Positions 1 to 64,000 of a stretch of 64,000 nucleotides of DNA are shown here, piece after piece (positions within the stretch are counted from its first letter, which is position 1; each line of letters starts with the position of its first letter). Where the stretch lies: NCBI RefSeq assembly GCF_900105055.1, contig NZ_FNTA01000004.1:5673501-5737500 (forward strand). Direction: 5' to 3'. Position numbers and translations under genes: made by a program. Below the pieces are notes generated by a model. It made no database searches. It saw nothing but the letters and a program-made list of their open reading frames with translations, and was not told the origin of the DNA. This stretch comes from Amycolatopsis lurida. Lineage in GTDB: Bacteria > Actinomycetota > Actinomycetes > Mycobacteriales > Pseudonocardiaceae.

Positions 1-284
1 GGCACGCCGGGCTGAGCGAGCGGACCTTCCACCGCGAGTTCGCGGCGGCCACCGGCGTGACACCGGGCCGGTGGCTCCGCGCGCAGCGGGTGCGGCTCGC
101 GCGGCGGCTGCTGGAGACCACCGAACTCCCGGTCGAGCGGGTCGCACAGCGATCCGGCCTCGGCACGGCCGCCAACCTGCGACGACGGCTCCGGGCCGAC
201 GTCGGTGTCGGCCCCGATTCGTATCGCCGGACGTTCCGGTCGGTTACCGTCGAAGCATGGCCGAGTACGAGCACATCCTCGTGA
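1..284 (+). CDS. AraC/GlxA-type transcriptional regulator, C-terminal end (5' truncated)
   Basis: The reading frame is open from the left edge (first full codon at 3) to a stop at 284. The visible part is the second half of an AraC-type DNA-binding domain: a SERTFHREF helix followed by GVTPGRWL and a second helix-turn-helix around LLETTELPVERVAQRSGLG, ending near RRTFR. This pattern, with an R-x-F-x-x-x-x-G linker, is typical of GlxA-like regulators that carry an N-terminal DJ-1/PfpI domain, but that part lies outside the window. The 3' end overlaps the next gene by 28 bp, so the two are probably co-transcribed. The N-terminal domain and effector cannot be judged. Confidence 0.8.
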   Translation, partial: HAGLSERTFHREFAAATGVTPGRWLRAQRVRLARRLLETTELPVERVAQRSGLGTAANLRRRLRADVGVGPDSYRRTFRSVTVEAWPSTSTSS

Positions 285-1030
285 AGCGGGACGGTGACAC
301 CGTCACGATCACCATGAACCGCGCCGCGCGGCGCAACTCACTGTCGGCGGACCACCTCGCCGAGCTGCTCGCGGCGTTCCGCGAGACCGGGGAAACCGAC
401 GCCACCGGCATCGTCCTGGCAGGCGCCGGACCGGTTTTCTCGGCGGGACACGACTTCGGCGACGTCGCCGCACGCGAGCTGATGGGCGTCCGCGAGCTGC
501 TGCGGCTGTGCACGGACCTGATGGGCACGATGCAATCCGTCCCGCAGGTCGTCGTCGCGCGGGTGCACGGGCTCGCGACCGCGGCGGGCTGCCAGCTGGT
601 GGCCTCGTGTGACCTCGCCGTCGCCGCGGAGTCCGCCGGCTTCGCCCTTCCCGGTGGCAAGGGCGGCTGGTTCTGCCACACGCCCGCGGTGCCGGTGGCG
701 CGCGCGATCGGGCGGAAACGCCTGATGGAGCTGGCGCTCACCGGCGACGTCATCGACGCCGCGACCGCCCTGGACTGGGGTCTGGTGAACCGCGTCGTAC
801 CGGACGACTCGCTGGACGAAGCCGTCGCTTCGCTGCTCGGCCGTGCGACGCGAGGGAGCCGGGCCAGCAAGGCGATGGGCAAGCAGACCCTCTACGCGCA
901 GCTGGACCGGCCCGAGGCCGACGCCTACGCGCTGGCACTGGAAGTGATGGCTTCGGCTTCGCAGCTGCCCGGTGCACGTGAGGGGATGGCGGCCTTCCTG
1001 GAGAAGCGTTCGCCGGTCTGGCCCGACTGA
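257..1030 (+). CDS. Enoyl-CoA hydratase/isomerase family protein, ECHDC3-like
   Basis: A 257-residue crotonase-fold protein that starts at ATG 257 inside the end of the regulator gene. The oxyanion-hole segments are present (FSAGHDF near 61-67 and HGLATAAGCQ near 104-113). Both glutamates used by classical enoyl-CoA hydratases are replaced: the first aligns with Gln113 and the second with Gly133. That pattern, with the LPGGKGGWFC segment and the MELALTGDVIDA stretch, resembles the ECHDC3 subfamily, whose reaction is not settled. Acyl-CoA binding is likely; hydratase activity is doubtful. Co-transcription with the upstream AraC regulator is inferred from the overlap. Confidence 0.85.
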   Translation: MAEYEHILVKRDGDTVTITMNRAARRNSLSADHLAELLAAFRETGETDATGIVLAGAGPVFSAGHDFGDVAARELMGVRELLRLCTDLMGTMQSVPQVVVARVHGLATAAGCQLVASCDLAVAAESAGFALPGGKGGWFCHTPAVPVARAIGRKRLMELALTGDVIDAATALDWGLVNRVVPDDSLDEAVASLLGRATRGSRASKAMGKQTLYAQLDRPEADAYALALEVMASASQLPGAREGMAAFLEKRSPVWPD

Positions 1031-1032
1031 GT

Positions 1033-1575
1033 TCAGAGAACGCGCTCGCGCATGAGCAGAAGCGTGTAGGCGGCCAGCGTCTGTGCGTCGGTGATGTCGC
1101 CCGAAGCGATCATCTTTTCGAGTTCGCCGCGCTCGAACCACGCCGTCCGCATGTCCTGCTCCTCGACCTCGCGCTGGGCTTCGCCCTGGGTGAGATCGGT
1201 GGCGAGGAACACGTGCCCGCGCTGACTCGAAAACCCGGGCGCGACGTCGGTCTTGCCGAGGTCGGCCATCGAGCCCGCGATCAGCCCGGTCTCCTCCCGC
1301 AGTTCGCGGGCGGCGAGTTCCAGCGGCGGGACGTCGGCCAGTTCGGGCGCGGTGCCCATGGGGAACTCCCAGCGCCGCATCCCGACCGGATAGCGGAACT
1401 GCTCGACCAGGTGAAACCTGGCGCCGTCGAACGGGATCACCACGGCACAGGTCGGTTTGTCGACGACGGCGTAGATCCCCTCGGAACCATCGAGCCGCCG
1501 GACGGCGTCCTCGCGCACGGTCATCCAGGCGTTCCGGTACACCTCGCGGGAGCTGACACGCTGAACGGGGTCCAT
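1033..1575 (-). CDS. NUDIX hydrolase, ADP-ribose pyrophosphatase-like
   Basis: A 180-residue NUDIX protein, probably hydrolysing ADP-ribose or related nucleotide sugars in the cytoplasm. The Nudix helix is visible as [12 protein letters not shown]. The first glutamate of the box (E-x7-REUxEE) appears to be Val in the segment [11 protein letters not shown], a small departure from the consensus. The N-terminal beta region ([19 protein letters not shown]) matches ADPRase-type NUDIX enzymes. ATG 1575 (MDPVQR) was chosen; a GTG two codons upstream is possible. It ends 3 bp from the convergent crotonase gene and is divergent from nucS, with 37 bp between them. Confidence 0.85.
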
Positions 1576-1612
1576 GCGCACAGTATCGCCGTGCTTGTCC
1601 TACCCTCGCGGG

Positions 1613-2272
1613 GTGCGCCTTGTGATCGCTCGCTGCCAGGTCGACTACGCCGGCCGTCTGACCGCCCATCTGCCGATGGCCACCCGGCTGCTGCTCGTGA
1701 AGGCCGACGGCTCGGTGTCCGTGCACTCGGACGACCGCGCCTACAAGCCGCTGAACTGGATGAGCCCGCCGTGCTGGCTGATCGAGGACGGCAAGCTGTG
1801 GATCGTCGAGAACAAGCAGGGGGAGAAGCTCGTCATCACGATCGACGAGATCTTCCACGACCACGCCCAGGAACTCGGCGCGGAACCGGGACTGCAGAAG
1901 GACGGCGTCGAGGCGCACCTGCAGGAACTGCTCGCCGAGCACATCAAGACCCTCGGCGACGGCTACACCCTGGTGCGGCGGGAGTTCCCGACCGCGATCG
2001 GCCCGGTCGACATCATGGCCCGCGACGCCGACGGTGCCAGTGTCGCCGTCGAGATCAAACGGCGCGGCGAGATCGACGGCGTCGAGCAGCTGACGCGGTA
2101 CCTCGAACTGCTGAACCGCGACCCGCTGCTGGCGCCGGTGCAGGGTGTCTTCGCGGCGCAGATCATCAAGCCGCAGGCGCGGGTGCTGGCCGAGGACCGG
2201 GGGATCCGGTGCCTCACGCTGGACTACGACGCGTTGCGCGGCATCGAATCGGACGAGTTCCGCCTGTTCTGA
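1613..2272 (+). CDS. nucS: NucS/EndoMS mismatch-specific endonuclease
   Basis: A 219-residue protein that closely follows mycobacterial NucS, which cuts both strands at mismatches and replaces MutS/MutL in actinobacteria. The GTG at 1613 gives the conserved start MRLVIARC; an upstream in-frame codon at 1574 would add a foreign extension. The N-terminal DNA-binding/dimerisation domain carries LTAHLPMA and [10 protein letters not shown]. The RecB-like nuclease domain has Asp133 (GPVDI) and Glu147-x-Lys149 (VEIKR). The C-terminal residues FRLF resemble the tail that binds the beta clamp in characterised homologues. A long hairpin begins five bases after the stop codon. Confidence 0.95.
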
Positions 2273-2277
2273 GCCGG

Positions 2278-2336
2278 AAGTACGTGAAGGACCCCTTCCT
2301 TGCGTCTAGTGCAAGGAAGGGGTCCTTCACGTACTT
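2278..2336. repeat. Perfect 26-bp inverted repeat behind nucS
   Basis: Arms at 2278-2303 and 2311-2336 are perfect reverse complements around a 7-base loop (GTCTAGT). The arm contains GTGAAGGACCCCTTCCTT. There is no T-tract, so it is not a textbook intrinsic terminator, though it could still end transcription or shield the mRNA 3' end. It belongs to the GTGAAGG subfamily of hairpins in this window, together with 10832-10914, 32678-32723 and 51762-51828. Confidence 0.9.
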
Positions 2337-2728
2337 GGGAGCCTTCACCTGCAGCCGTTGTGACCGCTGATGCCTGTGGGGCGAGTGTGGCGACCCGCGA
2401 GTCTGTGGCCGACCGGGGCCGGAATCCGAACACCTCCGGCCAGAACCGTCCTTACCGCACACGAGGGCGACCGCACGTTCCTGTCCGGACACTGAACAGC
2501 CGATATCGAATCGAGTCCTCGGATTCGTATCTGCATTCTTTCTCGCGCCACAGAATGCCCGAAAGGGCGGCGGGAAATTAACGAACTCGCGTTCTTTCGC
2601 ACAAGAACCAGCTATTTCTGTGCCATTCGGGTGAACGCCGGATTGGCCGGTCTCGCGCTGTGTCACACTCGATTTCCGCGAGGGGTACCGCCGACCTGCG
2701 GCGGTCGCGGGTGCAGGGGTGATATGCC
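2337..2728. other. Non-coding stretch upstream of the patatin gene
   Basis: About 390 bases between the nucS hairpin and the patatin start. No reading frame here has convincing coding character. The part from roughly 2500 to 2640 is richer in A and T than the surroundings (for example GGGAAATTAACG), which fits a promoter region for the patatin gene. I see no clear -10/-35 pair, RNA gene or further repeat. Confidence 0.5.
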
Positions 2729-3691
2729 ATGGCCGATTCTCGGAAGAACGTCGATCTCGTGCTGGAAGGCGGCGGTGTCAAAGGCATCGGGCTGCTCGGC
2801 GCGGTGCTGGAGTTGCACGAAGCAGGCTATTCGTTTCCCCGGATCGCCGGGACGAGCGCGGGCGCGATCGTCGCGACACTGGTCGCCGCGTATCAGAAGG
2901 CGGGGAAGGATCTCGGTGGGCTGGAAGCGGTGATGAACGACTTGGACTGCCGCCGTTTCCAGGACCAGTCCCTGCTCGACAAGGTCGCCGGGCCGATCGG
3001 GGACGGCGTCGATCTGCTGCTGCACGACGGGATGCATTCCGGTGACTATCTCACCGAGTGGCTCACGCCCTTGCTGGAAGGGATCGGCGTGCGCACTTTC
3101 GCCGATCTCGCCATCGAGGATCCCGAAGGTACTTTGCTTCCGTATCAACGGTATTCCCTCGTCATTCACGTGAGCGACCTGACTCGCCGCGTACTCGTCC
3201 GGTTGCCTTGGGATTATTCCCAGTACGGCCGCGATCCCGGTGCGGAGAAGATCGTCGATGCCGTCCGCGCGTCGATGTCGATCCCGCTCTATTTCCGGCC
3301 GGTGCAGTTCGCCGTCCGCCCCGAGGGGACCGTCACGTGGGTCGACGGTGGCTTGCTGTCGAACTTCCCGATCACCGTCTTCGACCGGACCGACGCGAAG
3401 AAGCCGCGGTGGCCGACCTGGGGCGTGAAGCTGTCCGGGGAACCCGCGGGCGGCAAGGACAAACCGGTGAAGAGCGCGTTGCGGATCGCCATCGGTTCGC
3501 TCGAAACCCTGATGTCGGACTGGAATCGTTACCGGTTGCACGAGGAAGGTGTGAACCGGCGGACGGTGTACGTCGACACGACCGGGATTTCCGCCGTCGA
3601 CTTCGGGCTCGGCGAAGAGGAGAAGAAGCGCCTCTTCGAAAGCGGGCGGGAGGCCGCGCGGCGGTTTCTGGAAAAGATCGTGCAGCAGTGA
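2729..3691 (+). CDS. Patatin-like phospholipase
   Basis: A 320-residue patatin-fold lipid acyl hydrolase. The oxyanion loop is GGGVKG (residues 14-19), the nucleophile elbow GTSAG with Ser43, and the catalytic Asp206 lies in VDGG, so the Ser-Asp dyad is complete. No signal peptide or membrane helix is seen, so it should act in the cytoplasm or at the inner membrane face. The start is ATG 2729 behind an AGGGGTG ribosome-binding site. The next gene starts 44 bp downstream on the same strand, so they may form an operon. The lipid substrate is unknown. Confidence 0.9.
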   Translation: MADSRKNVDLVLEGGGVKGIGLLGAVLELHEAGYSFPRIAGTSAGAIVATLVAAYQKAGKDLGGLEAVMNDLDCRRFQDQSLLDKVAGPIGDGVDLLLHDGMHSGDYLTEWLTPLLEGIGVRTFADLAIEDPEGTLLPYQRYSLVIHVSDLTRRVLVRLPWDYSQYGRDPGAEKIVDAVRASMSIPLYFRPVQFAVRPEGTVTWVDGGLLSNFPITVFDRTDAKKPRWPTWGVKLSGEPAGGKDKPVKSALRIAIGSLETLMSDWNRYRLHEEGVNRRTVYVDTTGISAVDFGLGEEEKKRLFESGREAARRFLEKIVQQ

Positions 3692-3735
3692 ACTCGCCGG
3701 CGGTATTCCGGTGGGATGAGGGATAGGAGGATCCC

Positions 3736-4512
3736 ATGCGTTATCGCCCGATCGGCAGTGACCCGGCGGACGGCCGCCTCGGCCGGTTCGTCCCGGACGA
3801 CTGGCGCCACGTCGAGCGCTATCCGTTGACCGCGCTGGCCACCGAGGACCGGCCCACTCGGTCGCCGGTCGTCATCGGTGTCAACTGGTACAAGGAATTC
3901 GACGTACCCGAGAAGGATGAGAAGTCCGGCGAGTTCTTCGTCGCCAAGGGCGGCGCGAAATCGCTCACCAGGATCCGCGGCGGGCACTGCGTCTGCCTCG
4001 AACCCGGTGAATCGACCGACGGCGACACCCAGTACGCCTTCTACGACCAGGGCAAGGAAGGCGCCTGCGTCGGTTTCGGCTGGTCGCGCTGCATGACGAT
4101 GTTCAACGGCGACCTGTATGCCGCGCGGTGGCTGTGGGACCAGTCGAAGCTGCGTGACGAATGGGGCGAGACCAACCCCGGCGACAACAACGGCACGTCC
4201 GTCCGCGCGGCGGCCGAGGTCCTGCTCGAACTGGGCCACGTCCCGTGGTCCGAGACCTACACGGACGACGACCACGTCAAGCGGGCCGCCTACACGCCCG
4301 ACGTCAAGAACGGCCTCCACGCCTATCGCTGGGCCAAGTCGGTCGACGAGGTGCACGAGGTCCTCGGCAACCCGCGTGCCGACGAACTCGGCGCCGTGCC
4401 GTTCCTCAACTCGTGGGGCTCGGGCTACCCGCACCGCACGTACATGCCGGACGACGTCCTCGCCCGGTTGATCAGGGAAGACGGCGAAGTGGGCCTGCCC
4501 ACGGACCGGTAA
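3736..4512 (+). CDS. Papain-like (C1-type) cysteine protease-related protein with rearranged residue order
   Basis: A 258-residue protein with pieces that look like a C1 peptidase: RGGHCVCL (His84), YDQGKEGACVGF (Gln105, Cys111) and VPFLNSWG (Asn225). In papain the order is Gln-Cys-His-Asn; here the His segment precedes the Cys segment. The PVVIGVNWY strand, which normally leads into the His, is likewise at the N terminus (45-52). From memory, similar proteins occur in actinobacteria and some of their phages, but no function is established. There is no signal peptide. The start at 3736 follows a GGAGG site (3727-3731). Confidence 0.65.
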   Translation: MRYRPIGSDPADGRLGRFVPDDWRHVERYPLTALATEDRPTRSPVVIGVNWYKEFDVPEKDEKSGEFFVAKGGAKSLTRIRGGHCVCLEPGESTDGDTQYAFYDQGKEGACVGFGWSRCMTMFNGDLYAARWLWDQSKLRDEWGETNPGDNNGTSVRAAAEVLLELGHVPWSETYTDDDHVKRAAYTPDVKNGLHAYRWAKSVDEVHEVLGNPRADELGAVPFLNSWGSGYPHRTYMPDDVLARLIREDGEVGLPTDR

Positions 4513-4527
4513 ACCCCCACCGGTCAC

Positions 4528-4566
4528 GGGAAAGGGCCGTTCCGGCGACGGAGCGGCCCTTTTCCG
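4528..4566. terminator. Probable bidirectional terminator between convergent genes
   Basis: A stem of GGAAAGGGCCG (from 4529) against CGGCCCTTTTCC (4554-4565) with a short loop lies between the convergent genes ending at 4512 and 4575. The A- and T-containing ends of the stem would give short U-tracts on either transcript. Confidence 0.6.
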
Positions 4567-4574
4567 GCTGCGTC

Positions 4575-5279
4575 CTAATCCTCGAAGGTGATCCCGGTCC
4601 GCACTCGCACTTCGGTTTCCGGGCACCCCGAGCCGGCGGGACGTTCGGCCGTGAACGTGTACCCCTGGCCGCTCGCCACGGGGAACTCGACGCGCACCAG
4701 GTTGTCACGGGAGACGGCTTCGGCGGCCACCGCGCCGCCGACCGAGACGTGCCACCGCACCTCCGCCTCGCAATCGGGCAGTTCGACGGACAGCATGCCG
4801 GTACCTCGTTTCGAAGGCCGGTGGACACCCTCGAACCGGGTCTCGACCTTTCCGCCGGGAGCCAGTTCGTAGATGTGCATCGGTGCGCATAGCGTCGCTT
4901 CGCCCGCGTTCGGGCACTCCTGCACCGTCCTGGGCGCGTCGCCACCCGCGACCGTGGTTCGCACGTGATCCGGCATGGACGCCAGCAGCAGCGCGATCAG
5001 ACCGGCGGCGGCGAGAAAACCCGCCGCTGAAGTGGTTGTGGCCAGTACGGCGCGCACCCGCCGCCTGATGGTCTCGACCCGCTCCCGTGCGGCGGCTTCC
5101 ACGCGCTCCAGTACCTCGGGCTTGTCCGTGGCCGCGGAGATGAGCAGCGCGAGATCGCGGGTCGTCCCCTTGGTGGCCCGGTATGTCATCCAGGCCGCGA
5201 GGACCGCCAGCAGAGCGCTGACGATGCCCGCGATCCAGGACGCGCGCTCGACGAGGGTCCAGTCCATCGAGGCAGCCAA
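4575..5279 (-). CDS. Two-helix membrane protein with C-terminal extracytoplasmic domain
   Basis: A 234-residue protein of unknown function. One hydrophobic helix lies near residues 13-31 (WIAGIVSALLAVLAAW) and a second near 82-101 (AAGFLAAAGLIALLLA), separated by a charged stretch rich in Arg and Glu (ERVEAAARERVETIRRRV). The C-terminal 130 residues hold four cysteines (ECPNAGEATLC, DCEAEV, GCPETEV) and read as a beta-rich domain, probably outside the membrane. An alternative ATG at 5267 (MDWTLVE) would remove four residues. It is divergent from the symporter gene; I recognise no family. Confidence 0.7.
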   Translation of the reverse strand: MAASMDWTLVERASWIAGIVSALLAVLAAWMTYRATKGTTRDLALLISAATDKPEVLERVEAAARERVETIRRRVRAVLATTTSAAGFLAAAGLIALLLASMPDHVRTTVAGGDAPRTVQECPNAGEATLCAPMHIYELAPGGKVETRFEGVHRPSKRGTGMLSVELPDCEAEVRWHVSVGGAVAAEAVSRDNLVRVEFPVASGQGYTFTAERPAGSGCPETEVRVRTGITFED

Positions 5280-5463
5280 CCGGCCTCACCGCGCCGCCGG
5301 GACGGCAGTTCTGCCGGTGAGCGGACAGGAATTGTCCCGAAACAGACACGCCCACGCGGTCGCCGCCCACCCGCACTGCCGTTCCTGAATCCATGCAGTA
5401 TGGTCCGCGATTGACGTGATCCAGGCGTTTCTCGTGGACATTTTCACTATGGAGGTGAGTCGG

Positions 5464-7161
5464 TTGCACGTGCTGGCCGATGCGAACCTGCGGCTCGACG
5501 CAAGTCCGATCGACTACGTCCTGCTCGCCTTCTATTTCGCGCTGGTGCTCGGCATCGGGTACATGGCGCGAAGGTCGGTCTCGAGCAGCCTCGACTTCTT
5601 CCTCTCCGGCCGCTCGCTGCCCGCCTGGGTCACCGGTCTCGCCTTCATCTCGGCGAACCTCGGCGCGGTCGAGATCATGGGCATGTCGGCCAACGGCGTG
5701 CTCTACGGCCTGCCGACCGTCCATTACTTCTGGATCGGCGCGATCCCGGCGATGCTGTTCCTCGGCATCGTGATGATGCCGTTCTACTACGGCTCGAAGG
5801 TCCGCAGTGTCCCGGAGTTCATGCTCCGCCGGTTCGGCAAACCCGCCCACCTGGTCAACGGCATCAGCTTCGCGAGCGCGCAGATCCTCATCGCGGGCGC
5901 GAACCTGTTCCTGCTCGCCAGCGTGGTGAACCTCCTGCTCGGCTGGCCGCTGTGGGTGTCGATCATCGTCGCGGCCGCGGTCGTGCTCTCCTACACCGCG
6001 CTCGGCGGCCTCTCCGCCGCGATCTACAACGAGGTCCTGCAGTTCTTCGTCATCGTCGCGGCGCTGCTGCCGCTGACCATCGTCGGCCTGGTGAAGGTCG
6101 GCGGCTGGCAGGGCCTGGTCGACAAGATCACCGCGAGCCCCGGCGGCGAAGCGCAGCTGCACTCGTGGCCGGGTGACAACCTCACCGGCTTCGGCAACAG
6201 CTTCCTGTCGGTGCTGGGTCTCGTCTTCGGTCTCGGTTTCGTGCTGTCGTTCGGTTACTGGACGACGAACTTCGTCGAGGTCCAGCGCGCGATGGCGTCG
6301 AAGAGCATGTCGGCCGCGCGGCGAACGCCGATCATCGGCGCCTTCCCGAAGATGCTGGTCCCGTTCATCGTGATCATCCCCGGCATGATCGCCGCGGTCA
6401 CCGTCTCCGAGTACGTCCAGGACAAGCAGATCCTGCTCGAGGGCGGCGACGCGCCCAGCGGCGTGACCGCGAACAACGCGATCCTGCTGCTGATGCGCGA
6501 CCTGCTGCCCAACGGCATGCTCGGCGTCGCGCTCGCCGGTCTGCTCGCGTCCTTCATGGCCGGTATGGCCGCGAACCTGAGCTCGTTCAACACCGTGTTC
6601 ACCTACGACATCTGGCAGTCGTACGTGAAGAAGAACGAGTCGGACGGCTATTACCTGCGGCTCGGCCGCCTGGTCACCGCGATCGGCACCGTGCTCGCGA
6701 TCGGCACCGCGTTCATCGCGTCGAACTCCGGGAACATCCTGACCTATCTGCAGGACCTGTTCTCCTTCTTCAACGCGCCGCTGTTCGCCACCTTCATCCT
6801 GGGCATGTTCTGGAAGCGGATGACGCCGACGGCGGGCTGGGTCGGCCTGGTGTCCGGTACCGCCTCCGCGATCACCGTGTGGCTGCTGTCGCAGGCCGGG
6901 GTCCTCGGGCTCACCGGGCAGGGCATCAGCTTCGTGGCCGCCGGTACCGCGTTCGTCGTCGACATCGCGGTCAGCGTCGGGGTCTCGCTCGCCACCGCGC
7001 CGAAGCCGGAGGCTCAGCTGGTCGGCCTCGTCTACTCCCTCACCCCGAAGGAGTCGCTGAAGCACGACGAGACCGGCGACGACGCGGGCTGGTACCGCAA
7101 GCCGGGACTGCTCGCGGGCATCGTGCTGATCCTGACCATCGTGCTCAACATCATCTTCTAG
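5464..7161 (+). CDS. Sodium:solute symporter (SSS family)
   Basis: A protein of about 565 residues with around thirteen hydrophobic helices. The SSS signature regions are clear: FFLSGRSLPAWVTGLAFISANLGAVE and YNEVLQFFVIVAALLPL. It imports a solute with Na+; relatives are often labelled galactose or organic-solute carriers, but the substrate cannot be read from sequence. TTG 5464 was chosen because GGAGGTGA (5451-5458) sits five bases upstream; an ATG at 5449 and a GTG at 5470 are alternatives. A small two-helix protein gene follows after 10 bp, a common arrangement in actinobacteria. Confidence 0.9.
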   Translation: MHVLADANLRLDASPIDYVLLAFYFALVLGIGYMARRSVSSSLDFFLSGRSLPAWVTGLAFISANLGAVEIMGMSANGVLYGLPTVHYFWIGAIPAMLFLGIVMMPFYYGSKVRSVPEFMLRRFGKPAHLVNGISFASAQILIAGANLFLLASVVNLLLGWPLWVSIIVAAAVVLSYTALGGLSAAIYNEVLQFFVIVAALLPLTIVGLVKVGGWQGLVDKITASPGGEAQLHSWPGDNLTGFGNSFLSVLGLVFGLGFVLSFGYWTTNFVEVQRAMASKSMSAARRTPIIGAFPKMLVPFIVIIPGMIAAVTVSEYVQDKQILLEGGDAPSGVTANNAILLLMRDLLPNGMLGVALAGLLASFMAGMAANLSSFNTVFTYDIWQSYVKKNESDGYYLRLGRLVTAIGTVLAIGTAFIASNSGNILTYLQDLFSFFNAPLFATFILGMFWKRMTPTAGWVGLVSGTASAITVWLLSQAGVLGLTGQGISFVAAGTAFVVDIAVSVGVSLATAPKPEAQLVGLVYSLTPKESLKHDETGDDAGWYRKPGLLAGIVLILTIVLNIIF

Positions 7162-7171
7162 GAGGCCGGAG

Positions 7172-7426
7172 ATGGCTGCGTCGCAAGCTCCCAAGAAGGC
7201 CGGCGTCTTCGACATCCGGCTGATCATCGCGCTGCTCATCGGCGGCTACGGGCTGGTGCTCACGATCATGGGCCTGTGGTTCACCACCGAGGAGGAGCTG
7301 GCCAAGGCCGCCGGCGTCAGGATCAACCTGTGGGCGGGCATCGGCATGCTGGTGTTCGCGGCGCTGTTCGTGCTGTGGGCGAAGCTGCGCCCCATCGTGG
7401 TCCCGCCGAGCACCGAGGGCGAATAG
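7172..7426 (+). CDS. Small two-helix membrane protein, symporter partner
   Basis: An 84-residue protein with two membrane helices (LIIALLIGGYGLVLTIMGLWF and WAGIGMLVFAALFVLWAKL) and a short charged linker. It starts 10 bp after the symporter stop behind a strong AGGAGG site (7161-7166), so the two are one transcript. Small proteins of this kind accompany SSS symporters in actinobacteria and probably help assembly or stability; no reaction is implied. Confidence 0.75.
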   Translation: MAASQAPKKAGVFDIRLIIALLIGGYGLVLTIMGLWFTTEEELAKAAGVRINLWAGIGMLVFAALFVLWAKLRPIVVPPSTEGE

Positions 7427-7464
7427 CCGGGTTGTCCGGACACCGGCGAGGAGCTCCGGCTACC

Positions 7465-8469
7465 GTGCACTTCGTGCTGTTCAACGCTCGACGTCGCCGG
7501 ATCGCGTCCGTGCTGGCCTTGGTGGCCGCGCTCGGCGCGGTGTCGGCCTGCGGTCAGAACCTCGGCAAGGCCAACTTCGCCCGGACCACCGTCGCCGCCG
7601 AAGGTGGCTCCGGCGGGGTGCCCGACGGGGACATCAACGATCCGGCGGTCACCCCCGCGGTGCTGCGCACGATCGACCCGTGCGGGCTGGTGAGCAAGGA
7701 AGTCATGGGCGGCCTCGGCACGCCGGAGGACCCGACGGCCAATCTCAGCTCGTTCGGCACCTGCCGGGCGAAGGCCGTGGACGCCGGAGGCAAGGCACTC
7801 ACGGTCAGGGTCGAAATCGGCGCGTCGATCTACTCCTCGGCCAACGGCGTCACCGTTTCGGCGGTCGACGGGCTGCCGCAGATCGAGCGGAAGGACAAGG
7901 ACGGGAAGAGCTGCGACGTCGGCATCATGACCCTGCGCAAGCCTGAGCGCGGGATCAGCTTCTCGGTCACCTACGACGGCGGCGACGCGTGCGCGACAGG
8001 CCGCGCGGTGGCCGCGAAGGCCGTGAAGAGCCTGCACGCGTCACCGGCGAAATACCCGGCCGTCGCGGGCACGCTCACCGCTGTCGATCCGTGCACCGCG
8101 GCCGACACCGCCGCCCTCAACGAGGTGGTGCCGCATGGCGCGAGCACGCTGACCACCTTCCACTCCTGCGATTGGACGCCGGGCTCCAACCCGAGGATCT
8201 CGATCAATTTCCGCCGCGGCCTTCCGCCGGAGGAACGCGACGGGACCAAGAAGATCGACATCGACGGCGTCAGCGCGTACCAGAAGATCGGCAGCGGCAG
8301 TGACGCCGAGTGCAAGATCGAGTGGCAGCACAAGCCGTGGGCGGACGACGAGGTCGAGATCGCCAGCGTGATCTACAAGAACTACGACGAGAAGAAGGAC
8401 GAAGCGGCGTCGTGCGGGAAGGCGGCGAAGGTCGCCAAATCGGTGATCTCCAAGCTGCCGAAGCCCTGA
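7465..8469 (+). CDS. Lipoprotein with two DUF3558-like domains
   Basis: A 334-residue exported lipoprotein. The N terminus has NARRRR, a hydrophobic stretch and a lipobox VSAC followed by GQN. Two similar domains follow, beginning with IDPCGLVS (near residue 71) and VDPCTAAD (near 210), each with paired cysteines, as in the actinobacterial DUF3558 family. The second half (SCDWTP, then RISINFRR) resembles the extracytoplasmic part of the Ser/Thr kinase at 27903-29654. GTG 7465 has GAGGAG about 11 bases upstream; GTG 7474 is also possible. The role is unknown; a ligand-binding or envelope sensing role is inferred from the kinase similarity. Confidence 0.75.
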   Translation: MHFVLFNARRRRIASVLALVAALGAVSACGQNLGKANFARTTVAAEGGSGGVPDGDINDPAVTPAVLRTIDPCGLVSKEVMGGLGTPEDPTANLSSFGTCRAKAVDAGGKALTVRVEIGASIYSSANGVTVSAVDGLPQIERKDKDGKSCDVGIMTLRKPERGISFSVTYDGGDACATGRAVAAKAVKSLHASPAKYPAVAGTLTAVDPCTAADTAALNEVVPHGASTLTTFHSCDWTPGSNPRISINFRRGLPPEERDGTKKIDIDGVSAYQKIGSGSDAECKIEWQHKPWADDEVEIASVIYKNYDEKKDEAASCGKAAKVAKSVISKLPKP

Positions 8470-8537
8470 CGCTGGCGGCATCCGGCCGGGCGAGGTAGGA
8501 AGGGGACACCCCACCCGCCGACGGCCGGAGGCCACCC

Positions 8538-9539
8538 TTGAAGAAGATCATCAACGACCCGAAGACGGTGGTCGCGGAATCCCTGCGCGGACTCGCCGCG
8601 GCGCACGCGGACGTCCTGCGCGTGGAAGACGACCCGGCGCTCGTGGTGCGGGTGGACGCGCCCGTGGCGGGCAAGGTCGCGGTGATCTCCGGCGGCGGCT
8701 CCGGGCACGAGCCGCTGCACGGTGGCTTCGTCGGGCAGGGCATGCTCGCGGCCGCCGTCCCGGGCGCGGTGTTCACCTCGCCGACGCCGGATGCCGTGGA
8801 GGCCGCGGTCAAGGCCACCACCGGGGACGCGGGCGCGCTGCTGATCGTGAAGAACTACACCGGCGACGTGCTCAACTTCGAGACCGCCGCGGAACTCGCC
8901 GCCGCCGAAGGGCTGGACGTGCGCAGCGTGGTGATCGACGACGACGTCGCGGTCAAGGACTCCACCTACACCGCCGGCCGTCGCGGGGTCGGCGGCACGG
9001 TACTGCTGGAGAAGGTCACCGGTGCCGCCGCCGAACGAGGCGACACGCTCGACGCCGTGGAGGCCTTGGCGCGCAAGGTGATCGGCCAGGTGCGGTCGAT
9101 CGGCGTCGCGCTCACCGCGCCGACCGTGCCCCACGCGGGCGAGCCGAGTTTCGACCTCGCCGACGACGAGATCGAGTTCGGCATCGGCATCCACGGTGAA
9201 CCCGGTATCGAGCGGACCGCGGTGGTGACGGCCGACGAACTCGTCGCGCGCATGGTGGAAGCGGTGGTCACGGACCTGCCCTTCGCCGAGGGCGACAAGG
9301 TCCTGCTGTTCACGAACTCGATGGGCGGGACCCCGCTGGTCGAGCTGTACCTGGCACACGGGATCGCCGAGCGGCTGCTGGCCGAGCGTGGGATCGTGGT
9401 CGAACGGCGGCTGGTGGGGCCGTACATCACCAGCCTCGAGATGCAGGGGATGAGCCTGACGTTGCTGAAACTGGACGACGAGCTGACCGAGTTGTGGGAC
9501 GCGCCGGTGAACACCCCGGCCCTGAGGTGGGGAGTCTGA
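8538..9539 (+). CDS. dhaK: Dihydroxyacetone kinase substrate-binding subunit DhaK
   Basis: A 333-residue DhaK subunit. It binds dihydroxyacetone covalently as a hemiaminal on a histidine, here His219 in GIGIHGEPG; the catalytic Asp110 is in NYTGD. The glycine-rich SGGGSGHEPLHGG segment is typical. Phosphorylation needs DhaL-ATP/ADP and the PTS-fed DhaM encoded just downstream. The start is TTG 8538 behind CGGAGG. The stop overlaps the dhaL start (TGATG), giving translational coupling. The product, dihydroxyacetone phosphate, enters glycolysis. Confidence 0.93.
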   Translation: MKKIINDPKTVVAESLRGLAAAHADVLRVEDDPALVVRVDAPVAGKVAVISGGGSGHEPLHGGFVGQGMLAAAVPGAVFTSPTPDAVEAAVKATTGDAGALLIVKNYTGDVLNFETAAELAAAEGLDVRSVVIDDDVAVKDSTYTAGRRGVGGTVLLEKVTGAAAERGDTLDAVEALARKVIGQVRSIGVALTAPTVPHAGEPSFDLADDEIEFGIGIHGEPGIERTAVVTADELVARMVEAVVTDLPFAEGDKVLLFTNSMGGTPLVELYLAHGIAERLLAERGIVVERRLVGPYITSLEMQGMSLTLLKLDDELTELWDAPVNTPALRWGV

Positions 9540-10162
9540 TGGCCTGCACCGCCGAGACGTTCGCCGCCGCCTTGCGGGCGACGGCCGCCGTGATCGCCGA
9601 GCATCGAGCCGAACTGGTCGACCTCGACCGCGCGATCGGCGACGCCGACCACGGCGAGAACATGGACCGGGGCTTCGGCGCCATCGTGTCCGCTTTGGAC
9701 TCCGCGACTCCCGAAACCCCCGCCGCGGTCGCGAAGCTCGCCGCCACGACACTGATCTCGAAGGTCGGTGGCGCGGCGGGCCCGTTGTACGGCACGGCTT
9801 TCCTGCGCGCGTCGGTCAAACTGGGCGACGCGGCCGAAGTGGACGGTCCGCTGCTCGTCGAGGCCCTGCGCGCGGCACTCGAAGGAGTGCAGGCGCGCGG
9901 CAAGGCCGTCGGGGGAGACGCGACGATGGTCGACGCCCTGATCCCCGCCGTCTCCGCCGCCGAGGAAGCCTCCGGCTCCGGCATCGCGGAGATCCTGACC
10001 GCCGCGGCGGACGCCGCGGACAAGGGCGCCGAGTCCACTGTGGAGCTCGTACCGCGCAAGGGCCGGGCCTCGTACCTCGGCGAGCGGGCAAAGGGCCATA
10101 TGGACCCCGGCGCCCGTTCGACGGCTCTGCTGCTGCGCGCGTTCGCGGAGGCCGCCAAGTGA
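9539..10162 (+). CDS. dhaL: Dihydroxyacetone kinase ADP-binding subunit DhaL
   Basis: A 207-residue DhaL subunit that holds the ADP/ATP cofactor used to phosphorylate dihydroxyacetone on DhaK. The metal-binding aspartates lie in IGDADHGENMDRG (near 34-46), and the lid segment GGDATMVD and the SYLGERAKGHMDPGA tail match the family. It begins one base inside dhaK (TGATG) and overlaps dhaM by four bases (GTGA), so the three subunits are made from one message in equal amounts. Confidence 0.93.
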   Translation: MACTAETFAAALRATAAVIAEHRAELVDLDRAIGDADHGENMDRGFGAIVSALDSATPETPAAVAKLAATTLISKVGGAAGPLYGTAFLRASVKLGDAAEVDGPLLVEALRAALEGVQARGKAVGGDATMVDALIPAVSAAEEASGSGIAEILTAAADAADKGAESTVELVPRKGRASYLGERAKGHMDPGARSTALLLRAFAEAAK

Positions 10163-10833
10163 GCGTCGGAATCGTGCTCGTTTCCCACAGCGCCAAACTC
10201 GCCGAAGGGCTCGCGGAACTCGCCGCGCAGATGGCGCCGGACGTCACCATCGCGGCTGCGGGCGGCCTGGCCGACGGCGGGATCGGGACGGATTACGACG
10301 AGGTCGTCGCCGCGACGCAGCGAGCCGATTCGGGCGCGGGCGTCGTCCTGCTGTACGACCTCGGCAGCGCGCAGATGACCGCGGAACTGGCCGTCGAATC
10401 GCTCGCCGACCCGTCGGCCGCGGTCGTCGTGGACGCGCCGCTGGTCGAAGGCGCGATCGCCGCCGCCGTCGCGGCACAGGGCGGGGCGGACCGCAAGGCC
10501 GTCGCCGAAGCGGCCGCGTCGGCGGGCGCGCCACCGGACCTGACGTTCGACGAAGGCGCGCAGGACGGCGAGAGCAGTGTCGAGCTCACGCTGCGGAACG
10601 ACGTCGGGTTGCACGCGCGGCCCGCCGCGGTACTGGTCCGGAGCATCGCGGGGCTGGACGCGCAGGTCACCGTGCGGCTCGGCGACGAGACCGCGGACGC
10701 CAACAGCGTGCTCGCGCTGATGGCGCTCGGTGCCCGTCAGGGCGACCGGATCGAGGTTCGCGCGAAGGGTGCGCAGGCCGGCGAAGCACTCACCAAGATC
10801 AAAGATCTCGTGGACCAGAACTTCGGCGAGTGA
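10159..10833 (+). CDS. dhaM: DhaM phosphotransfer subunit: EIIA-mannose-like domain fused to HPr
   Basis: A 224-residue fusion. Residues 1-125 form an EIIA(Man)-like domain with the phosphorylatable His10 in LVSHSAKLAEG. Residues 140-224 are an HPr domain with His152 in GLHARPAAVLV and the seryl region NSVLALMALGA. DhaM passes phosphate from the PTS to DhaL-bound ADP. Because HPr is built in, EI could feed it directly, without the free HPr. An E. coli-like third EI fragment is absent. Start GTG 10159 overlaps the dhaL stop. The stop codon lies in the left arm of a long hairpin. Confidence 0.92.
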   Translation: MSVGIVLVSHSAKLAEGLAELAAQMAPDVTIAAAGGLADGGIGTDYDEVVAATQRADSGAGVVLLYDLGSAQMTAELAVESLADPSAAVVVDAPLVEGAIAAAVAAQGGADRKAVAEAAASAGAPPDLTFDEGAQDGESSVELTLRNDVGLHARPAAVLVRSIAGLDAQVTVRLGDETADANSVLALMALGARQGDRIEVRAKGAQAGEALTKIKDLVDQNFGE

Positions 10834-10914
10834 GCTGAAGGACGCTTTCCCCTCATCTCGTGCGGTGATGGGCGCTTTCGCCGCGTCACATGCGGGGAAA
10901 GCGTCCTTCAGCTC
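10832..10914. repeat. Perfect 21-bp inverted repeat at the end of the dha operon
   Basis: Arms 10832-10852 and 10894-10914 are perfect reverse complements (GCTGAAGGACGCTTTCCCC core). The 41-base spacer holds a smaller hairpin around GGGCGCTTTCGCC. The left arm includes the last two bases of the dhaM stop codon. No T-tract follows. It is a member of the GAAGG hairpin subfamily. Confidence 0.88.
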
Positions 10915-10921
10915 TCTTACG

Positions 10922-11008
10922 CGAGTGACACTTACTCGATTCGGAGGGTGACAGCCGCTGCTTTCCACGCCCCGGCATGGCACGATCGGAGAAACTACCA
11001 GCGAGTAA
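10922..11008. promoter_or_regulatory. Repeated CGAGT/ACTCG half-sites upstream of the hydroxyacyl-CoA dehydrogenase
   Basis: The stretch 10922-10938 reads CGAGT-GACACTT-ACTCG, an inverted pair, and another CGAGTAA lies at 11002-11008 just before the ribosome-binding site. The spacing and symmetry suggest an operator for a dimeric (for example TetR-type) regulator. No regulator gene is adjacent, so this is an inference from symmetry alone. Confidence 0.35.
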
Positions 11009-11024
11009 CCTCCGGAGGCCGGTT

Positions 11025-12809
11025 GTGGCGCGGGAAATCTCGAGTGTGGGAGTCATCGGTCTCGGCACCATGGGTGCCGGGATCGCCGAGGTGCTCGCGC
11101 GGAGCGGCGTGTCCGTCGTCGCGGTGGAGATCGACGACGACGGCGTCCATCGCGGCCGGGGTCATCTGGAGCATTCGACCGAACGGGCGGTGACCGGCGG
11201 CAAACTCGACGCCGACGGCCGGAGCGCGCTGCTGGGCCGGATCCGGTACACCACGTCGCTGGCCGAACTGTCCGATGTGGACCTGGTGATCGAGGCGATC
11301 CCGGAGAACCTCGAAGCGAAATCCGACGTGTTCGCACAGCTGGACAAGATCACCGGCCCGGACACGATCTTCGTCTCGAACACCTCCTCGCTGTCGATCA
11401 CCGAGATCGGCGTGCACACCGCGCGGCCGGGCAAGGTCGTCGGGATGCACTTCTTCAACCCGGCGCCGATCCTCAAGCTGGTCGAGATCGTCCGCACCGT
11501 CGTCACCGAACCCGAGGTGGTCATCGACGTCGTCGCGTTCGCCGAACGCCTCGGCAAGACCCCGGTGGTGATCGGCGACCGCGCCGGGTTCATCGCCAAC
11601 GCCCTGCTCTTCGGGTATCTCAACCACGCCGTGCGGATGTACGAGCAGCGCTACGCCACGCGCGAGGATCTCGACGCGGCCATGCGGTTCGGCTGCGGGT
11701 ATCCCATGGGGCCCTTGGCTTTGCTCGACCTGATCGGGCTGGACACCGCGTACGAGATCCTCGACACGATGTACCACCAGTCGCGTAACCGGCTGCACGC
11801 GCCGGCGCCGCTGCTGAAGCAGATGATCACCGCCGGGCTGCTCGGCCGGAAGGCGGGCCGGGGTTTCTACGCCTACGACGAGCCCGATTCGCCGACGGTG
11901 ACCGACGCGGTCACGAAGTCCACAGTGTCCACATCGGACACCGTGGCGCCTCGTGAGGTGCGCAAGGTCGGCGTCGTCGGGACCGGGACCATGGCGACGG
12001 GCATCGTCGAGGTGTTCGCGAAACGCGGTTACGAGGTGATCCTGCGGGCGCGGAGCGCGGAGAAGGCCGCGGCGTCGGTCGCGCGGGTGAAGAAGTCGCT
12101 GGACAAGGCCGTCGTCAAGGGCAAGCTGTCCGAGGAGGACGCCGCCGCCGCGCTCGGCCGGATCTCGCCCGCGGTGGAGTTCGAGGAACTGGCCGACGTC
12201 GACCTCGTCGTCGAGGCGGTGGCCGAAGACCTGGCCGTCAAGCAGGCGGTCTTCGCCGCGCTCGACGACGTCGTGAAGCCGGGAGCGGTCCTGGCGACGA
12301 CGACGTCGTCCCTGCCGGTGATCGAATGCGCGGCCGCCACCTCGCGGCCTTCGGACGTGGTCGGCGTGCACTTCTTCAATCCGGCGCCGGTGATGAAACT
12401 CGTCGAGGTCGTCTCGACCATCGCCACCGCGCCCGACGTGGTCGCGACCGTCGACGCCGTCTGCGCGGCGCTGGGCAAGCATCCCGTGCACTGTGGCGAC
12501 CGGGCCGGTTTCATCGTCAACGCGCTGCTGTTCCCGTACCTGAACGACGCGGTGAAGATGCTCGAAGCGCACTACGCGGAGGCTGACGACATCGACACCG
12601 CGATGAAGGTGGGCTGCGGGCTGCCGATGGGGCCGTTCGAGCTGCTCGACGTCGTCGGGCTGGACGTCTCGCTGGCGATCCAGCGGACTCTGTTCAACGA
12701 ATTCCGCGAAGAGGGCTTCGCGCCCGCGCCGTTGCTGGAACACCTCGTGACCGCTGGACGGCTCGGCCGGAAGACCGGAAAGGGGTTCAAGGACTACTCG
12801 GCCCGGTAA
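11025..12809 (+). CDS. Tandem-duplicated 3-hydroxyacyl-CoA dehydrogenase
   Basis: A 594-residue protein made of two full FadB/PaaH-type 3-hydroxybutyryl-CoA dehydrogenase units in a row. Each unit has an NAD-binding Rossmann domain and a C-terminal dimerisation domain. Unit one has GLGTMG (near 12-17) and MHFFNPAPI; unit two has GTGTMA and VHFFNPAPV, plus the shared GCGxPMGP segment. The third glycine of the nucleotide loop is Ala in unit two. It oxidises 3-hydroxyacyl-CoA in fatty acid degradation or a related pathway. GTG 11025 was chosen because GGAGG lies seven bases upstream; an in-frame ATG at 10977 has no site. Similar fused forms are known in actinobacteria. Confidence 0.9.
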   Translation: MAREISSVGVIGLGTMGAGIAEVLARSGVSVVAVEIDDDGVHRGRGHLEHSTERAVTGGKLDADGRSALLGRIRYTTSLAELSDVDLVIEAIPENLEAKSDVFAQLDKITGPDTIFVSNTSSLSITEIGVHTARPGKVVGMHFFNPAPILKLVEIVRTVVTEPEVVIDVVAFAERLGKTPVVIGDRAGFIANALLFGYLNHAVRMYEQRYATREDLDAAMRFGCGYPMGPLALLDLIGLDTAYEILDTMYHQSRNRLHAPAPLLKQMITAGLLGRKAGRGFYAYDEPDSPTVTDAVTKSTVSTSDTVAPREVRKVGVVGTGTMATGIVEVFAKRGYEVILRARSAEKAAASVARVKKSLDKAVVKGKLSEEDAAAALGRISPAVEFEELADVDLVVEAVAEDLAVKQAVFAALDDVVKPGAVLATTTSSLPVIECAAATSRPSDVVGVHFFNPAPVMKLVEVVSTIATAPDVVATVDAVCAALGKHPVHCGDRAGFIVNALLFPYLNDAVKMLEAHYAEADDIDTAMKVGCGLPMGPFELLDVVGLDVSLAIQRTLFNEFREEGFAPAPLLEHLVTAGRLGRKTGKGFKDYSAR

Positions 12810-12819
12810 CTTGGGCGGC

Positions 12820-13185
12820 ATGCCGGTTTCCTCAGGGGTCAGGAAGCGGATCAAGGAACTCCTCGATCCGGACGACGAGATCCACTACGTGTTCCCGGCC
12901 GACATCCTGGGGAGTACCAATCCCAGCGTGTTCTTCGCGGTGACCCGTAAGACGATCACGATCCTCACCACCGGGTACCTGAGCCGGAAGACCCCGAAAC
13001 GGGTGGTCTCGACGACACTGCGAAACCAGCGGATCGGCCCGGTCGACACGTCGACCGTCCCGTGGTTCAAGTTCAACGGCATCGACTACGAGATCGACGA
13101 CGAGTACATCGCGGTCGTCCACGCGGCCGACGCCGAGATCATGCGGGACGGTGCGAAACCTGAAGATCCGCTGCCGGACCTCTAA
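12820..13185 (+). CDS. Small PH-like domain protein
   Basis: A 121-residue soluble protein. The pattern of beta strands (FFAVTRKTITILTTG, RVVSTTLRNQRIGPV, WFKFNGIDYEID) is that of bacterial pleckstrin-homology-like proteins, which often respond to envelope or lipid stress. No helix or signal peptide is seen. It starts 11 bp after the dehydrogenase stop (ATG 12820) and is followed 11 bp later by the next gene, so the three may share a transcript. The function is not known. Confidence 0.6.
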   Translation: MPVSSGVRKRIKELLDPDDEIHYVFPADILGSTNPSVFFAVTRKTITILTTGYLSRKTPKRVVSTTLRNQRIGPVDTSTVPWFKFNGIDYEIDDEYIAVVHAADAEIMRDGAKPEDPLPDL

Positions 13186-13195
13186 GCTCCCGGGA

Positions 13196-14029
13196 GTGCG
13201 TCAGCTCACCTACGACGGAATGCCCATTCCCGGCCTGAACGATCTGGTCCGGACGGCCATCCGGCTGCATCCCGCGCCGGGAGTGCCCGGTCCGGACGAA
13301 AGCCACTTCGGCGGTCCGCTGCTCTGGCCGTCGGACGAGCCGTGGCCGGAGTGCCCGGTGACCTGGCCGCCCGACCCGGACGCGTCCGACGACGCGTGGA
13401 CGGGCGGGCATCCGCTCGACGAACCCGTTCCGGCGATGGTCGCCGCGGCACAGTTCTTCCGCGACGACTTCCCGGAGCTGCCCTTCCCCGAAGGAACCGA
13501 CGTCCTGCAGATCCTGTTCTGCCCGATGGGGCACGACAGCCCGCATCACCAGGGGCCCGCCGTCCGGCTGGTGTGGCGTGATTCGGGCGAGGTGCGGGAC
13601 ATCGCGGACGAGCCTCCGGCCCCCGAGAACGCCGAAGCCGCCTACGTGCCGGATCCCTGCGTTTTCGAACCGTGCTCGATCGACGAGCTGCCCCGGCTCT
13701 GCGACTTCCCGGCGGAGACCCGCGCCGCGCTCGGTATCCCCGAGGGCTCGGGCGACGATCCGGAGGGCTGGCCGGAGCTGGACCAGTACTCGAAGATCGG
13801 CGGCTGGACCGCCTGGGACGCGACCGATCGGCACGAGCTGGGCTGCCGGGAGTGCGGCGCCGAACTGCGTCAGACGATCGCGCTGGCCTCGGAGGAGCAC
13901 GAGGTCGGCTGCGGCTGCGAAGTCGCCGAAGGTGAGGCGGCGGGGTGGTCCTTCCGCCGCCAAGGGGTGCTGAACGTCTTCACGTGCCCTGCCGACGTCA
14001 CGCACCCCTTCAAGATCCGGATCGACTAG
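13196..14029 (+). CDS. DUF1963-like (YwqG family) protein
   Basis: A 277-residue soluble protein. SHFGGPLLWPSDEPWPECP and the later GGWTAWD segment match the DUF1963/YwqG pattern of a SMI1-like beta protein. Two cysteine pairs (CRECG and VGCGCEV) near 220-245 could bind a metal. GTG 13196 was chosen; an ATG at 13220 would shorten it by eight residues. Its stop codon shares three bases with the stop of the convergent Lrp gene (CTAG). The molecular role is unknown. Confidence 0.65.
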   Translation: MRQLTYDGMPIPGLNDLVRTAIRLHPAPGVPGPDESHFGGPLLWPSDEPWPECPVTWPPDPDASDDAWTGGHPLDEPVPAMVAAAQFFRDDFPELPFPEGTDVLQILFCPMGHDSPHHQGPAVRLVWRDSGEVRDIADEPPAPENAEAAYVPDPCVFEPCSIDELPRLCDFPAETRAALGIPEGSGDDPEGWPELDQYSKIGGWTAWDATDRHELGCRECGAELRQTIALASEEHEVGCGCEVAEGEAAGWSFRRQGVLNVFTCPADVTHPFKIRID

Positions 14030-14499
14030 CCGGGCGGTAGCAAAGGTCCCCCGCTCCAGTGCTGGAAGACGAGGTTCGTGTGCACCCGGGCCACCTCGTC
14101 GCGGGCGGTCAGTTCGTCGAGGACCAGGCGTTGGAGTTCGGTGGCCGACGCGGTGGCGACATGCGCGAGGAAGTCGTCCGGGCCGGTCAGGTGGTAGACG
14201 GCACGGACCTCGGGCAGGGCGAGCAGATGCTCGACGAACGAGTCGACCAGCGCCCGCCGGTGCGGGCGGACCTGGACGAACAGGAGCGCTTCGAGCGGGC
14301 GGCCGAGTTTGGCGGCGTCCACCTCCGCGCGCTGGGCGGTGATCACCCCGAGCTCGCGCAGCCGGTTGACGCGGTCGAGACAGGTCGAGGGCGCGACGCC
14401 GACCTCGGCCGCGAGATCCTTGTTCGAGATCCGGGCGTCGTTCTGCAGAAGCCGCAGAATACGAAGATCAACCGTGCTCAGTTCGACGGAATCCGACAT
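14026..14499 (-). CDS. Lrp/AsnC-family transcriptional regulator
   Basis: A 157-residue regulator. Residues 8-60 form the winged helix-turn-helix (LRLLQNDARISNKDLAAEVG, then STCLDRVNRL), and residues 70-150 an RAM/AsnC ligand domain (EALLFVQVRPH, VYHLTGPDDFLAHV). It is divergent from a gamma-lyase gene with 58 bp between them, so it most likely controls that gene and itself in response to an amino acid, probably methionine or a branched-chain acid. A 14-bp palindrome lies in the shared promoter. Confidence 0.9.
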   Translation of the reverse strand: MSDSVELSTVDLRILRLLQNDARISNKDLAAEVGVAPSTCLDRVNRLRELGVITAQRAEVDAAKLGRPLEALLFVQVRPHRRALVDSFVEHLLALPEVRAVYHLTGPDDFLAHVATASATELQRLVLDELTARDEVARVHTNLVFQHWSGGPLLPPG

Positions 14500-14508
14500 C
14501 GGCGAATG

Positions 14509-14522
14509 ATATCCGAGGATAT
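14509..14522. promoter_or_regulatory. Palindrome ATATCC-GA-GGATAT in the lrp/gamma-lyase promoter
   Basis: A perfect 14-bp palindrome in an AT-richer spot of the 58-bp divergent intergenic region. Its position ten bases upstream of the regulator start fits an Lrp-type operator controlling both genes. No binding data are implied. Confidence 0.5.
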
Positions 14523-14557
14523 TGCGATCGATCCGGAGAAAATCGCACCATCTGGGT

Positions 14558-15676
14558 ATGACCGCAACGCTGCGCACCCGAGCCGTCCACGCCGGCCGTG
14601 ACGATCTCACGGACCTCGGTGTCCACGCCGCTCCGCTCGACCTGTCCACGACCTACCCGTCGCGGGACAGCGTCGAGGAGGCGGGCCGCATCGACGAATT
14701 CGCCGCCTCGGGCTCGCTGACCGGGCTTCCGGTCTACGGGCGGCTGAGCAACCCGACCGTCGAACGGTTCGAGAAGGCACTGGCCGAACTCGAGGGATTC
14801 GACGACGCCGTCGCGTTCGCCACCGGCATGGCCGCGGTGTCGGCTTCGCTGCTCGCCGCCGTCGCGCAGGGCAAACGGCATGTCGTCGCCGTCCGGCCGG
14901 TCTACGGATGCACCGATCACATGCTCACGTCCGGTCTGCTCGGCACCGAGGTGACCTGGGCCGATCCGGAAGGAGTCGCGGCGGCGCTGCGGCCCGACAC
15001 CGGGCTGGTCCTGCTCGAAACGCCCGCGAATCCGACCTTGCGGGAGGTCGACATCGCCGAGATCGTGCGCGCCGCGGGCGACGTACCGGTGCTGGTCGAC
15101 AACACCTTCGCGACTCCTGTGCTCCAGCGTCCGGGACGGCACGGCGCCCGGTTCGTCCTGCACAGCGCGACCAAGTTCCTCGGCGGCCACGGCGACGTCA
15201 TGGGCGGCGTCGTCGCTTGCAGCGCCGAAGACGCGGGGATGCTGCGACAGATCCGCTTCGCCACCGGAGGCGTGCTGCACCCGCTCGCCGGATACATGCT
15301 GCTTCGCGGCCTTTCGACACTTCCGCTGCGCGTCAACGCCGCATCCGCGACGGCCGCCGAACTCGTCGAGCGGCTTCGCGGTCACGCGAACGTGAGCGCC
15401 GTGCACTACCCGGCCGTCGGCGGCCCGCTGATCGCGTTCGAGGTCGAGGGCGATCCGCACGCGCTCATCGGCGCGGTCCGGCTGATCACCCCGGCCGTCA
15501 GCCTCGGCAGCGTGGACTCGCTCATCCAGCATCCCGCCTCGATCAGCCACCGGATCGTCGCCGAGGACGATCGGCGCGGCGCAGGGGTCACCGACCGGCT
15601 CATCCGCATGTCGGTGGGGCTGGAGGACGTCGAGGACCTGTGGCACGACCTGGATCAGGCGCTCAAGGCCTGCTGA
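14558..15676 (+). CDS. PLP-dependent Cys/Met metabolism enzyme, methionine gamma-lyase-like
   Basis: A 372-residue type I PLP enzyme. The PLP lysine is Lys206 in SATKFLGGHGD, and Tyr116-Gly-Cys118 (PVYGCTD) is present; a cysteine here is typical of methionine gamma-lyase, whereas cystathionine enzymes usually have Gly. The likely reaction is methionine to 2-oxobutanoate, ammonia and methanethiol. The stretch between AVHYPAVG and GPLIAFEV is about 15-20 residues shorter than in usual family members, which explains the short length. It is driven from the promoter shared with the Lrp gene. Confidence 0.8.
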   Translation: MTATLRTRAVHAGRDDLTDLGVHAAPLDLSTTYPSRDSVEEAGRIDEFAASGSLTGLPVYGRLSNPTVERFEKALAELEGFDDAVAFATGMAAVSASLLAAVAQGKRHVVAVRPVYGCTDHMLTSGLLGTEVTWADPEGVAAALRPDTGLVLLETPANPTLREVDIAEIVRAAGDVPVLVDNTFATPVLQRPGRHGARFVLHSATKFLGGHGDVMGGVVACSAEDAGMLRQIRFATGGVLHPLAGYMLLRGLSTLPLRVNAASATAAELVERLRGHANVSAVHYPAVGGPLIAFEVEGDPHALIGAVRLITPAVSLGSVDSLIQHPASISHRIVAEDDRRGAGVTDRLIRMSVGLEDVEDLWHDLDQALKAC

Positions 15677-15736
15677 ATTCTGCGATCGTCGTCACCGGGA
15701 TGTCGACAAATCGTCCGGCCTGGCTAACCTGGTCGG

Positions 15737-16120
15737 GTGAAAGATCTGGTCTCGTCCTGGGTGGAATCTTCGGCTCGTAGCACGCTTTCCCGGCTGCACC
15801 AGCAGATCGGTGTCGCCGGGCTGGCCGCCGCGGCGGCCGTGCCCGGGCTGTCGGCCGTCTTCGATCAGCACTCCGCCGCGGTGCGGGACATCCTCGCGGC
15901 GGGGGTCGAAGGTTCGGCGGCGGTCGCCGGGGTCGTCCTTCTCGCCGGCTACACGCGCGGGCTGATCGACGAGGCGAAGGCCAAGGGATGGACGTTCCGC
16001 ATTCCGGCCGATCTGTCCGCCTGGACCACCAGCGACTGGATGACCGCGCGGCTGGTCGGCGTGTGTTCGCTGGCCGCCTCGATGGACGACCGGCGGACCC
16101 AGCCGACCAGGAGCGGGTAG
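15737..16120 (+). CDS. Hypothetical protein of 127 residues
   Basis: I do not recognise the family. The protein has an Ala/Gly-rich mildly hydrophobic middle (VAGLAAAAAVPGLSAVF and AAVAGVVLLAGYTRGL) that may form amphipathic helices or one membrane segment, and ends with DDRRTQPTRSG. GTG 15737 gives VKDLVSSW. It is convergent with the MscS-like gene, and the stop codon lies in a terminator-like stem. Confidence 0.55.
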   Translation: MKDLVSSWVESSARSTLSRLHQQIGVAGLAAAAAVPGLSAVFDQHSAAVRDILAAGVEGSAAVAGVVLLAGYTRGLIDEAKAKGWTFRIPADLSAWTTSDWMTARLVGVCSLAASMDDRRTQPTRSG

Positions 16121-16144
16121 GGCGGCCGGACGCCCCACCCGCTC
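16111..16144. terminator. Hairpin between convergent genes
   Basis: GAGCGGGTAGGGCG (16111-16124) pairs with CGCCCCACCCGCTC (16131-16144) with a single wobble or mismatch and a six-base loop. It overlaps the stop codon of the upstream gene and ends 10 bases before the stop of the convergent gene. There is no T-tract. Confidence 0.5.
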
Positions 16145-16154
16145 CCGTGGAAGG

Positions 16155-17075
16155 TCAGCGGTATTCCGGCGGAGGGGGCATGTTTCCACCGGGGGGCCGC
16201 TGGCCGGGATCCTGGTGCGGAGACACCTGGCCCTGGGTAGGCGGGAACTGCTGGTGTTGCGTCGGCGTGTTCGGGTTCGCGGCGTGGTGCCCGGCGGACA
16301 CCGGCTGGTGGGCCGTCGTCTGCTCGGCAGGCACCCCGCCCGAGCGTCCGGCGTCCTCACGTCCGCGCTGGTAGGCCTCGGCCTGCGCCTTCGCGGCGGG
16401 GATCTCCGCCTCGGCCCGGCCGAGCCAGCTCTCCCAGCGCTGCTGCATCGGCTTGATGAGACCACCGCCGACACCGACGACGGCGATGCCGCCGACCGTG
16501 GCGAGCACGGTGATCAGCACCGGCAGCGTGACCGCGGTGGCCACGCCGATCTGGTTCAGCGCGGCGATCGCGCCGAGGCCCCAGATGAACACCGAGGCGA
16601 TCGTGGCGAGCACCTTGCCGTAGGAGACCCCACCGAGCGCGTTGGCGACCAGGTCCTTGACCGCCTTGGCGACCGCGCCGGCGATCACCACGATGACGAT
16701 CGCGACGATGGCGCGCGGCAGCCACGCGACGATGTCGTTGAGCAGCGCGCTCACCGGGTTCGGGCCGAACACGCCGAACGCGAACTGCAGGGCGATCAGC
16801 AGGATCGCGTAGTAGACGATCTTGCTGATGATGTTCGACGCGTCGAACTGGCTGCGAGCGAGCATCTGTTTGAAGCCCCCGCGTTCGAGGAGGCGGTTGA
16901 ACCCGACCTTCTCGAGCACCATGCTCACGGCCTTCGAGAGCGCCTTGGCGATCAGCCAGCCGATGAACAGGATGACCAGGAACGCGAGCAGTTTCGGGAC
17001 GAAGGTGGCGACCGAACTCCAGGCGCTTGACACGCCTTGACCGAAGTCGACGGCCGCCAGTGCTGATGGGGTCAC
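16155..17075 (-). CDS. MscS-related conserved TM-helix protein with Pro/Gln-rich tail
   Basis: A 306-residue membrane protein. About four to five helices are seen (LLAFLVILFIGWLIAKAL, YYAILLIALQFAFGV, IVAIVIVVIAGAVAKAV, IASVFIWGLGAIAAL, ITVLATVGGIAVVGVGGG). The Ala/Gly-patterned helices are those of the conserved TM-helix family related to the pore region of mechanosensitive MscS channels, but the cytoplasmic beta/cage domain of true MscS is missing. Residues from about 220 on are a low-complexity Gln/Pro/His-rich tail. It probably senses or relieves membrane tension; ion specificity is unknown. Confidence 0.75.
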   Translation of the reverse strand: MTPSALAAVDFGQGVSSAWSSVATFVPKLLAFLVILFIGWLIAKALSKAVSMVLEKVGFNRLLERGGFKQMLARSQFDASNIISKIVYYAILLIALQFAFGVFGPNPVSALLNDIVAWLPRAIVAIVIVVIAGAVAKAVKDLVANALGGVSYGKVLATIASVFIWGLGAIAALNQIGVATAVTLPVLITVLATVGGIAVVGVGGGLIKPMQQRWESWLGRAEAEIPAAKAQAEAYQRGREDAGRSGGVPAEQTTAHQPVSAGHHAANPNTPTQHQQFPPTQGQVSPHQDPGQRPPGGNMPPPPEYR

Positions 17076-17086
17076 TGGACTTTCTC

Positions 17087-17123
17087 CCTTCCCACCACTG
17101 GAGCTTCCAGACTGGTGGGAAGG
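17087..17123. repeat. 11-bp inverted repeat upstream of the MscS-like gene
   Basis: CCTTCCCACCA (17087-17097) and TGGTGGGAAGG (17113-17123) form a hairpin with a 15-base loop. It lies between the fmdB-like gene and the MscS-like gene, about 12 bases before the latter's start codon, so it could act as a terminator for one or influence translation of the other. Confidence 0.55.
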
Positions 17124-17173
17124 GGGTACCCGCCATTCGGGCGATCACACGTTGCGCCACCCGAACGGGTGGG

Positions 17174-17386
17174 TCAACTGCAGCAGCCGCCTCCGCAGCA
17201 ACCGCCTCCACCCGCGGGAACGGGGGCGGGGCCGGAGGACGACCCGGTCAGCGCGACGGTCGTCAGCAGTTTGACGGTGTCCTGGTGGCCCTCGGGGCAC
17301 GGCGCCGGCGCACCGGACTCGCTCATCGGCCGCAGCAGTTCGAACGTTCCGGCGCATTCGCGGCAGCGGTAGGCGTAAGTCGGCAT
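17174..17386 (-). CDS. FmdB-family zinc ribbon protein
   Basis: A 70-residue protein starting with the conserved MPTYAYRCREC of FmdB-type zinc ribbons. The first metal pair is Cys8/Cys11. The second knuckle, normally CPxC, reads CPEGH here, so a histidine may stand in for one cysteine. The tail is Gly/Cys-rich (GGGGCCGGGCCS). FmdB proteins are thought to be regulatory or chaperone-like, often near MscS or formamidase genes; here the MscS-like gene is directly downstream. ATG 17395 would add three residues. Confidence 0.85.
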   Translation of the reverse strand: MPTYAYRCRECAGTFELLRPMSESGAPAPCPEGHQDTVKLLTTVALTGSSSGPAPVPAGGGGCCGGGCCS

Positions 17387-17437
17387 GTCCGGCATTATCC
17401 CATCTCCTTTCGCGCTCCGGGATGGCAAGCTGGCCTG

Positions 17438-18562
17438 GTGGAACTGCCTGTCGCGGCGCACGTGCCGCATCTCGGTCAAGTCGTCCCGTCCGTGCTGTCC
17501 GCCCTCGGCGCCGAAGGGTTCGCCAACTCGCTGAGCCTGGCGGAGACGTCCAGTGCCTGCGTTCTGCTCATCGACGGTCTCGGCTGGGAACTGCTGGCCG
17601 AGCACGCCGCCGACGCTCCTGTGCTCACCCAGCTGGCGAAGTCGCCGCTGCGGGTCGGTTTCCCGGCGACGACGGCGGCCGGCCTCGGCGCGATCGGCAC
17701 CGGTCTGGCGTCCGGCGAGCACGGCCTTGTCGGCTACAGCTTCGAAGTGCCGGGCACCGGCGTCCTGAACGCGCTGCGCTGGAGCAGCCATGTGGACGGC
17801 GGCGATCTCCGCGGCGCGCTGCCGCCGCGCGAGGTGCAGCCGCTGCCGACGACGTTCGAACGCGCGACGGCCGCCGGGATCACGACGAGTGTGGTGTCTT
17901 CGGCGAAGTTCGCCGACACCGCGCTCACCCGCGCGACGCAGTCCGGGGCGCGCTACGTGGGTGTCCACGCGCTCGGCGATCTCGCCGCCTGCGTCCTGCA
18001 CTGTCTCGACACACGGCCCGCGTTCTGCTGGGGCTACCACAGCGAACTCGACATGCTGGGCCACATCTACGGACCCGGTTCGGCGCCGTGGCGGATGCAG
18101 CTGCGGCAGGTCGACCGACTCGTGGAGTCCATTGTGGACGGTTTGTCGCCCGGCTCGCTCCTCGCGGTCGTGGCCGATCACGGCATGGTGACCGTCGAGG
18201 GCGCGCTCGACATCGACGACACTCCCGCGCTGCTCGGCGGCGTCCGGGCGATCGGGGGCGAGGTCCGGGCGCGGCACGTCTACAGCGAAGAAGGCGCGGA
18301 GGCCGACGTCCTGGCCGCCTGGCGCGAGGTCATCGGCGACCGGGCATGGACCCTCCCTCGCGACGAGGCCATCGAGGCGGGCTGGTTCGGGCCGGTCTCC
18401 GACCGGGTCCGTCCGCGCATCGGCGACGTGGTCGTGGCAGCGAAGGGGCGTTTCGGTCTCGTGCGGGAACTGGCCGAGGCCGTCGAGTCCTCGTTGGTCG
18501 GCCAGCACGGCTCGCTGACCCCGGCCGAACAACTCGTCCCGCTGGTTCTCGCCCGCGGCTGA
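17438..18562 (+). CDS. Alkaline-phosphatase-superfamily phosphodiesterase (nucleotide pyrophosphatase type)
   Basis: A 374-residue metal-dependent phosphodiesterase. Metal ligands and nucleophile are in place: Asp in LIDGLGW, Thr in FPATTAAG, Asp and His in HSELDMLGH, and Asp-His in ADHGM. The family cleaves nucleotide or sugar phosphodiesters; the substrate is unknown. No signal peptide is visible, so it should be cytoplasmic, unlike many secreted relatives. GTG 17438 gives VELPVAAHVPHLGQV. It is divergent from the fmdB-like gene, with about 50 bp between them. Confidence 0.8.
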   Translation: MELPVAAHVPHLGQVVPSVLSALGAEGFANSLSLAETSSACVLLIDGLGWELLAEHAADAPVLTQLAKSPLRVGFPATTAAGLGAIGTGLASGEHGLVGYSFEVPGTGVLNALRWSSHVDGGDLRGALPPREVQPLPTTFERATAAGITTSVVSSAKFADTALTRATQSGARYVGVHALGDLAACVLHCLDTRPAFCWGYHSELDMLGHIYGPGSAPWRMQLRQVDRLVESIVDGLSPGSLLAVVADHGMVTVEGALDIDDTPALLGGVRAIGGEVRARHVYSEEGAEADVLAAWREVIGDRAWTLPRDEAIEAGWFGPVSDRVRPRIGDVVVAAKGRFGLVRELAEAVESSLVGQHGSLTPAEQLVPLVLARG

Positions 18563-18574
18563 CCCCGAAACGCG

Positions 18575-19144
18575 TCAGGCGGGCTTCCTGGCCGAGAACT
18601 TCACGGAGCGCTTGGGCACGTGGTCGACCTCGACGTCGGTGAACCCGGCGTCGGTGAGCCGGGGCCAGAGCGAAACCGGGTCGAGGGCGTTCATCGTGTC
18701 GCCGATGTGGAGCAGCCGGAACGGCAAATTCTCCAGGCTGTCGATCGCGCGCAGGACGCCGCCGGGGCGGAGCACCCGGAACGCCTCGGCGAAGATCGAA
18801 TCCTGCAACGCCGTCGTCGGCACGTGGTGCAGCATCGTGAAACAGACGACCGCCGAGAACTCGCCGTCCTCGAAGGGCAACGCCGCTCCATCGCCCTGGA
18901 CGATCCGCACCCGGCCGTCGAACTCCCGTTGGAGGAGGTCCGCGGATGCTTCGTCGATCTCGACAGCCGTGAGCCGGGGGACGAGACTTTCGAGAGCGCG
19001 CGTGGTCGCGCCGAAGCCCGGGCCGATCTCCAGGACGGAGTCGCCGAGGTCGAAGCCGGCGACGTTGGCCGGCATCTCGTGGGCGACGGCCTTCGCCCAC
19101 AGCGCGGAACTGCAGAGTTTGCGGTGCACCAGGTTCATCGGCAT
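18575..19144 (-). CDS. Class I SAM-dependent methyltransferase
   Basis: A 189-residue methyltransferase of the Methyltransf_11 type. The SAM-binding motif I is VLEIGPGFGATT, followed by the acidic VEIDEAS end of strand two and a VQGDGAALPF motif II; the LRPGGVLRAID post-motif is also clear. The acceptor is unknown. ATG 19144 (MPMNLVHR) is the chosen start; 19138 is possible. It is divergent from an AraC regulator 45 bp away, which may control it. Confidence 0.82.
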   Translation of the reverse strand: MPMNLVHRKLCSSALWAKAVAHEMPANVAGFDLGDSVLEIGPGFGATTRALESLVPRLTAVEIDEASADLLQREFDGRVRIVQGDGAALPFEDGEFSAVVCFTMLHHVPTTALQDSIFAEAFRVLRPGGVLRAIDSLENLPFRLLHIGDTMNALDPVSLWPRLTDAGFTDVEVDHVPKRSVKFSARKPA

Positions 19145-19189
19145 GAATCCGAAGCTAGCCGTGACCGGTAGGCGATAGGCTGCCAAGTG

Positions 19190-19942
19190 ATGTCGCAAAT
19201 CGGACTCCTGCCGCCGATGTCGACGGCGATGGTGCTCGGCGAGATGGATCTGGCCGCGGGCACCTGGCTCCCGTGGCACGAGCACGATGGCCACCAGCTC
19301 GCCTGGGCGGCCCGGGGGATCCTGAGCGTGAACGTCGGAGACCGGTACTGGGTGCTGCCGCCGACGCGGGCGCTCTGGATCCCGGCGGGCGTCGTCCACC
19401 GGACCGGTGCGACCGCGCAGACCGTGTTGCGGGGGATCTACGCCGCCCGGGAACGATGCCCGGTGCACTGGCCCGGACCGACGCTCGTCGCCGTCCGCCC
19501 GCTGCTGCGGGAACTGCTGGAGCACCTCGGCGCCGCCGACCTCGGCGACGACGCGCGCCGCCGGGCCGAGGCCGTCGCCTTCGACCTGCTCGAACCGGTG
19601 GCCGTCGTGCCGATCACCGTGCCGATGCCGTCGGACGGACGTGCGCTGACCGTCGCGCGGGCGGTGATCGCCGATCCGGCGGACCGCCGTGGTCTCGCCG
19701 ACTTCGCGTACGAAGCGGGCGCGAGCGAACGCACCCTCGCACGCCTGTTCCTCACCGAATGCCGCACGACATTCGGCGCGTGGCGGGTGCAGGCGCGGCT
19801 GCGCGCGTCCTTGCCGTTGCTCGCCGAGGGCATGCCGCTGACCGCGGTCTCCCGCCGGATCGGTTACTCCTCGCCGAGCGCGTTCGTCGCCGCCTTCCGC
19901 CGCGCTGTCGGTGTGACGCCGGGCGCCTACTTCGGCGGCTAG
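19190..19942 (+). CDS. AraC-family regulator with N-terminal cupin
   Basis: A 250-residue activator-type regulator. The N-terminal half is a cupin (WHEHDGHQLAWAARG near 25-40), the usual effector-binding fold. The C-terminal half has two helix-turn-helix units (LADFAYEAGASERTLARLF and ISYSS-like IGYSSPSAFVAAFR). ATG 19190 follows an in-frame GTG at 19187, so the true start is uncertain by one codon. The divergent methyltransferase gene is the most likely target. A complex repeat block lies right behind the stop. Confidence 0.88.
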   Translation: MSQIGLLPPMSTAMVLGEMDLAAGTWLPWHEHDGHQLAWAARGILSVNVGDRYWVLPPTRALWIPAGVVHRTGATAQTVLRGIYAARERCPVHWPGPTLVAVRPLLRELLEHLGAADLGDDARRRAEAVAFDLLEPVAVVPITVPMPSDGRALTVARAVIADPADRRGLADFAYEAGASERTLARLFLTECRTTFGAWRVQARLRASLPLLAEGMPLTAVSRRIGYSSPSAFVAAFRRAVGVTPGAYFGG

Positions 19943-19948
19943 CCCGAG

Positions 19949-20117
19949 TTACGCCTTCAATCACGCGAGTTACGCCTTCCGTCACGTGTGATCGGATGGA
20001 CGACACGTGTGATCGGATGGACGACACGCGTGATTGGACGGACGACACGCGTGATTGGACGGACGACACGCGTGATCCGTTGGCGGATCACACGTGTCTG
20101 GAGGCGTAACTCGCGTG
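19949..20117. repeat. Repeat block: 21-bp tandem repeats inside a long inverted repeat
   Basis: Two 21-bp units beginning GAGTTACGCCTTC start the block. Four 21-bp units that begin ACGYGTGATYGGA and end GGACGAC follow at 19984-20067, then a partial fifth that turns into GATCACACGTGT. The outer words CACGCGAGTTACGCC (from about 19961) and GGCGTAACTCGCGTG (20103-20117) are perfect reverse complements, so the whole block can fold back on itself. It follows the stop of the AraC gene by seven bases. No spacers separate the units, so this is not a CRISPR array. Confidence 0.85.
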
Positions 20118-20183
20118 TTCGGCAGGCGGACCGAACACCGAGCGAGCGGGATCACACGGCCTCCGGCCGTATACCGTTTCGGC

Positions 20184-20471
20184 GTGCCACGACGTAACCG
20201 GCCCGAACGCGGTGGACGCCCCGACCTCGGCGCGTCGACCGGCTGGGCGCGCTCCGAATCCGCCGCCGACGGCGACTGGCTGGTGCGCACCGTGCCCGGC
20301 GCGCAGGCCACCAAGGACTACCGCTGCCCCGGTTGCGATCACGAGATCCGGCAGGGAACCCCGCATGTGGTCGCCTGGCCCGCCGACGACACCGGCGGGG
20401 TCGCCGATCGCCGCCACTGGCACAAGGCGTGCTGGGGCGCGCGGACCCGCCGCCGCCCAGGCCGCTGGTGA
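20184..20471 (+). CDS. Small conserved actinobacterial zinc-ribbon-like protein
   Basis: A 95-residue basic protein. The core is YRCPGCDHEI ... GTPHVVAW ... RRHWHKACW, where two cysteines (CPGC) and a His/Cys pair could hold zinc. Such small proteins are widespread in actinobacteria, sometimes labelled ATP/GTP-binding without evidence. The Arg-rich ends (PRRNRPERGGR and RTRRRPGRW) suggest nucleic-acid contact, which is an inference. GTG 20184 was chosen; upstream in-frame sequence falls in the repeat region. It is convergent with the GNAT gene, one base apart. Confidence 0.6.
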   Translation: MPRRNRPERGGRPDLGASTGWARSESAADGDWLVRTVPGAQATKDYRCPGCDHEIRQGTPHVVAWPADDTGGVADRRHWHKACWGARTRRRPGRW

Positions 20472-20472
20472 C

Positions 20473-20973
20473 TCAGCGACGCATGTGCAATGAGGGCGCT
20501 CCCTCGAACTCCTCCTCGGTGTGGATCTTGAAACCGAGCCGCTCGGCGACGCGGATCGACGGTTCGTTGGACACCATGATGTTGGCGATCACCGGGACCT
20601 CGGGGATCTCCCGCTCGGCCCATTCGACGACGGCGGCCGCCATCTCCGTCGCGTAGCCCTTGCCCCAGGCGAACGGCCAGAATCGGTACGCGAGGTTCAG
20701 CACGCGCTCGCCGTTCCATTCGTGGTACCGGACGCCGCCGAAGCCGACGATCACCTCGGGATCATCCAAAGCGGACACCGCGAGGTAGCCGAACCCGTGC
20801 TCGGCCCATTGCTTCATCCAGGCGTCGTACAGTTCCCGCGCGCCCTCGACGGTGTGCGGTACGACGTTGAACTTGTTCGTCTCCGGATCGGCCTGCAGCG
20901 CGACGATGTTCTCGCGATCCGCCTCGCGCAGCCGCCGCAGCAGGAGCCTCTCCGTCTTGATCTCTGTCAGCAC
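20473..20973 (-). CDS. GNAT-family N-acetyltransferase (RimJ/RimL type)
   Basis: A 166-residue acetyltransferase. TERLLLRRLREADRE at the N terminus and the AYRFWPFAWGKGYATEMAAA segment (acetyl-CoA binding) are those of RimJ/RimL-like enzymes, followed by NEPSIRVAERLGFK. It transfers acetyl from acetyl-CoA to an amine of a protein or small molecule. The GTG at 20973 avoids overlap with the divergent hydrolase gene, whose ATG is 41 bp away. Confidence 0.85.
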   Translation of the reverse strand: MLTEIKTERLLLRRLREADRENIVALQADPETNKFNVVPHTVEGARELYDAWMKQWAEHGFGYLAVSALDDPEVIVGFGGVRYHEWNGERVLNLAYRFWPFAWGKGYATEMAAAVVEWAEREIPEVPVIANIMVSNEPSIRVAERLGFKIHTEEEFEGAPSLHMRR

Positions 20974-21013
20974 GGATCCGACGGTAGCCCCAGGGTGCGA
21001 CAGAATTATCGCC

Positions 21014-21751
21014 ATGAAGGATCTCCCGCTGGTACTGCTGCACGCCTTCCCTGTCGACGCCCGCATGTGGGACGCGGTCCGCGCGCCGCTCTCGGAACGC
21101 CTGCGGCTGATCACCCCCGACCAGCGCGGCCTCGGCCGCAGCCCGCTGCCGGAAACCGGCAGGGAACCGGATCTGGCCGACGCCGCCCGTGACGTCGTGG
21201 CGCTGCTCGACCGCCTCGGTCTCGACAAGGTCGTCCTCGGTGGCTGCTCGATGGGCGGCTACCTGACGATGGCGGTGCTGCGCCTGGCGCCGGAACGGGT
21301 GGGCGGCCTGGTGTTCATCGACACGAAGGCGACGGCCGACGCTCCCGAAGCCGTCCGGACCCGGCACGAGGTCGCGGCCAGGGTGGAAGCGGAAGGCACC
21401 GCCTGGATGCCCGAGGCCGTCACACCCGGATTGCTCGCCGAAAAGGCCCGTCCGGAAGTGACCGAACGCCTTCGCGAACTGATCACGACGCAGCCGCCGT
21501 CCGGCGTCGCGTGGGCGGCACGCGCGATGGCGGCGCGGCCCGATTCACTCGAGACGCTGCGTTCGGCGGACGTGCCGGCGTTGGTCGTGGTCGGCGAAGA
21601 GGACGGCCTGACTCCGCTGGAGGAGGCGAACACCCTGGTGGAAACGCTGCCGGACGCGACGTTGGTCGTGCTGCCGGAGGCCGGGCATCTGACGCCGCTG
21701 GAGGATCCGGCCGGAGTCGTCGAAGCGATCTTGGGCTGGTACCCCGCGTGA
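21014..21751 (+). CDS. Alpha/beta hydrolase
   Basis: A 245-residue alpha/beta hydrolase. Residues VLLHAFPVD form the oxyanion region, GCSMGG holds the nucleophilic Ser, GEEDGLTP the acid and EAGHLTPLE the His. The size and lack of signal suggest a cytoplasmic esterase or enol-lactone hydrolase-like enzyme; the substrate is unknown. ATG 21014 gives MKDLPLVLLHAF. It is divergent from the GNAT gene. Confidence 0.85.
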   Translation: MKDLPLVLLHAFPVDARMWDAVRAPLSERLRLITPDQRGLGRSPLPETGREPDLADAARDVVALLDRLGLDKVVLGGCSMGGYLTMAVLRLAPERVGGLVFIDTKATADAPEAVRTRHEVAARVEAEGTAWMPEAVTPGLLAEKARPEVTERLRELITTQPPSGVAWAARAMAARPDSLETLRSADVPALVVVGEEDGLTPLEEANTLVETLPDATLVVLPEAGHLTPLEDPAGVVEAILGWYPA

Positions 21752-21791
21752 GAAACGTTTCCCTCGCCCCTTCCAAGGTATAGCGGACCCC

Positions 21792-21810
21792 GGGGCTTGC
21801 GGCAAGCCCC
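21792..21810. repeat. Short hairpin behind the alpha/beta hydrolase gene
   Basis: GGGGCTTGC and GCAAGCCCC (21792-21810) form a compact stem about 40 bases after the hydrolase stop and 51 bases before the glycosyltransferase start. No T-tract follows; it may be a weak terminator. Confidence 0.4.
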
Positions 21811-21861
21811 CATTCCCGGTGCACGATTCTCGCCTTCACGTTTTGCCGAAGGGGGATTTCC

Positions 21862-23070
21862 ATGCGTGTACTCCTGTCCACCATCGGGACGAGGGGTGAG
21901 GTGCAGCCGCTGGTGGCCTTGGCGGTGCGGTTGCGGGAACTCGGCCAGGAAGTCCGGCTTTGCGCGCCGCCCGATTTCCGGGACTGGGCCGAAGGCTTCG
22001 GGATCCCTTTCGTTTCGCTGGGGCCGGAACTCCGGCCGACCGCGAAGCCGGATTCCGTCATGACCAAGGCGATGGCCACGCCCGAGGGGCGCCGGAAGAT
22101 GGCCGAGGCCATGGTCGTCGACCAGTTCGAGACGATACCGGAAGCGGCCGACGACTGCGACGCCGTCGTCGCGGGAATGGCGTTGAACATCGCCGCTCAT
22201 TCGGTGGCCGAGCGAAAAGGGATTCCCTATTTCTTCACCGCCTACTGCCCGATAACGCTGCCTTCACTGCACCATCGTCCGCCCGTTTTCCCGGGGTGGG
22301 CGCCGAAGAATCCCGATGCCGTCATCCCGGTCCTGTGGGCCGACGACGCGCGACGATGGAATGAGCATTGGGGCGGTGTGCTCAACGCGCAGCGGAAAAA
22401 GCTCGGTCTCCCGCCCGTGGACGACGTCCGCGGGCATGTCTTCACCGAGAGCCCGTGGCTGGCCGCCGATCCGGTGCTGGCGCCGTGGCGGGGGCCGTCG
22501 GCGCTCGACGTGCACCAGACCGGCGCCTGGATCCTGCCGGACCACAGCCCGTTGTCCCCGGAGCTGGAGGCGTTCCTCGACGACGGGGAACCGCCTGTCT
22601 ACTTCGGATTCGGGAGCATTCGTGCCCCGGAGGAGATCGCGAAGGCGATGATCGAATCGGCGAGGGCGCACGGGCGGCGGGCGATCGTGTTCCGCGGCTG
22701 GACCGAGCTGGCGCCGATCGACGACGAACCCGACTGCCTCGCCATCGGGGACGTCGACCAGCAGGCGCTCTTCCCGCGGGTCGCCGCGGTCGTGCACCAC
22801 GGCGGCGCCGGCACGACGACGGCGGCCACCCGGGCAGGCGTGCCGCAGGTCCTCGTTCCCCAGCTGTTCGACCAGCCCTACTTCGCGCAGCGCGTCCGGG
22901 AACTCGGAGTGGGAACGTCGATCGCCGGGGAGCCCACCGCCGAAGCGCTGACCCTCGCTCTGGGCGAGGTACTGCGTCCTGACGTCGCCTCGCGGGCGCG
23001 TCAGGTCGGCGGTGAGGTGCGGACGGACGGCGTCGACGTGGCGGCGAAACTTCTGCTGGACGCCGTCTAA
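21862..23070 (+). CDS. Glycosyltransferase of the glycopeptide Gtf (GT1) type
   Basis: A 402-residue GT-B-fold glycosyltransferase. The N terminus MRVLLSTIGTRGEVQPLVALA is nearly that of the Gtf enzymes of vancomycin-type antibiotics. The donor-binding C-terminal half has VYFGFGSI, VDQQALFPRVAAVVHHGGAGTT and GVPQVLVPQLFDQPYFAQRV. It would move a sugar from an NDP donor to a natural product or lipid. No antibiotic assembly genes are nearby, so it is an isolated copy. Its 3' end overlaps the convergent phosphotransferase gene by four bases. Confidence 0.88.
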   Translation: MRVLLSTIGTRGEVQPLVALAVRLRELGQEVRLCAPPDFRDWAEGFGIPFVSLGPELRPTAKPDSVMTKAMATPEGRRKMAEAMVVDQFETIPEAADDCDAVVAGMALNIAAHSVAERKGIPYFFTAYCPITLPSLHHRPPVFPGWAPKNPDAVIPVLWADDARRWNEHWGGVLNAQRKKLGLPPVDDVRGHVFTESPWLAADPVLAPWRGPSALDVHQTGAWILPDHSPLSPELEAFLDDGEPPVYFGFGSIRAPEEIAKAMIESARAHGRRAIVFRGWTELAPIDDEPDCLAIGDVDQQALFPRVAAVVHHGGAGTTTAATRAGVPQVLVPQLFDQPYFAQRVRELGVGTSIAGEPTAEALTLALGEVLRPDVASRARQVGGEVRTDGVDVAAKLLLDAV

Positions 23071-23900
23071 CGGAGGAAGTAGCGCTCCAGGGCGGCTTCG
23101 GCCTCCGGGAGCCGCTCGGGGAACCGCTGCGCGATCACGAAGCGCCAGGGGACCTCGAACAATCGCCGCAACGCGATGAACGGCTCCAGCGACGCGGGCG
23201 TCACATCGGCCGGGTACGCGGCCAAAGTCTCGTGCCCGGCCTCCGCGAAGAGCACGCCGAGGTCCCAGCCGAGCGGCCCGCGCCAGGTGTCCTCGAAGTC
23301 GAGCCAGCACGGCCCGGCCGCCGTCGCGACGACGTTCCCCCGATGGGCGTCACCGTGCAGCGGCCGCGGCTCGGTGTCCGGCAGTGCGGCCGCCACCCGC
23401 TCGAGTTCGTCGTACAACCGGGGTGCCGCGCCGTTCAGGAGCGCACCGTGCCGGTCGAGCACCGTCCGGAGCTCACGGACCGGTCCGAGTTCGGGCAGCT
23501 CACCGGGGTAGTCAGCGAGCGCGTCGTGCACCCGGGCGAGCGAAAGCGCCACCTCGTGCGGCGACAGCGTGTGCCCCGGCTCGTGCGGCGTGTAGTGCCA
23601 GAGCGTGACCGGCAGCCCGTCGGCGAAATGCGGTCCTGCCGGGGGATCCGTGGTCGGTGAGACGACGAGCACACCACGTTCCGTGAGGTACCGCGACAGC
23701 TCGACGTCGCGCCTGAGCCAGTCCTCGGGCGAGGCCCGCGCGAAGCGCGTCGTGCCGGGCACCCGCGCCACTACTGGACCCAGTCTCACCAGCACGTTCG
23801 ACTTGAAATGCAGGATCTCGGGGGCGTCGGTCGGCAGCCCGTACCGGGCACCGACGGCGACGGCCGCGGCCACTCCCGCCCGGGTGTGTTCGTCGGTCAC
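23067..23900 (-). CDS. Aminoglycoside phosphotransferase (APH) family protein
   Basis: A 277-residue kinase-like protein. The catalytic loop is LHGDAHRGNVV, and the metal-binding Asp lies in CWLDFED. The N-terminal lobe is reduced, with VLVRLGPVVARVPG where the ATP lysine would lie, so the Lys is not obvious. The family phosphorylates antibiotics or metabolites such as choline or homoserine; resistance cannot be claimed. It is divergent from ctaD with 134 bp between them. Confidence 0.78.
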   Translation of the reverse strand: MTDEHTRAGVAAAVAVGARYGLPTDAPEILHFKSNVLVRLGPVVARVPGTTRFARASPEDWLRRDVELSRYLTERGVLVVSPTTDPPAGPHFADGLPVTLWHYTPHEPGHTLSPHEVALSLARVHDALADYPGELPELGPVRELRTVLDRHGALLNGAAPRLYDELERVAAALPDTEPRPLHGDAHRGNVVATAAGPCWLDFEDTWRGPLGWDLGVLFAEAGHETLAAYPADVTPASLEPFIALRRLFEVPWRFVIAQRFPERLPEAEAALERYFLR

Positions 23901-24034
23901 GACGCGATCTTGCCAGCCGGTGCGCGCGACTGTCGGTAGTGAGGGCTACGATCCCCACTAGCCGCCGGAGTGGGTTCGAACCCGCCCGGCGACCGCAAAT
24001 TGACCACCACAAGGTTTGAGTGTTGGAGGCAGGA

Positions 24035-25813
24035 GTGACGGCCGTAGCCCCCAAGCCGATCGCCACGCGCCCGTATCCCGCGCGCGAGTCGGTTAAGGGT
24101 TCGTACCTGCTGCGGTTGTTCCGCACGACGGACCACAAGCAAATCGGCATCATGTACCTGGTCACGTCGTTCGCCTTCTTCATGGTGGGCGGCGCGATGG
24201 CGATGCTGATCCGCTCCGAGCTGGCGCGTCCCGGGCAGCAGTTCCTTTCGCAGGAGCAGTACAACCAGCTGTTCACCATGCACGGCACGATCATGCTGCT
24301 GCTGTACGCGACGCCGATCCTCTTCGGTTTCGCGAACTTCATCCTGCCGCTGCAGATCGGTTCGCCCGACGTCGCCTTCCCGCGGCTGAACGCGTTCTCG
24401 TACTGGCTGTACCTCTTCGGCGGCCTGATCGTGATGTCCGGCTTCCTGACCCCGGGTGGCGCCGCCGACTTCGGCTGGTTCGCCTACACCCCGCTGTCGG
24501 ATGCCATCCACTCGCCCGGCGTCGGCGCCGACCTGTGGATCTCCGGTCTGGTGGTCTCGGGTCTGGGCACCATCCTCGGTGGCGTCAACATGATCACCAC
24601 GGTGGTCTGCCTGCGCGCCCCCGGTATGACGATGTACCGGATGCCGATCTTCACCTGGAACATCCTGGTCACCAGCATCCTGATCCTGCTGGCGTTCCCG
24701 ATCCTGACCGCGGCCCTGATGGGCCTCCTGGCGGACCGGCATCTCGGGGCGCACGTGTTCGACCCAGCGAACGGCGGCGTGATCCTCTGGCAGCACCTGT
24801 TCTGGTTCTTCGGCCATCCAGAGGTCTACATCGTCGCGCTACCGTTCTTCGGGATCGTGTCGGAGATCTTCCCGGTCTTCAGCCGTAAGCCGATCTTCGG
24901 GTACAAGGGCCTGGTCTGGGCGACGCTGGCGATCGCCGCGCTGTCGGTGGCCGTGTGGGCGCACCACATGTACGCGACCGGCGCCGTGCTGCTGCCGTTC
25001 TTCTCCTTCATGACCTTCCTGATCGCGGTCCCGACCGGCGTGAAGTTCTTCAACTGGATCGGCACGATGTGGAAGGGCCAGCTGTCCTTCGAGACGCCGA
25101 TGATCTTCTCGATGGGCTTCATCGTCACGTTCCTCTTCGGCGGTCTGACCGGCATCATGCTGGCCGCGCCGGCGATCGACTTCCACGTGTCCGACAGCTA
25201 CTTCGTCGTCGCGCACTTCCACTACGTGCTCTACGGCACGATCGTGTTCGCCACATTCGCCGGGATCTACTTCTGGTTCCCGAAGATCACCGGCCGCATG
25301 ATGGACGAGAAGCTCGGCAAGTGGCACTTCTGGACCACGTTCATCGGCTTCCACGCCACGTTCCTGGTGCAGCACTGGCTCGGCGCCGAAGGCATGCCGC
25401 GCCGGTACGCGGACTACCTGCAGTCCGACGGGTTCACCACGCTGAACACGATCTCCACGATCGGCGCTTACATCCTCGGTGCCTCGACGCTGCCGTTCAT
25501 CTGGAACGTCTTCAAGAGCTACCGGTACGGCGAGATCGTCACGGTGGATGACCCGTGGGGTTACGGCAACTCGCTCGAATGGGCGACGTCCTGCCCGCCG
25601 CCGCGGCACAACTTCACCGAGCTGCCGCGGATCCGGTCCGAGCGGCCGGCGTTCGAGCTGCACTACCCGCATATGGTCGAGCGCATCCACAAGGAGGGTG
25701 AGATCGGCTTCTTCGGGAAGCAGAAGGTCAACACCCACCGGGCGCCGTCCCAGGTGCTCACCGAGGCGGCCATGCCGGGTGATCACTCCAAGGACAACTC
25801 CAGCGAGAAGTGA
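24035..25813 (+). CDS. ctaD: Cytochrome c oxidase subunit I
   Basis: A 592-residue catalytic subunit of the aa3 oxidase, with about twelve helices. Ligands are complete: His83 (TMHGTIM, low-spin heme), His261 and Tyr265 (GHPEVY, CuB and its cross-link), His310/His311 (CuB), and His394/His396 (HFHYVLYG, heme a3 and heme a). It pumps protons while reducing oxygen in the plasma membrane. GTG 24035 is chosen because GGAGG ends five bases upstream; an in-frame codon at 24020 precedes that site. The other subunits are not nearby. serB follows, as in mycobacteria. Confidence 0.96.
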
Positions 25814-27885
<2,072 letters not shown>

Positions 27886-27902
27886 CCTCCTATACTCCCC
27901 GC

Positions 27903-29654
27903 ATGGGTGACCGGCTGATCGCCGGGCGCTATCGCTTGGAGGAGCGGATCGGCGCCGGGGGCATGGGCGTGGTCTGGCGTGCCACCGATCTGGACCTCGG
28001 CCGGGTCGTCGCCCTCAAACGCTCGCAGGCAGGGGACAGTGGCCAGATCCGGCGCGAGGCGCGGATCGGCGCGGGCCTGCATCACCCGAACGTGGTGACC
28101 GTCTTCGACGCCGTGATCGACGGTGACGACCGCTGGCTCGTCATGGAATACCTGCCCTCGCGCAGCCTCGCCGACGTCATCGACGCCGACGGGCCGCTGC
28201 CGCCCGGCAAGGTGGCCAAGATCGGTGTCCAGCTCGCCGCGGCGCTCGCGGCGATGCACGAGAAGGGCATGGTCCACCGCGACCTCAAACCGGGAAACGT
28301 CCTGGTGGCCGACGACGGTACGGCCAAACTCACCGACCTCGGGATCGCACAGTGGGCGGAGGTGACCCGGACCGGCGGCGGCCTCGACGTCGGGACTCCC
28401 GGTTACGTCGCGCCGGAGATGGCCGAAGGACGGCAGGCGGGTGCCGCGGCGGACGTGTTCTCACTGGGCGCGACACTGTTCGCCGCCGTCGAAGGCACCT
28501 CGGTGTGGGGAGACGCGAGCGTCGGGCCGTTCGTCCAGCTCCGGCGGGCGACGTCATACACGCTGGAACCGATCCGCCGGGCGGGACCGCTGGCGCCCGC
28601 GCTGATGGAACTGCTGCGGCGCAAACCCGCCGGGCGTCCGGACGCCGTCCGTGCCGCCGAATTGCTGTCCGAGGTCGCGGACGTCGTCGTTCCGGCGCGG
28701 AGACGACGTTTCCGGGTGACCAGACGCGCCATCGCGATCGCGGCCGTCGCGGCGGTCCTGATACTGACCGGGGGCCTGCTCTACGCCACGAGAGAACCCG
28801 CGTCGATCGCGGCGGGCCCGCCGTCCGAACTGGTCGGTGACCGGCGGACGGCGGATCCTTGCGCGCTCGTGGACCCGTCCGTGCTGAATCATCTCGGGAC
28901 CCCCGAACTGGACAATGCCACCGGCAACTTCAACGCCTGCGGTGTCCTCCTGCGCCTGAGCGCCGACAAGGAGGACATCGTCGACATCCGGCTCGAACTG
29001 ACGACGCCGACGTCACCGTTGCTGGACAAGCCGATGCCAGGGCAGCTGATCGTGCGTGAGATCCCGAGCGACTCCGAAGACAAATGCGCACGGGGTATCC
29101 CGCTGCCGGACGGCAACCAGGTGTGGGTGCACGCCCGGCACATCCGGAACTGGCACGCGCATCTGTGCGATTACGTCGACCCGGTGGCCACGCACGCGGT
29201 GAGCGTGCTGAACCGGGAGCCGGTCGAACGGCGTCCCGCTCCCTTCCCCGACGGTTCGCTCGGGAGCCTCGACGCCTGCGCGCTGGGCGGTGAGCTGCCG
29301 CAGGCGATCGTCGGCGGCCCGGCCGCGCCGGATCCGGTGTTCGGGAACTGGGAGTGCTACTGGAACCATCGCGAGACCCAGGTGACGATCCGGTTCGAGC
29401 GGGAGCGGGCGCCGTTCAAGGATCTCGACGACAGGAGGGTCGCTCTCGGCTCGCGGGAAGCCTTCGTCGAGGTCTCGGCCGAGTGGAAGGCTTGTCAGGC
29501 CGAGATCCCGCACCGGACCTTCGGCGGCAACGGGCGTGCCATGATCGAGACGGTGGAGATCTACGTCGCGGACAAGGTCAAGCAGCCGCAGGAGATGTGC
29601 CCGGCCGCGGAACGGCTGGCCGGCGAGATCGCCCCCAGGCTGCCGCCACTCTGA
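27903..29654 (+). CDS. Receptor Ser/Thr protein kinase (PknB/PknD type) with DUF3558-like sensor
   Basis: A 583-residue kinase. The cytoplasmic kinase domain has GAGGMGVV (17-24), the ATP Lys39, HRDLKPGN with catalytic Asp127, DLG in place of DFG (145-147), an activation loop VTRTGGG and PE (171-172). A single membrane helix lies near 275-294 after an Arg-rich stretch. The outer part (about 300-583) has DPCALVDPSVLNHLG and a second unit (NWECYWN, TIRFER) resembling the lipoprotein at 7465-8469. No PASTA repeats are present, so it is not a peptidoglycan-sensing PknB. The signal it senses is unknown. Confidence 0.9.
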   Translation: MGDRLIAGRYRLEERIGAGGMGVVWRATDLDLGRVVALKRSQAGDSGQIRREARIGAGLHHPNVVTVFDAVIDGDDRWLVMEYLPSRSLADVIDADGPLPPGKVAKIGVQLAAALAAMHEKGMVHRDLKPGNVLVADDGTAKLTDLGIAQWAEVTRTGGGLDVGTPGYVAPEMAEGRQAGAAADVFSLGATLFAAVEGTSVWGDASVGPFVQLRRATSYTLEPIRRAGPLAPALMELLRRKPAGRPDAVRAAELLSEVADVVVPARRRRFRVTRRAIAIAAVAAVLILTGGLLYATREPASIAAGPPSELVGDRRTADPCALVDPSVLNHLGTPELDNATGNFNACGVLLRLSADKEDIVDIRLELTTPTSPLLDKPMPGQLIVREIPSDSEDKCARGIPLPDGNQVWVHARHIRNWHAHLCDYVDPVATHAVSVLNREPVERRPAPFPDGSLGSLDACALGGELPQAIVGGPAAPDPVFGNWECYWNHRETQVTIRFERERAPFKDLDDRRVALGSREAFVEVSAEWKACQAEIPHRTFGGNGRAMIETVEIYVADKVKQPQEMCPAAERLAGEIAPRLPPL

Positions 29655-29731
29655 AAGAGAGGCGCAGCCGCTTTGCCCGGACGGTGACACACGCGTGAAC
29701 CGCCCGCCTACGGACACCGAAAGGGAAAACC

Positions 29732-30136
29732 GTGTCTTTGGAAGTCCAGCGCGACGGTGAGCACCGCTTCATCGGCCGCAACGAACGTGGTGCCGAGGTC
29801 GTGATCGGCCGCAAGGGCGCCGAGGGTGCCTTCTCACCCGCCGAACTGCTCCAGATCGCGGCGGCGGGCTGTTCGGCCGTCACCGCCGAGAACCTCATCA
29901 CGCGCCGGATCGGGGAGGACTCGAAGTTCCGGGTCGGCGTGACCGCAGACCGGCGCGAAGACGCTTCGGAGCTCGACGCCGTCCACGTGGCTTTCGACGT
30001 CGACGTGTCCTCGCTCGCCGCTGAGGACCGCGAGGCGCTCGCGGGGGCGGTGGACCGGGCGATCGAGCGGCTGTGCACGGTGAGCCGGACGTTGAAGAAG
30101 GGCATCCCGGTCACGGAGAGCTTCCCGGTCGAGTAA
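29732..30136 (+). CDS. OsmC/Ohr-family peroxide-reducing protein
   Basis: A 134-residue OsmC-fold thiol peroxidase. The two redox cysteines are Cys47 (AAGCSAV) and Cys115 (CTVSRTL), and SPAELLQIAAAGC is the signature segment. It reduces organic hydroperoxides, usually with lipoyl protein or small thiols as donors. GTG 29732 follows AGGGAAAAC. There is no MarR regulator beside it, unlike many ohr genes. Confidence 0.88.
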   Translation: MSLEVQRDGEHRFIGRNERGAEVVIGRKGAEGAFSPAELLQIAAAGCSAVTAENLITRRIGEDSKFRVGVTADRREDASELDAVHVAFDVDVSSLAAEDREALAGAVDRAIERLCTVSRTLKKGIPVTESFPVE

Positions 30137-30149
30137 GCCCTCCCTTGGC

Positions 30150-30503
30150 TCAGTGTTTGGCGGCGTGGCCTTCGGCGCTCCAGACCACGTACGCCTCGTC
30201 GGCGTCGGTGGTCATGGCCTCGATGAATTTCTCGTTGTCGAAGCCGGGCAGTGTCTGCAGCCGCTCGATCAGCGCGTCGGCGGCCGGGTCGCCGCTGGGG
30301 ATCGCGGTGCCCTTCCCGTCGGCGCCGGCGAGCATGAAGAAGACGTCTTCCTTCCACGGGCCTTCAGGGATCACTCTGACCACCACCGCGGACAGCTCGG
30401 ACCACGTGACGGCTTCCTCGCTTCCGTCCGCGAGCTGGCGCCGCACTCCGGTGTCATCGACGCTGACGGTCCGGGATTGTGCGTTGGGCGACTCGTGGGA
30501 CAA
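30150..30503 (-). CDS. Hypothetical protein of 117 residues
   Basis: A small acidic soluble protein of unknown function (TVSVDDTGVRRQLADGSEEAVTWSE). The beta-rich start, where LADG is followed by a strand and SELSAVVVRVI, suggests a PH-like or DUF-type fold seen in short actinobacterial proteins. It is convergent with the OsmC gene, and the helicase gene ends on the same strand 57 bp downstream. Confidence 0.6.
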   Translation of the reverse strand: MSHESPNAQSRTVSVDDTGVRRQLADGSEEAVTWSELSAVVVRVIPEGPWKEDVFFMLAGADGKGTAIPSGDPAADALIERLQTLPGFDNEKFIEAMTTDADEAYVVWSAEGHAAKH

Positions 30504-30560
30504 CCGGTTCTCCCTGTCTTCGGCGTTCCGTTAACGGTACTCGGCCGTGTTCCAGGCCAC

Positions 30561-32627
30561 TCAGGCCGGGGCGGCGGCGTCGAGGCGGCGCAGCGCGTCG
30601 CGGGCGACCTTCGGATCCATGGTCGGCCAGAACGGCGGCAGCGAGGCGCGCAGGAATCCGCCGTAGCGGGCGGTGGCCAGCCGGGAGTCCAGGATCGCGA
30701 CGACGCCGCGATCGGTGACCGAACGGTGCAGCCGTCCCGTGCCCTGTGCGAGCAGCAGCGCGGCGTGCGTGGCCGCGACGGTGAGGAAACCGTTGCCGCC
30801 CCTGGCTTCCACGGCGCGTTGCCGCGCCGAGGAGACCGGATCGTCCGGACGGGGGAACGGGATCCTGTCGACCACCACGAGCTGGAGCGACGGGCCGGGC
30901 ACGTCGACGCCCTGCCACAACGACAGCGTGCCGAACAGGCAGGTGCGCGCGTCCTCGGAGAACTTCTGCACCAGCAGGCCGGTGGTGTCGTCACCCTGGC
31001 AGAGGATCGGCAGGTCGAGCCGCTCCCGCATCTCCTCGGTGGCCTGCTTCGCCGCGCGCATCGAGGAGAACAGGCCGAGCGTGCGCCCGCCCGCGGCCTC
31101 GATCAGCTCGGCCAGCTCGTCCATGGTCGAGGGCTGCAACCCGTCCCGGCCCGGCGGCGGCAGATGCTTGGCCAGGTAGAGGATGCCGTTGCGTTTGTGG
31201 TCGAACGGGGAGCCGACGTCGAGGCCGGTCCACTTCGGGCCGTCACTGTCGCCACTGCCGTCGCCATCGGCCGGGACCGCCTTATCCGTCGCCGCGCCAG
31301 GCGCCTTCTCCACCCTCGCGCCGCCGGGCGGGAGGCCCCACTGCCTGGCCATGGTGTCGAACGTGCCGCCCAGGGTCAGCGTCGCCGACGTGAGGACGGT
31401 CGTGTGCTGGTTGAAGACTCGCTCCCGCAGCAGACCCGCGACACCCAGCGGGGCGACCTTCAACGCGGGCGGACGCGGGTTCGTGGAGAAGCGGTCCCCG
31501 GTCAGCCAGACGACGTCGCGCTGATGCGCCTTGTCGTCGTCGAAGGCTTCGAGTAGCCGGACGGCGGTGTCGTGGACCTCTTCGAGCAGCGACCGCGCCA
31601 GCTTGCGGGCCGTGGCCTCGTCGACGTCCTCCTTGCGGTCCTTGCCGAGCGCGGTGAGACAGCGATGCGCGGCGTCACGGACCGCGGGGATCGCACCGGT
31701 GAGGGCCTGCGGCAGCGAGTCCATCCGGCCCGACGGCAGGTCGTCGAGGATCAAGGCCAGCCCGTCGCTCGCCTCCAGCAACTGGTCGGCCACGTCGTCG
31801 TCGACCAGTTTCCCGCAGCGCCGGGCGGCGGCGGAGACCATGCCGCTGGTCAGCTCGCCGGTCGCCACGGACGTCACGCGGTCCACGAGGTCGTGCGCCT
31901 CGTCGATGATCACGAGGTCGTGCTCGGGGAGCACCTGGTAGCCCTGCAGCGCGTCGATCGCCAGCAGCGCGTGGTTGGTGACCACGACGTCGGCCTTGCC
32001 CGCCTCGGCGCGGGACCGTTCGGCGAAACAGTCCGTGCCGATGGGGCACCGTGAGGCGCCCAGACATTCCTTGGCCGTGACCGACACCTGGCGCCACGCC
32101 TGGTCGGAGACGCCGGGGACCAGCTCGTCGCGGTCACCGGTTTCAGTGTCGGAGGACCATTCCCGCAGCCGCGTGACCTCCTTGCCGAGCCGGGAGACGG
32201 CGAAGGGGTCGAACAGCTGCTGGTCTTCCGGCTCGTCCGGGGCGCCGGAATCGAGCCGGTGTAGGCAGAGGTAGTTACGGCGGCCCTTGAGGATCGCGAA
32301 GGTGGGCTCGCGGCCGAGTGGCTTCTTCAGCGCCTTCGCCAGCCGGGGGAGGTCCCTGTCGACGAGCTGGCGCTGCAGCGCGATGGTGGCCGTGGAGACC
32401 ACGACCGTGGCCTCCTTCTCGACCGCGTGCCGGATCGCGGGAACGAGATAGGCCAACGACTTCCCGGTGCCCGTGCCCGCCTGGACGGCCAGGTGCTCGC
32501 CGGTGCGGATGGCCCGGCCGACCGCGTCCGCCATCTTGACCTGGCCCTCGCGCTCGGCACCGCCCACGGACTCGACCGCGTGGGTCAGGAGTTCGAGGAC
32601 ACCGGGGAAATCAGCACGGGAAGGCAC
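30561..32627 (-). CDS. DinG/XPD-type ATP-dependent helicase
   Basis: A 688-residue superfamily 2 helicase of the XPD/DinG group. Walker A is AGTGTGKS (50-57) and Walker B is DEAH (242-245). Four cysteines (Cys121, Cys188, Cys194, Cys200) match the 4Fe-4S cluster of XPD-like helicases. The C-terminal RecA-like domain has QGTGRLHRS (motif VI). It unwinds DNA 5' to 3' in repair or replication restart. It lies 126 bp downstream of bioY, with a hairpin between them. Confidence 0.92.
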   Translation of the reverse strand: MPSRADFPGVLELLTHAVESVGGAEREGQVKMADAVGRAIRTGEHLAVQAGTGTGKSLAYLVPAIRHAVEKEATVVVSTATIALQRQLVDRDLPRLAKALKKPLGREPTFAILKGRRNYLCLHRLDSGAPDEPEDQQLFDPFAVSRLGKEVTRLREWSSDTETGDRDELVPGVSDQAWRQVSVTAKECLGASRCPIGTDCFAERSRAEAGKADVVVTNHALLAIDALQGYQVLPEHDLVIIDEAHDLVDRVTSVATGELTSGMVSAAARRCGKLVDDDVADQLLEASDGLALILDDLPSGRMDSLPQALTGAIPAVRDAAHRCLTALGKDRKEDVDEATARKLARSLLEEVHDTAVRLLEAFDDDKAHQRDVVWLTGDRFSTNPRPPALKVAPLGVAGLLRERVFNQHTTVLTSATLTLGGTFDTMARQWGLPPGGARVEKAPGAATDKAVPADGDGSGDSDGPKWTGLDVGSPFDHKRNGILYLAKHLPPPGRDGLQPSTMDELAELIEAAGGRTLGLFSSMRAAKQATEEMRERLDLPILCQGDDTTGLLVQKFSEDARTCLFGTLSLWQGVDVPGPSLQLVVVDRIPFPRPDDPVSSARQRAVEARGGNGFLTVAATHAALLLAQGTGRLHRSVTDRGVVAILDSRLATARYGGFLRASLPPFWPTMDPKVARDALRRLDAAAPA

Positions 32628-32677
32628 GGGACAAGACGATAGCCGGGGGCACCGTCAAGATCGTCCGCCCCGTGCGA

Positions 32678-32723
32678 TGAAGGGGCCTTTCACAGCAAAT
32701 TCTGCTGTGAAAGGCCCCCTTCA
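32678..32723. repeat. Near-perfect 20-bp inverted repeat between bioY and dinG
   Basis: TGAAGGGGCCTTTCACAGCA (32678-32697) pairs with 32703-32723 apart from one extra C, leaving a five-base loop. It lies 30 bases behind the bioY stop on the minus strand. It is the third member of the GAAGG-type hairpin subfamily and has no T-tract. Confidence 0.88.
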
Positions 32724-32753
32724 TTGCAGCTCGTGGGGCGGTGAAAGGGCCGG

Positions 32754-33344
32754 TCACGACTCCTTGCGGAAGCGAGAGACCAACGCCCAGGTGCCCGGAA
32801 GCAGTGCCGCCGCGACGGCGATCTTCAGCGCGTCCCCGATCAGGAACGGCACGACACCCTTCTCGAGCGCGGTCGACAGGCCGAAGCCGGTCGACGCCAT
32901 CAGCCACGGCACGCCGACCGAGTAGATGGCGAGGTTGCCCAGCACCATCGTCCCCGCCGTGCGCAGCGGCGTGCGGTCGCCGCCGCGGCCGGCGAGCGCG
33001 CCGACCAGGGCGCCGGCGAACACGAAGCCGACGATGTAGCCGGCGCTGGCGCCGAACAGGCCGGAAGAACCGTTCTGGAACCAGCCGAACCCGGCCGCGC
33101 CGACGGCGAGGTACAGCGCCATCGACAGCGCGCCGCGCTTCCAGCCGAGCGCGGCGCCGACCAGCAGGGCGGCGAACGTCTGGCCGGTCATCGGCACCGG
33201 GGAGCCGGGCACCGGGATCAGGATCTGCGCGGCCGCACCGGTCAGGGCGGCACCACCGGCGACCAGGGCCGCGTCACGGACCAGTGCGCCGGGAACGAGG
33301 TCGGCGAGGACCGGACGGGCGCCGGCCACAGACAGCGAAGACAC
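32754..33344 (-). CDS. bioY: Biotin transporter BioY (ECF substrate-binding component)
   Basis: A 196-residue membrane protein with six hydrophobic helices. ILIPVPGSPVPMTGQTFAALLVGAALGWKRG is the BioY signature, and FGASAGYIVGFVFAG and PFLIGDALK are further family segments. It binds biotin as part of an ECF importer or alone; bioM and bioN are not adjacent. GTG 33344 has AGGAGG in its upstream region (about 33350-33355). A palindromic element lies at 33371-33385. Divergent from the secreted protein gene. Confidence 0.93.
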   Translation of the reverse strand: MSSLSVAGARPVLADLVPGALVRDAALVAGGAALTGAAAQILIPVPGSPVPMTGQTFAALLVGAALGWKRGALSMALYLAVGAAGFGWFQNGSSGLFGASAGYIVGFVFAGALVGALAGRGGDRTPLRTAGTMVLGNLAIYSVGVPWLMASTGFGLSTALEKGVVPFLIGDALKIAVAAALLPGTWALVSRFRKES

Positions 33345-33370
33345 TCAGACCTCCTATGAGTACACGAATG

Positions 33371-33385
33371 TGAACCGAGGTTAAC
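33371..33385. promoter_or_regulatory. BioQ/BirA-like inverted element upstream of bioY
   Basis: TGAACC-GA-GGTTAAC, an imperfect inverted repeat 27 bases upstream of the bioY start. It resembles biotin regulator (BioQ) boxes of other actinobacteria, which carry TGAAC and GTTA half-sites, but the exact match is not certain. Confidence 0.4.
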
Positions 33386-33487
33386 GCCAGACGACCGGAC
33401 GAGGACCGAATGTCGGGCACCTCACGATCCACTCGACCGGGTGGCATGGCCCTGCGCGGGCCAGGCGGTTGGTGGAGGCTGCCGGAC

Positions 33488-34153
33488 ATGAGGAAACCCG
33501 TTTCGAGGCTGTTGTCGGTGACGATGCTGACCGGGGCGCTGGTGGCGGGAGGTCCGGCGGCCGCGTCGGCCGGTCCCGCGCCCGCGACGGCGGCCGCGTC
33601 GGTCGGTTCGCTCGACGTGGAGGTCGGCGACGAACACGTGGTCACCGGCGAGCTCGCGCCGTGCGACGTCGATGGTCCCTTGAGCGCGAAGACCCAGGGC
33701 GGATCCGTCGGCGACTTCGCCCGGTTCGGCGGGGGTGAGTCGCGCTGCGGCCGCAACGGCGCGGTGGCCATCGGCGAGGCGGCCGGGCGGCGGTTCGAGA
33801 CCACCCTGCTCAAACGCTTCGGCGGCCCGGTCATCAAGGTCCGCTCGTTCATGGCGAAGTGCAGCACCACCGAGGACGGCAGCCTCGGCTACATCGAGTT
33901 CGGCGACGTCACCGGGTTCACGCTGCCGGAGAACATCCCGCAGAACTACCGGCTGACCATCCCGGGCGGCAAGGCCGGGACGCCACTGGCGTCGCTCACG
34001 GTCAACGAGACCGTCACGCCGACGCCGCCCGACGGGAGCCTCGTGACGCACATGCTGCACATCAAGCTGTTCCCGCAGGGCGGCGGACCGGCGAAGGGCG
34101 ACATCTACCTCGGGACCGCGCGCTGCGACCCGTACGGCAAGAAGAAGCCCTGA
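33488..34153 (+). CDS. Secreted protein, choice-of-anchor P-like
   Basis: A 221-residue exported protein. The signal peptide is MRKPVSRLLSVTMLTG followed by ALVAGGPAAASAGP, with likely cleavage at ASA. The mature protein is beta-rich and has cysteines paired around 60, 85, 121 and 215. Segments such as NYRLTIPGG, LASLTVNETV and THMLHIKLF resemble the choice-of-anchor P domain of actinobacterial surface proteins, but no LPxTG motif is visible. The in-frame upstream start at 33410 is unlikely because it would bury the signal peptide. Confidence 0.65.
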   Translation: MRKPVSRLLSVTMLTGALVAGGPAAASAGPAPATAAASVGSLDVEVGDEHVVTGELAPCDVDGPLSAKTQGGSVGDFARFGGGESRCGRNGAVAIGEAAGRRFETTLLKRFGGPVIKVRSFMAKCSTTEDGSLGYIEFGDVTGFTLPENIPQNYRLTIPGGKAGTPLASLTVNETVTPTPPDGSLVTHMLHIKLFPQGGGPAKGDIYLGTARCDPYGKKKP

Positions 34154-34156
34154 CCT

Positions 34157-34213
34157 CCGCAATTCGTCATCTACTTGCGGAGATCGAGATCGCAAGTAGA
34201 TGACGAATTGCGG
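34157..34213. repeat. Perfect 23-bp inverted repeat between the secreted protein and eda
   Basis: Arms 34157-34179 and 34191-34213 are perfect reverse complements around an 11-base loop. The left arm begins CCGC then TTCGTCATCT, as does the hairpin at 38682. It starts four bases after the TGA of the upstream gene (TGACCTCCGC) and its right arm abuts the eda stop codon. No T-tract. Confidence 0.9.
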
Positions 34214-34864
34214 TCAGAGACGTGAGACGTACTTCGCGGCCGCGGCGACGAACTCACTCGCCCGGGTCGCGAGGTCTGCCAGCGAGCCACCGGCGAGCGC
34301 GTCACCGAGAAGCGGCGTGGCGGCCGCGACGGCGATCGAGCCGGACTCGAGGTACTTCGCGACGTCGGCCAGGTGGACGCCGCCGGTCGGGACGAGGGGG
34401 ATGTCCGGCATCGGCGCCCGGATCGCCCGCAGGTAGGCGATCCCGCCGACCGCGGCGATCGGGAAGACCTTCACCGCCGCCGCGCCGAGACGCCATGCCT
34501 GGTCGATCTCGGTCGGCGTCAGCGCGCCGCAGATCACCGGCAGCCCGCGTTCGTGCGCGCGCTCCATGACCAGCGGGTTCACCGTCGGTGTGACCAGGAA
34601 CGTCGCGCCCGCGTCCGCCGCGATGTCCACGTCGGACACCTCGCGCACGGTTCCGGCGCCGACATGCGCGTCGTCGCCGAGCTTCTTGCGGATGGTCGAG
34701 ATGGCGTCCGTGGCGCCCGGCGTGGTCAACGCCGCTTCGAGCACTCGCACGCCCGCCGCGTGCAGCACCGTGGCGGCGTCGGCGAACCGGTTCGCGTCCG
34801 CGGCCCGCAGGATCGCGACGAGCCGGTTTTCGATCAGGGTGTCCTGGAGGTCGTGCTGGATCAT
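34214..34864 (-). CDS. eda: KDPG/KHG aldolase (2-dehydro-3-deoxy-phosphogluconate aldolase)
   Basis: A 216-residue class I aldolase. The Schiff-base lysine is Lys132 in AAAVKVFP, with Glu43 (VLEAALTTPGA) as the acid/base residue and TGGVHLAD as the phosphate-binding loop. It splits 2-keto-3-deoxy-6-phosphogluconate into pyruvate and glyceraldehyde 3-phosphate, or 4-hydroxy-2-oxoglutarate into pyruvate and glyoxylate. The start overlaps the pncA stop by four bases (ATGA), so the genes are translationally coupled. Why an Entner-Doudoroff-type aldolase is tied to NAD salvage is not obvious. Confidence 0.9.
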   Translation of the reverse strand: MIQHDLQDTLIENRLVAILRAADANRFADAATVLHAAGVRVLEAALTTPGATDAISTIRKKLGDDAHVGAGTVREVSDVDIAADAGATFLVTPTVNPLVMERAHERGLPVICGALTPTEIDQAWRLGAAAVKVFPIAAVGGIAYLRAIRAPMPDIPLVPTGGVHLADVAKYLESGSIAVAAATPLLGDALAGGSLADLATRASEFVAAAAKYVSRL

Positions 34865-35436
34865 GCGACCGGGACCGGCGCCTTCCCGGTGTAGGTCACG
34901 CCCGCCTCGTCGAAGTCCTTGAGCGCGGCGTCGACGGTCGGCTGCGAGCCACCGACCGTGAGGTCCAGCAGTACCCGGACCTTGAAGCCCGCCTTCGCCG
35001 CGTCGAGCGCCGTGGCGCGGACGCAGAAGTCGGTCGCGATGCCGACGACGTCGACCTCGGTGACGTCGTGCTCCTTCAGCCACGCGTCGAGCGTCTTGCC
35101 GTCGCGCGCGTTGCCTTCGAAACCGGAGTACGCGGCGGTGTACTCGCCTTTGGAGAAGACCTCGCGGATCGGGACCACGTCGAGCGCGGGGTGGAACGAC
35201 GCGCCGGAGGTGCCGGCGACGCAGTGACGCGGCCAGCTGTCCTTGAAGTCCGGCGTCTCGCTGAAGTGGTCGCCCGGGTCGATGTGGTAGTCGCGGGTGG
35301 CGATGACGTGCGCGTAGCCACCTTCCGCGGCCTGCTTGGAGATCGCTTCGGCGGCGGCGGCGCCACCGGGCAGGCCGAGCGACCCGCCTTCGCAGAAGTC
35401 GTTCTGCACATCGACCACGATCAAGGCGGTCCCCAT
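34861..35436 (-). CDS. pncA: Nicotinamidase/pyrazinamidase
   Basis: A 191-residue cysteine hydrolase. Asp9, Lys96 and Cys138 (GIATDFCVRA) form the triad, and Asp49, His51, His57 and His71 are the metal ligands, matching the M. tuberculosis PncA pattern almost position for position. It turns nicotinamide into nicotinate, which PncB uses next. It lies 20 bp behind pncB and overlaps eda by four bases. Pyrazinamide activation would be expected of the family, though it is not shown here. Confidence 0.94.
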   Translation of the reverse strand: MGTALIVVDVQNDFCEGGSLGLPGGAAAAEAISKQAAEGGYAHVIATRDYHIDPGDHFSETPDFKDSWPRHCVAGTSGASFHPALDVVPIREVFSKGEYTAAYSGFEGNARDGKTLDAWLKEHDVTEVDVVGIATDFCVRATALDAAKAGFKVRVLLDLTVGGSQPTVDAALKDFDEAGVTYTGKAPVPVA

Positions 35437-35456
35437 GTGTTGCTCCTGAGTTCTCT

Positions 35457-36761
35457 TTAGACGAATACGGTCGGGATGGCGGGCTCCCCGTGGGAGAGCT
35501 TGAGGCCTTCCCACGGAAGGCTCACCAGCGCCCGCCGAAGCCGCTGGCGCGCGTCGTCCAGCGTGGGCAAATCATCCACCGTCCGGCCGTCCCGGACCAG
35601 CGGAATCTGCAATTCGTGGTCGTTCGGTCCCTGTTCCGGGACCTCGGACCCGGCCGTCCAGATCACCTCTTCGACGGCGGTGCCGGTCTCGCGGTGCCGC
35701 CGCAGCGCGGATTTCCTGCCACCGCGTGATTCCTTGTGCGCGCTGCGCTTGGCGACCGGCCTGCCGTCGACCTCCACGAGCTTGTAGACCATCCCGGCGG
35801 TCGGCGCGCCGGAACCGGTGACGACCGAGGTCCCGACGCCGTACGCGTCGACGGGTTCCGCCCGCAACGCCGCGATGGCGTGCTCGTCGAGGTCGCCCGA
35901 CACCACGATGCGGGTGTCCTTGGCGCCGAGGGCGTCCAGCTGCTCGCGGGCCTTGCGTGCCAGTGGGCCCACGTCGCCGGAGTCGATGCGGATCGCGCCG
36001 AGTTCGGTCCCGGCCACCCGGACGGCCGTTTCGATGCCCTTGGTGATGTCGTAGGTGTCCACCAGGAGCGTGGTGTCGGTGCCCATCTTGTCCACCTGCG
36101 CGCGGAACGCCTGTTCCTCGCTGTCGTGCAGCAACATGAACGCGTGCGCGACGGTGCCCCGCGTCGGGATGCCGTAGCGGCGGCCCGCTTCGAGGTTGGA
36201 GGTCGTGGCGAAGCCGGCGAGGTACGCGGCCCGCGCGGCGGAGACGGCGGCGTACTCGTGCGTGCGGCGGCCGCCCATTTCGATGATCGGCCTGCCGTGC
36301 GCGGCACCGGACATCCGCGCCGCGGCGGACGCGATCGCGCTGTCGTGGTTGAGGATCGAGAGGATCAGCGTCTCCAGCACCACGGCCTCGCCGAAGGAGC
36401 CGGTGACGGTCAGGATCGGGGAGCCGGGGAAGTAGAGCTCGCCCTCGGGGTATCCGTCGATGTTCCCCGAGAAGGAGTAGTCCGCGAGCCACGAAAGGGT
36501 GGCGTCGTCGACGACCGCCGTCGCTTCCAGCTGGCTCAGCTCGGCGTCGGTGAACCGGAAGTCGGCGATCGCGTCGAGGACCCGGCCCGTGCCCGCGACG
36601 ACGCCGTAGCGGCGGCCGTCGGGCAGACGACGTGCGAAGACCTCGAAAACGCACGGCCTGTCCGCCGTACCGTCGGACAGGGCGCTGGCCAGCATGGTCA
36701 GCTCGTAGTGGTCGGTGAGCAGCGCGGTGCTGGCGCCAGTGGCCGCCTCGGGGAAACCCAT
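35457..36761 (-). CDS. pncB: Nicotinate phosphoribosyltransferase
   Basis: A 434-residue NAPRTase. The N-terminal [10 protein letters not shown], the phosphoribosyl segments (SNHDSAIA-like [17 protein letters not shown]) and the IRIDSGDVG and YGVGTSV motifs are those of this family. It makes nicotinate mononucleotide from nicotinate and PRPP for NAD salvage, using ATP. It is the first gene of pncB-pncA-eda and is divergent from clpS, as pncB1 is in M. tuberculosis. Confidence 0.95.
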
Positions 36762-36826
36762 GGCACCAGCCTATTCACCCACATGGCCGGACCTGCCAGC
36801 CCATACCGGAACGGGCCCGTGACACC

Positions 36827-37135
36827 ATGGAGTGCATGTCCACGCCTGTCGCATCCGAGCAGACGCAGGTTGATCCACAGGGAGTAGAGGTCGTCTCTGA
36901 GGACAAACCCTGGCGGACGGTCGTCTGGAACGATCCGGTGAACCTCATGTCCTATGTGACGTACGTGTTCCAGAAGCTGTTCGGTTACAGCCGGGACCAC
37001 GCGACGAAACTGATGCTCGACGTGCACCAGAAGGGCAAGGCGATCGTGTCGTCCGGTTCCAAGGAGAAGGTGGAGACCGACGTCGCGAAGCTCCACGCGG
37101 CCGGCCTCTGGGCCACCATGGAGCAGCCTTCATGA
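36827..37135 (+). CDS. clpS: ATP-dependent Clp protease adaptor ClpS
   Basis: A 102-residue adaptor that hands N-end-rule substrates to ClpC-ClpP. The core [21 protein letters not shown] and [13 protein letters not shown] are typical; the DPVN segment forms the degron pocket. An in-frame ATG at 36836 is an alternative start. It is the first gene of the conserved clpS-rdgB block and overlaps the next gene by four bases. Confidence 0.94.
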
Positions 37136-37689
37136 ACGGATGGCGCCGCAAGGGCGACACCATCGTCGCGGGGTTCGAGCAGCAGGAGGCCGCGGTGCTG
37201 CGCGGCCTGGTCAGCCAGCTCGAGGACATGCTCACCGCGCGCGCCGAGGAGGCGCCCCAGGACGAGCTGGCGGAGCTGACCGGGATCCGGATGGGCCCGA
37301 CCGAATCGCCTGACGACCCGGTGCTTTCCCGGCTGCTGCCGGACTTCCACAAGCTGGACCCGGACAACCCGACCCGCGAGGACATCGACTCGGCCGCCGC
37401 GATGCGGTCGATCCACGAGCCCGAATTGCTGGACAAGAAGGTCGGCGTCGCCAAGATCGTGCTGGACACCCTGCCGCGTGACGGCGGGAACGTGCGGCTG
37501 ACCTTCGAGCAGGCCGATGCGTGGCTGGGCGCGCTCAACGACGTCCGGCTCGCGCTGGGCACCGCGCTCGACGTCACCGAGGACATGCCCGACGAACTGC
37601 CCGAGGACGATCCCCGCGCGCCGCATCTCGGCGTCTACCACTGGCTGACCTGGGTGCAGGAGACCCTCATCCAGTCGCTGACGTCATGA
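37132..37689 (+). CDS. DUF2017 protein, AosR-like
   Basis: A 185-residue protein of the DUF2017 family. The homologue in M. tuberculosis (Rv1332, AosR) is described as a redox-responsive regulator that helps switch on the mec-cysO-cysM cysteine pathway; here those genes follow in the same order. Segments [20 protein letters not shown] and [12 protein letters not shown] mark the helical ends. The redox cysteines described in AosR are not evident: I see no Cys in this sequence. Overlaps at both ends (ATGA) imply translational coupling. Confidence 0.85.
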
Positions 37690-38678
37690 TCACCGACGTC
37701 CCGGGGGTGCTGATCGGGCACCACGAGCGGGTCGGCGACGGCTGGGCGACCGGGACGACGGTCGTGCTGGTTCCCGGCGGCGCGGTCGGGGCCGTCGACC
37801 AGCGCGGCGGCGCGCCCGGAACGCGCGAGACCAATCTGCTGGAGCCGGAGAATCTGGTCCAGCACGTCAACGCGATCTGCCTGTCCGGCGGGAGCGCGTA
37901 CGGTCTGGCCGCCGCGGACGGCGTCATGCGCTGGCTCGCCGAGCGGAATCTGGGCATCCCCGTGGGCACTCAGCCGCACGAGGTGGTGCCGATCGTGCCC
38001 GCCGCGGTGCTGTTCGACCTGCCGCGCAGCGAGTGGGGAAACCGTCCGGACGCCTCCTTCGGTTACGCGGCCTGTGAAGCGGCCGCCGGGGGTCCGGTCG
38101 CGCTCGGGACCGTCGGCGCGGGAGCCGGGGCGAAGGCGGGATCACTCAAAGGCGGGATCGGGACGGCTTCGGAGAAGGCCGGGGAGTTCACCGTCGGCGT
38201 CGTCGCCGCCGTGAACGCCGCCGGCGAGGCCGTGGATATCTCGACGGGCCGCGCGTACGCGGCGGATCACGAGGTCGACGGTGAGTTCGGTGTCCGCTGG
38301 CCCGATCGGCCGGGCGACGTCGAGGCGAAGGCCGCGGGGCTCAACACGACCATCGGCGTGGTCGCGGTCGACGCGGCGCTGTCCAAGGCGGAGGCGCGGC
38401 GGCTCGCGGTGGCCGCGCAGGACGGTCTCGCCAGGGCAGTGCGGCCCGCGCACACGATGTTCGACGGCGACACGGTGTTCGCGCTGGCGACCGGCGACCG
38501 GGAACTGCCCGGCGGCGCGGGCCCTGTCGCGGCGGCTCGGCGCGCGATGGTGCTGGACACGCTGTGCTCGGCGGCCGCGCGGGTCTTCGGGCGGGCGATG
38601 GTGCACGGAGTGCTTTCGGCCACTTCGGCGGGGGGCATGCGGGCGTACCGGGACGTCTGGCCGGAAGCCTTCTCCTGA
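37686..38678 (+). CDS. P1-family (DmpA-like) self-processing aminopeptidase
   Basis: A 330-residue Ntn-type hydrolase of the DmpA/P1 family. CLSGGSAYGLAAADGV, and AAGLNTTIGVV with the likely self-cleavage residue Thr221 or Thr222, are family hallmarks; after cleavage the threonine would become the N-terminal nucleophile. Substrate and role are unknown, but a member always sits in this place in the actinobacterial clpS-rdgB block (Rv1333 in M. tuberculosis). It overlaps DUF2017 by four bases, and a long hairpin starts four bases after the stop. Confidence 0.9.
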   Translation: MITDVPGVLIGHHERVGDGWATGTTVVLVPGGAVGAVDQRGGAPGTRETNLLEPENLVQHVNAICLSGGSAYGLAAADGVMRWLAERNLGIPVGTQPHEVVPIVPAAVLFDLPRSEWGNRPDASFGYAACEAAAGGPVALGTVGAGAGAKAGSLKGGIGTASEKAGEFTVGVVAAVNAAGEAVDISTGRAYAADHEVDGEFGVRWPDRPGDVEAKAAGLNTTIGVVAVDAALSKAEARRLAVAAQDGLARAVRPAHTMFDGDTVFALATGDRELPGGAGPVAAARRAMVLDTLCSAAARVFGRAMVHGVLSATSAGGMRAYRDVWPEAFS

Positions 38679-38681
38679 CCT

Positions 38682-38747
38682 CCGCGTTTCGTCATCTGGA
38701 TGCGGTAGTTGCGCGTGCAACTACCGCATCCAGATGACGAAACGCGG
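38682..38747. repeat. Perfect 31-bp inverted repeat behind the P1 peptidase gene
   Basis: Arms 38682-38712 and 38717-38747 are perfect reverse complements with only a GCGT loop, the longest stem in the window. It starts four bases after the stop (TGACCTCCGC) and shares CCGC-TTCGTCATCT with the element at 34157-34213. No T-tract follows. Confidence 0.95.
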
Positions 38748-38799
38748 GTGGGAGTGGCGGCGATCTCAAGGTGTGGACCCACCCTTTCCAGCACCTAAG

Positions 38800-39216
38800 A
38801 TGGGCGACGTGCTCCGGATCCGCCGTGAACTCGTCGACGAGATCGTCGCCCATGCCCGTCGTGACCATCCCGATGAGGCGTGCGGGGTGATCGCCGGTCC
38901 CGAGGGATCGGACAGCCCCGAGCGATACATCCCCATGCTGAACGCGGCGCGCTCGCCGACGTTCTACGAATTCGACTCGGGCGATCTGCTCAAGCTCTAC
39001 CGCGAGATGGACGCCAACGACGAGGTCCCGGTGGTCATCTACCACTCGCACACCGCGACCGACGCCTATCCGTCCCGCACCGATGTCTCGTACGCCTCGG
39101 AACCCGACGCGCACTACGTGCTCGTTTCCACCAAGGACCCCGATTCGCACCAGTTCCGTTCGTACCGGATCGTGGACGGGGAGATCACCGAGGAGCCCGT
39201 CGAGATCATCGGCTGA
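38800..39216 (+). CDS. mec: JAMM metalloprotease Mec, releases cysteine from CysO
   Basis: A 138-residue JAMM/MPN zinc protease close to M. tuberculosis Mec (Rv1334). Glu26 (DEACGV), and the HSH-x10-D motif with His82, His84 and Asp95 (YHSHTATDAYPSRTD), give the zinc site. Mec cuts CysO-cysteine to free cysteine and CysO in the cytoplasm. ATG 38800 is used; a GTG at 38809 is possible. It lies 120 bp behind the peptidase gene with the hairpin between. Confidence 0.93.
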   Translation: MGDVLRIRRELVDEIVAHARRDHPDEACGVIAGPEGSDSPERYIPMLNAARSPTFYEFDSGDLLKLYREMDANDEVPVVIYHSHTATDAYPSRTDVSYASEPDAHYVLVSTKDPDSHQFRSYRIVDGEITEEPVEIIG

Positions 39217-39287
39217 ACCGGGCCCGGGAATAACCCGGCCCGACCAGAACGTCTGCGTAGCAGAGAACCCACCGGAGGTAGAAAACC

Positions 39288-39560
39288 ATGGCCGTGACCG
39301 TGTCCATCCCGACCATCCTGCGTACGCACACCGGCGGCGAGAAGTCCGTCGAGGCCAGCGGCAAGACCGTGCTCGAGGTGATCGACGACATCGAGTCCCG
39401 CCACGGCGGCCTCAAGGCCCGCCTGGTCAAGGAAGAGAAGCTGCACCGCTTCGTCAACGTCTACGTCAACGACGAGGACGTCCGTTTCTCCGGTGGCCTC
39501 GAGGCCGAGGTCAAGGACGGCGACACCCTGACCATCCTGCCCGCCGTGGCCGGTGGCTGA
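39288..39560 (+). CDS. cysO: Ubiquitin-like sulfur carrier CysO (MoaD/ThiS type)
   Basis: A 90-residue MoaD-like protein ending in VAGG; the C-terminal Gly-Gly is converted to a thiocarboxylate and donates sulfur to O-phosphoserine on CysM. The strands VTVSIPTILR and FVNVYVNDEDVRF and the DGDTLTILPAVAGG tail are typical. It starts behind CCGGAGG and lies three bases before cysM. Confidence 0.93.
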   Translation: MAVTVSIPTILRTHTGGEKSVEASGKTVLEVIDDIESRHGGLKARLVKEEKLHRFVNVYVNDEDVRFSGGLEAEVKDGDTLTILPAVAGG

Positions 39561-40514
<954 letters not shown>

Positions 40515-40561
40515 CCAGCCACTCGCGCGGGCTTGGTGATCCCCGCCGAAAGGGTGCGTGC

Positions 40562-40607
40562 CTCGTGAGTGGTAAGGACGGTTTTAACCGTCCTTACCAC
40601 TCACGAG
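40562..40607. repeat. Perfect 22-bp inverted repeat behind cysM
   Basis: Arms 40562-40583 and 40586-40607 are perfect reverse complements around TT, 47 bases behind the cysM stop. The arm contains TCGTGAGTGGTAAGGACGG; TCGTGAGTG recurs in the element at 46010. A degenerate echo (CCTCGTCCGCTCACGAGACC) follows at about 40660-40680. No T-tract. Confidence 0.92.
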
Positions 40608-40707
40608 ACCTGGCCCCACCGCCGCCGCAGGCAGCGGGTGCCGAAGAGCGGCCCTGCCTCGTCCGCTCACGAGACCCAGCAGTCGTGACGCTGGCACGAT
40701 GGCGCGT

Positions 40708-41421
40708 ATGAAGGTCATCGGGTTGCTGGGCGGGATGAGCTGGGAATCGTCGGCCGAGTACTACCGGCTGGTCAACGAACGCGTCCGCGAGTTGCGCGGC
40801 GGGTATCACTCCGCGCGCACCGTGCTGTACTCCGTGGACTTCGCCGAAATCGAAGCGATGCAGGCGGAAGGGCGCTGGGACGACGCCGGACGGGAACTGA
40901 ACCGCGCCGCCCTCGCTCTCGAAGCCGCCGGAGCGGACTTCGTCGTCCTCTGCACCAACACGATGCACAAGGTCGCCGACCAGCTCACCGACGGCCTGGA
41001 CGTGCCGCTCCTGCATCTCGCCGACACCACGGCGGCCGCGGTCAAGGCCCGCGAAATCACCAGGGTCGGGCTCCTGGGCACCGGGTTCACCATGGCCCGG
41101 CCGTTCTACCGCGAACGTCTCGCCGCCCACGGTCTCGACGTGCTCGTGCCGGACGAGAAGGACCGCGAGACGGTGCACCGGGTCATCTACGACGAGCTCG
41201 TCCACGGTGTCGTCACGGAGGACTCCCGTGAGCGGTACCGCGAGGTCATCGCGAGACTCGTCGAGGCGGGCGCGGAGGGTGTGATCTACGGCTGCACCGA
41301 GATCGAACTGCTCGTCGGTCCTGAAGACAGCCCGGTGCCCACCTTCCCTACGACGAGGCTGCACGCCGAAGCGGCCGTGGACTACGCGCTGGGCAAGGCC
41401 TCCCTTCCTCCCACAGCGTGA
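40708..41421 (+). CDS. Aspartate/glutamate racemase family protein (RacX/YgeA-like)
   Basis: A 237-residue racemase. The two catalytic cysteines lie in VLCTNTMHK and IYGCTEIELL, and the N-terminal GLLGGMSWESSAEYYRLVN is the family signature. It inverts the alpha carbon of an amino acid without PLP, possibly for peptidoglycan or storage D-amino acids. An upstream ATG (40699) would add three residues. Together with the NAT gene it interrupts the clpS-rdgB block. Confidence 0.88.
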   Translation: MKVIGLLGGMSWESSAEYYRLVNERVRELRGGYHSARTVLYSVDFAEIEAMQAEGRWDDAGRELNRAALALEAAGADFVVLCTNTMHKVADQLTDGLDVPLLHLADTTAAAVKAREITRVGLLGTGFTMARPFYRERLAAHGLDVLVPDEKDRETVHRVIYDELVHGVVTEDSRERYREVIARLVEAGAEGVIYGCTEIELLVGPEDSPVPTFPTTRLHAEAAVDYALGKASLPPTA

Positions 41422-42254
41422 CGTTCGTGCTGGGCGACGGCCTGCCGCCACAGCCGGTCCTGTTCCTCTCCGGTGAAGCCGGCGCGAGCCACTCCGAAGA
41501 CGTCCTCGATCGCCGTCCACCACTCGGCCGGTGATTCCAGCACGGTCTTGCCGCCCGGAAGGCCGCTCAAGGTCAGCGCGCGCAGCGAATCCACTCCCTC
41601 CGCGTCGCGCCGCTGCACCACCAGCGTGCGGACGAAGCCGGAATCCTCGGCCGTCGACAGCTCGATGTGCTTCTCGGCGAAGTCGGCCATCACGGCCGCC
41701 TCCGGCGCGAAGTCCATCCCGACGAAACTGCCTTGCGGATCGTGGTCGAACCGCCAGCCGCCCGGCGTGACCTCCGAGGGGCGCATGCGGAACACCAGCG
41801 GCCCCTGCTTGTACTCGCCCTCACGCAGCGGGATCGGCTCGTGGATGCCGTCCCCGAGCCCGACGTCGACCAGCCAGCCGGCCTGGGGCTCCTCCGGCAG
41901 CCCGGTCACCGTCAGCGCCAGGTGATTGAGGTGGATCCCGGACGGTGCGCCCGGCATCTGTGCCCCGCTCGGATGCCGGGTGACCTGATAACCGAGCGCC
42001 CGCAGCAGTGCCGAGAACGCGCCGTTGAGGTGATAGCAGTAGCCACCGCGGCCGGCGGCGATCCGGCCGAACGACACCGCCGGGTCCAGCGGGGTCACGC
42101 GGCCGAGCTGGACTTCGAAATCCTCGTACGGCACCCGCTCCACATGAGCCTTGTGCAGCCGGAAGAGCGCGTCGAGGCTCGGCGGCTCGTGCTCGAGGCC
42201 GAGTCGCGCGAGGTAGGTGGGCACGTCGACGTGCTCGGAAGAAGGGAACCCCAT
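41382..42254 (-). CDS. nat: Arylamine N-acetyltransferase
   Basis: A 290-residue NAT. The Cys-His-Asp triad is Cys73 (GRGGYCYHLN), His111 (LNHLALTV) and Asp130 (LVDVGLGD), and the PYEDFEVQLGR segment is conserved. It acetylates arylamines and hydrazines, using acetyl- or propionyl-CoA. ATG 42254 is used. Its 3' end overlaps the convergent racemase gene by 40 bp, an unusually long antiparallel overlap. Confidence 0.92.
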   Translation of the reverse strand: MGFPSSEHVDVPTYLARLGLEHEPPSLDALFRLHKAHVERVPYEDFEVQLGRVTPLDPAVSFGRIAAGRGGYCYHLNGAFSALLRALGYQVTRHPSGAQMPGAPSGIHLNHLALTVTGLPEEPQAGWLVDVGLGDGIHEPIPLREGEYKQGPLVFRMRPSEVTPGGWRFDHDPQGSFVGMDFAPEAAVMADFAEKHIELSTAEDSGFVRTLVVQRRDAEGVDSLRALTLSGLPGGKTVLESPAEWWTAIEDVFGVARAGFTGEEQDRLWRQAVAQHERHAVGGREALPSA

Positions 42255-42330
42255 GCGATCGACCGTAGCGGCACCCACCGACAGTTCAGGGTTCTCACGG
42301 AGGCGATCTCGCCGTGCGCCGCCGTAGCCT

Positions 42331-43002
42331 GTGGAGGTGACCACTTTGCCTTCCCAGCCGGTCCCGGCGAGCGAGCCCGGCAGCGATCCGGCCAAACGCG
42401 TCCTGCCGGCGAATCCGAGGGCCGCCGCGATCGTCGCGCTGGCCTTCACCGCGCTGCTCTACCTGGTCGAGCTGGTCGACGTCGTGCTGCCCGCCGACCT
42501 CGACCAGAGCGGTGGCATCGTCGCCCGCGAGCTCTCCGATCTCGACGGCGTGCTGTGGGCGCCGCTGCTGCACGCGGGCTGGGGGCATCTGTTCTCCAAC
42601 ACCGTCCCGGTGCTGGTGTTCGCCTTCCTCGCGATGTCCGCGGGTATCGGCCGGTGGGTACTGGTCACCGCGATCATCTGGGTGCTGTCCGGCGTCGGTG
42701 TCTGGCTGATCGCGCCGGGTGGCACGGTGACCGTCGGAGCGTCCGGCGTCGCCTTCGGCTGGCTCGCGTTCCTGCTGGTCCGGGGCATTTTCAACCGTGC
42801 GGTCGGGCAGATCCTGGTGGCCGTGGTGCTGCTGGGCATCTGGAGCGGAATGCTCTGGGGACTGCTTCCGGGTGATCCGAACGTCTCCTGGCAGGGCCAC
42901 CTGTTCGGCGCGCTGTCCGGGGTCTTCGCGGCCTGGTTGATGGCGCGGAGGGACAGGTCCCAAGCCAGGAAAGCGACCGGTCCCGGTAGCCTCGCCGGGT
43001 GA
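42331..43002 (+). CDS. Rhomboid-family intramembrane serine protease
   Basis: A 223-residue membrane protein with six helices. The catalytic dyad is Ser138 (VGASG) and His190 (WQGHLFGAL), and HLFSNTVPV (86-94) is the conserved loop. It cleaves membrane proteins inside the bilayer; the substrate is unknown. The M. tuberculosis counterpart is Rv1337. GTG 42331 is chosen, with GTG 42337 as an alternative. It overlaps murI by four bases (GTGA). Confidence 0.9.
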
Positions 43003-43805
43003 CCAAGCCGAGCGCCGACGCCCCCATCGGCGTCTTCGATTCCGGAGTGGGCGGGCTCACCGTCGCCAGGGCGATCCTGGAACAGCTGCCCGGTGAGCAG
43101 TTGCGCTACGTCGGCGACACCGCCCGCAACCCGTACGGTCCGCTTCCCATCGCCACCGCGCGGCAGTACGCGCTGGAAGCGCTGGACGACATCGTCGAAG
43201 GCGGGGTGAAGGCGCTGGTCATCGCCTGCAACACCGCTTCCGCCGCCTGCCTTCGCGACGCGAGGGAGCGGTACGACGTCCCCGTGATCGAGGTCGTCCT
43301 CCCGGCCGCGCGCCGGGCCGTGTCCGCGACGCGCTCCGGCCGCATCGGCGTGATCGGTACCGAGGGCACCGTGCGGTCGCGCGCCTACGACGACGCCTTC
43401 AACGCCGCGCAGGACGTCGAGATCACCAGTGTCGCGTGCCCGCGGTTCGTGGACTTCGTCGAACGCGGGATCACCACCGGGCGCCAGGTGCTCGGCCTCG
43501 CACAGGGCTATCTCGAACCACTGCTGGACGCGCAGGTCGACACGCTGGTCATGGGCTGCACGCACTATCCGTTGCTGTCCGGGGTGCTGCAGATCGTCAT
43601 GGGCCAGGACGTGACGCTGGTGTCCAGCGCCGAGGAGACCGCGCGTGACCTCGTGCGCGTCCTCACCGAGGCCGACCTCCTCGCCGAGCGCGACACCCCG
43701 CCGCGGCACGAGTTCGTCGCCACCGGATCCGCCGAGCCGTTCACCAGACTCGCTCAGCGGTTCATGGGCTTCGCTCCGGGTGTGCTGGCTCCCACCAGCG
43801 CCTAA
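42999..43805 (+). CDS. murI: Glutamate racemase MurI
   Basis: A 268-residue cofactor-free racemase that supplies D-glutamate for peptidoglycan. Cys77 (IACNTAS) and Cys187 (MGCTHYP) are the two acid/base residues, and [11 protein letters not shown] starts the protein. GTG 42999 overlaps the rhomboid stop (GTGA). This is the essential cell-wall gene of the block, equivalent to Rv1338. Confidence 0.96.
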
Positions 43806-43835
43806 AATCGCCGATTCCGTGCTTAAGGTGTCACA

Positions 43836-44603
43836 GTGCGTCTCACGATCCTCGGCTGCTCGGGCAGCATCCCCGGGCCCAACGCCGCCGCGTCCGGCTA
43901 CCTGATCGAGGCGGACGGATTCGTCCTGGGGCTCGAGCTCGGCAACGGGACACTCGCCAGGCTTCAGGCGCTGCGCGACCCGTTCGACCTGGACGCGCTG
44001 ATCCTTTCGCACCTGCACCCCGATCACTGCGCCGACGTCAGCGCGCTCACCGTGCTGCGGCGCTACCACCCCGCACTGCCGTACCCGGCGAGGCCGCGGC
44101 GGCTGCCGGTGTACGGGCCGTCGGACGTGCGGGAGCGGCTCACCTACGCGTACGCGGCGAACGAGGACGAGCGGGCGACCACTGATCTCACGGACGTCTT
44201 CGCCTTCGAAACGCTGCGGTGCGAGCCCATGAAGATCGGGCCGTTCGAGGTCACCGCGGTCCCGGTCGACCATCCGACCCCGGCGTTCGGCCTGCGGTTC
44301 GCGCACGGCGGCAAGACCCTCGCCTACACCGGGGACACCGGTGTCTGCGACACCCTGACCGATCTCGCGGGCGGCGTCGACGTCCTGCTGTCCGAAGCGT
44401 CGTGGACCGACTCGCCCGACCGGCCCGCCGGCGTCCACCTGTCCGGTAAGGAAGCGGGGGAGCTGGGGCGCAAGGCCGGGGTCGGGCGGCTGCTGCTCAC
44501 CCACGTCGCGCCCTGGACCGACCGCGACGCGGTCCTCGCCGAGGCGGCCGTCGCGTTCCCCTCGGCCGAGCTGGTCGAGCAGGGCGCCGTCTACGACCTC
44601 TGA
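43836..44603 (+). CDS. Metallo-beta-lactamase-fold cyclic nucleotide phosphodiesterase (Rv1339-like)
   Basis: A 255-residue MBL-fold protein. The metal motif [10 protein letters not shown] (58-67), together with VDHPTP and TGDTGV, gives a di-metal site. The M. tuberculosis homologue Rv1339 has been described as an atypical cAMP phosphodiesterase, so control of cAMP level is the likely role. GTG 43836 follows murI by 30 bp. The C-terminal HVAPWTD is the last metal-binding segment. Confidence 0.88.
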
Positions 44604-44626
44604 CGCGGGGTTCTAGAGTGACGGCC

Positions 44627-45403
44627 GTGGCGAGAAAAGACGGCAGGAACGACGACCAGCTTCGCGACATCAAGATCACCCGCGGCTTCCAGCGGTGGCC
44701 CGCGGGCTCGGTGTTGATCGAATTCGGCGACACCCGGGTGCTGTGCGCGGCGAGCGTCACCGAAGGCGTCCCCCGCTGGCGGGCCGGTTCCGGCCTCGGC
44801 TGGGTCACCGCCGAGTACGCGATGCTGCCGTCGGCGACCAACACCCGTAGCGACCGCGAATCCATCAAGGGCCGCGTCGGCGGCCGCACCCACGAGATCT
44901 CCCGGCTGATCGGCCGGTCCCTGCGCGCCTGCATCGACCTGGCGGCGCTGGGAGAGAACACGATCGTCATCGACTGCGACGTCATCCAGGCCGACGGTGG
45001 CACCCGCACGGCCGCGGTGACCGGCGGTTATGTCGCGCTCGCCGACGCCGTCACCTGGCTCGGCGCGGCGGGCCGCCTCGCCGACCCGCAGCCGCTTTCG
45101 TCTTCGGTGGCCGCGGTGAGCGTCGGCGTCGTCGACGGCCGGGTGCGCCTCGACCTGCCTTACGAGGAGGACTCGCGCGCGGAGGTCGACATGAACGTCG
45201 TCGCCACCGACACGGGCACCCTGATCGAGGTACAGGGCACCGGCGAGGGCGCCACCTTCGCGCGGTCCACTTTGGACACCATGCTGGACATGGCGCTCGC
45301 GGGCTGTGAGGAACTGACGCGGTTGCAGACCGAGGCGCTCGCGTTGCCGTACCCCGGCGAACTGCCCGAGCCGCGTCCGGACAAGAAGAAGGGCGCGAAG
45401 TGA
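44627..45403 (+). CDS. rph: Ribonuclease PH
   Basis: A 258-residue phosphorolytic 3'-5' exoribonuclease that trims tRNA 3' ends. Segments [50 protein letters not shown] and [15 protein letters not shown] are typical, with Arg and Asp residues for phosphate and metal. GTG 44627 aligns with the mycobacterial start; GTG 44618 would add three residues. It overlaps rdgB by four bases. Confidence 0.95.
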
Positions 45404-46005
45404 CCAAGCTGCTCCTCGCCACCCGCAACGCGAAGAAGCTGGGTGAACTCCGGCGCATCCTCATCGCCGAAGGGATCGAAGGCGTCGAGGTCATCGGCCT
45501 CGCCGACGTCCCCGAGTTCCCCGAAGCGCCCGAAACCGCTCCGGACTTCGAAGGCAACGCGCTCGCCAAGGCCCAGGACGCGGCCGCCGCGACCGGCCTC
45601 CCGGCGATCGCCGACGATTCGGGCATCGCCGTCGACGCGCTCAACGGCATGCCGGGCGTGCTTTCGGCGCGCTGGTCGGGCAAGCACGGAGACGACGAGG
45701 CGAACCTGGATCTCGTGCTGGCGCAGCTGTCCGACACACCCGACGAGCGCATGGGCGCCGCTTTCGTCTGCGCGGCCGCGTTGGTCGTGCCCGGCGGTGA
45801 CGAAACCGTGGTGCGTGGCGAATGGCGCGGCTCGCTGATCCGGGAACGCCGTGGTACCAACGGATTCGGCTACGATCCGATCTTCGTGCCCGAGGGCGGG
45901 ACGCGGACTTCCGCGGAGCTGGAGCCGTCCGAAAAGGACGAAGCTTCGCACCGGGGGAAGGCGCTGCGGGCATTGGTGGGAGAGCTGCGCAAGCTGGCGG
46001 GGTGA
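45400..46005 (+). CDS. rdgB: dITP/XTP pyrophosphatase RdgB (Ham1)
   Basis: A 201-residue house-cleaning pyrophosphatase that removes dITP, ITP and [21 protein letters not shown] and [22 protein letters not shown] hold the phosphate- and base-binding residues, and [15 protein letters not shown] is the second signature. GTG 45400 overlaps rph (GTGA). It closes the conserved clpS-rdgB block; a hairpin begins five bases after the stop. Confidence 0.95.
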
Positions 46006-46009
46006 GTTG

Positions 46010-46054
46010 GTCGTGAGTGTGATTCGGGGTGAAGCCCGAATCACCACTCACGAC
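46010..46054. repeat. Inverted repeat between rdgB and the NACHT gene
   Basis: GTCGTGAGTG-TGATTCGGG (46010-46028) pairs with 46035-46054 with one bulged base and a six-base loop. TCGTGAGTG is shared with the element behind cysM. It lies exactly between two convergent stop codons (46005 and 46057) and has no T-tract. Confidence 0.88.
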
Positions 46055-46056
46055 GG

Positions 46057-49000
46057 CTAGAAGAACTTCACGTGGGGCCCGAGTTCGTCGAGTCCGACAA
46101 TGCGGGCTTCTGGTCGTGCGCGCAGGCTGATGTCGAGATCCGCCAACGGACGGACGTCCACGGCGTCTCCCTCGTTCGCGTAGATCAAGAAGGTCTTCAG
46201 CGTCGGGTGCGAGGCCAGCGGGCTGAGGTCGCTGAGCGTGCACGACAACAGACTGAGTGACGTCAGCGGGAGATGGGCCAGGGGGGCCAAATCCGTCATG
46301 TCGGCGGAGTCCACCGAAAGGTACATCAGGCCGGGGAATGTCTCGGCGATCAACTGTGCGGTGATTCCGGTTTTCAAGTCGCTGTAGAGGCTCAGCTGGG
46401 TGATTCCGGGCATCGGTGGTGTAGCGGCCATCGTGCGAGGAGAACACTCCCACATGCGGAGTCTCGTCAGCGAGGTCATCGCGGCCAGTGCCTCGAGACT
46501 TTTGATCGACTCCAAGTGATCGAGCGTCAGAGTACGTACCTGCTCAAGGCGGCCGAGTGCTTCCAGGCCTCGCCACGGCGAGGACCGCAAGAAGGCCATT
46601 TCCTTGAGCGCTGCCAAGGATTTCAGAGCTTGCAGACCGGTGTACTTCTTGGCGAAGAAAAGTCTGACCTCCGTCAACGCCGGATGGTCGGTCAGGGTGG
46701 TTACGTCCACGACAACGTTCCCGCCGAAGCTCATCTCGAGCGTCTGGAGTGCGGGCACACCTGAGAGCAAGCCGAGGTCGGGCTGTTTCTCGGAGCTGGG
46801 GAGCCTGACGGACAAAGCGTCAAGATGCCGAAGCCGGTCCACATAGGGCAACAGCCTGCCGGCGTTGACTTCGAACTTGCCGTTCTGCAAAGGAGAATCG
46901 GCTAGGACTTCATCGGCGAAGCGTCCCGGATCGAAGTACTGCCAAGCCTCACTGAGCTGCTTTTGGACCTTCGGCCGGGGATCCTGAGCGAAGTTGCGCA
47001 GAAGCGGCAGAGCGTCATCGCCCGCCGTGAGTGTGGTCGCCCGGACGGTCGCGGCGGCGGCGGCCTCGCTGAGCCCGTCGGTGGTTTCCGGGAGATAGCG
47101 TAAGAGCCGGGGGCCGACCGACGCCAGGGACTGGGTTTCGCGAAGGTCTCGCGGTGGGACGAGATGCTCCCGGATGTTCTGCTCGACTCGTTTGATCACG
47201 GCCGGATCGATGTTGCTGACCGTTTCCAGGCAGGCCGCCGCGAGCAGGCGTAAGCGGCGGGTGTGCTGCGGTTCCGCGTCGGCACGGTCGAGAATCTCCG
47301 TAAGCAGCTTGTCGGCCTGATGGTGCTTCGCGTGGCCGCAGGCCATGATCACGGTCTCTCGCCAGGTGTCCCGATGCGCGTTCGCGATCAGGGTGTCCAG
47401 ATAGCGTGCGTCGGTGGCTTCGCTCGCGGCGAGGAACTCCTGGAAGGTCCGGTGCACGAAGTCCACCCGGCCACTTACCGGCTCTCGCAGCACTCCGCTG
47501 CGTTCGAGGAGATGGTTCAGCACTTCTTCCGCGTCGTGGTCGACGTGCGGTATCCAGCCCAGCCGATAGGCGATGTGCTCCAAGACTTCGTCCTTCGGCA
47601 GTTCGACCTTGCCGCTGGAGGTGAGCCGCCAGGCCAGATGTCCGAGCAGGATCAGTTTCTGCTGTTCGGTGAGCAGGACGGTGATGCTGCGCGCGGTGTC
47701 GCGCAGGTGCAGCAGCATCGACAACGCTTTGCGGTACAGGTCCATCCGGTCACGCGGCAATTCGGAACGGTGTGCCCAGTTCAACGCGCACAGCATCGAG
47801 CAGAGCAATGGGCTCGAGGCCAGCGTGCGCAGATGCGGGCGGTTGTTCAGCTGACTCAGCAGTCGTCGCCGGGCATCGTCGAGATCTTCTTCGGGGCGCA
47901 CGGAAACCGCGGCCTCATGCCACTTGTCGACGAGCGCGTGGATGTCGGTCGAGCTCATCGGTTCCAGCAGAACAGAGCCGAAACCTTCCTGGTAAAGCCA
48001 CCGCTGATCGGCCGCCGCGCTCCGGGAGGTGACGACGAAACGTGCTTCCGGATAGGTCAGCCCGAGTTCGTGGAGCCAGTCCTTGACCTTCCGGCGGCGT
48101 GGTGCTTCGACCTCGTCGACGCCGTCGACCAGGATCATCGCCTTTCCGCTTCGCAATACACGGTCCGCCCAGTTCGCGGGTGCCCGTCCGGCGAGTGTGG
48201 GCGCGGCGTGCGCAACGAAATGCTCGGCGCCGGGGAGATCGCCGGAGGCGAAACTCCGCAGCCGGATCGGGAACGGGACGAATCCGTTCCATGTCGACAG
48301 CTTTCCGGTGAACCGGTCGCCCGCCGCGCCGATCGCGAGCCAGTTCAACAGGGTGGTCTTACCGGAACCCGCTTCGCCGCGGACCAGCGTCCGGTGCTCT
48401 TCCCCGATCGCGCTTTCCGCCCGCATGGTCGTCCCGTCGCGGCGGTGGCCGGCGTGTTTCGCGAACCAGGCCTTCGGCAGGTCGTCCCCGCGCGAGCTTT
48501 CCGAGGAGACGGAGAGGCTGAGGTACGCGACTGTCAGCGGTAGCGTCGGCTGATCGTCCTTGGTCAGCCCGAGCAGGTCGAGCCTGTCCAGTTTGCGGGA
48601 GAGCAGGCTCAGGTACTCCGCTCGGAACTCCGCGTCGTGATCGGTTCCCGCCGGTGCGGTGAGGCTCGTCTTCGGGATCCGCGCGAGGAGCTGGTCCAGC
48701 TGGTCCGATTGCCGGGTCAGCCGTCCCAAGATCTCGGCGAGTGCCGACGGCTGGAACGACGGCAGATGCCGCACCACCATCACCAGATGACGGCACGCCT
48801 GATCCAGGGTCAGTTCGTACAGATTCGCCGCCCGCTCGGCGAGCATGGCCGAGCGGGCCGGGAACTGTTCGCGGACGCGCCGGGCCAGAAGTTCTGGGTC
48901 GGCGTCATCCGCCAGGAGTGCTTCATCGGAGAGATCGACTTTGCCGAGTGTGTCCTCGACGGCGAGGAACGCCGCGGTGATCTCGTTTTCGGGCAGCGAT

Positions 49001-49233
49001 GAGAAGCGCCCGGCGAGAATCGGCTTCAGCTCTTCGGCCACTTGCAGGCCGATCGTCTCCACCAGGTTCTCGAGCTTGCGTTTCTCCAGCGGTCCTTTGA
49101 GCTCGTCCGCCGCCAGCTCGGCGAGGCTCGACTCGCGTTCGGTCTTCTTCCGACGCCGCTGCAGCCACGACTTCGCCGCGTGCATGGCGATAGTGCCGCC
49201 CAGTTTGAGTGCGGGTCCCTCCAGCCCCGTCAT
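46057..49233 (-). CDS. NACHT-domain NTPase with leucine-rich repeats (bacterial NLR-like)
   Basis: A 1058-residue STAND ATPase. Residues 1-270 are mostly helical with no known fold that I recognise. The NACHT domain has Walker A GEAGSGKTT (286-294, Lys292), Walker B MILVDGVDEV (366-375) and the sensor FVVTSR (399-404); VHRTFQEFLAA (593-603) is the conserved winged-helix tail. A helical stretch follows, and residues about 800-1035 hold irregular leucine-rich repeats (LTEVRLFF, VRTLTLDHL, ITQLSLYS, LTSLSLLS). This is the architecture of bacterial NLR-like anti-phage proteins. No membrane segment is seen. It starts two bases after the bcp stop. At least two rare TTA codons (Leu661, Leu711) suggest a foreign origin or bldA control. 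Confidence 0.85.
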   Translation of the reverse strand: MTGLEGPALKLGGTIAMHAAKSWLQRRRKKTERESSLAELAADELKGPLEKRKLENLVETIGLQVAEELKPILAGRFSSLPENEITAAFLAVEDTLGKVDLSDEALLADDADPELLARRVREQFPARSAMLAERAANLYELTLDQACRHLVMVVRHLPSFQPSALAEILGRLTRQSDQLDQLLARIPKTSLTAPAGTDHDAEFRAEYLSLLSRKLDRLDLLGLTKDDQPTLPLTVAYLSLSVSSESSRGDDLPKAWFAKHAGHRRDGTTMRAESAIGEEHRTLVRGEAGSGKTTLLNWLAIGAAGDRFTGKLSTWNGFVPFPIRLRSFASGDLPGAEHFVAHAAPTLAGRAPANWADRVLRSGKAMILVDGVDEVEAPRRRKVKDWLHELGLTYPEARFVVTSRSAAADQRWLYQEGFGSVLLEPMSSTDIHALVDKWHEAAVSVRPEEDLDDARRRLLSQLNNRPHLRTLASSPLLCSMLCALNWAHRSELPRDRMDLYRKALSMLLHLRDTARSITVLLTEQQKLILLGHLAWRLTSSGKVELPKDEVLEHIAYRLGWIPHVDHDAEEVLNHLLERSGVLREPVSGRVDFVHRTFQEFLAASEATDARYLDTLIANAHRDTWRETVIMACGHAKHHQADKLLTEILDRADAEPQHTRRLRLLAAACLETVSNIDPAVIKRVEQNIREHLVPPRDLRETQSLASVGPRLLRYLPETTDGLSEAAAAATVRATTLTAGDDALPLLRNFAQDPRPKVQKQLSEAWQYFDPGRFADEVLADSPLQNGKFEVNAGRLLPYVDRLRHLDALSVRLPSSEKQPDLGLLSGVPALQTLEMSFGGNVVVDVTTLTDHPALTEVRLFFAKKYTGLQALKSLAALKEMAFLRSSPWRGLEALGRLEQVRTLTLDHLESIKSLEALAAMTSLTRLRMWECSPRTMAATPPMPGITQLSLYSDLKTGITAQLIAETFPGLMYLSVDSADMTDLAPLAHLPLTSLSLLSCTLSDLSPLASHPTLKTFLIYANEGDAVDVRPLADLDISLRARPEARIVGLDELGPHVKFF

Positions 49234-49235
49234 CG

Positions 49236-49712
49236 TCAGGACGCCAGGTCGAGGTCCCGCAACAGCTTCGCGACGTGCCCCGTGGCGCGCACGTTGTACT
49301 GCGCCACGGCGATCTTGCCCTCGGGGTCGACGACGAACGTCGAGCGGATGACGCCTTCGTAGACCTTGCCGTAGTTCTTCTTCTCGCCGAAGGCGCTGTA
49401 CGCCTTGAGAACGGTCTTCTCCGTGTCGGACAGCAGCGGGAAGGTCAGCCCTTCCGCCTCGACGAACTTCGCGAGCTTCGCGGGCTTGTCGGGCGAGATG
49501 CCGAGCACCTGGTAGCCGGCGTCGTTGAGCTGCGCGAGGCTGTCCCGGAAGTCGCAAGCCTGCTTCGTGCAGCCCGGCGTGCCGGCGTTCGGGTAGAAGT
49601 ACACGACGACCGACTTGCCGCGGAAGTCGCTGAGCTTGACGTCGTTGCCCTCACTGTCGGGGAGGGTGAAGTCGGGCGCTTTGTCGCCGGGGGAAAGTCG
49701 CTGCTCGGTCAT
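49236..49712 (-). CDS. bcp: Thioredoxin-dependent thiol peroxidase Bcp (PrxQ)
   Basis: A 158-residue atypical 2-Cys peroxiredoxin. The peroxidatic Cys48 and resolving Cys53 lie in [12 protein letters not shown]. It reduces peroxides with thioredoxin as donor in the cytoplasm. ATG 49712 (MTEQRL) is preferred over an in-frame codon at 49721. The NACHT-LRR gene begins two bases behind its stop, so both are very likely on one transcript. Confidence 0.94.
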
Positions 49713-49739
49713 GACGCACACGGTAGCGAATCGGCGGCG

Positions 49740-50285
49740 TCAGACCTTTCCGCAGTACTTCGCGGCGACAGGCTCCGAGGGACTGGGCCGCACCTGCAGG
49801 CGCAGCCTCACCGGCCTGTCCGGAACGGCGAAGGCGAGGTTCAGCTGGACCGACCGGCCGGGAGCCACGTCCTTGCCCGCGTCCGCGATGCCGTTGTAGC
49901 CCTGGACCGGGTCGACGACCTGTTTGACGGCGGAGGTCTCTCCGTCGACCTCGCCCGTCACGGCCAGGCCGGAGAGCCGGTAGGTGCCCTCGCCCGCGTT
50001 CGTCACTTCGATGCCGAAGGCCACCGCGCGCGGGCTCTGCGGGTACGCCGACGCGCTGGGGCGGAACGCTTTCGGCGCGGACACGGAGATCGTGACCCCG
50101 GTCGCGAACCGGTGCGGGGCACCGAAGGCGAGGTCGCCTTCCGCGTGCGTCGCGGCCAAGCCCTGCGCCGGAGCGTCCGCGCCGAGCACGGCGGCCCCTT
50201 TTTCCGGTGCCGGAACCCCGCACGCGGTCGCCAGCAGCAACGAGCAGGTGGCGATCAAGAGCTTCGGGGTGCGCGGGGGCGCCAT
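49740..50285 (-). CDS. DUF4352-like lipoprotein
   Basis: A 181-residue exported lipoprotein. The signal is basic (MAPPRTPK), hydrophobic (LLIATCSLLLATAC) and ends in a lipobox-like LATAC before GVPAPEK. The mature part is an immunoglobulin-like beta domain (AVAFGIEVTNAGEGTYRLSG) of the DUF4352/TRAPP type. The function is unknown. It lies 27 bp upstream of bcp on the same strand. Confidence 0.7.
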   Translation of the reverse strand: MAPPRTPKLLIATCSLLLATACGVPAPEKGAAVLGADAPAQGLAATHAEGDLAFGAPHRFATGVTISVSAPKAFRPSASAYPQSPRAVAFGIEVTNAGEGTYRLSGLAVTGEVDGETSAVKQVVDPVQGYNGIADAGKDVAPGRSVQLNLAFAVPDRPVRLRLQVRPSPSEPVAAKYCGKV

Positions 50286-50487
50286 GTGGGGTTACTCCAG
50301 TCGGCGGTGCGGGTGGGCCGTTCGAGGTAGGTATTAGTGCCGAAGAGTCCAGACTGACGGTCTTCCGCAGCCGAGAGGAGCGGCGAGGCCGGGTTGAGGC
50401 GCACCTGGTGTACAGCCGTGGCCGATCCGTGATCGGAAGGACACGACTAGTGACAGTCGTCACCTCGGTGGCACATCGCCGAGGGGG

Positions 50488-50670
50488 TCAGACGGCGAAG
50501 GCGAAGAACAGGATGAAGATCGCCAGACCGGACACCCAGGCCACGATCAACCAGCCGAAATCGCGCATCGGATCGACCGCCCGGCTTTCCTCGCCGGGGA
50601 CATAGACGCCGCGCTCCTCGAACCAGTCGGCCCAGCGGGTCAGCCAGCGAATGGGGCTTCGAGACGCCAT
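50488..50670 (-). CDS. Small single-helix membrane protein
   Basis: A 60-residue protein ending in one membrane helix (FGWLIVAWVSGLAIFILFFAFAV) after a charged, Trp-rich N-terminal part (PIRWLTRWADWFEERGVY). No family recognised; it looks like a tail-anchored protein. ATG 50670 is used because the in-frame extension upstream (to 51183) overlaps the GH25 gene in antisense. The 202 bases between its stop and the lipoprotein start hold nothing recognisable. Confidence 0.6.
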   Translation of the reverse strand: MASRSPIRWLTRWADWFEERGVYVPGEESRAVDPMRDFGWLIVAWVSGLAIFILFFAFAV

Positions 50671-50721
50671 GTCGTCACAGTACGGGTATGGCCGTACCGC
50701 GTCAGCCATGGAGGGGCCGCC

Positions 50722-50769
50722 CAAAAGGGCGAATCGGGCGCACCGGCTATCGCCCACTAGGCCCTTTTG
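50722..50769. repeat. Nested inverted repeat upstream of the GH25 gene
   Basis: CAAAAGGGC (50722-50730) pairs with GCCCTTTTG (50761-50769), and inside it GGGCG (50736-50740) pairs with CGCCC (50751-50755). The hairpin ends 27 bases before the GH25 start, so it could be an operator or a leader structure. Its A/T-rich core contrasts with the surroundings. Confidence 0.55.
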
Positions 50770-50796
50770 TCCAACTGGTTCACCCGCCAGGCTGTA

Positions 50797-51759
50797 ATGA
50801 TGGCGCTGGGAATAGATATCTACAGTCGCTTCCAATCCGTTACCAATTGGCAGGCCGTCAAGGATCATGGCGTGACCTTCGTCTTCGTCAAGCTCACGGA
50901 CGGCGGTGGCCTGCCGAACGGCGGGCGCAACACCGGCGACGCGCTGGTGGCGGGCGCGAGATCCGTGGGAATCCCGGTGGGCGGCTATCACTTCGCTCAG
51001 GCGAGCCCCTCGCCCGAGGCGCAGGCCGACGTGTTGATCGCGGAGGTCCGGCGGCTCGGGGCGACCGGCTGCGTCCCGATGCTCGACCTCGAGGACAATC
51101 CGCCGGGTTCGGGGGCGCCGAACATCCCCGACGGGCGCAAGCGGGACTTCTCGATCAGGTTCTGCAACCGCGTGGCGGGACACGGCTTCCGCCCCGGGAT
51201 CTACATGAACAACTCACTCGCCAAGATGCTGCGCCCCGACCGGTTCGGCGTACGGGACCTCGTCATCTGGATCGCGCGCTACGGCGCCAGACCCGATGCC
51301 GCGGCGGGCCACTACGACGTGCATCAGTACTCGGACGCCGGCCGAGTCCCCGGTATCCGCGCGAGCAGTGTCGACCTCAACGAGTCCTACACGAACGCCC
51401 ACTTGACCGGCGGCGGCGCCGCCCCGAAACGGAAGGCGACGACAGAACTCATGGAACGCAGAACCATTCCGGCCAGCATGGACACCACGTCGGTGCGGCT
51501 GCTGCTTTCGGGCAGCGAGACGGCCGCGATCATCGTGCGGCCGCGTATCGACGGCGACGGCATCACCGACTCGCCTGTCTACCAGGGGAACATCTACGCC
51601 TGGGGGAGCGACAAAGTCGGCATCGGCTACAACCCGATGGATCAGCCAGGGTTCGTCTCCAAGACGGTCTCGCACCGGCGCTACCGGCTGCCCGGCGCGG
51701 TGTGGGCCGACTTCGAGTACAGCTCGGCCGTGGACTTCGAGATCGACATCGTCGGCTGA
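50797..51759 (+). CDS. GH25-family muramidase-like protein without a signal peptide
   Basis: A 320-residue protein. Residues 4-200 form a GH25 lysozyme domain: ALGIDIYSRFQSVTNW, then VTFVFVKLTDG, YHFAQASPSP and MLDLEDN, which carries the catalytic Asp-x-Glu pair. The C-terminal 120 residues (from about 205) are a separate beta-rich domain that I do not recognise (TSVRLLLSGS, RYRLPGAVWADFEYSSAVDFEI). No signal peptide or membrane segment is visible, unlike secreted lysozymes, so it may be released by lysis, as phage endolysins are, or act on another glycan. ATG 50797 or 50800 could be the start. Confidence 0.8.
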   Translation: MMALGIDIYSRFQSVTNWQAVKDHGVTFVFVKLTDGGGLPNGGRNTGDALVAGARSVGIPVGGYHFAQASPSPEAQADVLIAEVRRLGATGCVPMLDLEDNPPGSGAPNIPDGRKRDFSIRFCNRVAGHGFRPGIYMNNSLAKMLRPDRFGVRDLVIWIARYGARPDAAAGHYDVHQYSDAGRVPGIRASSVDLNESYTNAHLTGGGAAPKRKATTELMERRTIPASMDTTSVRLLLSGSETAAIIVRPRIDGDGITDSPVYQGNIYAWGSDKVGIGYNPMDQPGFVSKTVSHRRYRLPGAVWADFEYSSAVDFEIDIVG

Positions 51760-51761
51760 GC

Positions 51762-51828
51762 CCGGAAGTCCGTGAAGGCCTCCTTCACTACCTTGAGGGT
51801 AGGGAAGGAGGCCTTCACGGACTTCCGG
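51762..51828. repeat. Perfect 24-bp inverted repeat behind the GH25 gene
   Basis: Arms 51762-51785 and 51805-51828 are perfect reverse complements, and the loop itself folds (CTACC...GGTAG). It starts three bases after the stop and shares CCGGAAGT-CGTGAAGG with the element behind nucS (2278). No T-tract. Confidence 0.93.
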
Positions 51829-51869
51829 TTCGTGGCAGGATGGTCGGATGACGAACCTTCGAAAGGGCC

Positions 51870-52208
51870 ATGCCGCGTAGAGCTCCGACGCAAGTCCGGC
51901 GAGAGCTGCGACTTCGACACCCGGCCGACTTCGGTAAGGGCTTTTCGCCCGCGCTCGCCGCCGAGCTCACCCGGCTCGAACGTTCCCGGAACTATCTCGG
52001 GCCAGGCGCGACTCGGACCGCGCTGCGTCTCTGGCGAGAGTTCCTCACGAATCCGTACTGGCGGCTTCGGGTCGACAGCGAGGGCTGCGGTGTCTGGGAG
52101 TGTTGCGGTGACCCATGGCAGGCGAGGGAAATGCTCGAAGGCGTTGTGCTCGCTCTCCCGGCGAGAGTCGCCAAGGAGCTGCGAAGGCACATCGCCCCCG
52201 AACCTTGA
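51870..52208 (+). CDS. Hypothetical basic protein of 112 residues
   Basis: I do not recognise this family. It is Arg-rich (MPRRAPTQVRRELRLRH) with an amphipathic helical C terminus (AREMLEGVVLALPARVAKELRRHI) and a GCGVWECC cysteine cluster near residues 72-79. It is convergent with the alcohol dehydrogenase gene with no bases between the two stop codons. ATG 51870 is used. Confidence 0.6.
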   Translation: MPRRAPTQVRRELRLRHPADFGKGFSPALAAELTRLERSRNYLGPGATRTALRLWREFLTNPYWRLRVDSEGCGVWECCGDPWQAREMLEGVVLALPARVAKELRRHIAPEP

Positions 52209-53297
52209 TCAAGCGAAGGTGACGACCTGCCGGACCGCGGCGCCCCGCCGCAGCCGGTCGAATCCCGTGTTGATCTCCTCCAAGCCGATCCGGTGGGTCA
52301 GCAACGCCTCCACGGGCAGCAGCCCGGCCCGGTAGAGAGCGATGAAGCGGGGGATGTCGCGGCGGGGGACGCACGAGCCGAGATAGCTGCCGCGAAGCGT
52401 CTTTTCCTCGGCCACCAGGCTTTGCGCGGGCAACGCGATCTCGGCGGACGGGTCGGGAAGGCCGACGGTGACCGTGGTGCCACCGGGTCGGGTCGCTCGG
52501 TAGGCCTGGTGCAGGGCGGCGACCACGCCGGTGGTGTCGACGGCGTGGTCGACACCGCCATCGGTGAGTTCCTTGATCGCCTCGACGTCGCCCTCGAGTG
52601 CGTGGGTGGCGCCGAGGGACAACGCCAGTTCGCGCTTTTCGGCTACGAGGTCCACGGCCACCAGGGTCGCCGCGCCGGCGGCCTTCGCGGCGAGGAGCGC
52701 GGCGAGGCCGACGCCACCGAGGCCGAACACGGCGACGCTGTCTCCCGGCCGTACGTCGGTCGCGTTGAAGACGGCGCCGGCGCCGGTGAGCACCGCGCAG
52801 CCGAAAAGGGCCGCGACGTCGAACGGCAGGGTGTCGTCGACGGCGACCACCGAACGCGCCGAGACGACGATGTGCTCGGCGAACGCGGAGACGCCGAGGT
52901 GGTGCCCCGGCCGGCCGTCGGGGGAGGACCAGCGGGTGCCGCCGCCGAGCAGGGTGCCGTTCCGGTTCGACTCGGCCGCTGGACCGCACAGAGCGGGACG
53001 TCCGGTGAGGCAGGGGCGGCAGTCGCCGCAGGAGGGCACGAACGACAGCACGACATGCTGACCCGCCGTGAAGCCGGTGCCCTGTCCCGCTTCGACCACC
53101 TCGCCCGCGGCCTCGTGCCCCAGGACCATCGGCAGCGGCCGGGGCCGGGTGCCCTCGATCACCGACAGATCCGAGTGGCACAGCCCGGCGGCACGCACGC
53201 GGACGAGCAGCTCACCCGGCCCGGGCGGCTCCAGCGTCATCGTCTCGATCTCCAGCGGGCGGCCGACTTCACGGAGGACCGCGCCCCGGACCCGCAT
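52209..53297 (-). CDS. Zinc-dependent alcohol dehydrogenase
   Basis: A 362-residue medium-chain dehydrogenase. Catalytic zinc ligands are Cys40 (AGLCHSD), His61 (GHEAAG) and Cys in FGCAVLTGAG; structural zinc is held by Cys90, Cys93, Cys96 and Cys104. The NAD loop is GLGGVG. It would oxidise an alcohol or polyol. It is the last gene of the operon that starts at 60352 and overlaps the ABM gene by one base (TGATG). Confidence 0.9.
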   Translation of the reverse strand: MRVRGAVLREVGRPLEIETMTLEPPGPGELLVRVRAAGLCHSDLSVIEGTRPRPLPMVLGHEAAGEVVEAGQGTGFTAGQHVVLSFVPSCGDCRPCLTGRPALCGPAAESNRNGTLLGGGTRWSSPDGRPGHHLGVSAFAEHIVVSARSVVAVDDTLPFDVAALFGCAVLTGAGAVFNATDVRPGDSVAVFGLGGVGLAALLAAKAAGAATLVAVDLVAEKRELALSLGATHALEGDVEAIKELTDGGVDHAVDTTGVVAALHQAYRATRPGGTTVTVGLPDPSAEIALPAQSLVAEEKTLRGSYLGSCVPRRDIPRFIALYRAGLLPVEALLTHRIGLEEINTGFDRLRRGAAVRQVVTFA

Positions 53298-53587
53298 CAC
53301 CGTTCGCTCCCGGCGGGGACACAGGTGGTGACCTGGCGTTCGGACAGCAGCGGCACGACCTCGCCGAGCACGATCCGCCGGAAGTGCTCCGACTCGCAGT
53401 GCGCGGTGAAGTCCTGTTCGGACTCGTACTCCTCGACGATCACCACGACTCCGTCCTCGGTTCCGGAATGGACGGTGTAGCGGAGACATCCGGGCTCACG
53501 CCGTGAGGCGGCGGCCATCGGCTCCAGTAGTGCGAGGACGCGGTCCCGGTGCGCGGTCACGTACCGGGCCACCACGACAAAACTCAT
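53297..53587 (-). CDS. Antibiotic biosynthesis monooxygenase (ABM/YgiN-like) protein
   Basis: A 96-residue dimeric ferredoxin-like protein of the ABM family (FVVVARYVTAHRDRVLALLEPM and PGCLRYTVH). Such small proteins oxidise quinols or aldehydes or serve as stress proteins. Overlaps at both ends tie it to the polyol operon. Substrate and partner are unknown. Confidence 0.85.
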   Translation of the reverse strand: MSFVVVARYVTAHRDRVLALLEPMAAASRREPGCLRYTVHSGTEDGVVVIVEEYESEQDFTAHCESEHFRRIVLGEVVPLLSERQVTTCVPAGSER

Positions 53588-54177
53588 TTTTCTCCTGCGC
53601 TCAGCTGGGATCGGGTCAGCGACCACAACCCCGAATCGGACGACGCGGCGCCCAGCGCGCCCATCGCGAGGGAATGGGCCACCCCGGACCGGTCGGTGAC
53701 GAAACCGGCCGCCACGAACGGGGACATGACTTCGCGGGCCTGCGCCGACATCCAGGGGATGATCGGCGCGGGCATGAGCTCCACCAGGTCGGGGCGGCTG
53801 CGTTTCACCGCTTCCAGGCTGCGGTTCAGATTCGACCGGTCGGTGACGAACACCTTGTGCATCGTGAGCATCGACACCGTGCGTGCCCGTTCGATCGGGG
53901 CGACCCGGGTGCTGACCACCCCGGTCGCCCCGATCTCCTGGAGGAAGTCCACGCCGCCGCGATCGGTGGCGAGGCCGGGACAGGAGTCGATGTTGACGAA
54001 GAGGATCTTCTTCAACCCCGTCAGCACCGGCACGATCTTGGCCAGCTGCCCGACCGGGACCGCCGCGAGGATGCCGACGCGGGACGCCGAGTTCGCGAAA
54101 TCGCCCACCTTGGCGGTGCCGACCACCGACGCGCAGACCGGGACGTCCGCGAACGCCGCCGTGATCCTCTCGTTCAT
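53584..54177 (-). CDS. glpP: GlpP-family glycerol-3-phosphate-responsive antiterminator
   Basis: A 197-residue protein of the GlpP family, which in Bacillus binds the leader RNA of glp operons and prevents early termination when glycerol 3-phosphate is present. The TIM-barrel-like pattern (KKILFVNIDSCPG, GATGVVSTRVA, VDLVELMPAPI-like DLVELMPAPIIPWM, VAAGFVTDRS) is clear. An in-frame GTG at 54186 would add three residues. It lies within the operon it may control, whose leader holds an intrinsic terminator (60394-60446). It overlaps ABM by four bases. Confidence 0.85.
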   Translation of the reverse strand: MNERITAAFADVPVCASVVGTAKVGDFANSASRVGILAAVPVGQLAKIVPVLTGLKKILFVNIDSCPGLATDRGGVDFLQEIGATGVVSTRVAPIERARTVSMLTMHKVFVTDRSNLNRSLEAVKRSRPDLVELMPAPIIPWMSAQAREVMSPFVAAGFVTDRSGVAHSLAMGALGAASSDSGLWSLTRSQLSAGEK

Positions 54178-54195
54178 ATCGTCCACAGTGGTCGA

Positions 54196-55758
54196 TCAGC
54201 TCGTGGAGTCAAGGGGGTTCGGCCCGAAGTCACTGGGCAGCCCGAGTTTCCCCGGGTTGAGCAGGCCCTGCGGATCGAGGGTCCGCTTCACGGCGACGAA
54301 GGTGTCGAAGCCCGAGCCGAGCGTGTCCGCGAGGTACGGCCCGCGAAGCAGGCCGGAACCGTGGTGGTGGCTCAGCGCGGCCCCGTGGCGCACGAGCACG
54401 GCGTTGGCCGCGTCCCACGCCGAGCGGTACCAGTGCCGCCGCTTCTCCGGCTCCACGTCGCCGCGCAGCGAGAAGTACAGGCAGGCGCCGTCGGTGTAGG
54501 CGTGGGACTGGTGCGCGGACGCGGCCAAGGTGCCGGGAACGGCCTTGATCGCGGCAACGACCTCGTCGTAGATCGTGGGCAGCGCCGACCACGCCCCGGC
54601 CATTTCGAGGGTGTCGGCGACGAAACCCGGGCCGGGGGTGAACCCGTCGGCCGACTTGCCGACCAGCATCCGCTCGTCCAGCCAGCGCTCGAAGAGGGCC
54701 TCACCGTCCAGTTCGGACCCGGTCGCCGCGCAGACCTCGGAGCTGACGCGGAGCATCGCGTCGACCAGTACCGGGTCGCCTTCGTCGGCGATCAGCAGCA
54801 GGTTGGTGTCCGGCAGGCCGAAATGCGTTCCGCTCTCCAGCTTGTCGTAGAGCCGCATCGCGGCCGGGGTCGCGCCGCGCTGCATGATGAGACGGCACGC
54901 CTCCAGCCCCGCGGCGAAGGTTTCGAAACCGTAGGCGATGGCCTTGGCGTAGCCAGGCAGGGGATGGGTGCGCAGCCGGACGGAGGTGATCACGCCGAGC
55001 GTGCCTTCCGAACCGACGAACAGCTGGCGCAGGTCGGGTCCGGTGGCGGCCCGCGGGTAGTCGCCGAACCGCGCGAGCGTGCCGTCGGCCAGCACGACGT
55101 CGAGGCCGACCACCATGTCTTCGATCTTCCCGTAGCGGGTGGAGAGCTGGCCCGCGCCGCGACAGGCCACCCAACCGCCCACAGTGGACAGTGCGAAGGC
55201 GGACGGCCAGTGCCCTGTGGTGGCACCGTGCGTCTTCTGCAGTTCTGCTTCGAACAGGTCGCCGAACATACCGGCCTGCACGTCGACGACCTGGGAGTCC
55301 GCGTCGAAGGACAGGATCCGGTTCAGCCCGCAGACGTCCAGCACCACCCCGCCGAAGACCGGGAGCGCCGCGCCGGTGACGTTGCTGCGCCCGGCGGACA
55401 CGGTCAGCGGCACCCGGTGCTCACCGCACAGCCGGACCACGGCCTGGACCTGCTCGACCGTGCTCACTTCGGCGATCACCGCGTCCGGGGTCGCCGGGTT
55501 CCCCGCGGTCTCGCCGATCATCGAACCGGCCCACCAGTCACGGGTCCGCAGCACGACCTCGTCATGGTCGGTGTGCACCGCGTCCGCGACACCCCGCAGC
55601 GACTCGGTCAGCGCGGCGGGCACGGGGACGGCGGTCGTCTGCAGCGACGCCGGCCCCTGTCCGGGTGGGGTGCGGTCGCCCCAGCGCGGCGGCGTCGGCG
55701 CGCCGACCACGTACTTGCCCCGGTTGAACGGGTGGGCGATGGCCTGGCTGCTGATCAT
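54196..55758 (-). CDS. FAD-binding oxidase (glycolate oxidase / alkyl-DHAP synthase-like)
   Basis: A 520-residue flavoprotein. The PP-loop for FAD (PLTVSAGRSNVTG and STVGGWVACRGAGQLSTRYGKIEDMV) and the C-terminal domain with HQSHAYTDGACLYFS and GAALSHHHGSG match glycolate oxidase subunit D and alkyldihydroxyacetonephosphate synthase (AgpS). In this operon it might oxidise a hydroxyacid or act on a dihydroxyacetone-phosphate-like intermediate. Overlap of four bases with glpD. Confidence 0.85.
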   Translation of the reverse strand: MISSQAIAHPFNRGKYVVGAPTPPRWGDRTPPGQGPASLQTTAVPVPAALTESLRGVADAVHTDHDEVVLRTRDWWAGSMIGETAGNPATPDAVIAEVSTVEQVQAVVRLCGEHRVPLTVSAGRSNVTGAALPVFGGVVLDVCGLNRILSFDADSQVVDVQAGMFGDLFEAELQKTHGATTGHWPSAFALSTVGGWVACRGAGQLSTRYGKIEDMVVGLDVVLADGTLARFGDYPRAATGPDLRQLFVGSEGTLGVITSVRLRTHPLPGYAKAIAYGFETFAAGLEACRLIMQRGATPAAMRLYDKLESGTHFGLPDTNLLLIADEGDPVLVDAMLRVSSEVCAATGSELDGEALFERWLDERMLVGKSADGFTPGPGFVADTLEMAGAWSALPTIYDEVVAAIKAVPGTLAASAHQSHAYTDGACLYFSLRGDVEPEKRRHWYRSAWDAANAVLVRHGAALSHHHGSGLLRGPYLADTLGSGFDTFVAVKRTLDPQGLLNPGKLGLPSDFGPNPLDSTS

Positions 55759-57425
55759 GCGGTGTCTCCCAACAGAATCGATTTCTCCCGGGCGACGTCC
55801 GCCCGATAGTCCTCCACTTGCGCGGCCACGGTTTCCGGCGACAGCCCGAGTTCGGCGCCGAGCAGTGCGCCCACGAGCGGAGCGGCCTCGGCGGAGGCGT
55901 CCCTGGCGAACAACCGCAGCCGGGTGCGCCGGGACAGCACGTCGTCCACCGAACGCGCCAGTTCCGACCTGGCCGCGAACACGACCTCGGCCTTGAGATG
56001 CGGCTGGCCGGGGATGAGCGGCTCGCCGAGCGCGGGGTCTTCGTCGACGAGCTCGCTCACGAAACGGGCTTCGGTGCCGTAGCGGCCGCCGAGGTGCGCG
56101 GCGATCCCGCCGGTCGCCGCGGTGGCCTCGGCGTCATACCCGGCGCCCCCGAGCAGGGGCAGGTTCTTGGTGCGGCAACGGGCTTTGCGTCCCAGGAGCC
56201 CGAGGGCCCTGTCCACGACGAGTTCGCCCATATGCCTGCTGGTGGTGAGTTTGCCGCCGGTCACGGTGACCATGCCCGAGGCGACGGTGATGTGATGGTC
56301 GCGCCGCATGTCGAGCGTGGCCCCCTCGGAACCGCCGACGAGCGGGCGCAGACCCGCGTAACTGCCCAGCACGTCTTCGGGACCGAGCTTGGTGTCGAAG
56401 GCGATCGTGGCGCCCTCGAGCAGGAACTCCATTTCGTCGCGGGTGCAGTGCACGTCGTCGGTCGGGCCGTCGTAGTCGGTGTCGGTGGTGCCGACGACGA
56501 CCACGTCGCCCCAGCGAGTGCACGTCGCCCGCCTCGCCCGGCCCGGGATCGGCACCGTCACCGTGCAGTCGTTGCGGATCTTGGACCAGGGCAGCACGAT
56601 GTGGACGCCCTTCGCCGGGCGCACCTGAGGCCGGTGTCCCGCGGAGGCCATGCCGTCGACGCTGTCGGCCCACACCCCGGTCGCGTTGACGACCACGCGT
56701 GCCCGGACGTCGATCCGCTCGCCGCCGGCTTCGACCGTCGCACCGGTCACCCGTCCGCCGCGGGTGCGGAGGCCGGTCACCCCGGCGCCGTTGACGACGA
56801 CGGCGCCGAGCCGGGCCGCGCTGCGCACGATCGCGAGGGTCAGCCGGGCGTCGTCGGCGCGGCTGTCGTAGTACATCAGTCCGCCGCGCAGATGGTCCGC
56901 GCGCAGGGTGGGGGCGTGCGCCAGCACCTCGTCGACGGTGAGCCGCTGGTGCAGCTTGCCGATCCGCCAGCCGCCCGCGAGATCGTATGTCCACAAGAGA
57001 CTCTCGAAGGCGCGGGCGATCCTGGCGTCGAAAACCCCGTCCTTCGCCAGGATCGGGAACAGGAAAGGCAGGCGCTGCACCAGATGCGGGGCGTTGCGGC
57101 GGAACCGCTGGCGTTCCAGCAGGGAATGCCGGACCAGATCCAGGTTGCCCTGCTCGATGTAGCGCAGCCCGCCGTGCACCATCTTGGACGATTTGGACGA
57201 CGTCCCCGAAGCGAAGTCGTCCCGTTCGACCAGCGCGACCGACAGGCCGCGGGAGACGGCGTCCAGCGCGGTGTAGGCGCCGGTGATCCCGCCGCCGATC
57301 ACGAGCAGGTCGAACTCGCCGGTTTCGAGTCCGGTCAACGCGGTGCGACGGTCCAGTCGCAAGGGTGCCGAAGGGGTCGCTCCCGCGGCGACGGCGTTCG
57401 GCCGCCGGGACGGCAGTGTGAACAT
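55755..57425 (-). CDS. glpD: Aerobic glycerol-3-phosphate dehydrogenase-like (GlpD) flavoprotein
   Basis: A 556-residue FAD protein. The Rossmann loop is VIGGGITGA (42-50), and SKSSKMVHGGLRYIEQG is the FAD/substrate segment of GlpD. It oxidises glycerol 3-phosphate (or a related polyol phosphate) to the ketone phosphate and passes electrons to quinone at the membrane. A GGAAAGG site precedes the start. It lies 30 bp behind the kinase gene and overlaps the oxidase gene by four bases. Confidence 0.92.
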   Translation of the reverse strand: MFTLPSRRPNAVAAGATPSAPLRLDRRTALTGLETGEFDLLVIGGGITGAYTALDAVSRGLSVALVERDDFASGTSSKSSKMVHGGLRYIEQGNLDLVRHSLLERQRFRRNAPHLVQRLPFLFPILAKDGVFDARIARAFESLLWTYDLAGGWRIGKLHQRLTVDEVLAHAPTLRADHLRGGLMYYDSRADDARLTLAIVRSAARLGAVVVNGAGVTGLRTRGGRVTGATVEAGGERIDVRARVVVNATGVWADSVDGMASAGHRPQVRPAKGVHIVLPWSKIRNDCTVTVPIPGRARRATCTRWGDVVVVGTTDTDYDGPTDDVHCTRDEMEFLLEGATIAFDTKLGPEDVLGSYAGLRPLVGGSEGATLDMRRDHHITVASGMVTVTGGKLTTSRHMGELVVDRALGLLGRKARCRTKNLPLLGGAGYDAEATAATGGIAAHLGGRYGTEARFVSELVDEDPALGEPLIPGQPHLKAEVVFAARSELARSVDDVLSRRTRLRLFARDASAEAAPLVGALLGAELGLSPETVAAQVEDYRADVAREKSILLGDTA

Positions 57426-57455
57426 GGAGAAGCCTTTCCGATCAGAACAGGGAAT

Positions 57456-58931
57456 TCACGACAGCGAGACGGCGAGCACGTCTTGCCAGCGCGCGCGCAG
57501 CTTCAGCCGGTCGGTTTCGGCGAGGCCGGGTTCGAAGATCCGGTCCGGCGGCCGGTGGGCCACCGCGTCGGCCAGCGACGACCACAGCCCGAGCCGCGTG
57601 CCGGCGAGATAGGCGGCGCCGCGCAGGCTGGCGGTCGCCGAATCCGCCACCCGCTCGATGGCGAGACCGGTGAAATCGGCCTGGCTCTGGAGCAGCGCGT
57701 CACTCGCCGCCAGACCGCCACCGACCCGCAGATGGGTCAGAGGCCGGTCCATGGTCGTCCGCAGAGCGTCGACGGTGTCGCTCACCGCGTGGGCGATCCC
57801 GTCGATCACCGCGCGGGCAAGGACTTCCCGTGTGGTGGCCAGGCTCAGCCCGGCCAGCACGCCACGCGCTTCGGGCCGCAGCACCGGCGTGCGCAGCCCG
57901 GCGAGTGTCGGCACGAACCAGGTCGCCTCACCGCTCGGCTGGGTCGCGGCCAGCGCGCTGATTTCGGCCGCGGAGGTGAACAGGCCGAGATCTTCGGTGA
58001 GCCAGCGCAGGGCGGAGCCGGTGGTCGAGGTGTAGGCCTCGAGGCTGAACCGGCTGTGGCCGCGGCTTCGCCAGGCGACCAGGCACAGCACGCCGTCGAG
58101 CCCGCCCACCGCCTCGGGCGGTTCGTCCCCGGCCAGCGCGCCGACGAACGTGCCGGTGCCGTGGACGCAGGTGCCCTGGCCCGGCGACAGCGCGCCCAGC
58201 GCGATCAGTGAGGCGTGCTGATCGCCCATGACCGCCGCGATCGGCACACGGATGCCGAGCAGTTCCGGGTCCGTGTGACCGTAATCGCCATCGTCGTCCA
58301 GGGGCGGTGGCGCCAGCTCGGCGGGAAAACCCAGTGCTGCCAGCCAATCGGCGTCCCACGTGTGCTCACGCAACCGATATCCGCCGAACGCGACGGCGTT
58401 GGTCGCCGAGATCGTGAACCGCTCGCGACCGCTGAGATGCCACACCAGCCAGGTGTCGACGGAACCGAACAGCACCCGCTCCGCCGGGACGTCGAGCCGC
58501 TCGAGTTGCCGTGCCGCCCACAGGAACGGGGCGCGAGTTCCCACCGGACGTCCGGTCGCCGGCCACAGGTGCCGGTCCCACTCCGGAGCGAGCTGCGCCA
58601 GCTCCGCGGCGTAACGGCTGTCCTGCCACACCACGGCGGGGGCCAGCGGGCGCCCGGTCTCCCGGTCCCACAGGACGGCCGTCGCCCGCTGCGTGCAGAT
58701 CGACATGCCCGCGATCTCGACGCCGTTCTCGGCGGCCCACGCCACCGCTTGACGGGCGACGCCGACGGTCCGGTCCAGCAGCTGCATGGCGTCCTGTTCG
58801 ACCTGCGCCGGTTCGGGGTGGCTCACGTCGATGGAGGTGTAGAAGGAGGGCCCGCACCGGCCGTCCTCGCCGACGACCGCCGCCCTCGTCCCGGTGGAAC
58901 CCTCGTCGACGGCCAGGATCCCGCGCCGCAT
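57456..58931 (-). CDS. FGGY-family carbohydrate kinase, glycerol kinase-like with changed substrate site
   Basis: A 491-residue FGGY kinase (ATP loop DEGSTGTRA, 9-17; catalytic Asp237 in GDQHA; phosphate loop GTGTF). Overall it resembles glycerol kinase, but the Arg-Glu pair that binds glycerol in E. coli GlpK (QRE) is Gln81-Arg82-Ala83 here, and the segment that carries the substrate Tyr (YFSGTK in GlpK) reads PVGTRAP. Only the Asp is kept. A different polyol (for example a tetritol or pentitol) is therefore likely. It overlaps the transporter gene by one base (TGATG). Confidence 0.88.
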   Translation of the reverse strand: MRRGILAVDEGSTGTRAAVVGEDGRCGPSFYTSIDVSHPEPAQVEQDAMQLLDRTVGVARQAVAWAAENGVEIAGMSICTQRATAVLWDRETGRPLAPAVVWQDSRYAAELAQLAPEWDRHLWPATGRPVGTRAPFLWAARQLERLDVPAERVLFGSVDTWLVWHLSGRERFTISATNAVAFGGYRLREHTWDADWLAALGFPAELAPPPLDDDGDYGHTDPELLGIRVPIAAVMGDQHASLIALGALSPGQGTCVHGTGTFVGALAGDEPPEAVGGLDGVLCLVAWRSRGHSRFSLEAYTSTTGSALRWLTEDLGLFTSAAEISALAATQPSGEATWFVPTLAGLRTPVLRPEARGVLAGLSLATTREVLARAVIDGIAHAVSDTVDALRTTMDRPLTHLRVGGGLAASDALLQSQADFTGLAIERVADSATASLRGAAYLAGTRLGLWSSLADAVAHRPPDRIFEPGLAETDRLKLRARWQDVLAVSLS

Positions 58932-60352
58932 CAGGCGCTCCTGAGCTTGAGGTCGATCGTCTCGTCGTCGGGATCGATCCCGCTGCGCGTGGGGTCCCAG
59001 CGGACGATCAGGCACGAGACCAGACCGAGGAACGGCACCACCGCGAGCAGGGCGATCGTCGGCCCCAGCCCCATCGCCTCCTTGATCTGCGGGAACACGT
59101 ACAGCCCGATGACACTGCCGAAGCTGCCGAGCATCCCGGTCACGCCGGTGCCGAGCGTGCGGATGTCGCTGCGATAGGACAGCGCCGCGATCGACTTGCC
59201 GTTCGCACCCGGACCGGCCGAGTGGAAGAAGATGAACAGGAACGGGAGCAGGAAGCCGACGGCGATCGGCAGTTTCCCGAAGCCCAGCCCCATCACCAGG
59301 AGGATGGCGAACGCGAACGCGTACCCGATGGCCGAACTCGTCCGGAGCCCGATCTTCCTGCCGACGTACGCCGAGAGCGCGCCGCCGATGATCCCGGCGA
59401 TGTTGAAGATCATCGAACCGAGGGTCGCGGTCTGGAAAGCCTGGCCGAAGATCGCCAGGCTGATCACCGGCAGGTACCACCCGACGGCGAAGTACTGCAT
59501 CGACTGGGTCAGCGAGATCGCCGTGGACAGGAAGGTCCGCGGCAGATACGGCTTGCGGAACAGCACACCCGCGTGCCGGAACCCGATCTTCTGTTCCGTG
59601 GCGGGATCCGGCCCGCTCTTCGCTCCCGGCGTCACCTGGAAACCGTAGATCCGGCGGAGGCTGACCGCGGCCTCGGCGAGCCTGCCCTTGGCCGCGAGCC
59701 ACGACGGGCTCTCCACGAGGAACGCCAGTTGCAGGACCAGCAGCGCGATCGCGAAGACACCGGCCGAGCCGACGGACCACCGCCAGATCCCCACCCCGGC
59801 GTCGAGGTGGAAGAACACCAGCGTCAGCCCCAGGTTCACGGTGGTGGCGACGTACCAGACGGACTGCCAGAGGTTGAGCCGTCCGCGCAGTTTCGCGGGG
59901 GTGTACTCGGCGAGCATGGCCATCGCGACCGCGAAGTCGATGCCGTAGGCGACACCGACCAGGCCGCGGCCGAACCACACCTCGCCGAAGCCGCCCGCCG
60001 TCGCCGTCAGCACCGCGCCGATCGCCGCGATCGCCTTGGCGGCGATGAGCGGTTTGACGCGCCCGATGCGGGCGGCCAGCCAGCCGCCGATCGGGTTGAA
60101 CAGGATGGCGACCGCGGGCGCGGTCGCGGTCAGCACGCCGACCTGGGTGGAGCCGAGGCCGAGTTCCTTGATCATCGGCGACAGTCCGGCGCCGAGCGCG
60201 GCGTTGGAGTAGGCGTCCAGGAAAAGACCGCCCAGCACGAGGTACCACAGCAGATTCGCCTTGCGCGGCAACTTCGAAAGACTGTTGATCAGTGCCGCTA
60301 CCTGGGAAACGTTCGAAATCGAGCCTGTCGGGCTGAGCGTCGATGAACTCAT
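58931..60352 (-). CDS. MFS transporter, sugar porter-like
   Basis: A 473-residue major facilitator with twelve helices. The GWLAARIGRVKPLIAAK loop between helices 2 and 3 and PAKLRGR before helix 5 are MFS sugar-porter features. It is the first gene of the polyol operon and most likely imports the polyol by proton symport. The start (ATG 60352) has only a weak GGCGG ahead of it, 41 bases behind the leader terminator. Confidence 0.9.
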   Translation of the reverse strand: MSSSTLSPTGSISNVSQVAALINSLSKLPRKANLLWYLVLGGLFLDAYSNAALGAGLSPMIKELGLGSTQVGVLTATAPAVAILFNPIGGWLAARIGRVKPLIAAKAIAAIGAVLTATAGGFGEVWFGRGLVGVAYGIDFAVAMAMLAEYTPAKLRGRLNLWQSVWYVATTVNLGLTLVFFHLDAGVGIWRWSVGSAGVFAIALLVLQLAFLVESPSWLAAKGRLAEAAVSLRRIYGFQVTPGAKSGPDPATEQKIGFRHAGVLFRKPYLPRTFLSTAISLTQSMQYFAVGWYLPVISLAIFGQAFQTATLGSMIFNIAGIIGGALSAYVGRKIGLRTSSAIGYAFAFAILLVMGLGFGKLPIAVGFLLPFLFIFFHSAGPGANGKSIAALSYRSDIRTLGTGVTGMLGSFGSVIGLYVFPQIKEAMGLGPTIALLAVVPFLGLVSCLIVRWDPTRSGIDPDDETIDLKLRSA

Positions 60353-60393
60353 GGACCGCCAACTTTCTGCGCTGGCTGTCAGCGATCCGACAC

Positions 60394-60446
60394 AAAAAAA
60401 CAGACACGACGAAGACCGCTGACAGTGGCTCTTCGTCTGTGCCTGT
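60394..60446 (-). terminator. Leader terminator of the polyol operon, likely GlpP target
   Basis: On the minus strand, the arm 60446-60430 pairs with 60415-60400 (GACGAAGA core, one bulge and a G-U pair) and is followed by seven T residues (60400-60394). It lies 87 bases behind the LysR stop and 41 bases before the transporter start. The loop holds CTGTCAGCG (60425-60417), the exact complement of CGCTGACAG at 60384-60376 downstream. It can be read as the attenuator acted on by GlpP or as the terminator of the LysR gene. Confidence 0.85.
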
Positions 60447-60532
60447 CTGAAGGGAGAAGAGTAGATCCCGATCCGTGGCCCGTCAAGACGGTGCCCGGTC
60501 CGGCCACAAAGGACGGTCGGCGGACCATCGAC

Positions 60533-61465
60533 TCAATCCGCGCTCATGGCCTCCCGATCCGACACCGGGAGCCACTGCCGCTCCGGATCGAAGGGCCGGT
60601 ACGCGGTGCGGACGTGCTCGATCAGCAACCGCAGCGTCGGGTGCCGGTTCTCGAGCCGCCACAGCAGGGAGAACGGATACACCGGCGTCGGGTCGACGAG
60701 CGGGATCTGGACGACGTCCGGATGCCACGGCACGTGCATCTTCGCGCCGACGAAACCCAGCCTGTCCGTCGACTCGCTCAGCACCTCGACGTGGTGTTCG
60801 AGCCCGAAGTTCGGGCCGTCGGTGTCGACCAGGATGCCGAACTCCGGGCACAGTTCCTGCCAGAACTCCGCCCATTCGCTGGCGCGCGCGTTGTAGGGCA
60901 TCCACGCCGTCAGGCCGTCGAGTTCCGCCATCGCGACCCGGCGCCGCCGTGCGAGCGGATGCCGTCGCCCGACCAGCAGATTCGCCGGCTCCAGATAGGC
61001 GGGCGTGCGGCCGATCCCGGGGGACGGCACGGTGCTGACGCGGGCGAAGGCGGCATCGACGGAATCCGGCAGCAGGGACCGGCGCACCGCGCCCAGCCCG
61101 GGCGTGACGAGCTCCAGTTCGTCGTCGTGTTCGGCGTGGAAGGCCCGGACGACCTCCATGGTCGCCAGCCGCGTGCCGAGGACGTCGACGCGCAGCGCCC
61201 GCCGCCTGCCGTGGAGGCGTTCGACGGCCTGGTCCGCGAGGCTGATCAGCGCACGGGCGTGGTTGAGGAACTCCTCGCCGTCTTCGGTCGGCTCCGCCCC
61301 GCCGCGCGTCCGTGACAGCAGCCGCACGCCGAGATCCGCCTCGAGCTTCGCGACGCGTTTGGAGATCGCCTGCTGGCTGATCTCCAGCCGGATCGCCGCC
61401 TCGCTGAAGTACCGGTCGTCGGCCACCGCGACGAACGCGCGCACCGCGCCAAGATCCAGCTCCAC
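60533..61465 (-). CDS. LysR-family transcriptional regulator
   Basis: A 310-residue regulator. The N-terminal winged helix (VRAFVAVADDRYFSEAAIRLEISQQAISKRVAKLE) is followed by a co-inducer-binding domain (AFARVSTVPSPG, WQELCPEFG). It is upstream of the polyol operon on the same strand and divergent from dnaE, with inverted TTGT/ACAA sites between. Control of the polyol operon is an inference from position. Confidence 0.9.
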   Translation of the reverse strand: MELDLGAVRAFVAVADDRYFSEAAIRLEISQQAISKRVAKLEADLGVRLLSRTRGGAEPTEDGEEFLNHARALISLADQAVERLHGRRRALRVDVLGTRLATMEVVRAFHAEHDDELELVTPGLGAVRRSLLPDSVDAAFARVSTVPSPGIGRTPAYLEPANLLVGRRHPLARRRRVAMAELDGLTAWMPYNARASEWAEFWQELCPEFGILVDTDGPNFGLEHHVEVLSESTDRLGFVGAKMHVPWHPDVVQIPLVDPTPVYPFSLLWRLENRHPTLRLLIEHVRTAYRPFDPERQWLPVSDREAMSAD

Positions 61466-61476
61466 TGTGTCTCCCT

Positions 61477-61519
61477 ACAACTTGTGGTTGTCGACGGCCG
61501 CGTGTCGCTTGTTGGACAA
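61477..61519. promoter_or_regulatory. Inverted TTGT/ACAA sites upstream of the LysR gene
   Basis: ACAAC-TTGTG-GTTGT (61477-61491) and TTGT-TGG-ACAA (61509-61519) are two palindromes in the 119-bp region between LysR and dnaE. They fit T-N-A type LysR binding boxes for autoregulation, although binding has not been shown. Confidence 0.45.
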
Positions 61520-61584
61520 CACCGGCACGCCAACGGTCCAATCGCCGCGTCTGACCGGAATCGTACAACCGTGAGGAGTGGCCG

Positions 61585-64000
61585 GTGGACTCCTTCGTGC
61601 ACCTGCACGTTCATACCGAGTACTCGATGCTCGACGGCGCGGCCAAGATCGCGCCCCTGTTCGCCGAGGCCCGGCGGCTCGGCATGCCCGCGGTGGGCAT
61701 GACCGACCACGGGAACATGTACGGCGCGGACGAGTTCTACCGGCAGTCCGTCCGGGCGGGGCTCAAACCGGTGATCGGCATCGAGGCCTACCTCGCGCCG
61801 GAGTCCCGTTTCCACAAGAAACCGGTGCTCTGGGGACGTCGAGGCGACGGCGGCGACGTCTCCGGTGGCGGCGCCTACACGCACATGACGATGCTGGCGG
61901 AGAACGCGACCGGGTTGCGGAACCTGTTCAAGCTGTCCTCCCTGGCCAGCTTGGAGGGTTACTACCGCAAACCCCGGATGGACCGCGAACTCCTCGCCCG
62001 GCACCACGAAGGCATCATCGCCACCACCGGATGCCCGTCGGGCGAGGTGCAGACCAGGCTCCGGCTCGGGCAGCCCGGCGAGGCGATCCAGGCGGCGTCG
62101 GACTACCGCGACATCTTCGGCGCGGACGGCTTCTTCCTCGAACTGATGGACCACGGGCTCCCGATCGAACGGTCCGTGCGGGACGGGTTGCTGGACATCG
62201 GGCGCAGGCTCAGGCTGAAACCCTTAGCCACCAACGATTCGCATTACGTCACGCGGGACAAGGCCGCCGCGCATTCGGCGCTGCTGTGCGTTCAGTCCGG
62301 CAAGACCCTCGACGATCCCGGCCGGTTCAAGTTCGACGGCGACGGCTACTACCTCAAATCCGCGGAGGAGATGCGGGAGTACTGGGACACGGAGGTCCCG
62401 GGCGCGGCGGACTCCACGCTGCTCATCGCCGAACGGATCGAGCCCTACGACGACGTCTACCGGCACGTCGACCGCATGCCGGTCTTCGAAGTCCCCGACG
62501 GACACGACGAGGAGTCCTGGTTGCGCGAGGAGGTCGCGGCCGGGCTTCGCCGCCGTCTGCCGGGCGGTGTCCCCGAGGCGTACCTCGCCCGCGCCGACTT
62601 CGAGATCGGGGTGATCGCCGACAAGGGCTTCCCGGCGTACTTCCTGATCACCGCCGACCTGATGAACCACGCCCGCCGCGTCGGCATCCGCGTCGGGCCG
62701 GGCCGCGGCTCGGCGGCGGGCTCGCTCGTGGCGTACGCGCTCGGCATCACCAACCTGGACCCGATCGACCTCGGGCTGCTCTTCGAACGGTTCCTCAATC
62801 CGGAGCGGGTCTCCATGCCGGACATCGACATGGACTTCGACGACCGGCGGCGCGGCGAGATGATCCGGTACGCCACCGACAAGTACGGCGCCGAGCACGT
62901 CGCCCAGGTGATCACCTTCGGCACCATCAAGACGAAGGCGGCCATCAAGGACGCCGCGCGCGTCCACTATGGACAGAGCGGGTACGCGATCGCGGACCGG
63001 ATCTCCAAAGCGCTCCCGCCGCCGGTCGCGGCGAAGGACATCCCGCTCGCCGGGATCGTCGAGCCGGATCACGAGCGGTACGCCGAAGCGGCGGAGGTCC
63101 GTGCGCTGCTGGAAGGCGACGGCGAGGCGGCCAAGATCTTCGAGACCGCGCGCGGGCTCGAAGGCCTGATCCGCAACGCGGGGGTGCACGCCTGCGCCGT
63201 CATCATGTCGAGTGAACCACTGCTCGATGCGATCCCCTTGTGGCGGAGGGACGACGGCGCGGTCATCACCGGCTGGGACTACCCGTCGTGCGAGGCCATC
63301 GGCCTGCTGAAGATGGACTTCCTCGGCCTGCGGAACCTCACCGTCATCGGTGACGCGCTCGACAACATCAAGGCCAACCGCGGCGAGGAGATCGATCTCG
63401 ACACGCTCGGCGTCGAGGATCCGGCGACCTACGAACTGCTCGCGCGCGGCGACAGTCTCGGTGTCTTCCAGCTCGACGGCGGCGCGATGCGGGATCTGCT
63501 GCGCAGGCTGAAACCGACCGGATTCGGCGACATCATCGCGGTGAACGCGTTGTACCGGCCGGGTCCGATCGCGATGAACACGCACAACAACTACGCGGAC
63601 CGCAAGAACGGCAGGCAGCCGATCGAGTCGATCCATCCCGAGCTCGCCGGGCCGCTGCGCGAGATCCTGGTCGAGACGCACGGCCTGATCGTGTACCAGG
63701 AACAGATCATGCGGATCGCGCGGGACGTCGCGGGCTACTCCATGGGGCGCGCCGACGTGCTGCGCAAGGCGATGGGCAAGAAGAAGAAAGAGGTACTGGA
63801 GAAGGAGTTCGAGGGTTTCCGCGACGGCATGGTCGCCAACGGCTTCTCGCGCGAGGCCGTGCAGGCCCTTTGGGACGCGATCCTGCCGTTCGCCGGCTAC
63901 GCGTTCAACAAGTCCCACGCCGCCGGCTACGGCCTGGTCGGCTATTGGACCGCGTACCTGAAGGCGAATTACCCGGCCGAGTACATGGCGGGCCTGCTGA
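61585..64000 (+). CDS. dnaE: DNA polymerase III alpha subunit DnaE (3' truncated)
   Basis: An open frame of 805 complete codons that runs off the right edge. The PHP domain begins [15 protein letters not shown] and [14 protein letters not shown]. The polymerase metal site is PDIDMDFDD with Asp415 and Asp417, and [18 protein letters not shown] and NALYRPGP are further catalytic segments. It is the DnaE1 type by its PHP motifs and the [22 protein letters not shown] insertion. GTG 61585 has GAGGAG six bases upstream. A TTA leucine codon occurs at residue 214 (62224), rare in this genome and surprising for a core replication gene, so this may be a second copy. Confidence 0.92.

Follow-up and report, generated by a model that had tools for sequence, protein, structure and literature searches.

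In order to understand what a gene resembling an NLR, placed directly behind the peroxiredoxin gene bcp, might do in Amycolatopsis lurida, we analysed a window of 64,000 nt (a term used here for the whole stretch of DNA under study) and compared the locus with those of relatives. The first-pass annotation had taken the product for a likely defence protein of the NLR type, and had suggested that its pairing with bcp might link oxidative state to sensing. The 1058-residue product with a NACHT core and C-terminal leucine-rich repeats (LRR) described there was confirmed by the ORF, Pfam, matches to solved structures and an AlphaFold2 model, and the coordinates (Table 1) place the start of the gene 2 bases past the bcp stop, again as described.

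Table 1. Features of the NNH1-NACHT-LRR locus, in window positions
Feature	Position	Strand	Remarks
rdgB (RdgB/HAM1 family)	45400..46005	+	Convergent; other edge of the conserved interval
Terminator-like hairpin in the gap where the NACHT gene and rdgB converge, between their stops	46010..46054	.	From folding
NNH1-NACHT-LRR gene	46057..49233	-	ORF 49233..46057, ATG start, 1058 aa
Leucine-rich repeats, residues 786-1058	46060..46878	-	Fast-evolving; boundary set by us
Helical and winged-helix part, then helices up to the LRR, residues 451-785	46879..47883	-	Boundaries set by us
NACHT ATPase core, residues 281-441	47911..48393	-	PF05729; Walker A and B intact
NNH1 domain, residues 8-184	48682..49212	-	PF22733; all-helical by prediction, with low to medium confidence in the model
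bcp, thioredoxin-dependent peroxiredoxin	49236..49721	-	GTG start; from 49712 if ATG; directly upstream
orf181	49740..50285	-	18 bases before bcp; no Pfam/NCBIfam match; lipoprotein-like N-terminus by eye

The NACHT match in Pfam was well above the curated cut-off (E 2.2e-18; 67.1 bits vs 26.7), and the genome holds six NACHT matches over that cut-off. In an alignment of 40 rows (the query included, with relatives at 34-88 % identity picked for matches from the N-terminus), NNH1 and NACHT were both present in every row, and Walker A, the Walker B residues D370, G371, D373 and E374, and the winged-helix residues H594/F597/E599 were invariant in 40/40. The repeats gave a weak match to Pfam LRR_4 (E 0.004, below cut-off), whilst parts of residues 795-1034 matched solved LRR proteins, foremost a Roco protein (E 3e-13) and internalins (4e-11 to 7e-9). 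In the AlphaFold2 model the LRR had pLDDT mostly >90, with strands spanning residues 829-1018 in the same frame as NACHT. Structure prediction, which the first-pass annotation had proposed for residues 1-270 and the repeats, returned an NLR-like fold, for which the best structural matches of the predicted model (residues ~190-1058, 14-20 % identity) were the animal proteins NOD2, NLRC4 and NLRP3. An NLR-type architecture is thus strongly supported by the Pfam domains, the invariant motifs, the model and the structural matches.

Animal NLRs carry a CARD or PYD at their N-termini. The window protein has the same succession of NACHT, winged helix and LRR as NOD2, NLRC4 and NLRP3; unlike them, it has internalin-like bacterial LRR, and NNH1 occupies the place of the CARD or PYD. 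Bacterial NLRs, or bNACHT proteins, were reportedly the subject of work by Kibby in 2023. That work is cited by Conte 2025 (PMC12169576), where, in the portion of the article available, bacterial frames with NACHT plus leucine-rich repeats are treated as bona fide bacterial NLRs and bacterial NACHT proteins are stated to defend against phage. By architecture, the window protein is a member of this kind, and its setting among housekeeping genes is unusual for such an NLR. The bNACHT proteins have the effector-NACHT-sensor order also seen here; according to the same portion (PMC12169576), of those tested, bNACHT25/32 have a nuclease plus NCH1 and bNACHT02/12 a SNaCT domain, unlike the window protein with its NNH1 and LRR, actinomycete host and housekeeping surroundings. 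The CARD-NLR gasdermin systems, as presented in the available part of PMC13236601, likewise have an NLR-like ATPase with repeats, but are multi-gene systems with peptidases, and no trypsin-like or caspase-like peptidase was found among the ten neighbours scanned here. No Avs (antiviral STAND) family appeared in a PADLOC scan up to E 1, and a distant kinship is possible. Compared with the NNH1 (PF22733)-NACHT proteins of actinomycetes in Pfam, the protein is a member by sequence, with no difference found.

The N-terminal 270 residues had been said to match no effector that could be named. This held only in part, as residues 8-184 are NNH1, spelled out by Pfam as 'NACHT N-terminal Helical domain 1' (E 3.1e-50; 171.1 bits vs a cut-off of 27), with the profile covered end to end (positions 1-177 of 177); we nevertheless know of no activity for this domain. 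A profile search of the PDB gave a best E of 0.007 and no clear relative among solved structures, and a literature search on the accession PF22733 or on 'NACHT N-terminal helical' found no paper in the library searched. A single copy of NNH1 was detected in the genome itself, and across the class it was matched in 17 of 246 genomes, 15 of them over cut-off. Outside its own genome NNH1 runs into NACHT in 14/14 full-length matches examined, a count from which three further full-length matches were left out. For one match (L229) the open frame has only 351 aa though NNH1 continues into NACHT, and five weak or partial matches (L234-L238) are without NACHT nearby. Given its single genomic copy and its continuation into NACHT in all 14 matches, we read NNH1 as an integral output module of the protein and not as an adaptor that serves some separate partner; on the same grounds we rejected an adaptor role towards a second NNH1 protein. 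It would thereby differ from the effector-associated domains described by Kaur and colleagues, which the available parts of PMC7159879 and PMC8195603 present as shared adaptors. The first NNH1 helix is conserved and made of small residues (W23 invariant; positions 12, 16, 19 and 20 G/A-rich), and the amphipathicity of the N-terminal helix is unremarkable, with a moment of 0.33 in the query.

At the other end of the protein, dN/dS in the close group was 0.37-0.53 for the LRR as opposed to 0.03-0.17 in the remaining domains, and synonymous divergence in the LRR was raised too. When dN/dS was pooled within three orthologue groups (of 5, 11 and 3 genes), the concave strand positions, which are themselves predicted, gave 0.54, 0.61 and 0.80, with 0.37-0.45 for the rest of the LRR, 0.27-0.35 for the strand leucines and 0.09-0.25 for other domains. 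Amino-acid variation was also greater at concave than at random LRR positions (p 0.0002, 0.0002 and 0.016 for the three groups) and dropped when the concave register was moved by ten residues; for the group of three genes, higher values stood two to five residues upstream of our register. Codon models gave omega values of 0.18-0.34 for concave positions, with the remainder of the LRR at 0.13-0.27 and the other parts of the protein at 0.02-0.085, no class exceeding 1 in any of the three groups, and in the 11-gene group the concave positions were without excess (0.184 vs 0.206 for the remaining LRR positions). The pattern of variation fits a ligand-reading face; for the last two reasons, LRR divergence may also be a matter of relaxed constraint.

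Many bacterial defence genes were discovered through their location in mobile islands. The NACHT gene is instead surrounded by housekeeping genes, with no defence island, which counts against a defence reading. Ribonuclease PH, a cyclic-nucleotide phosphodiesterase-like protein and glutamate racemase lie beyond rdgB, and Pfam and/or NCBIfam matches for the ten scanned neighbours included peroxiredoxin, RdgB, ribonuclease PH, a metallo-hydrolase and glutamate racemase, the rest being a weak rhombosortase match, an alcohol dehydrogenase, a GH25 protein and two genes without a match. The glycosyl hydrolase family 25 gene (window 50767-51759) keeps its place next to orf181 and bcp throughout the 13 closest genomes. 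The hairpin reported to flank the gene is real (-32.8 kcal/mol, z -7.4), but lies at the 3' end, and close relatives were seen by eye to have similar ones in bcp-rdgB intervals that are empty. On this ground it was dismissed as a feature of the NACHT gene; a degenerate pattern of one of its arms has five matches in the genome, its own copy included. At least two TTA codons had been noted, and two are indeed present (codons 661 and 711), with none in nine neighbouring genes. A bldA-type switch was rejected, since TTA codons occur in only five of 13 genes, a set that contains the window's own, with none of them in a shared alignment column.

Rather than being invariant and syntenic in all relatives, the gene is mostly syntenic where present, with orthologues (≥53 % identity; next match ≤42 %) in 23 of 80 genus genomes and relatives at E 1e-120 in 35 of 80. 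Directly upstream of 20 of the 23 orthologues lies bcp; one orthologue (L006) has neither bcp nor rdgB within 1.5 kb, and one (L136) has an internal stop by the search tool's count. A scan of named genomes covered the best 79 of at least 496 confirmed loci, so that proportions are not readable as rates; within these 79, bcp and/or rdgB were in reach at 23 loci, from Amycolatopsis, Prauserella, Saccharothrix, Kutzneria, Lentzea, Solihabitans and Saccharopolyspora, and orientation was always kept, with bcp (22 loci) on the NACHT strand and rdgB (23 loci) convergent. Also among the best 79 of at least 496 were other loci from the same family of genera (Umezawaea, Allokutzneria, Crossiella, Kibdelosporangium and one Saccharothrix) and Streptomyces loci; the former, and all of the latter, lie away from bcp-rdgB. 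In 36 genus genomes, the bcp-rdgB interval holds the NACHT gene in 10, and has ≤375 bases in 13; the remaining 13 have a longer interval, in most cases occupied by other genes.

Evolutionary distances for the NACHT gene, which evolves ~3-fold faster than bcp+rdgB+rph, follow those of these neighbours (Pearson 0.85, Mantel p 0.001, for 36 at-locus genes; 0.91 in 20 Amycolatopsis; only 0.45, p 0.011, when restricted to nine close ones), and the gene has therefore for the most part been passed down at this position, with discord locally. A single clade of all at-locus genes was rejected (AU p 6e-5, 21 genes tested) on a quick tree and in a test set up after earlier trees had been seen; the Saccharopolyspora and Solihabitans at-locus copies fall in other NNH1-NACHT lineages. 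As the at-locus genes are not one clade, the interval would either have been filled more than once or once have held several copies. The short interval of genome G024 retains, right after bcp, 50 bases that are 96 % identical to the NACHT start (E 4e-19), a clear relic of gene loss; the reversed control matched the same stretch (E 4e-16), and some database genes were probably misoriented in this search. No relic was counted in the other 25 of the 26 NACHT-less intervals. Seven of these were matched at E up to 0.05, all but G027 like controls; the G027 match (26 bases, E 2e-5 vs 9e-4 for the best shuffled control) went uncounted because it sits far inside a 6.3-kb interval and falls on the Walker A stretch. 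A mobile origin was also rejected, with 26 plasmid records at E 1e-20 of which not one matched across 80 % of the query (the best was 36 % identical over 71 %), and two phage records with weak matches to NACHT.

Several other arrangements were observed. One Amycolatopsis genome (G021) has a DddA-like deaminase gene in the bcp-rdgB interval (L097:3920-4684; PF14428, E 2.9e-28), and six NACHT-less intervals (L100, L104, L105, L109, L110 and L112) have, as judged by eye, a sensor kinase and response regulator pair between bcp and rdgB, pointing towards bcp. Tandem NNH1-NACHT gene pairs occur in two genomes of one genus (L067 and L068, in G142 and G179), L067 with an in-frame stop; the genus is Crossiella, as taken from L162, an identical named copy of L068.

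The bcp junction bears on the proposal that Bcp and the NLR act together, with oxidative state tuning the sensor. Conserved bcp-NACHT pairs do exist, as the 20 of 23 orthologues attest, but the NACHT gene is absent from 26/36 intervals. Among the 38 distinct at-locus genes that have bcp upstream, spacers are ≤22 bases in 17, the window's own included, and unrelated NNH1-NACHT lineages are found in the same interval, which, like the same-strand adjacency, would suit a working pair. Against it, bcp is present in 36/36 genus genomes, only 10 of which have NACHT at the interval; orthologues L128 and L129 have rdgB downstream and no bcp within 1.5 kb (nor within 6 kb in L147, an identical named copy of L129); and the block orf181-bcp-rdgB-rph-mbl-murI is largely conserved regardless. 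Furthermore, spacer classes vary: seven of the 38 genes have spacers of 66-87 bases, as measured to the alignment start, with their own Shine-Dalgarno, 14 have >90 bases, and Lentzea has an efflux-pump gene inserted between bcp and NACHT (small multidrug resistance, SMR; PF00893; L163:5595-5987). Another, as judged by eye, intervenes in Kutzneria. The redox pairing was accordingly rejected as main reading, and we consider it very improbable; bcp is probably a conserved neighbour rather than a functional partner, and in our reading the pairing would reflect inherited order with read-through expression. A literature search for a bcp-NACHT pair found none on one among the titles listed.

The 2-base junction, in which no Shine-Dalgarno was found, is common to the five closest genes. 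In the 66-87 base spacers the Shine-Dalgarno often lies within a hairpin, with z below -2 in 5/7 or 4/7 (two shuffle draws) and in 0-27 % of controls (the six kinds of control gene that offered more than two starts each). Such G+C-rich hairpins, tending to pair the Shine-Dalgarno, were seen at L009:1412-1500 (z -7.3), L155:5915-6003 (z -5.0), L010:4663-4751 and L127:1415-1503, and are absent from the window's clade; covariation in the spacer hairpin was unsupported, the term being unfavourable (+0.95).

For the function of the gene we favour, with a probability of about 0.62, a single-protein, chromosomally resident bacterial NLR that senses invaders, probably as a cell-death sensor. At rest, NACHT would hold ADP with the LRR folded over it; the LRR would read a protein from an invader, most likely a phage, or one of the host's own that an invader has altered, upon which nucleotide exchange in NACHT would lead to ring assembly, and the clustered NNH1 helical domains would arrest or kill the cell, sparing kin in the mycelium. 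Presence and absence among close relatives and LRR-specific divergence support a defence use only indirectly. Two further points count against defence, namely a PADLOC scan with no real match (best E 0.012) and the fact that bacterial STAND proteins can be ordinary regulators. The gene could be a STAND-type switch for the development or metabolism of the cell itself, its LRR drifting with a fast-changing self ligand. Such a role would agree with its old position among housekeeping genes and with distances that track theirs, but the gene is missing from most genus intervals although their flanks are intact, and no DNA-binding output domain is among the Pfam matches; we regard this as unlikely. 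The same machine might instead respond to plasmids, conjugation, gene-transfer agents or mycelial self/non-self contact. Concave LRR variation would suit any hostile or polymorphic ligand, and the available part of PMC13236601 reports a bacterial CARD-NLR-like system that controls gene-transfer-agent lysis; nothing in our data is specific to a non-phage trigger, and we hold it to be doubtful.

As a resident NLR among housekeeping genes, traceable across seven genera, the locus shows where receptor variation concentrates. With its orthologous allele series, LRR swaps could be used to probe recognition by a bacterial NLR, and it offers a clean handle on NNH1 as a candidate output domain. More tentatively, and as a possibility only, NNH1 could be a self-acting new NLR output, in which a helix freed on ring assembly would harm the membrane, by analogy with the helices of plant CC-NLRs, whilst the concave LRR would bind a fast-changing invader protein. 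If this is true, actinomycete genera would own a resistosome-like receptor made from one gene, at a chromosomal address which lineages of this receptor that are unrelated to each other have come to fill on more than one occasion.
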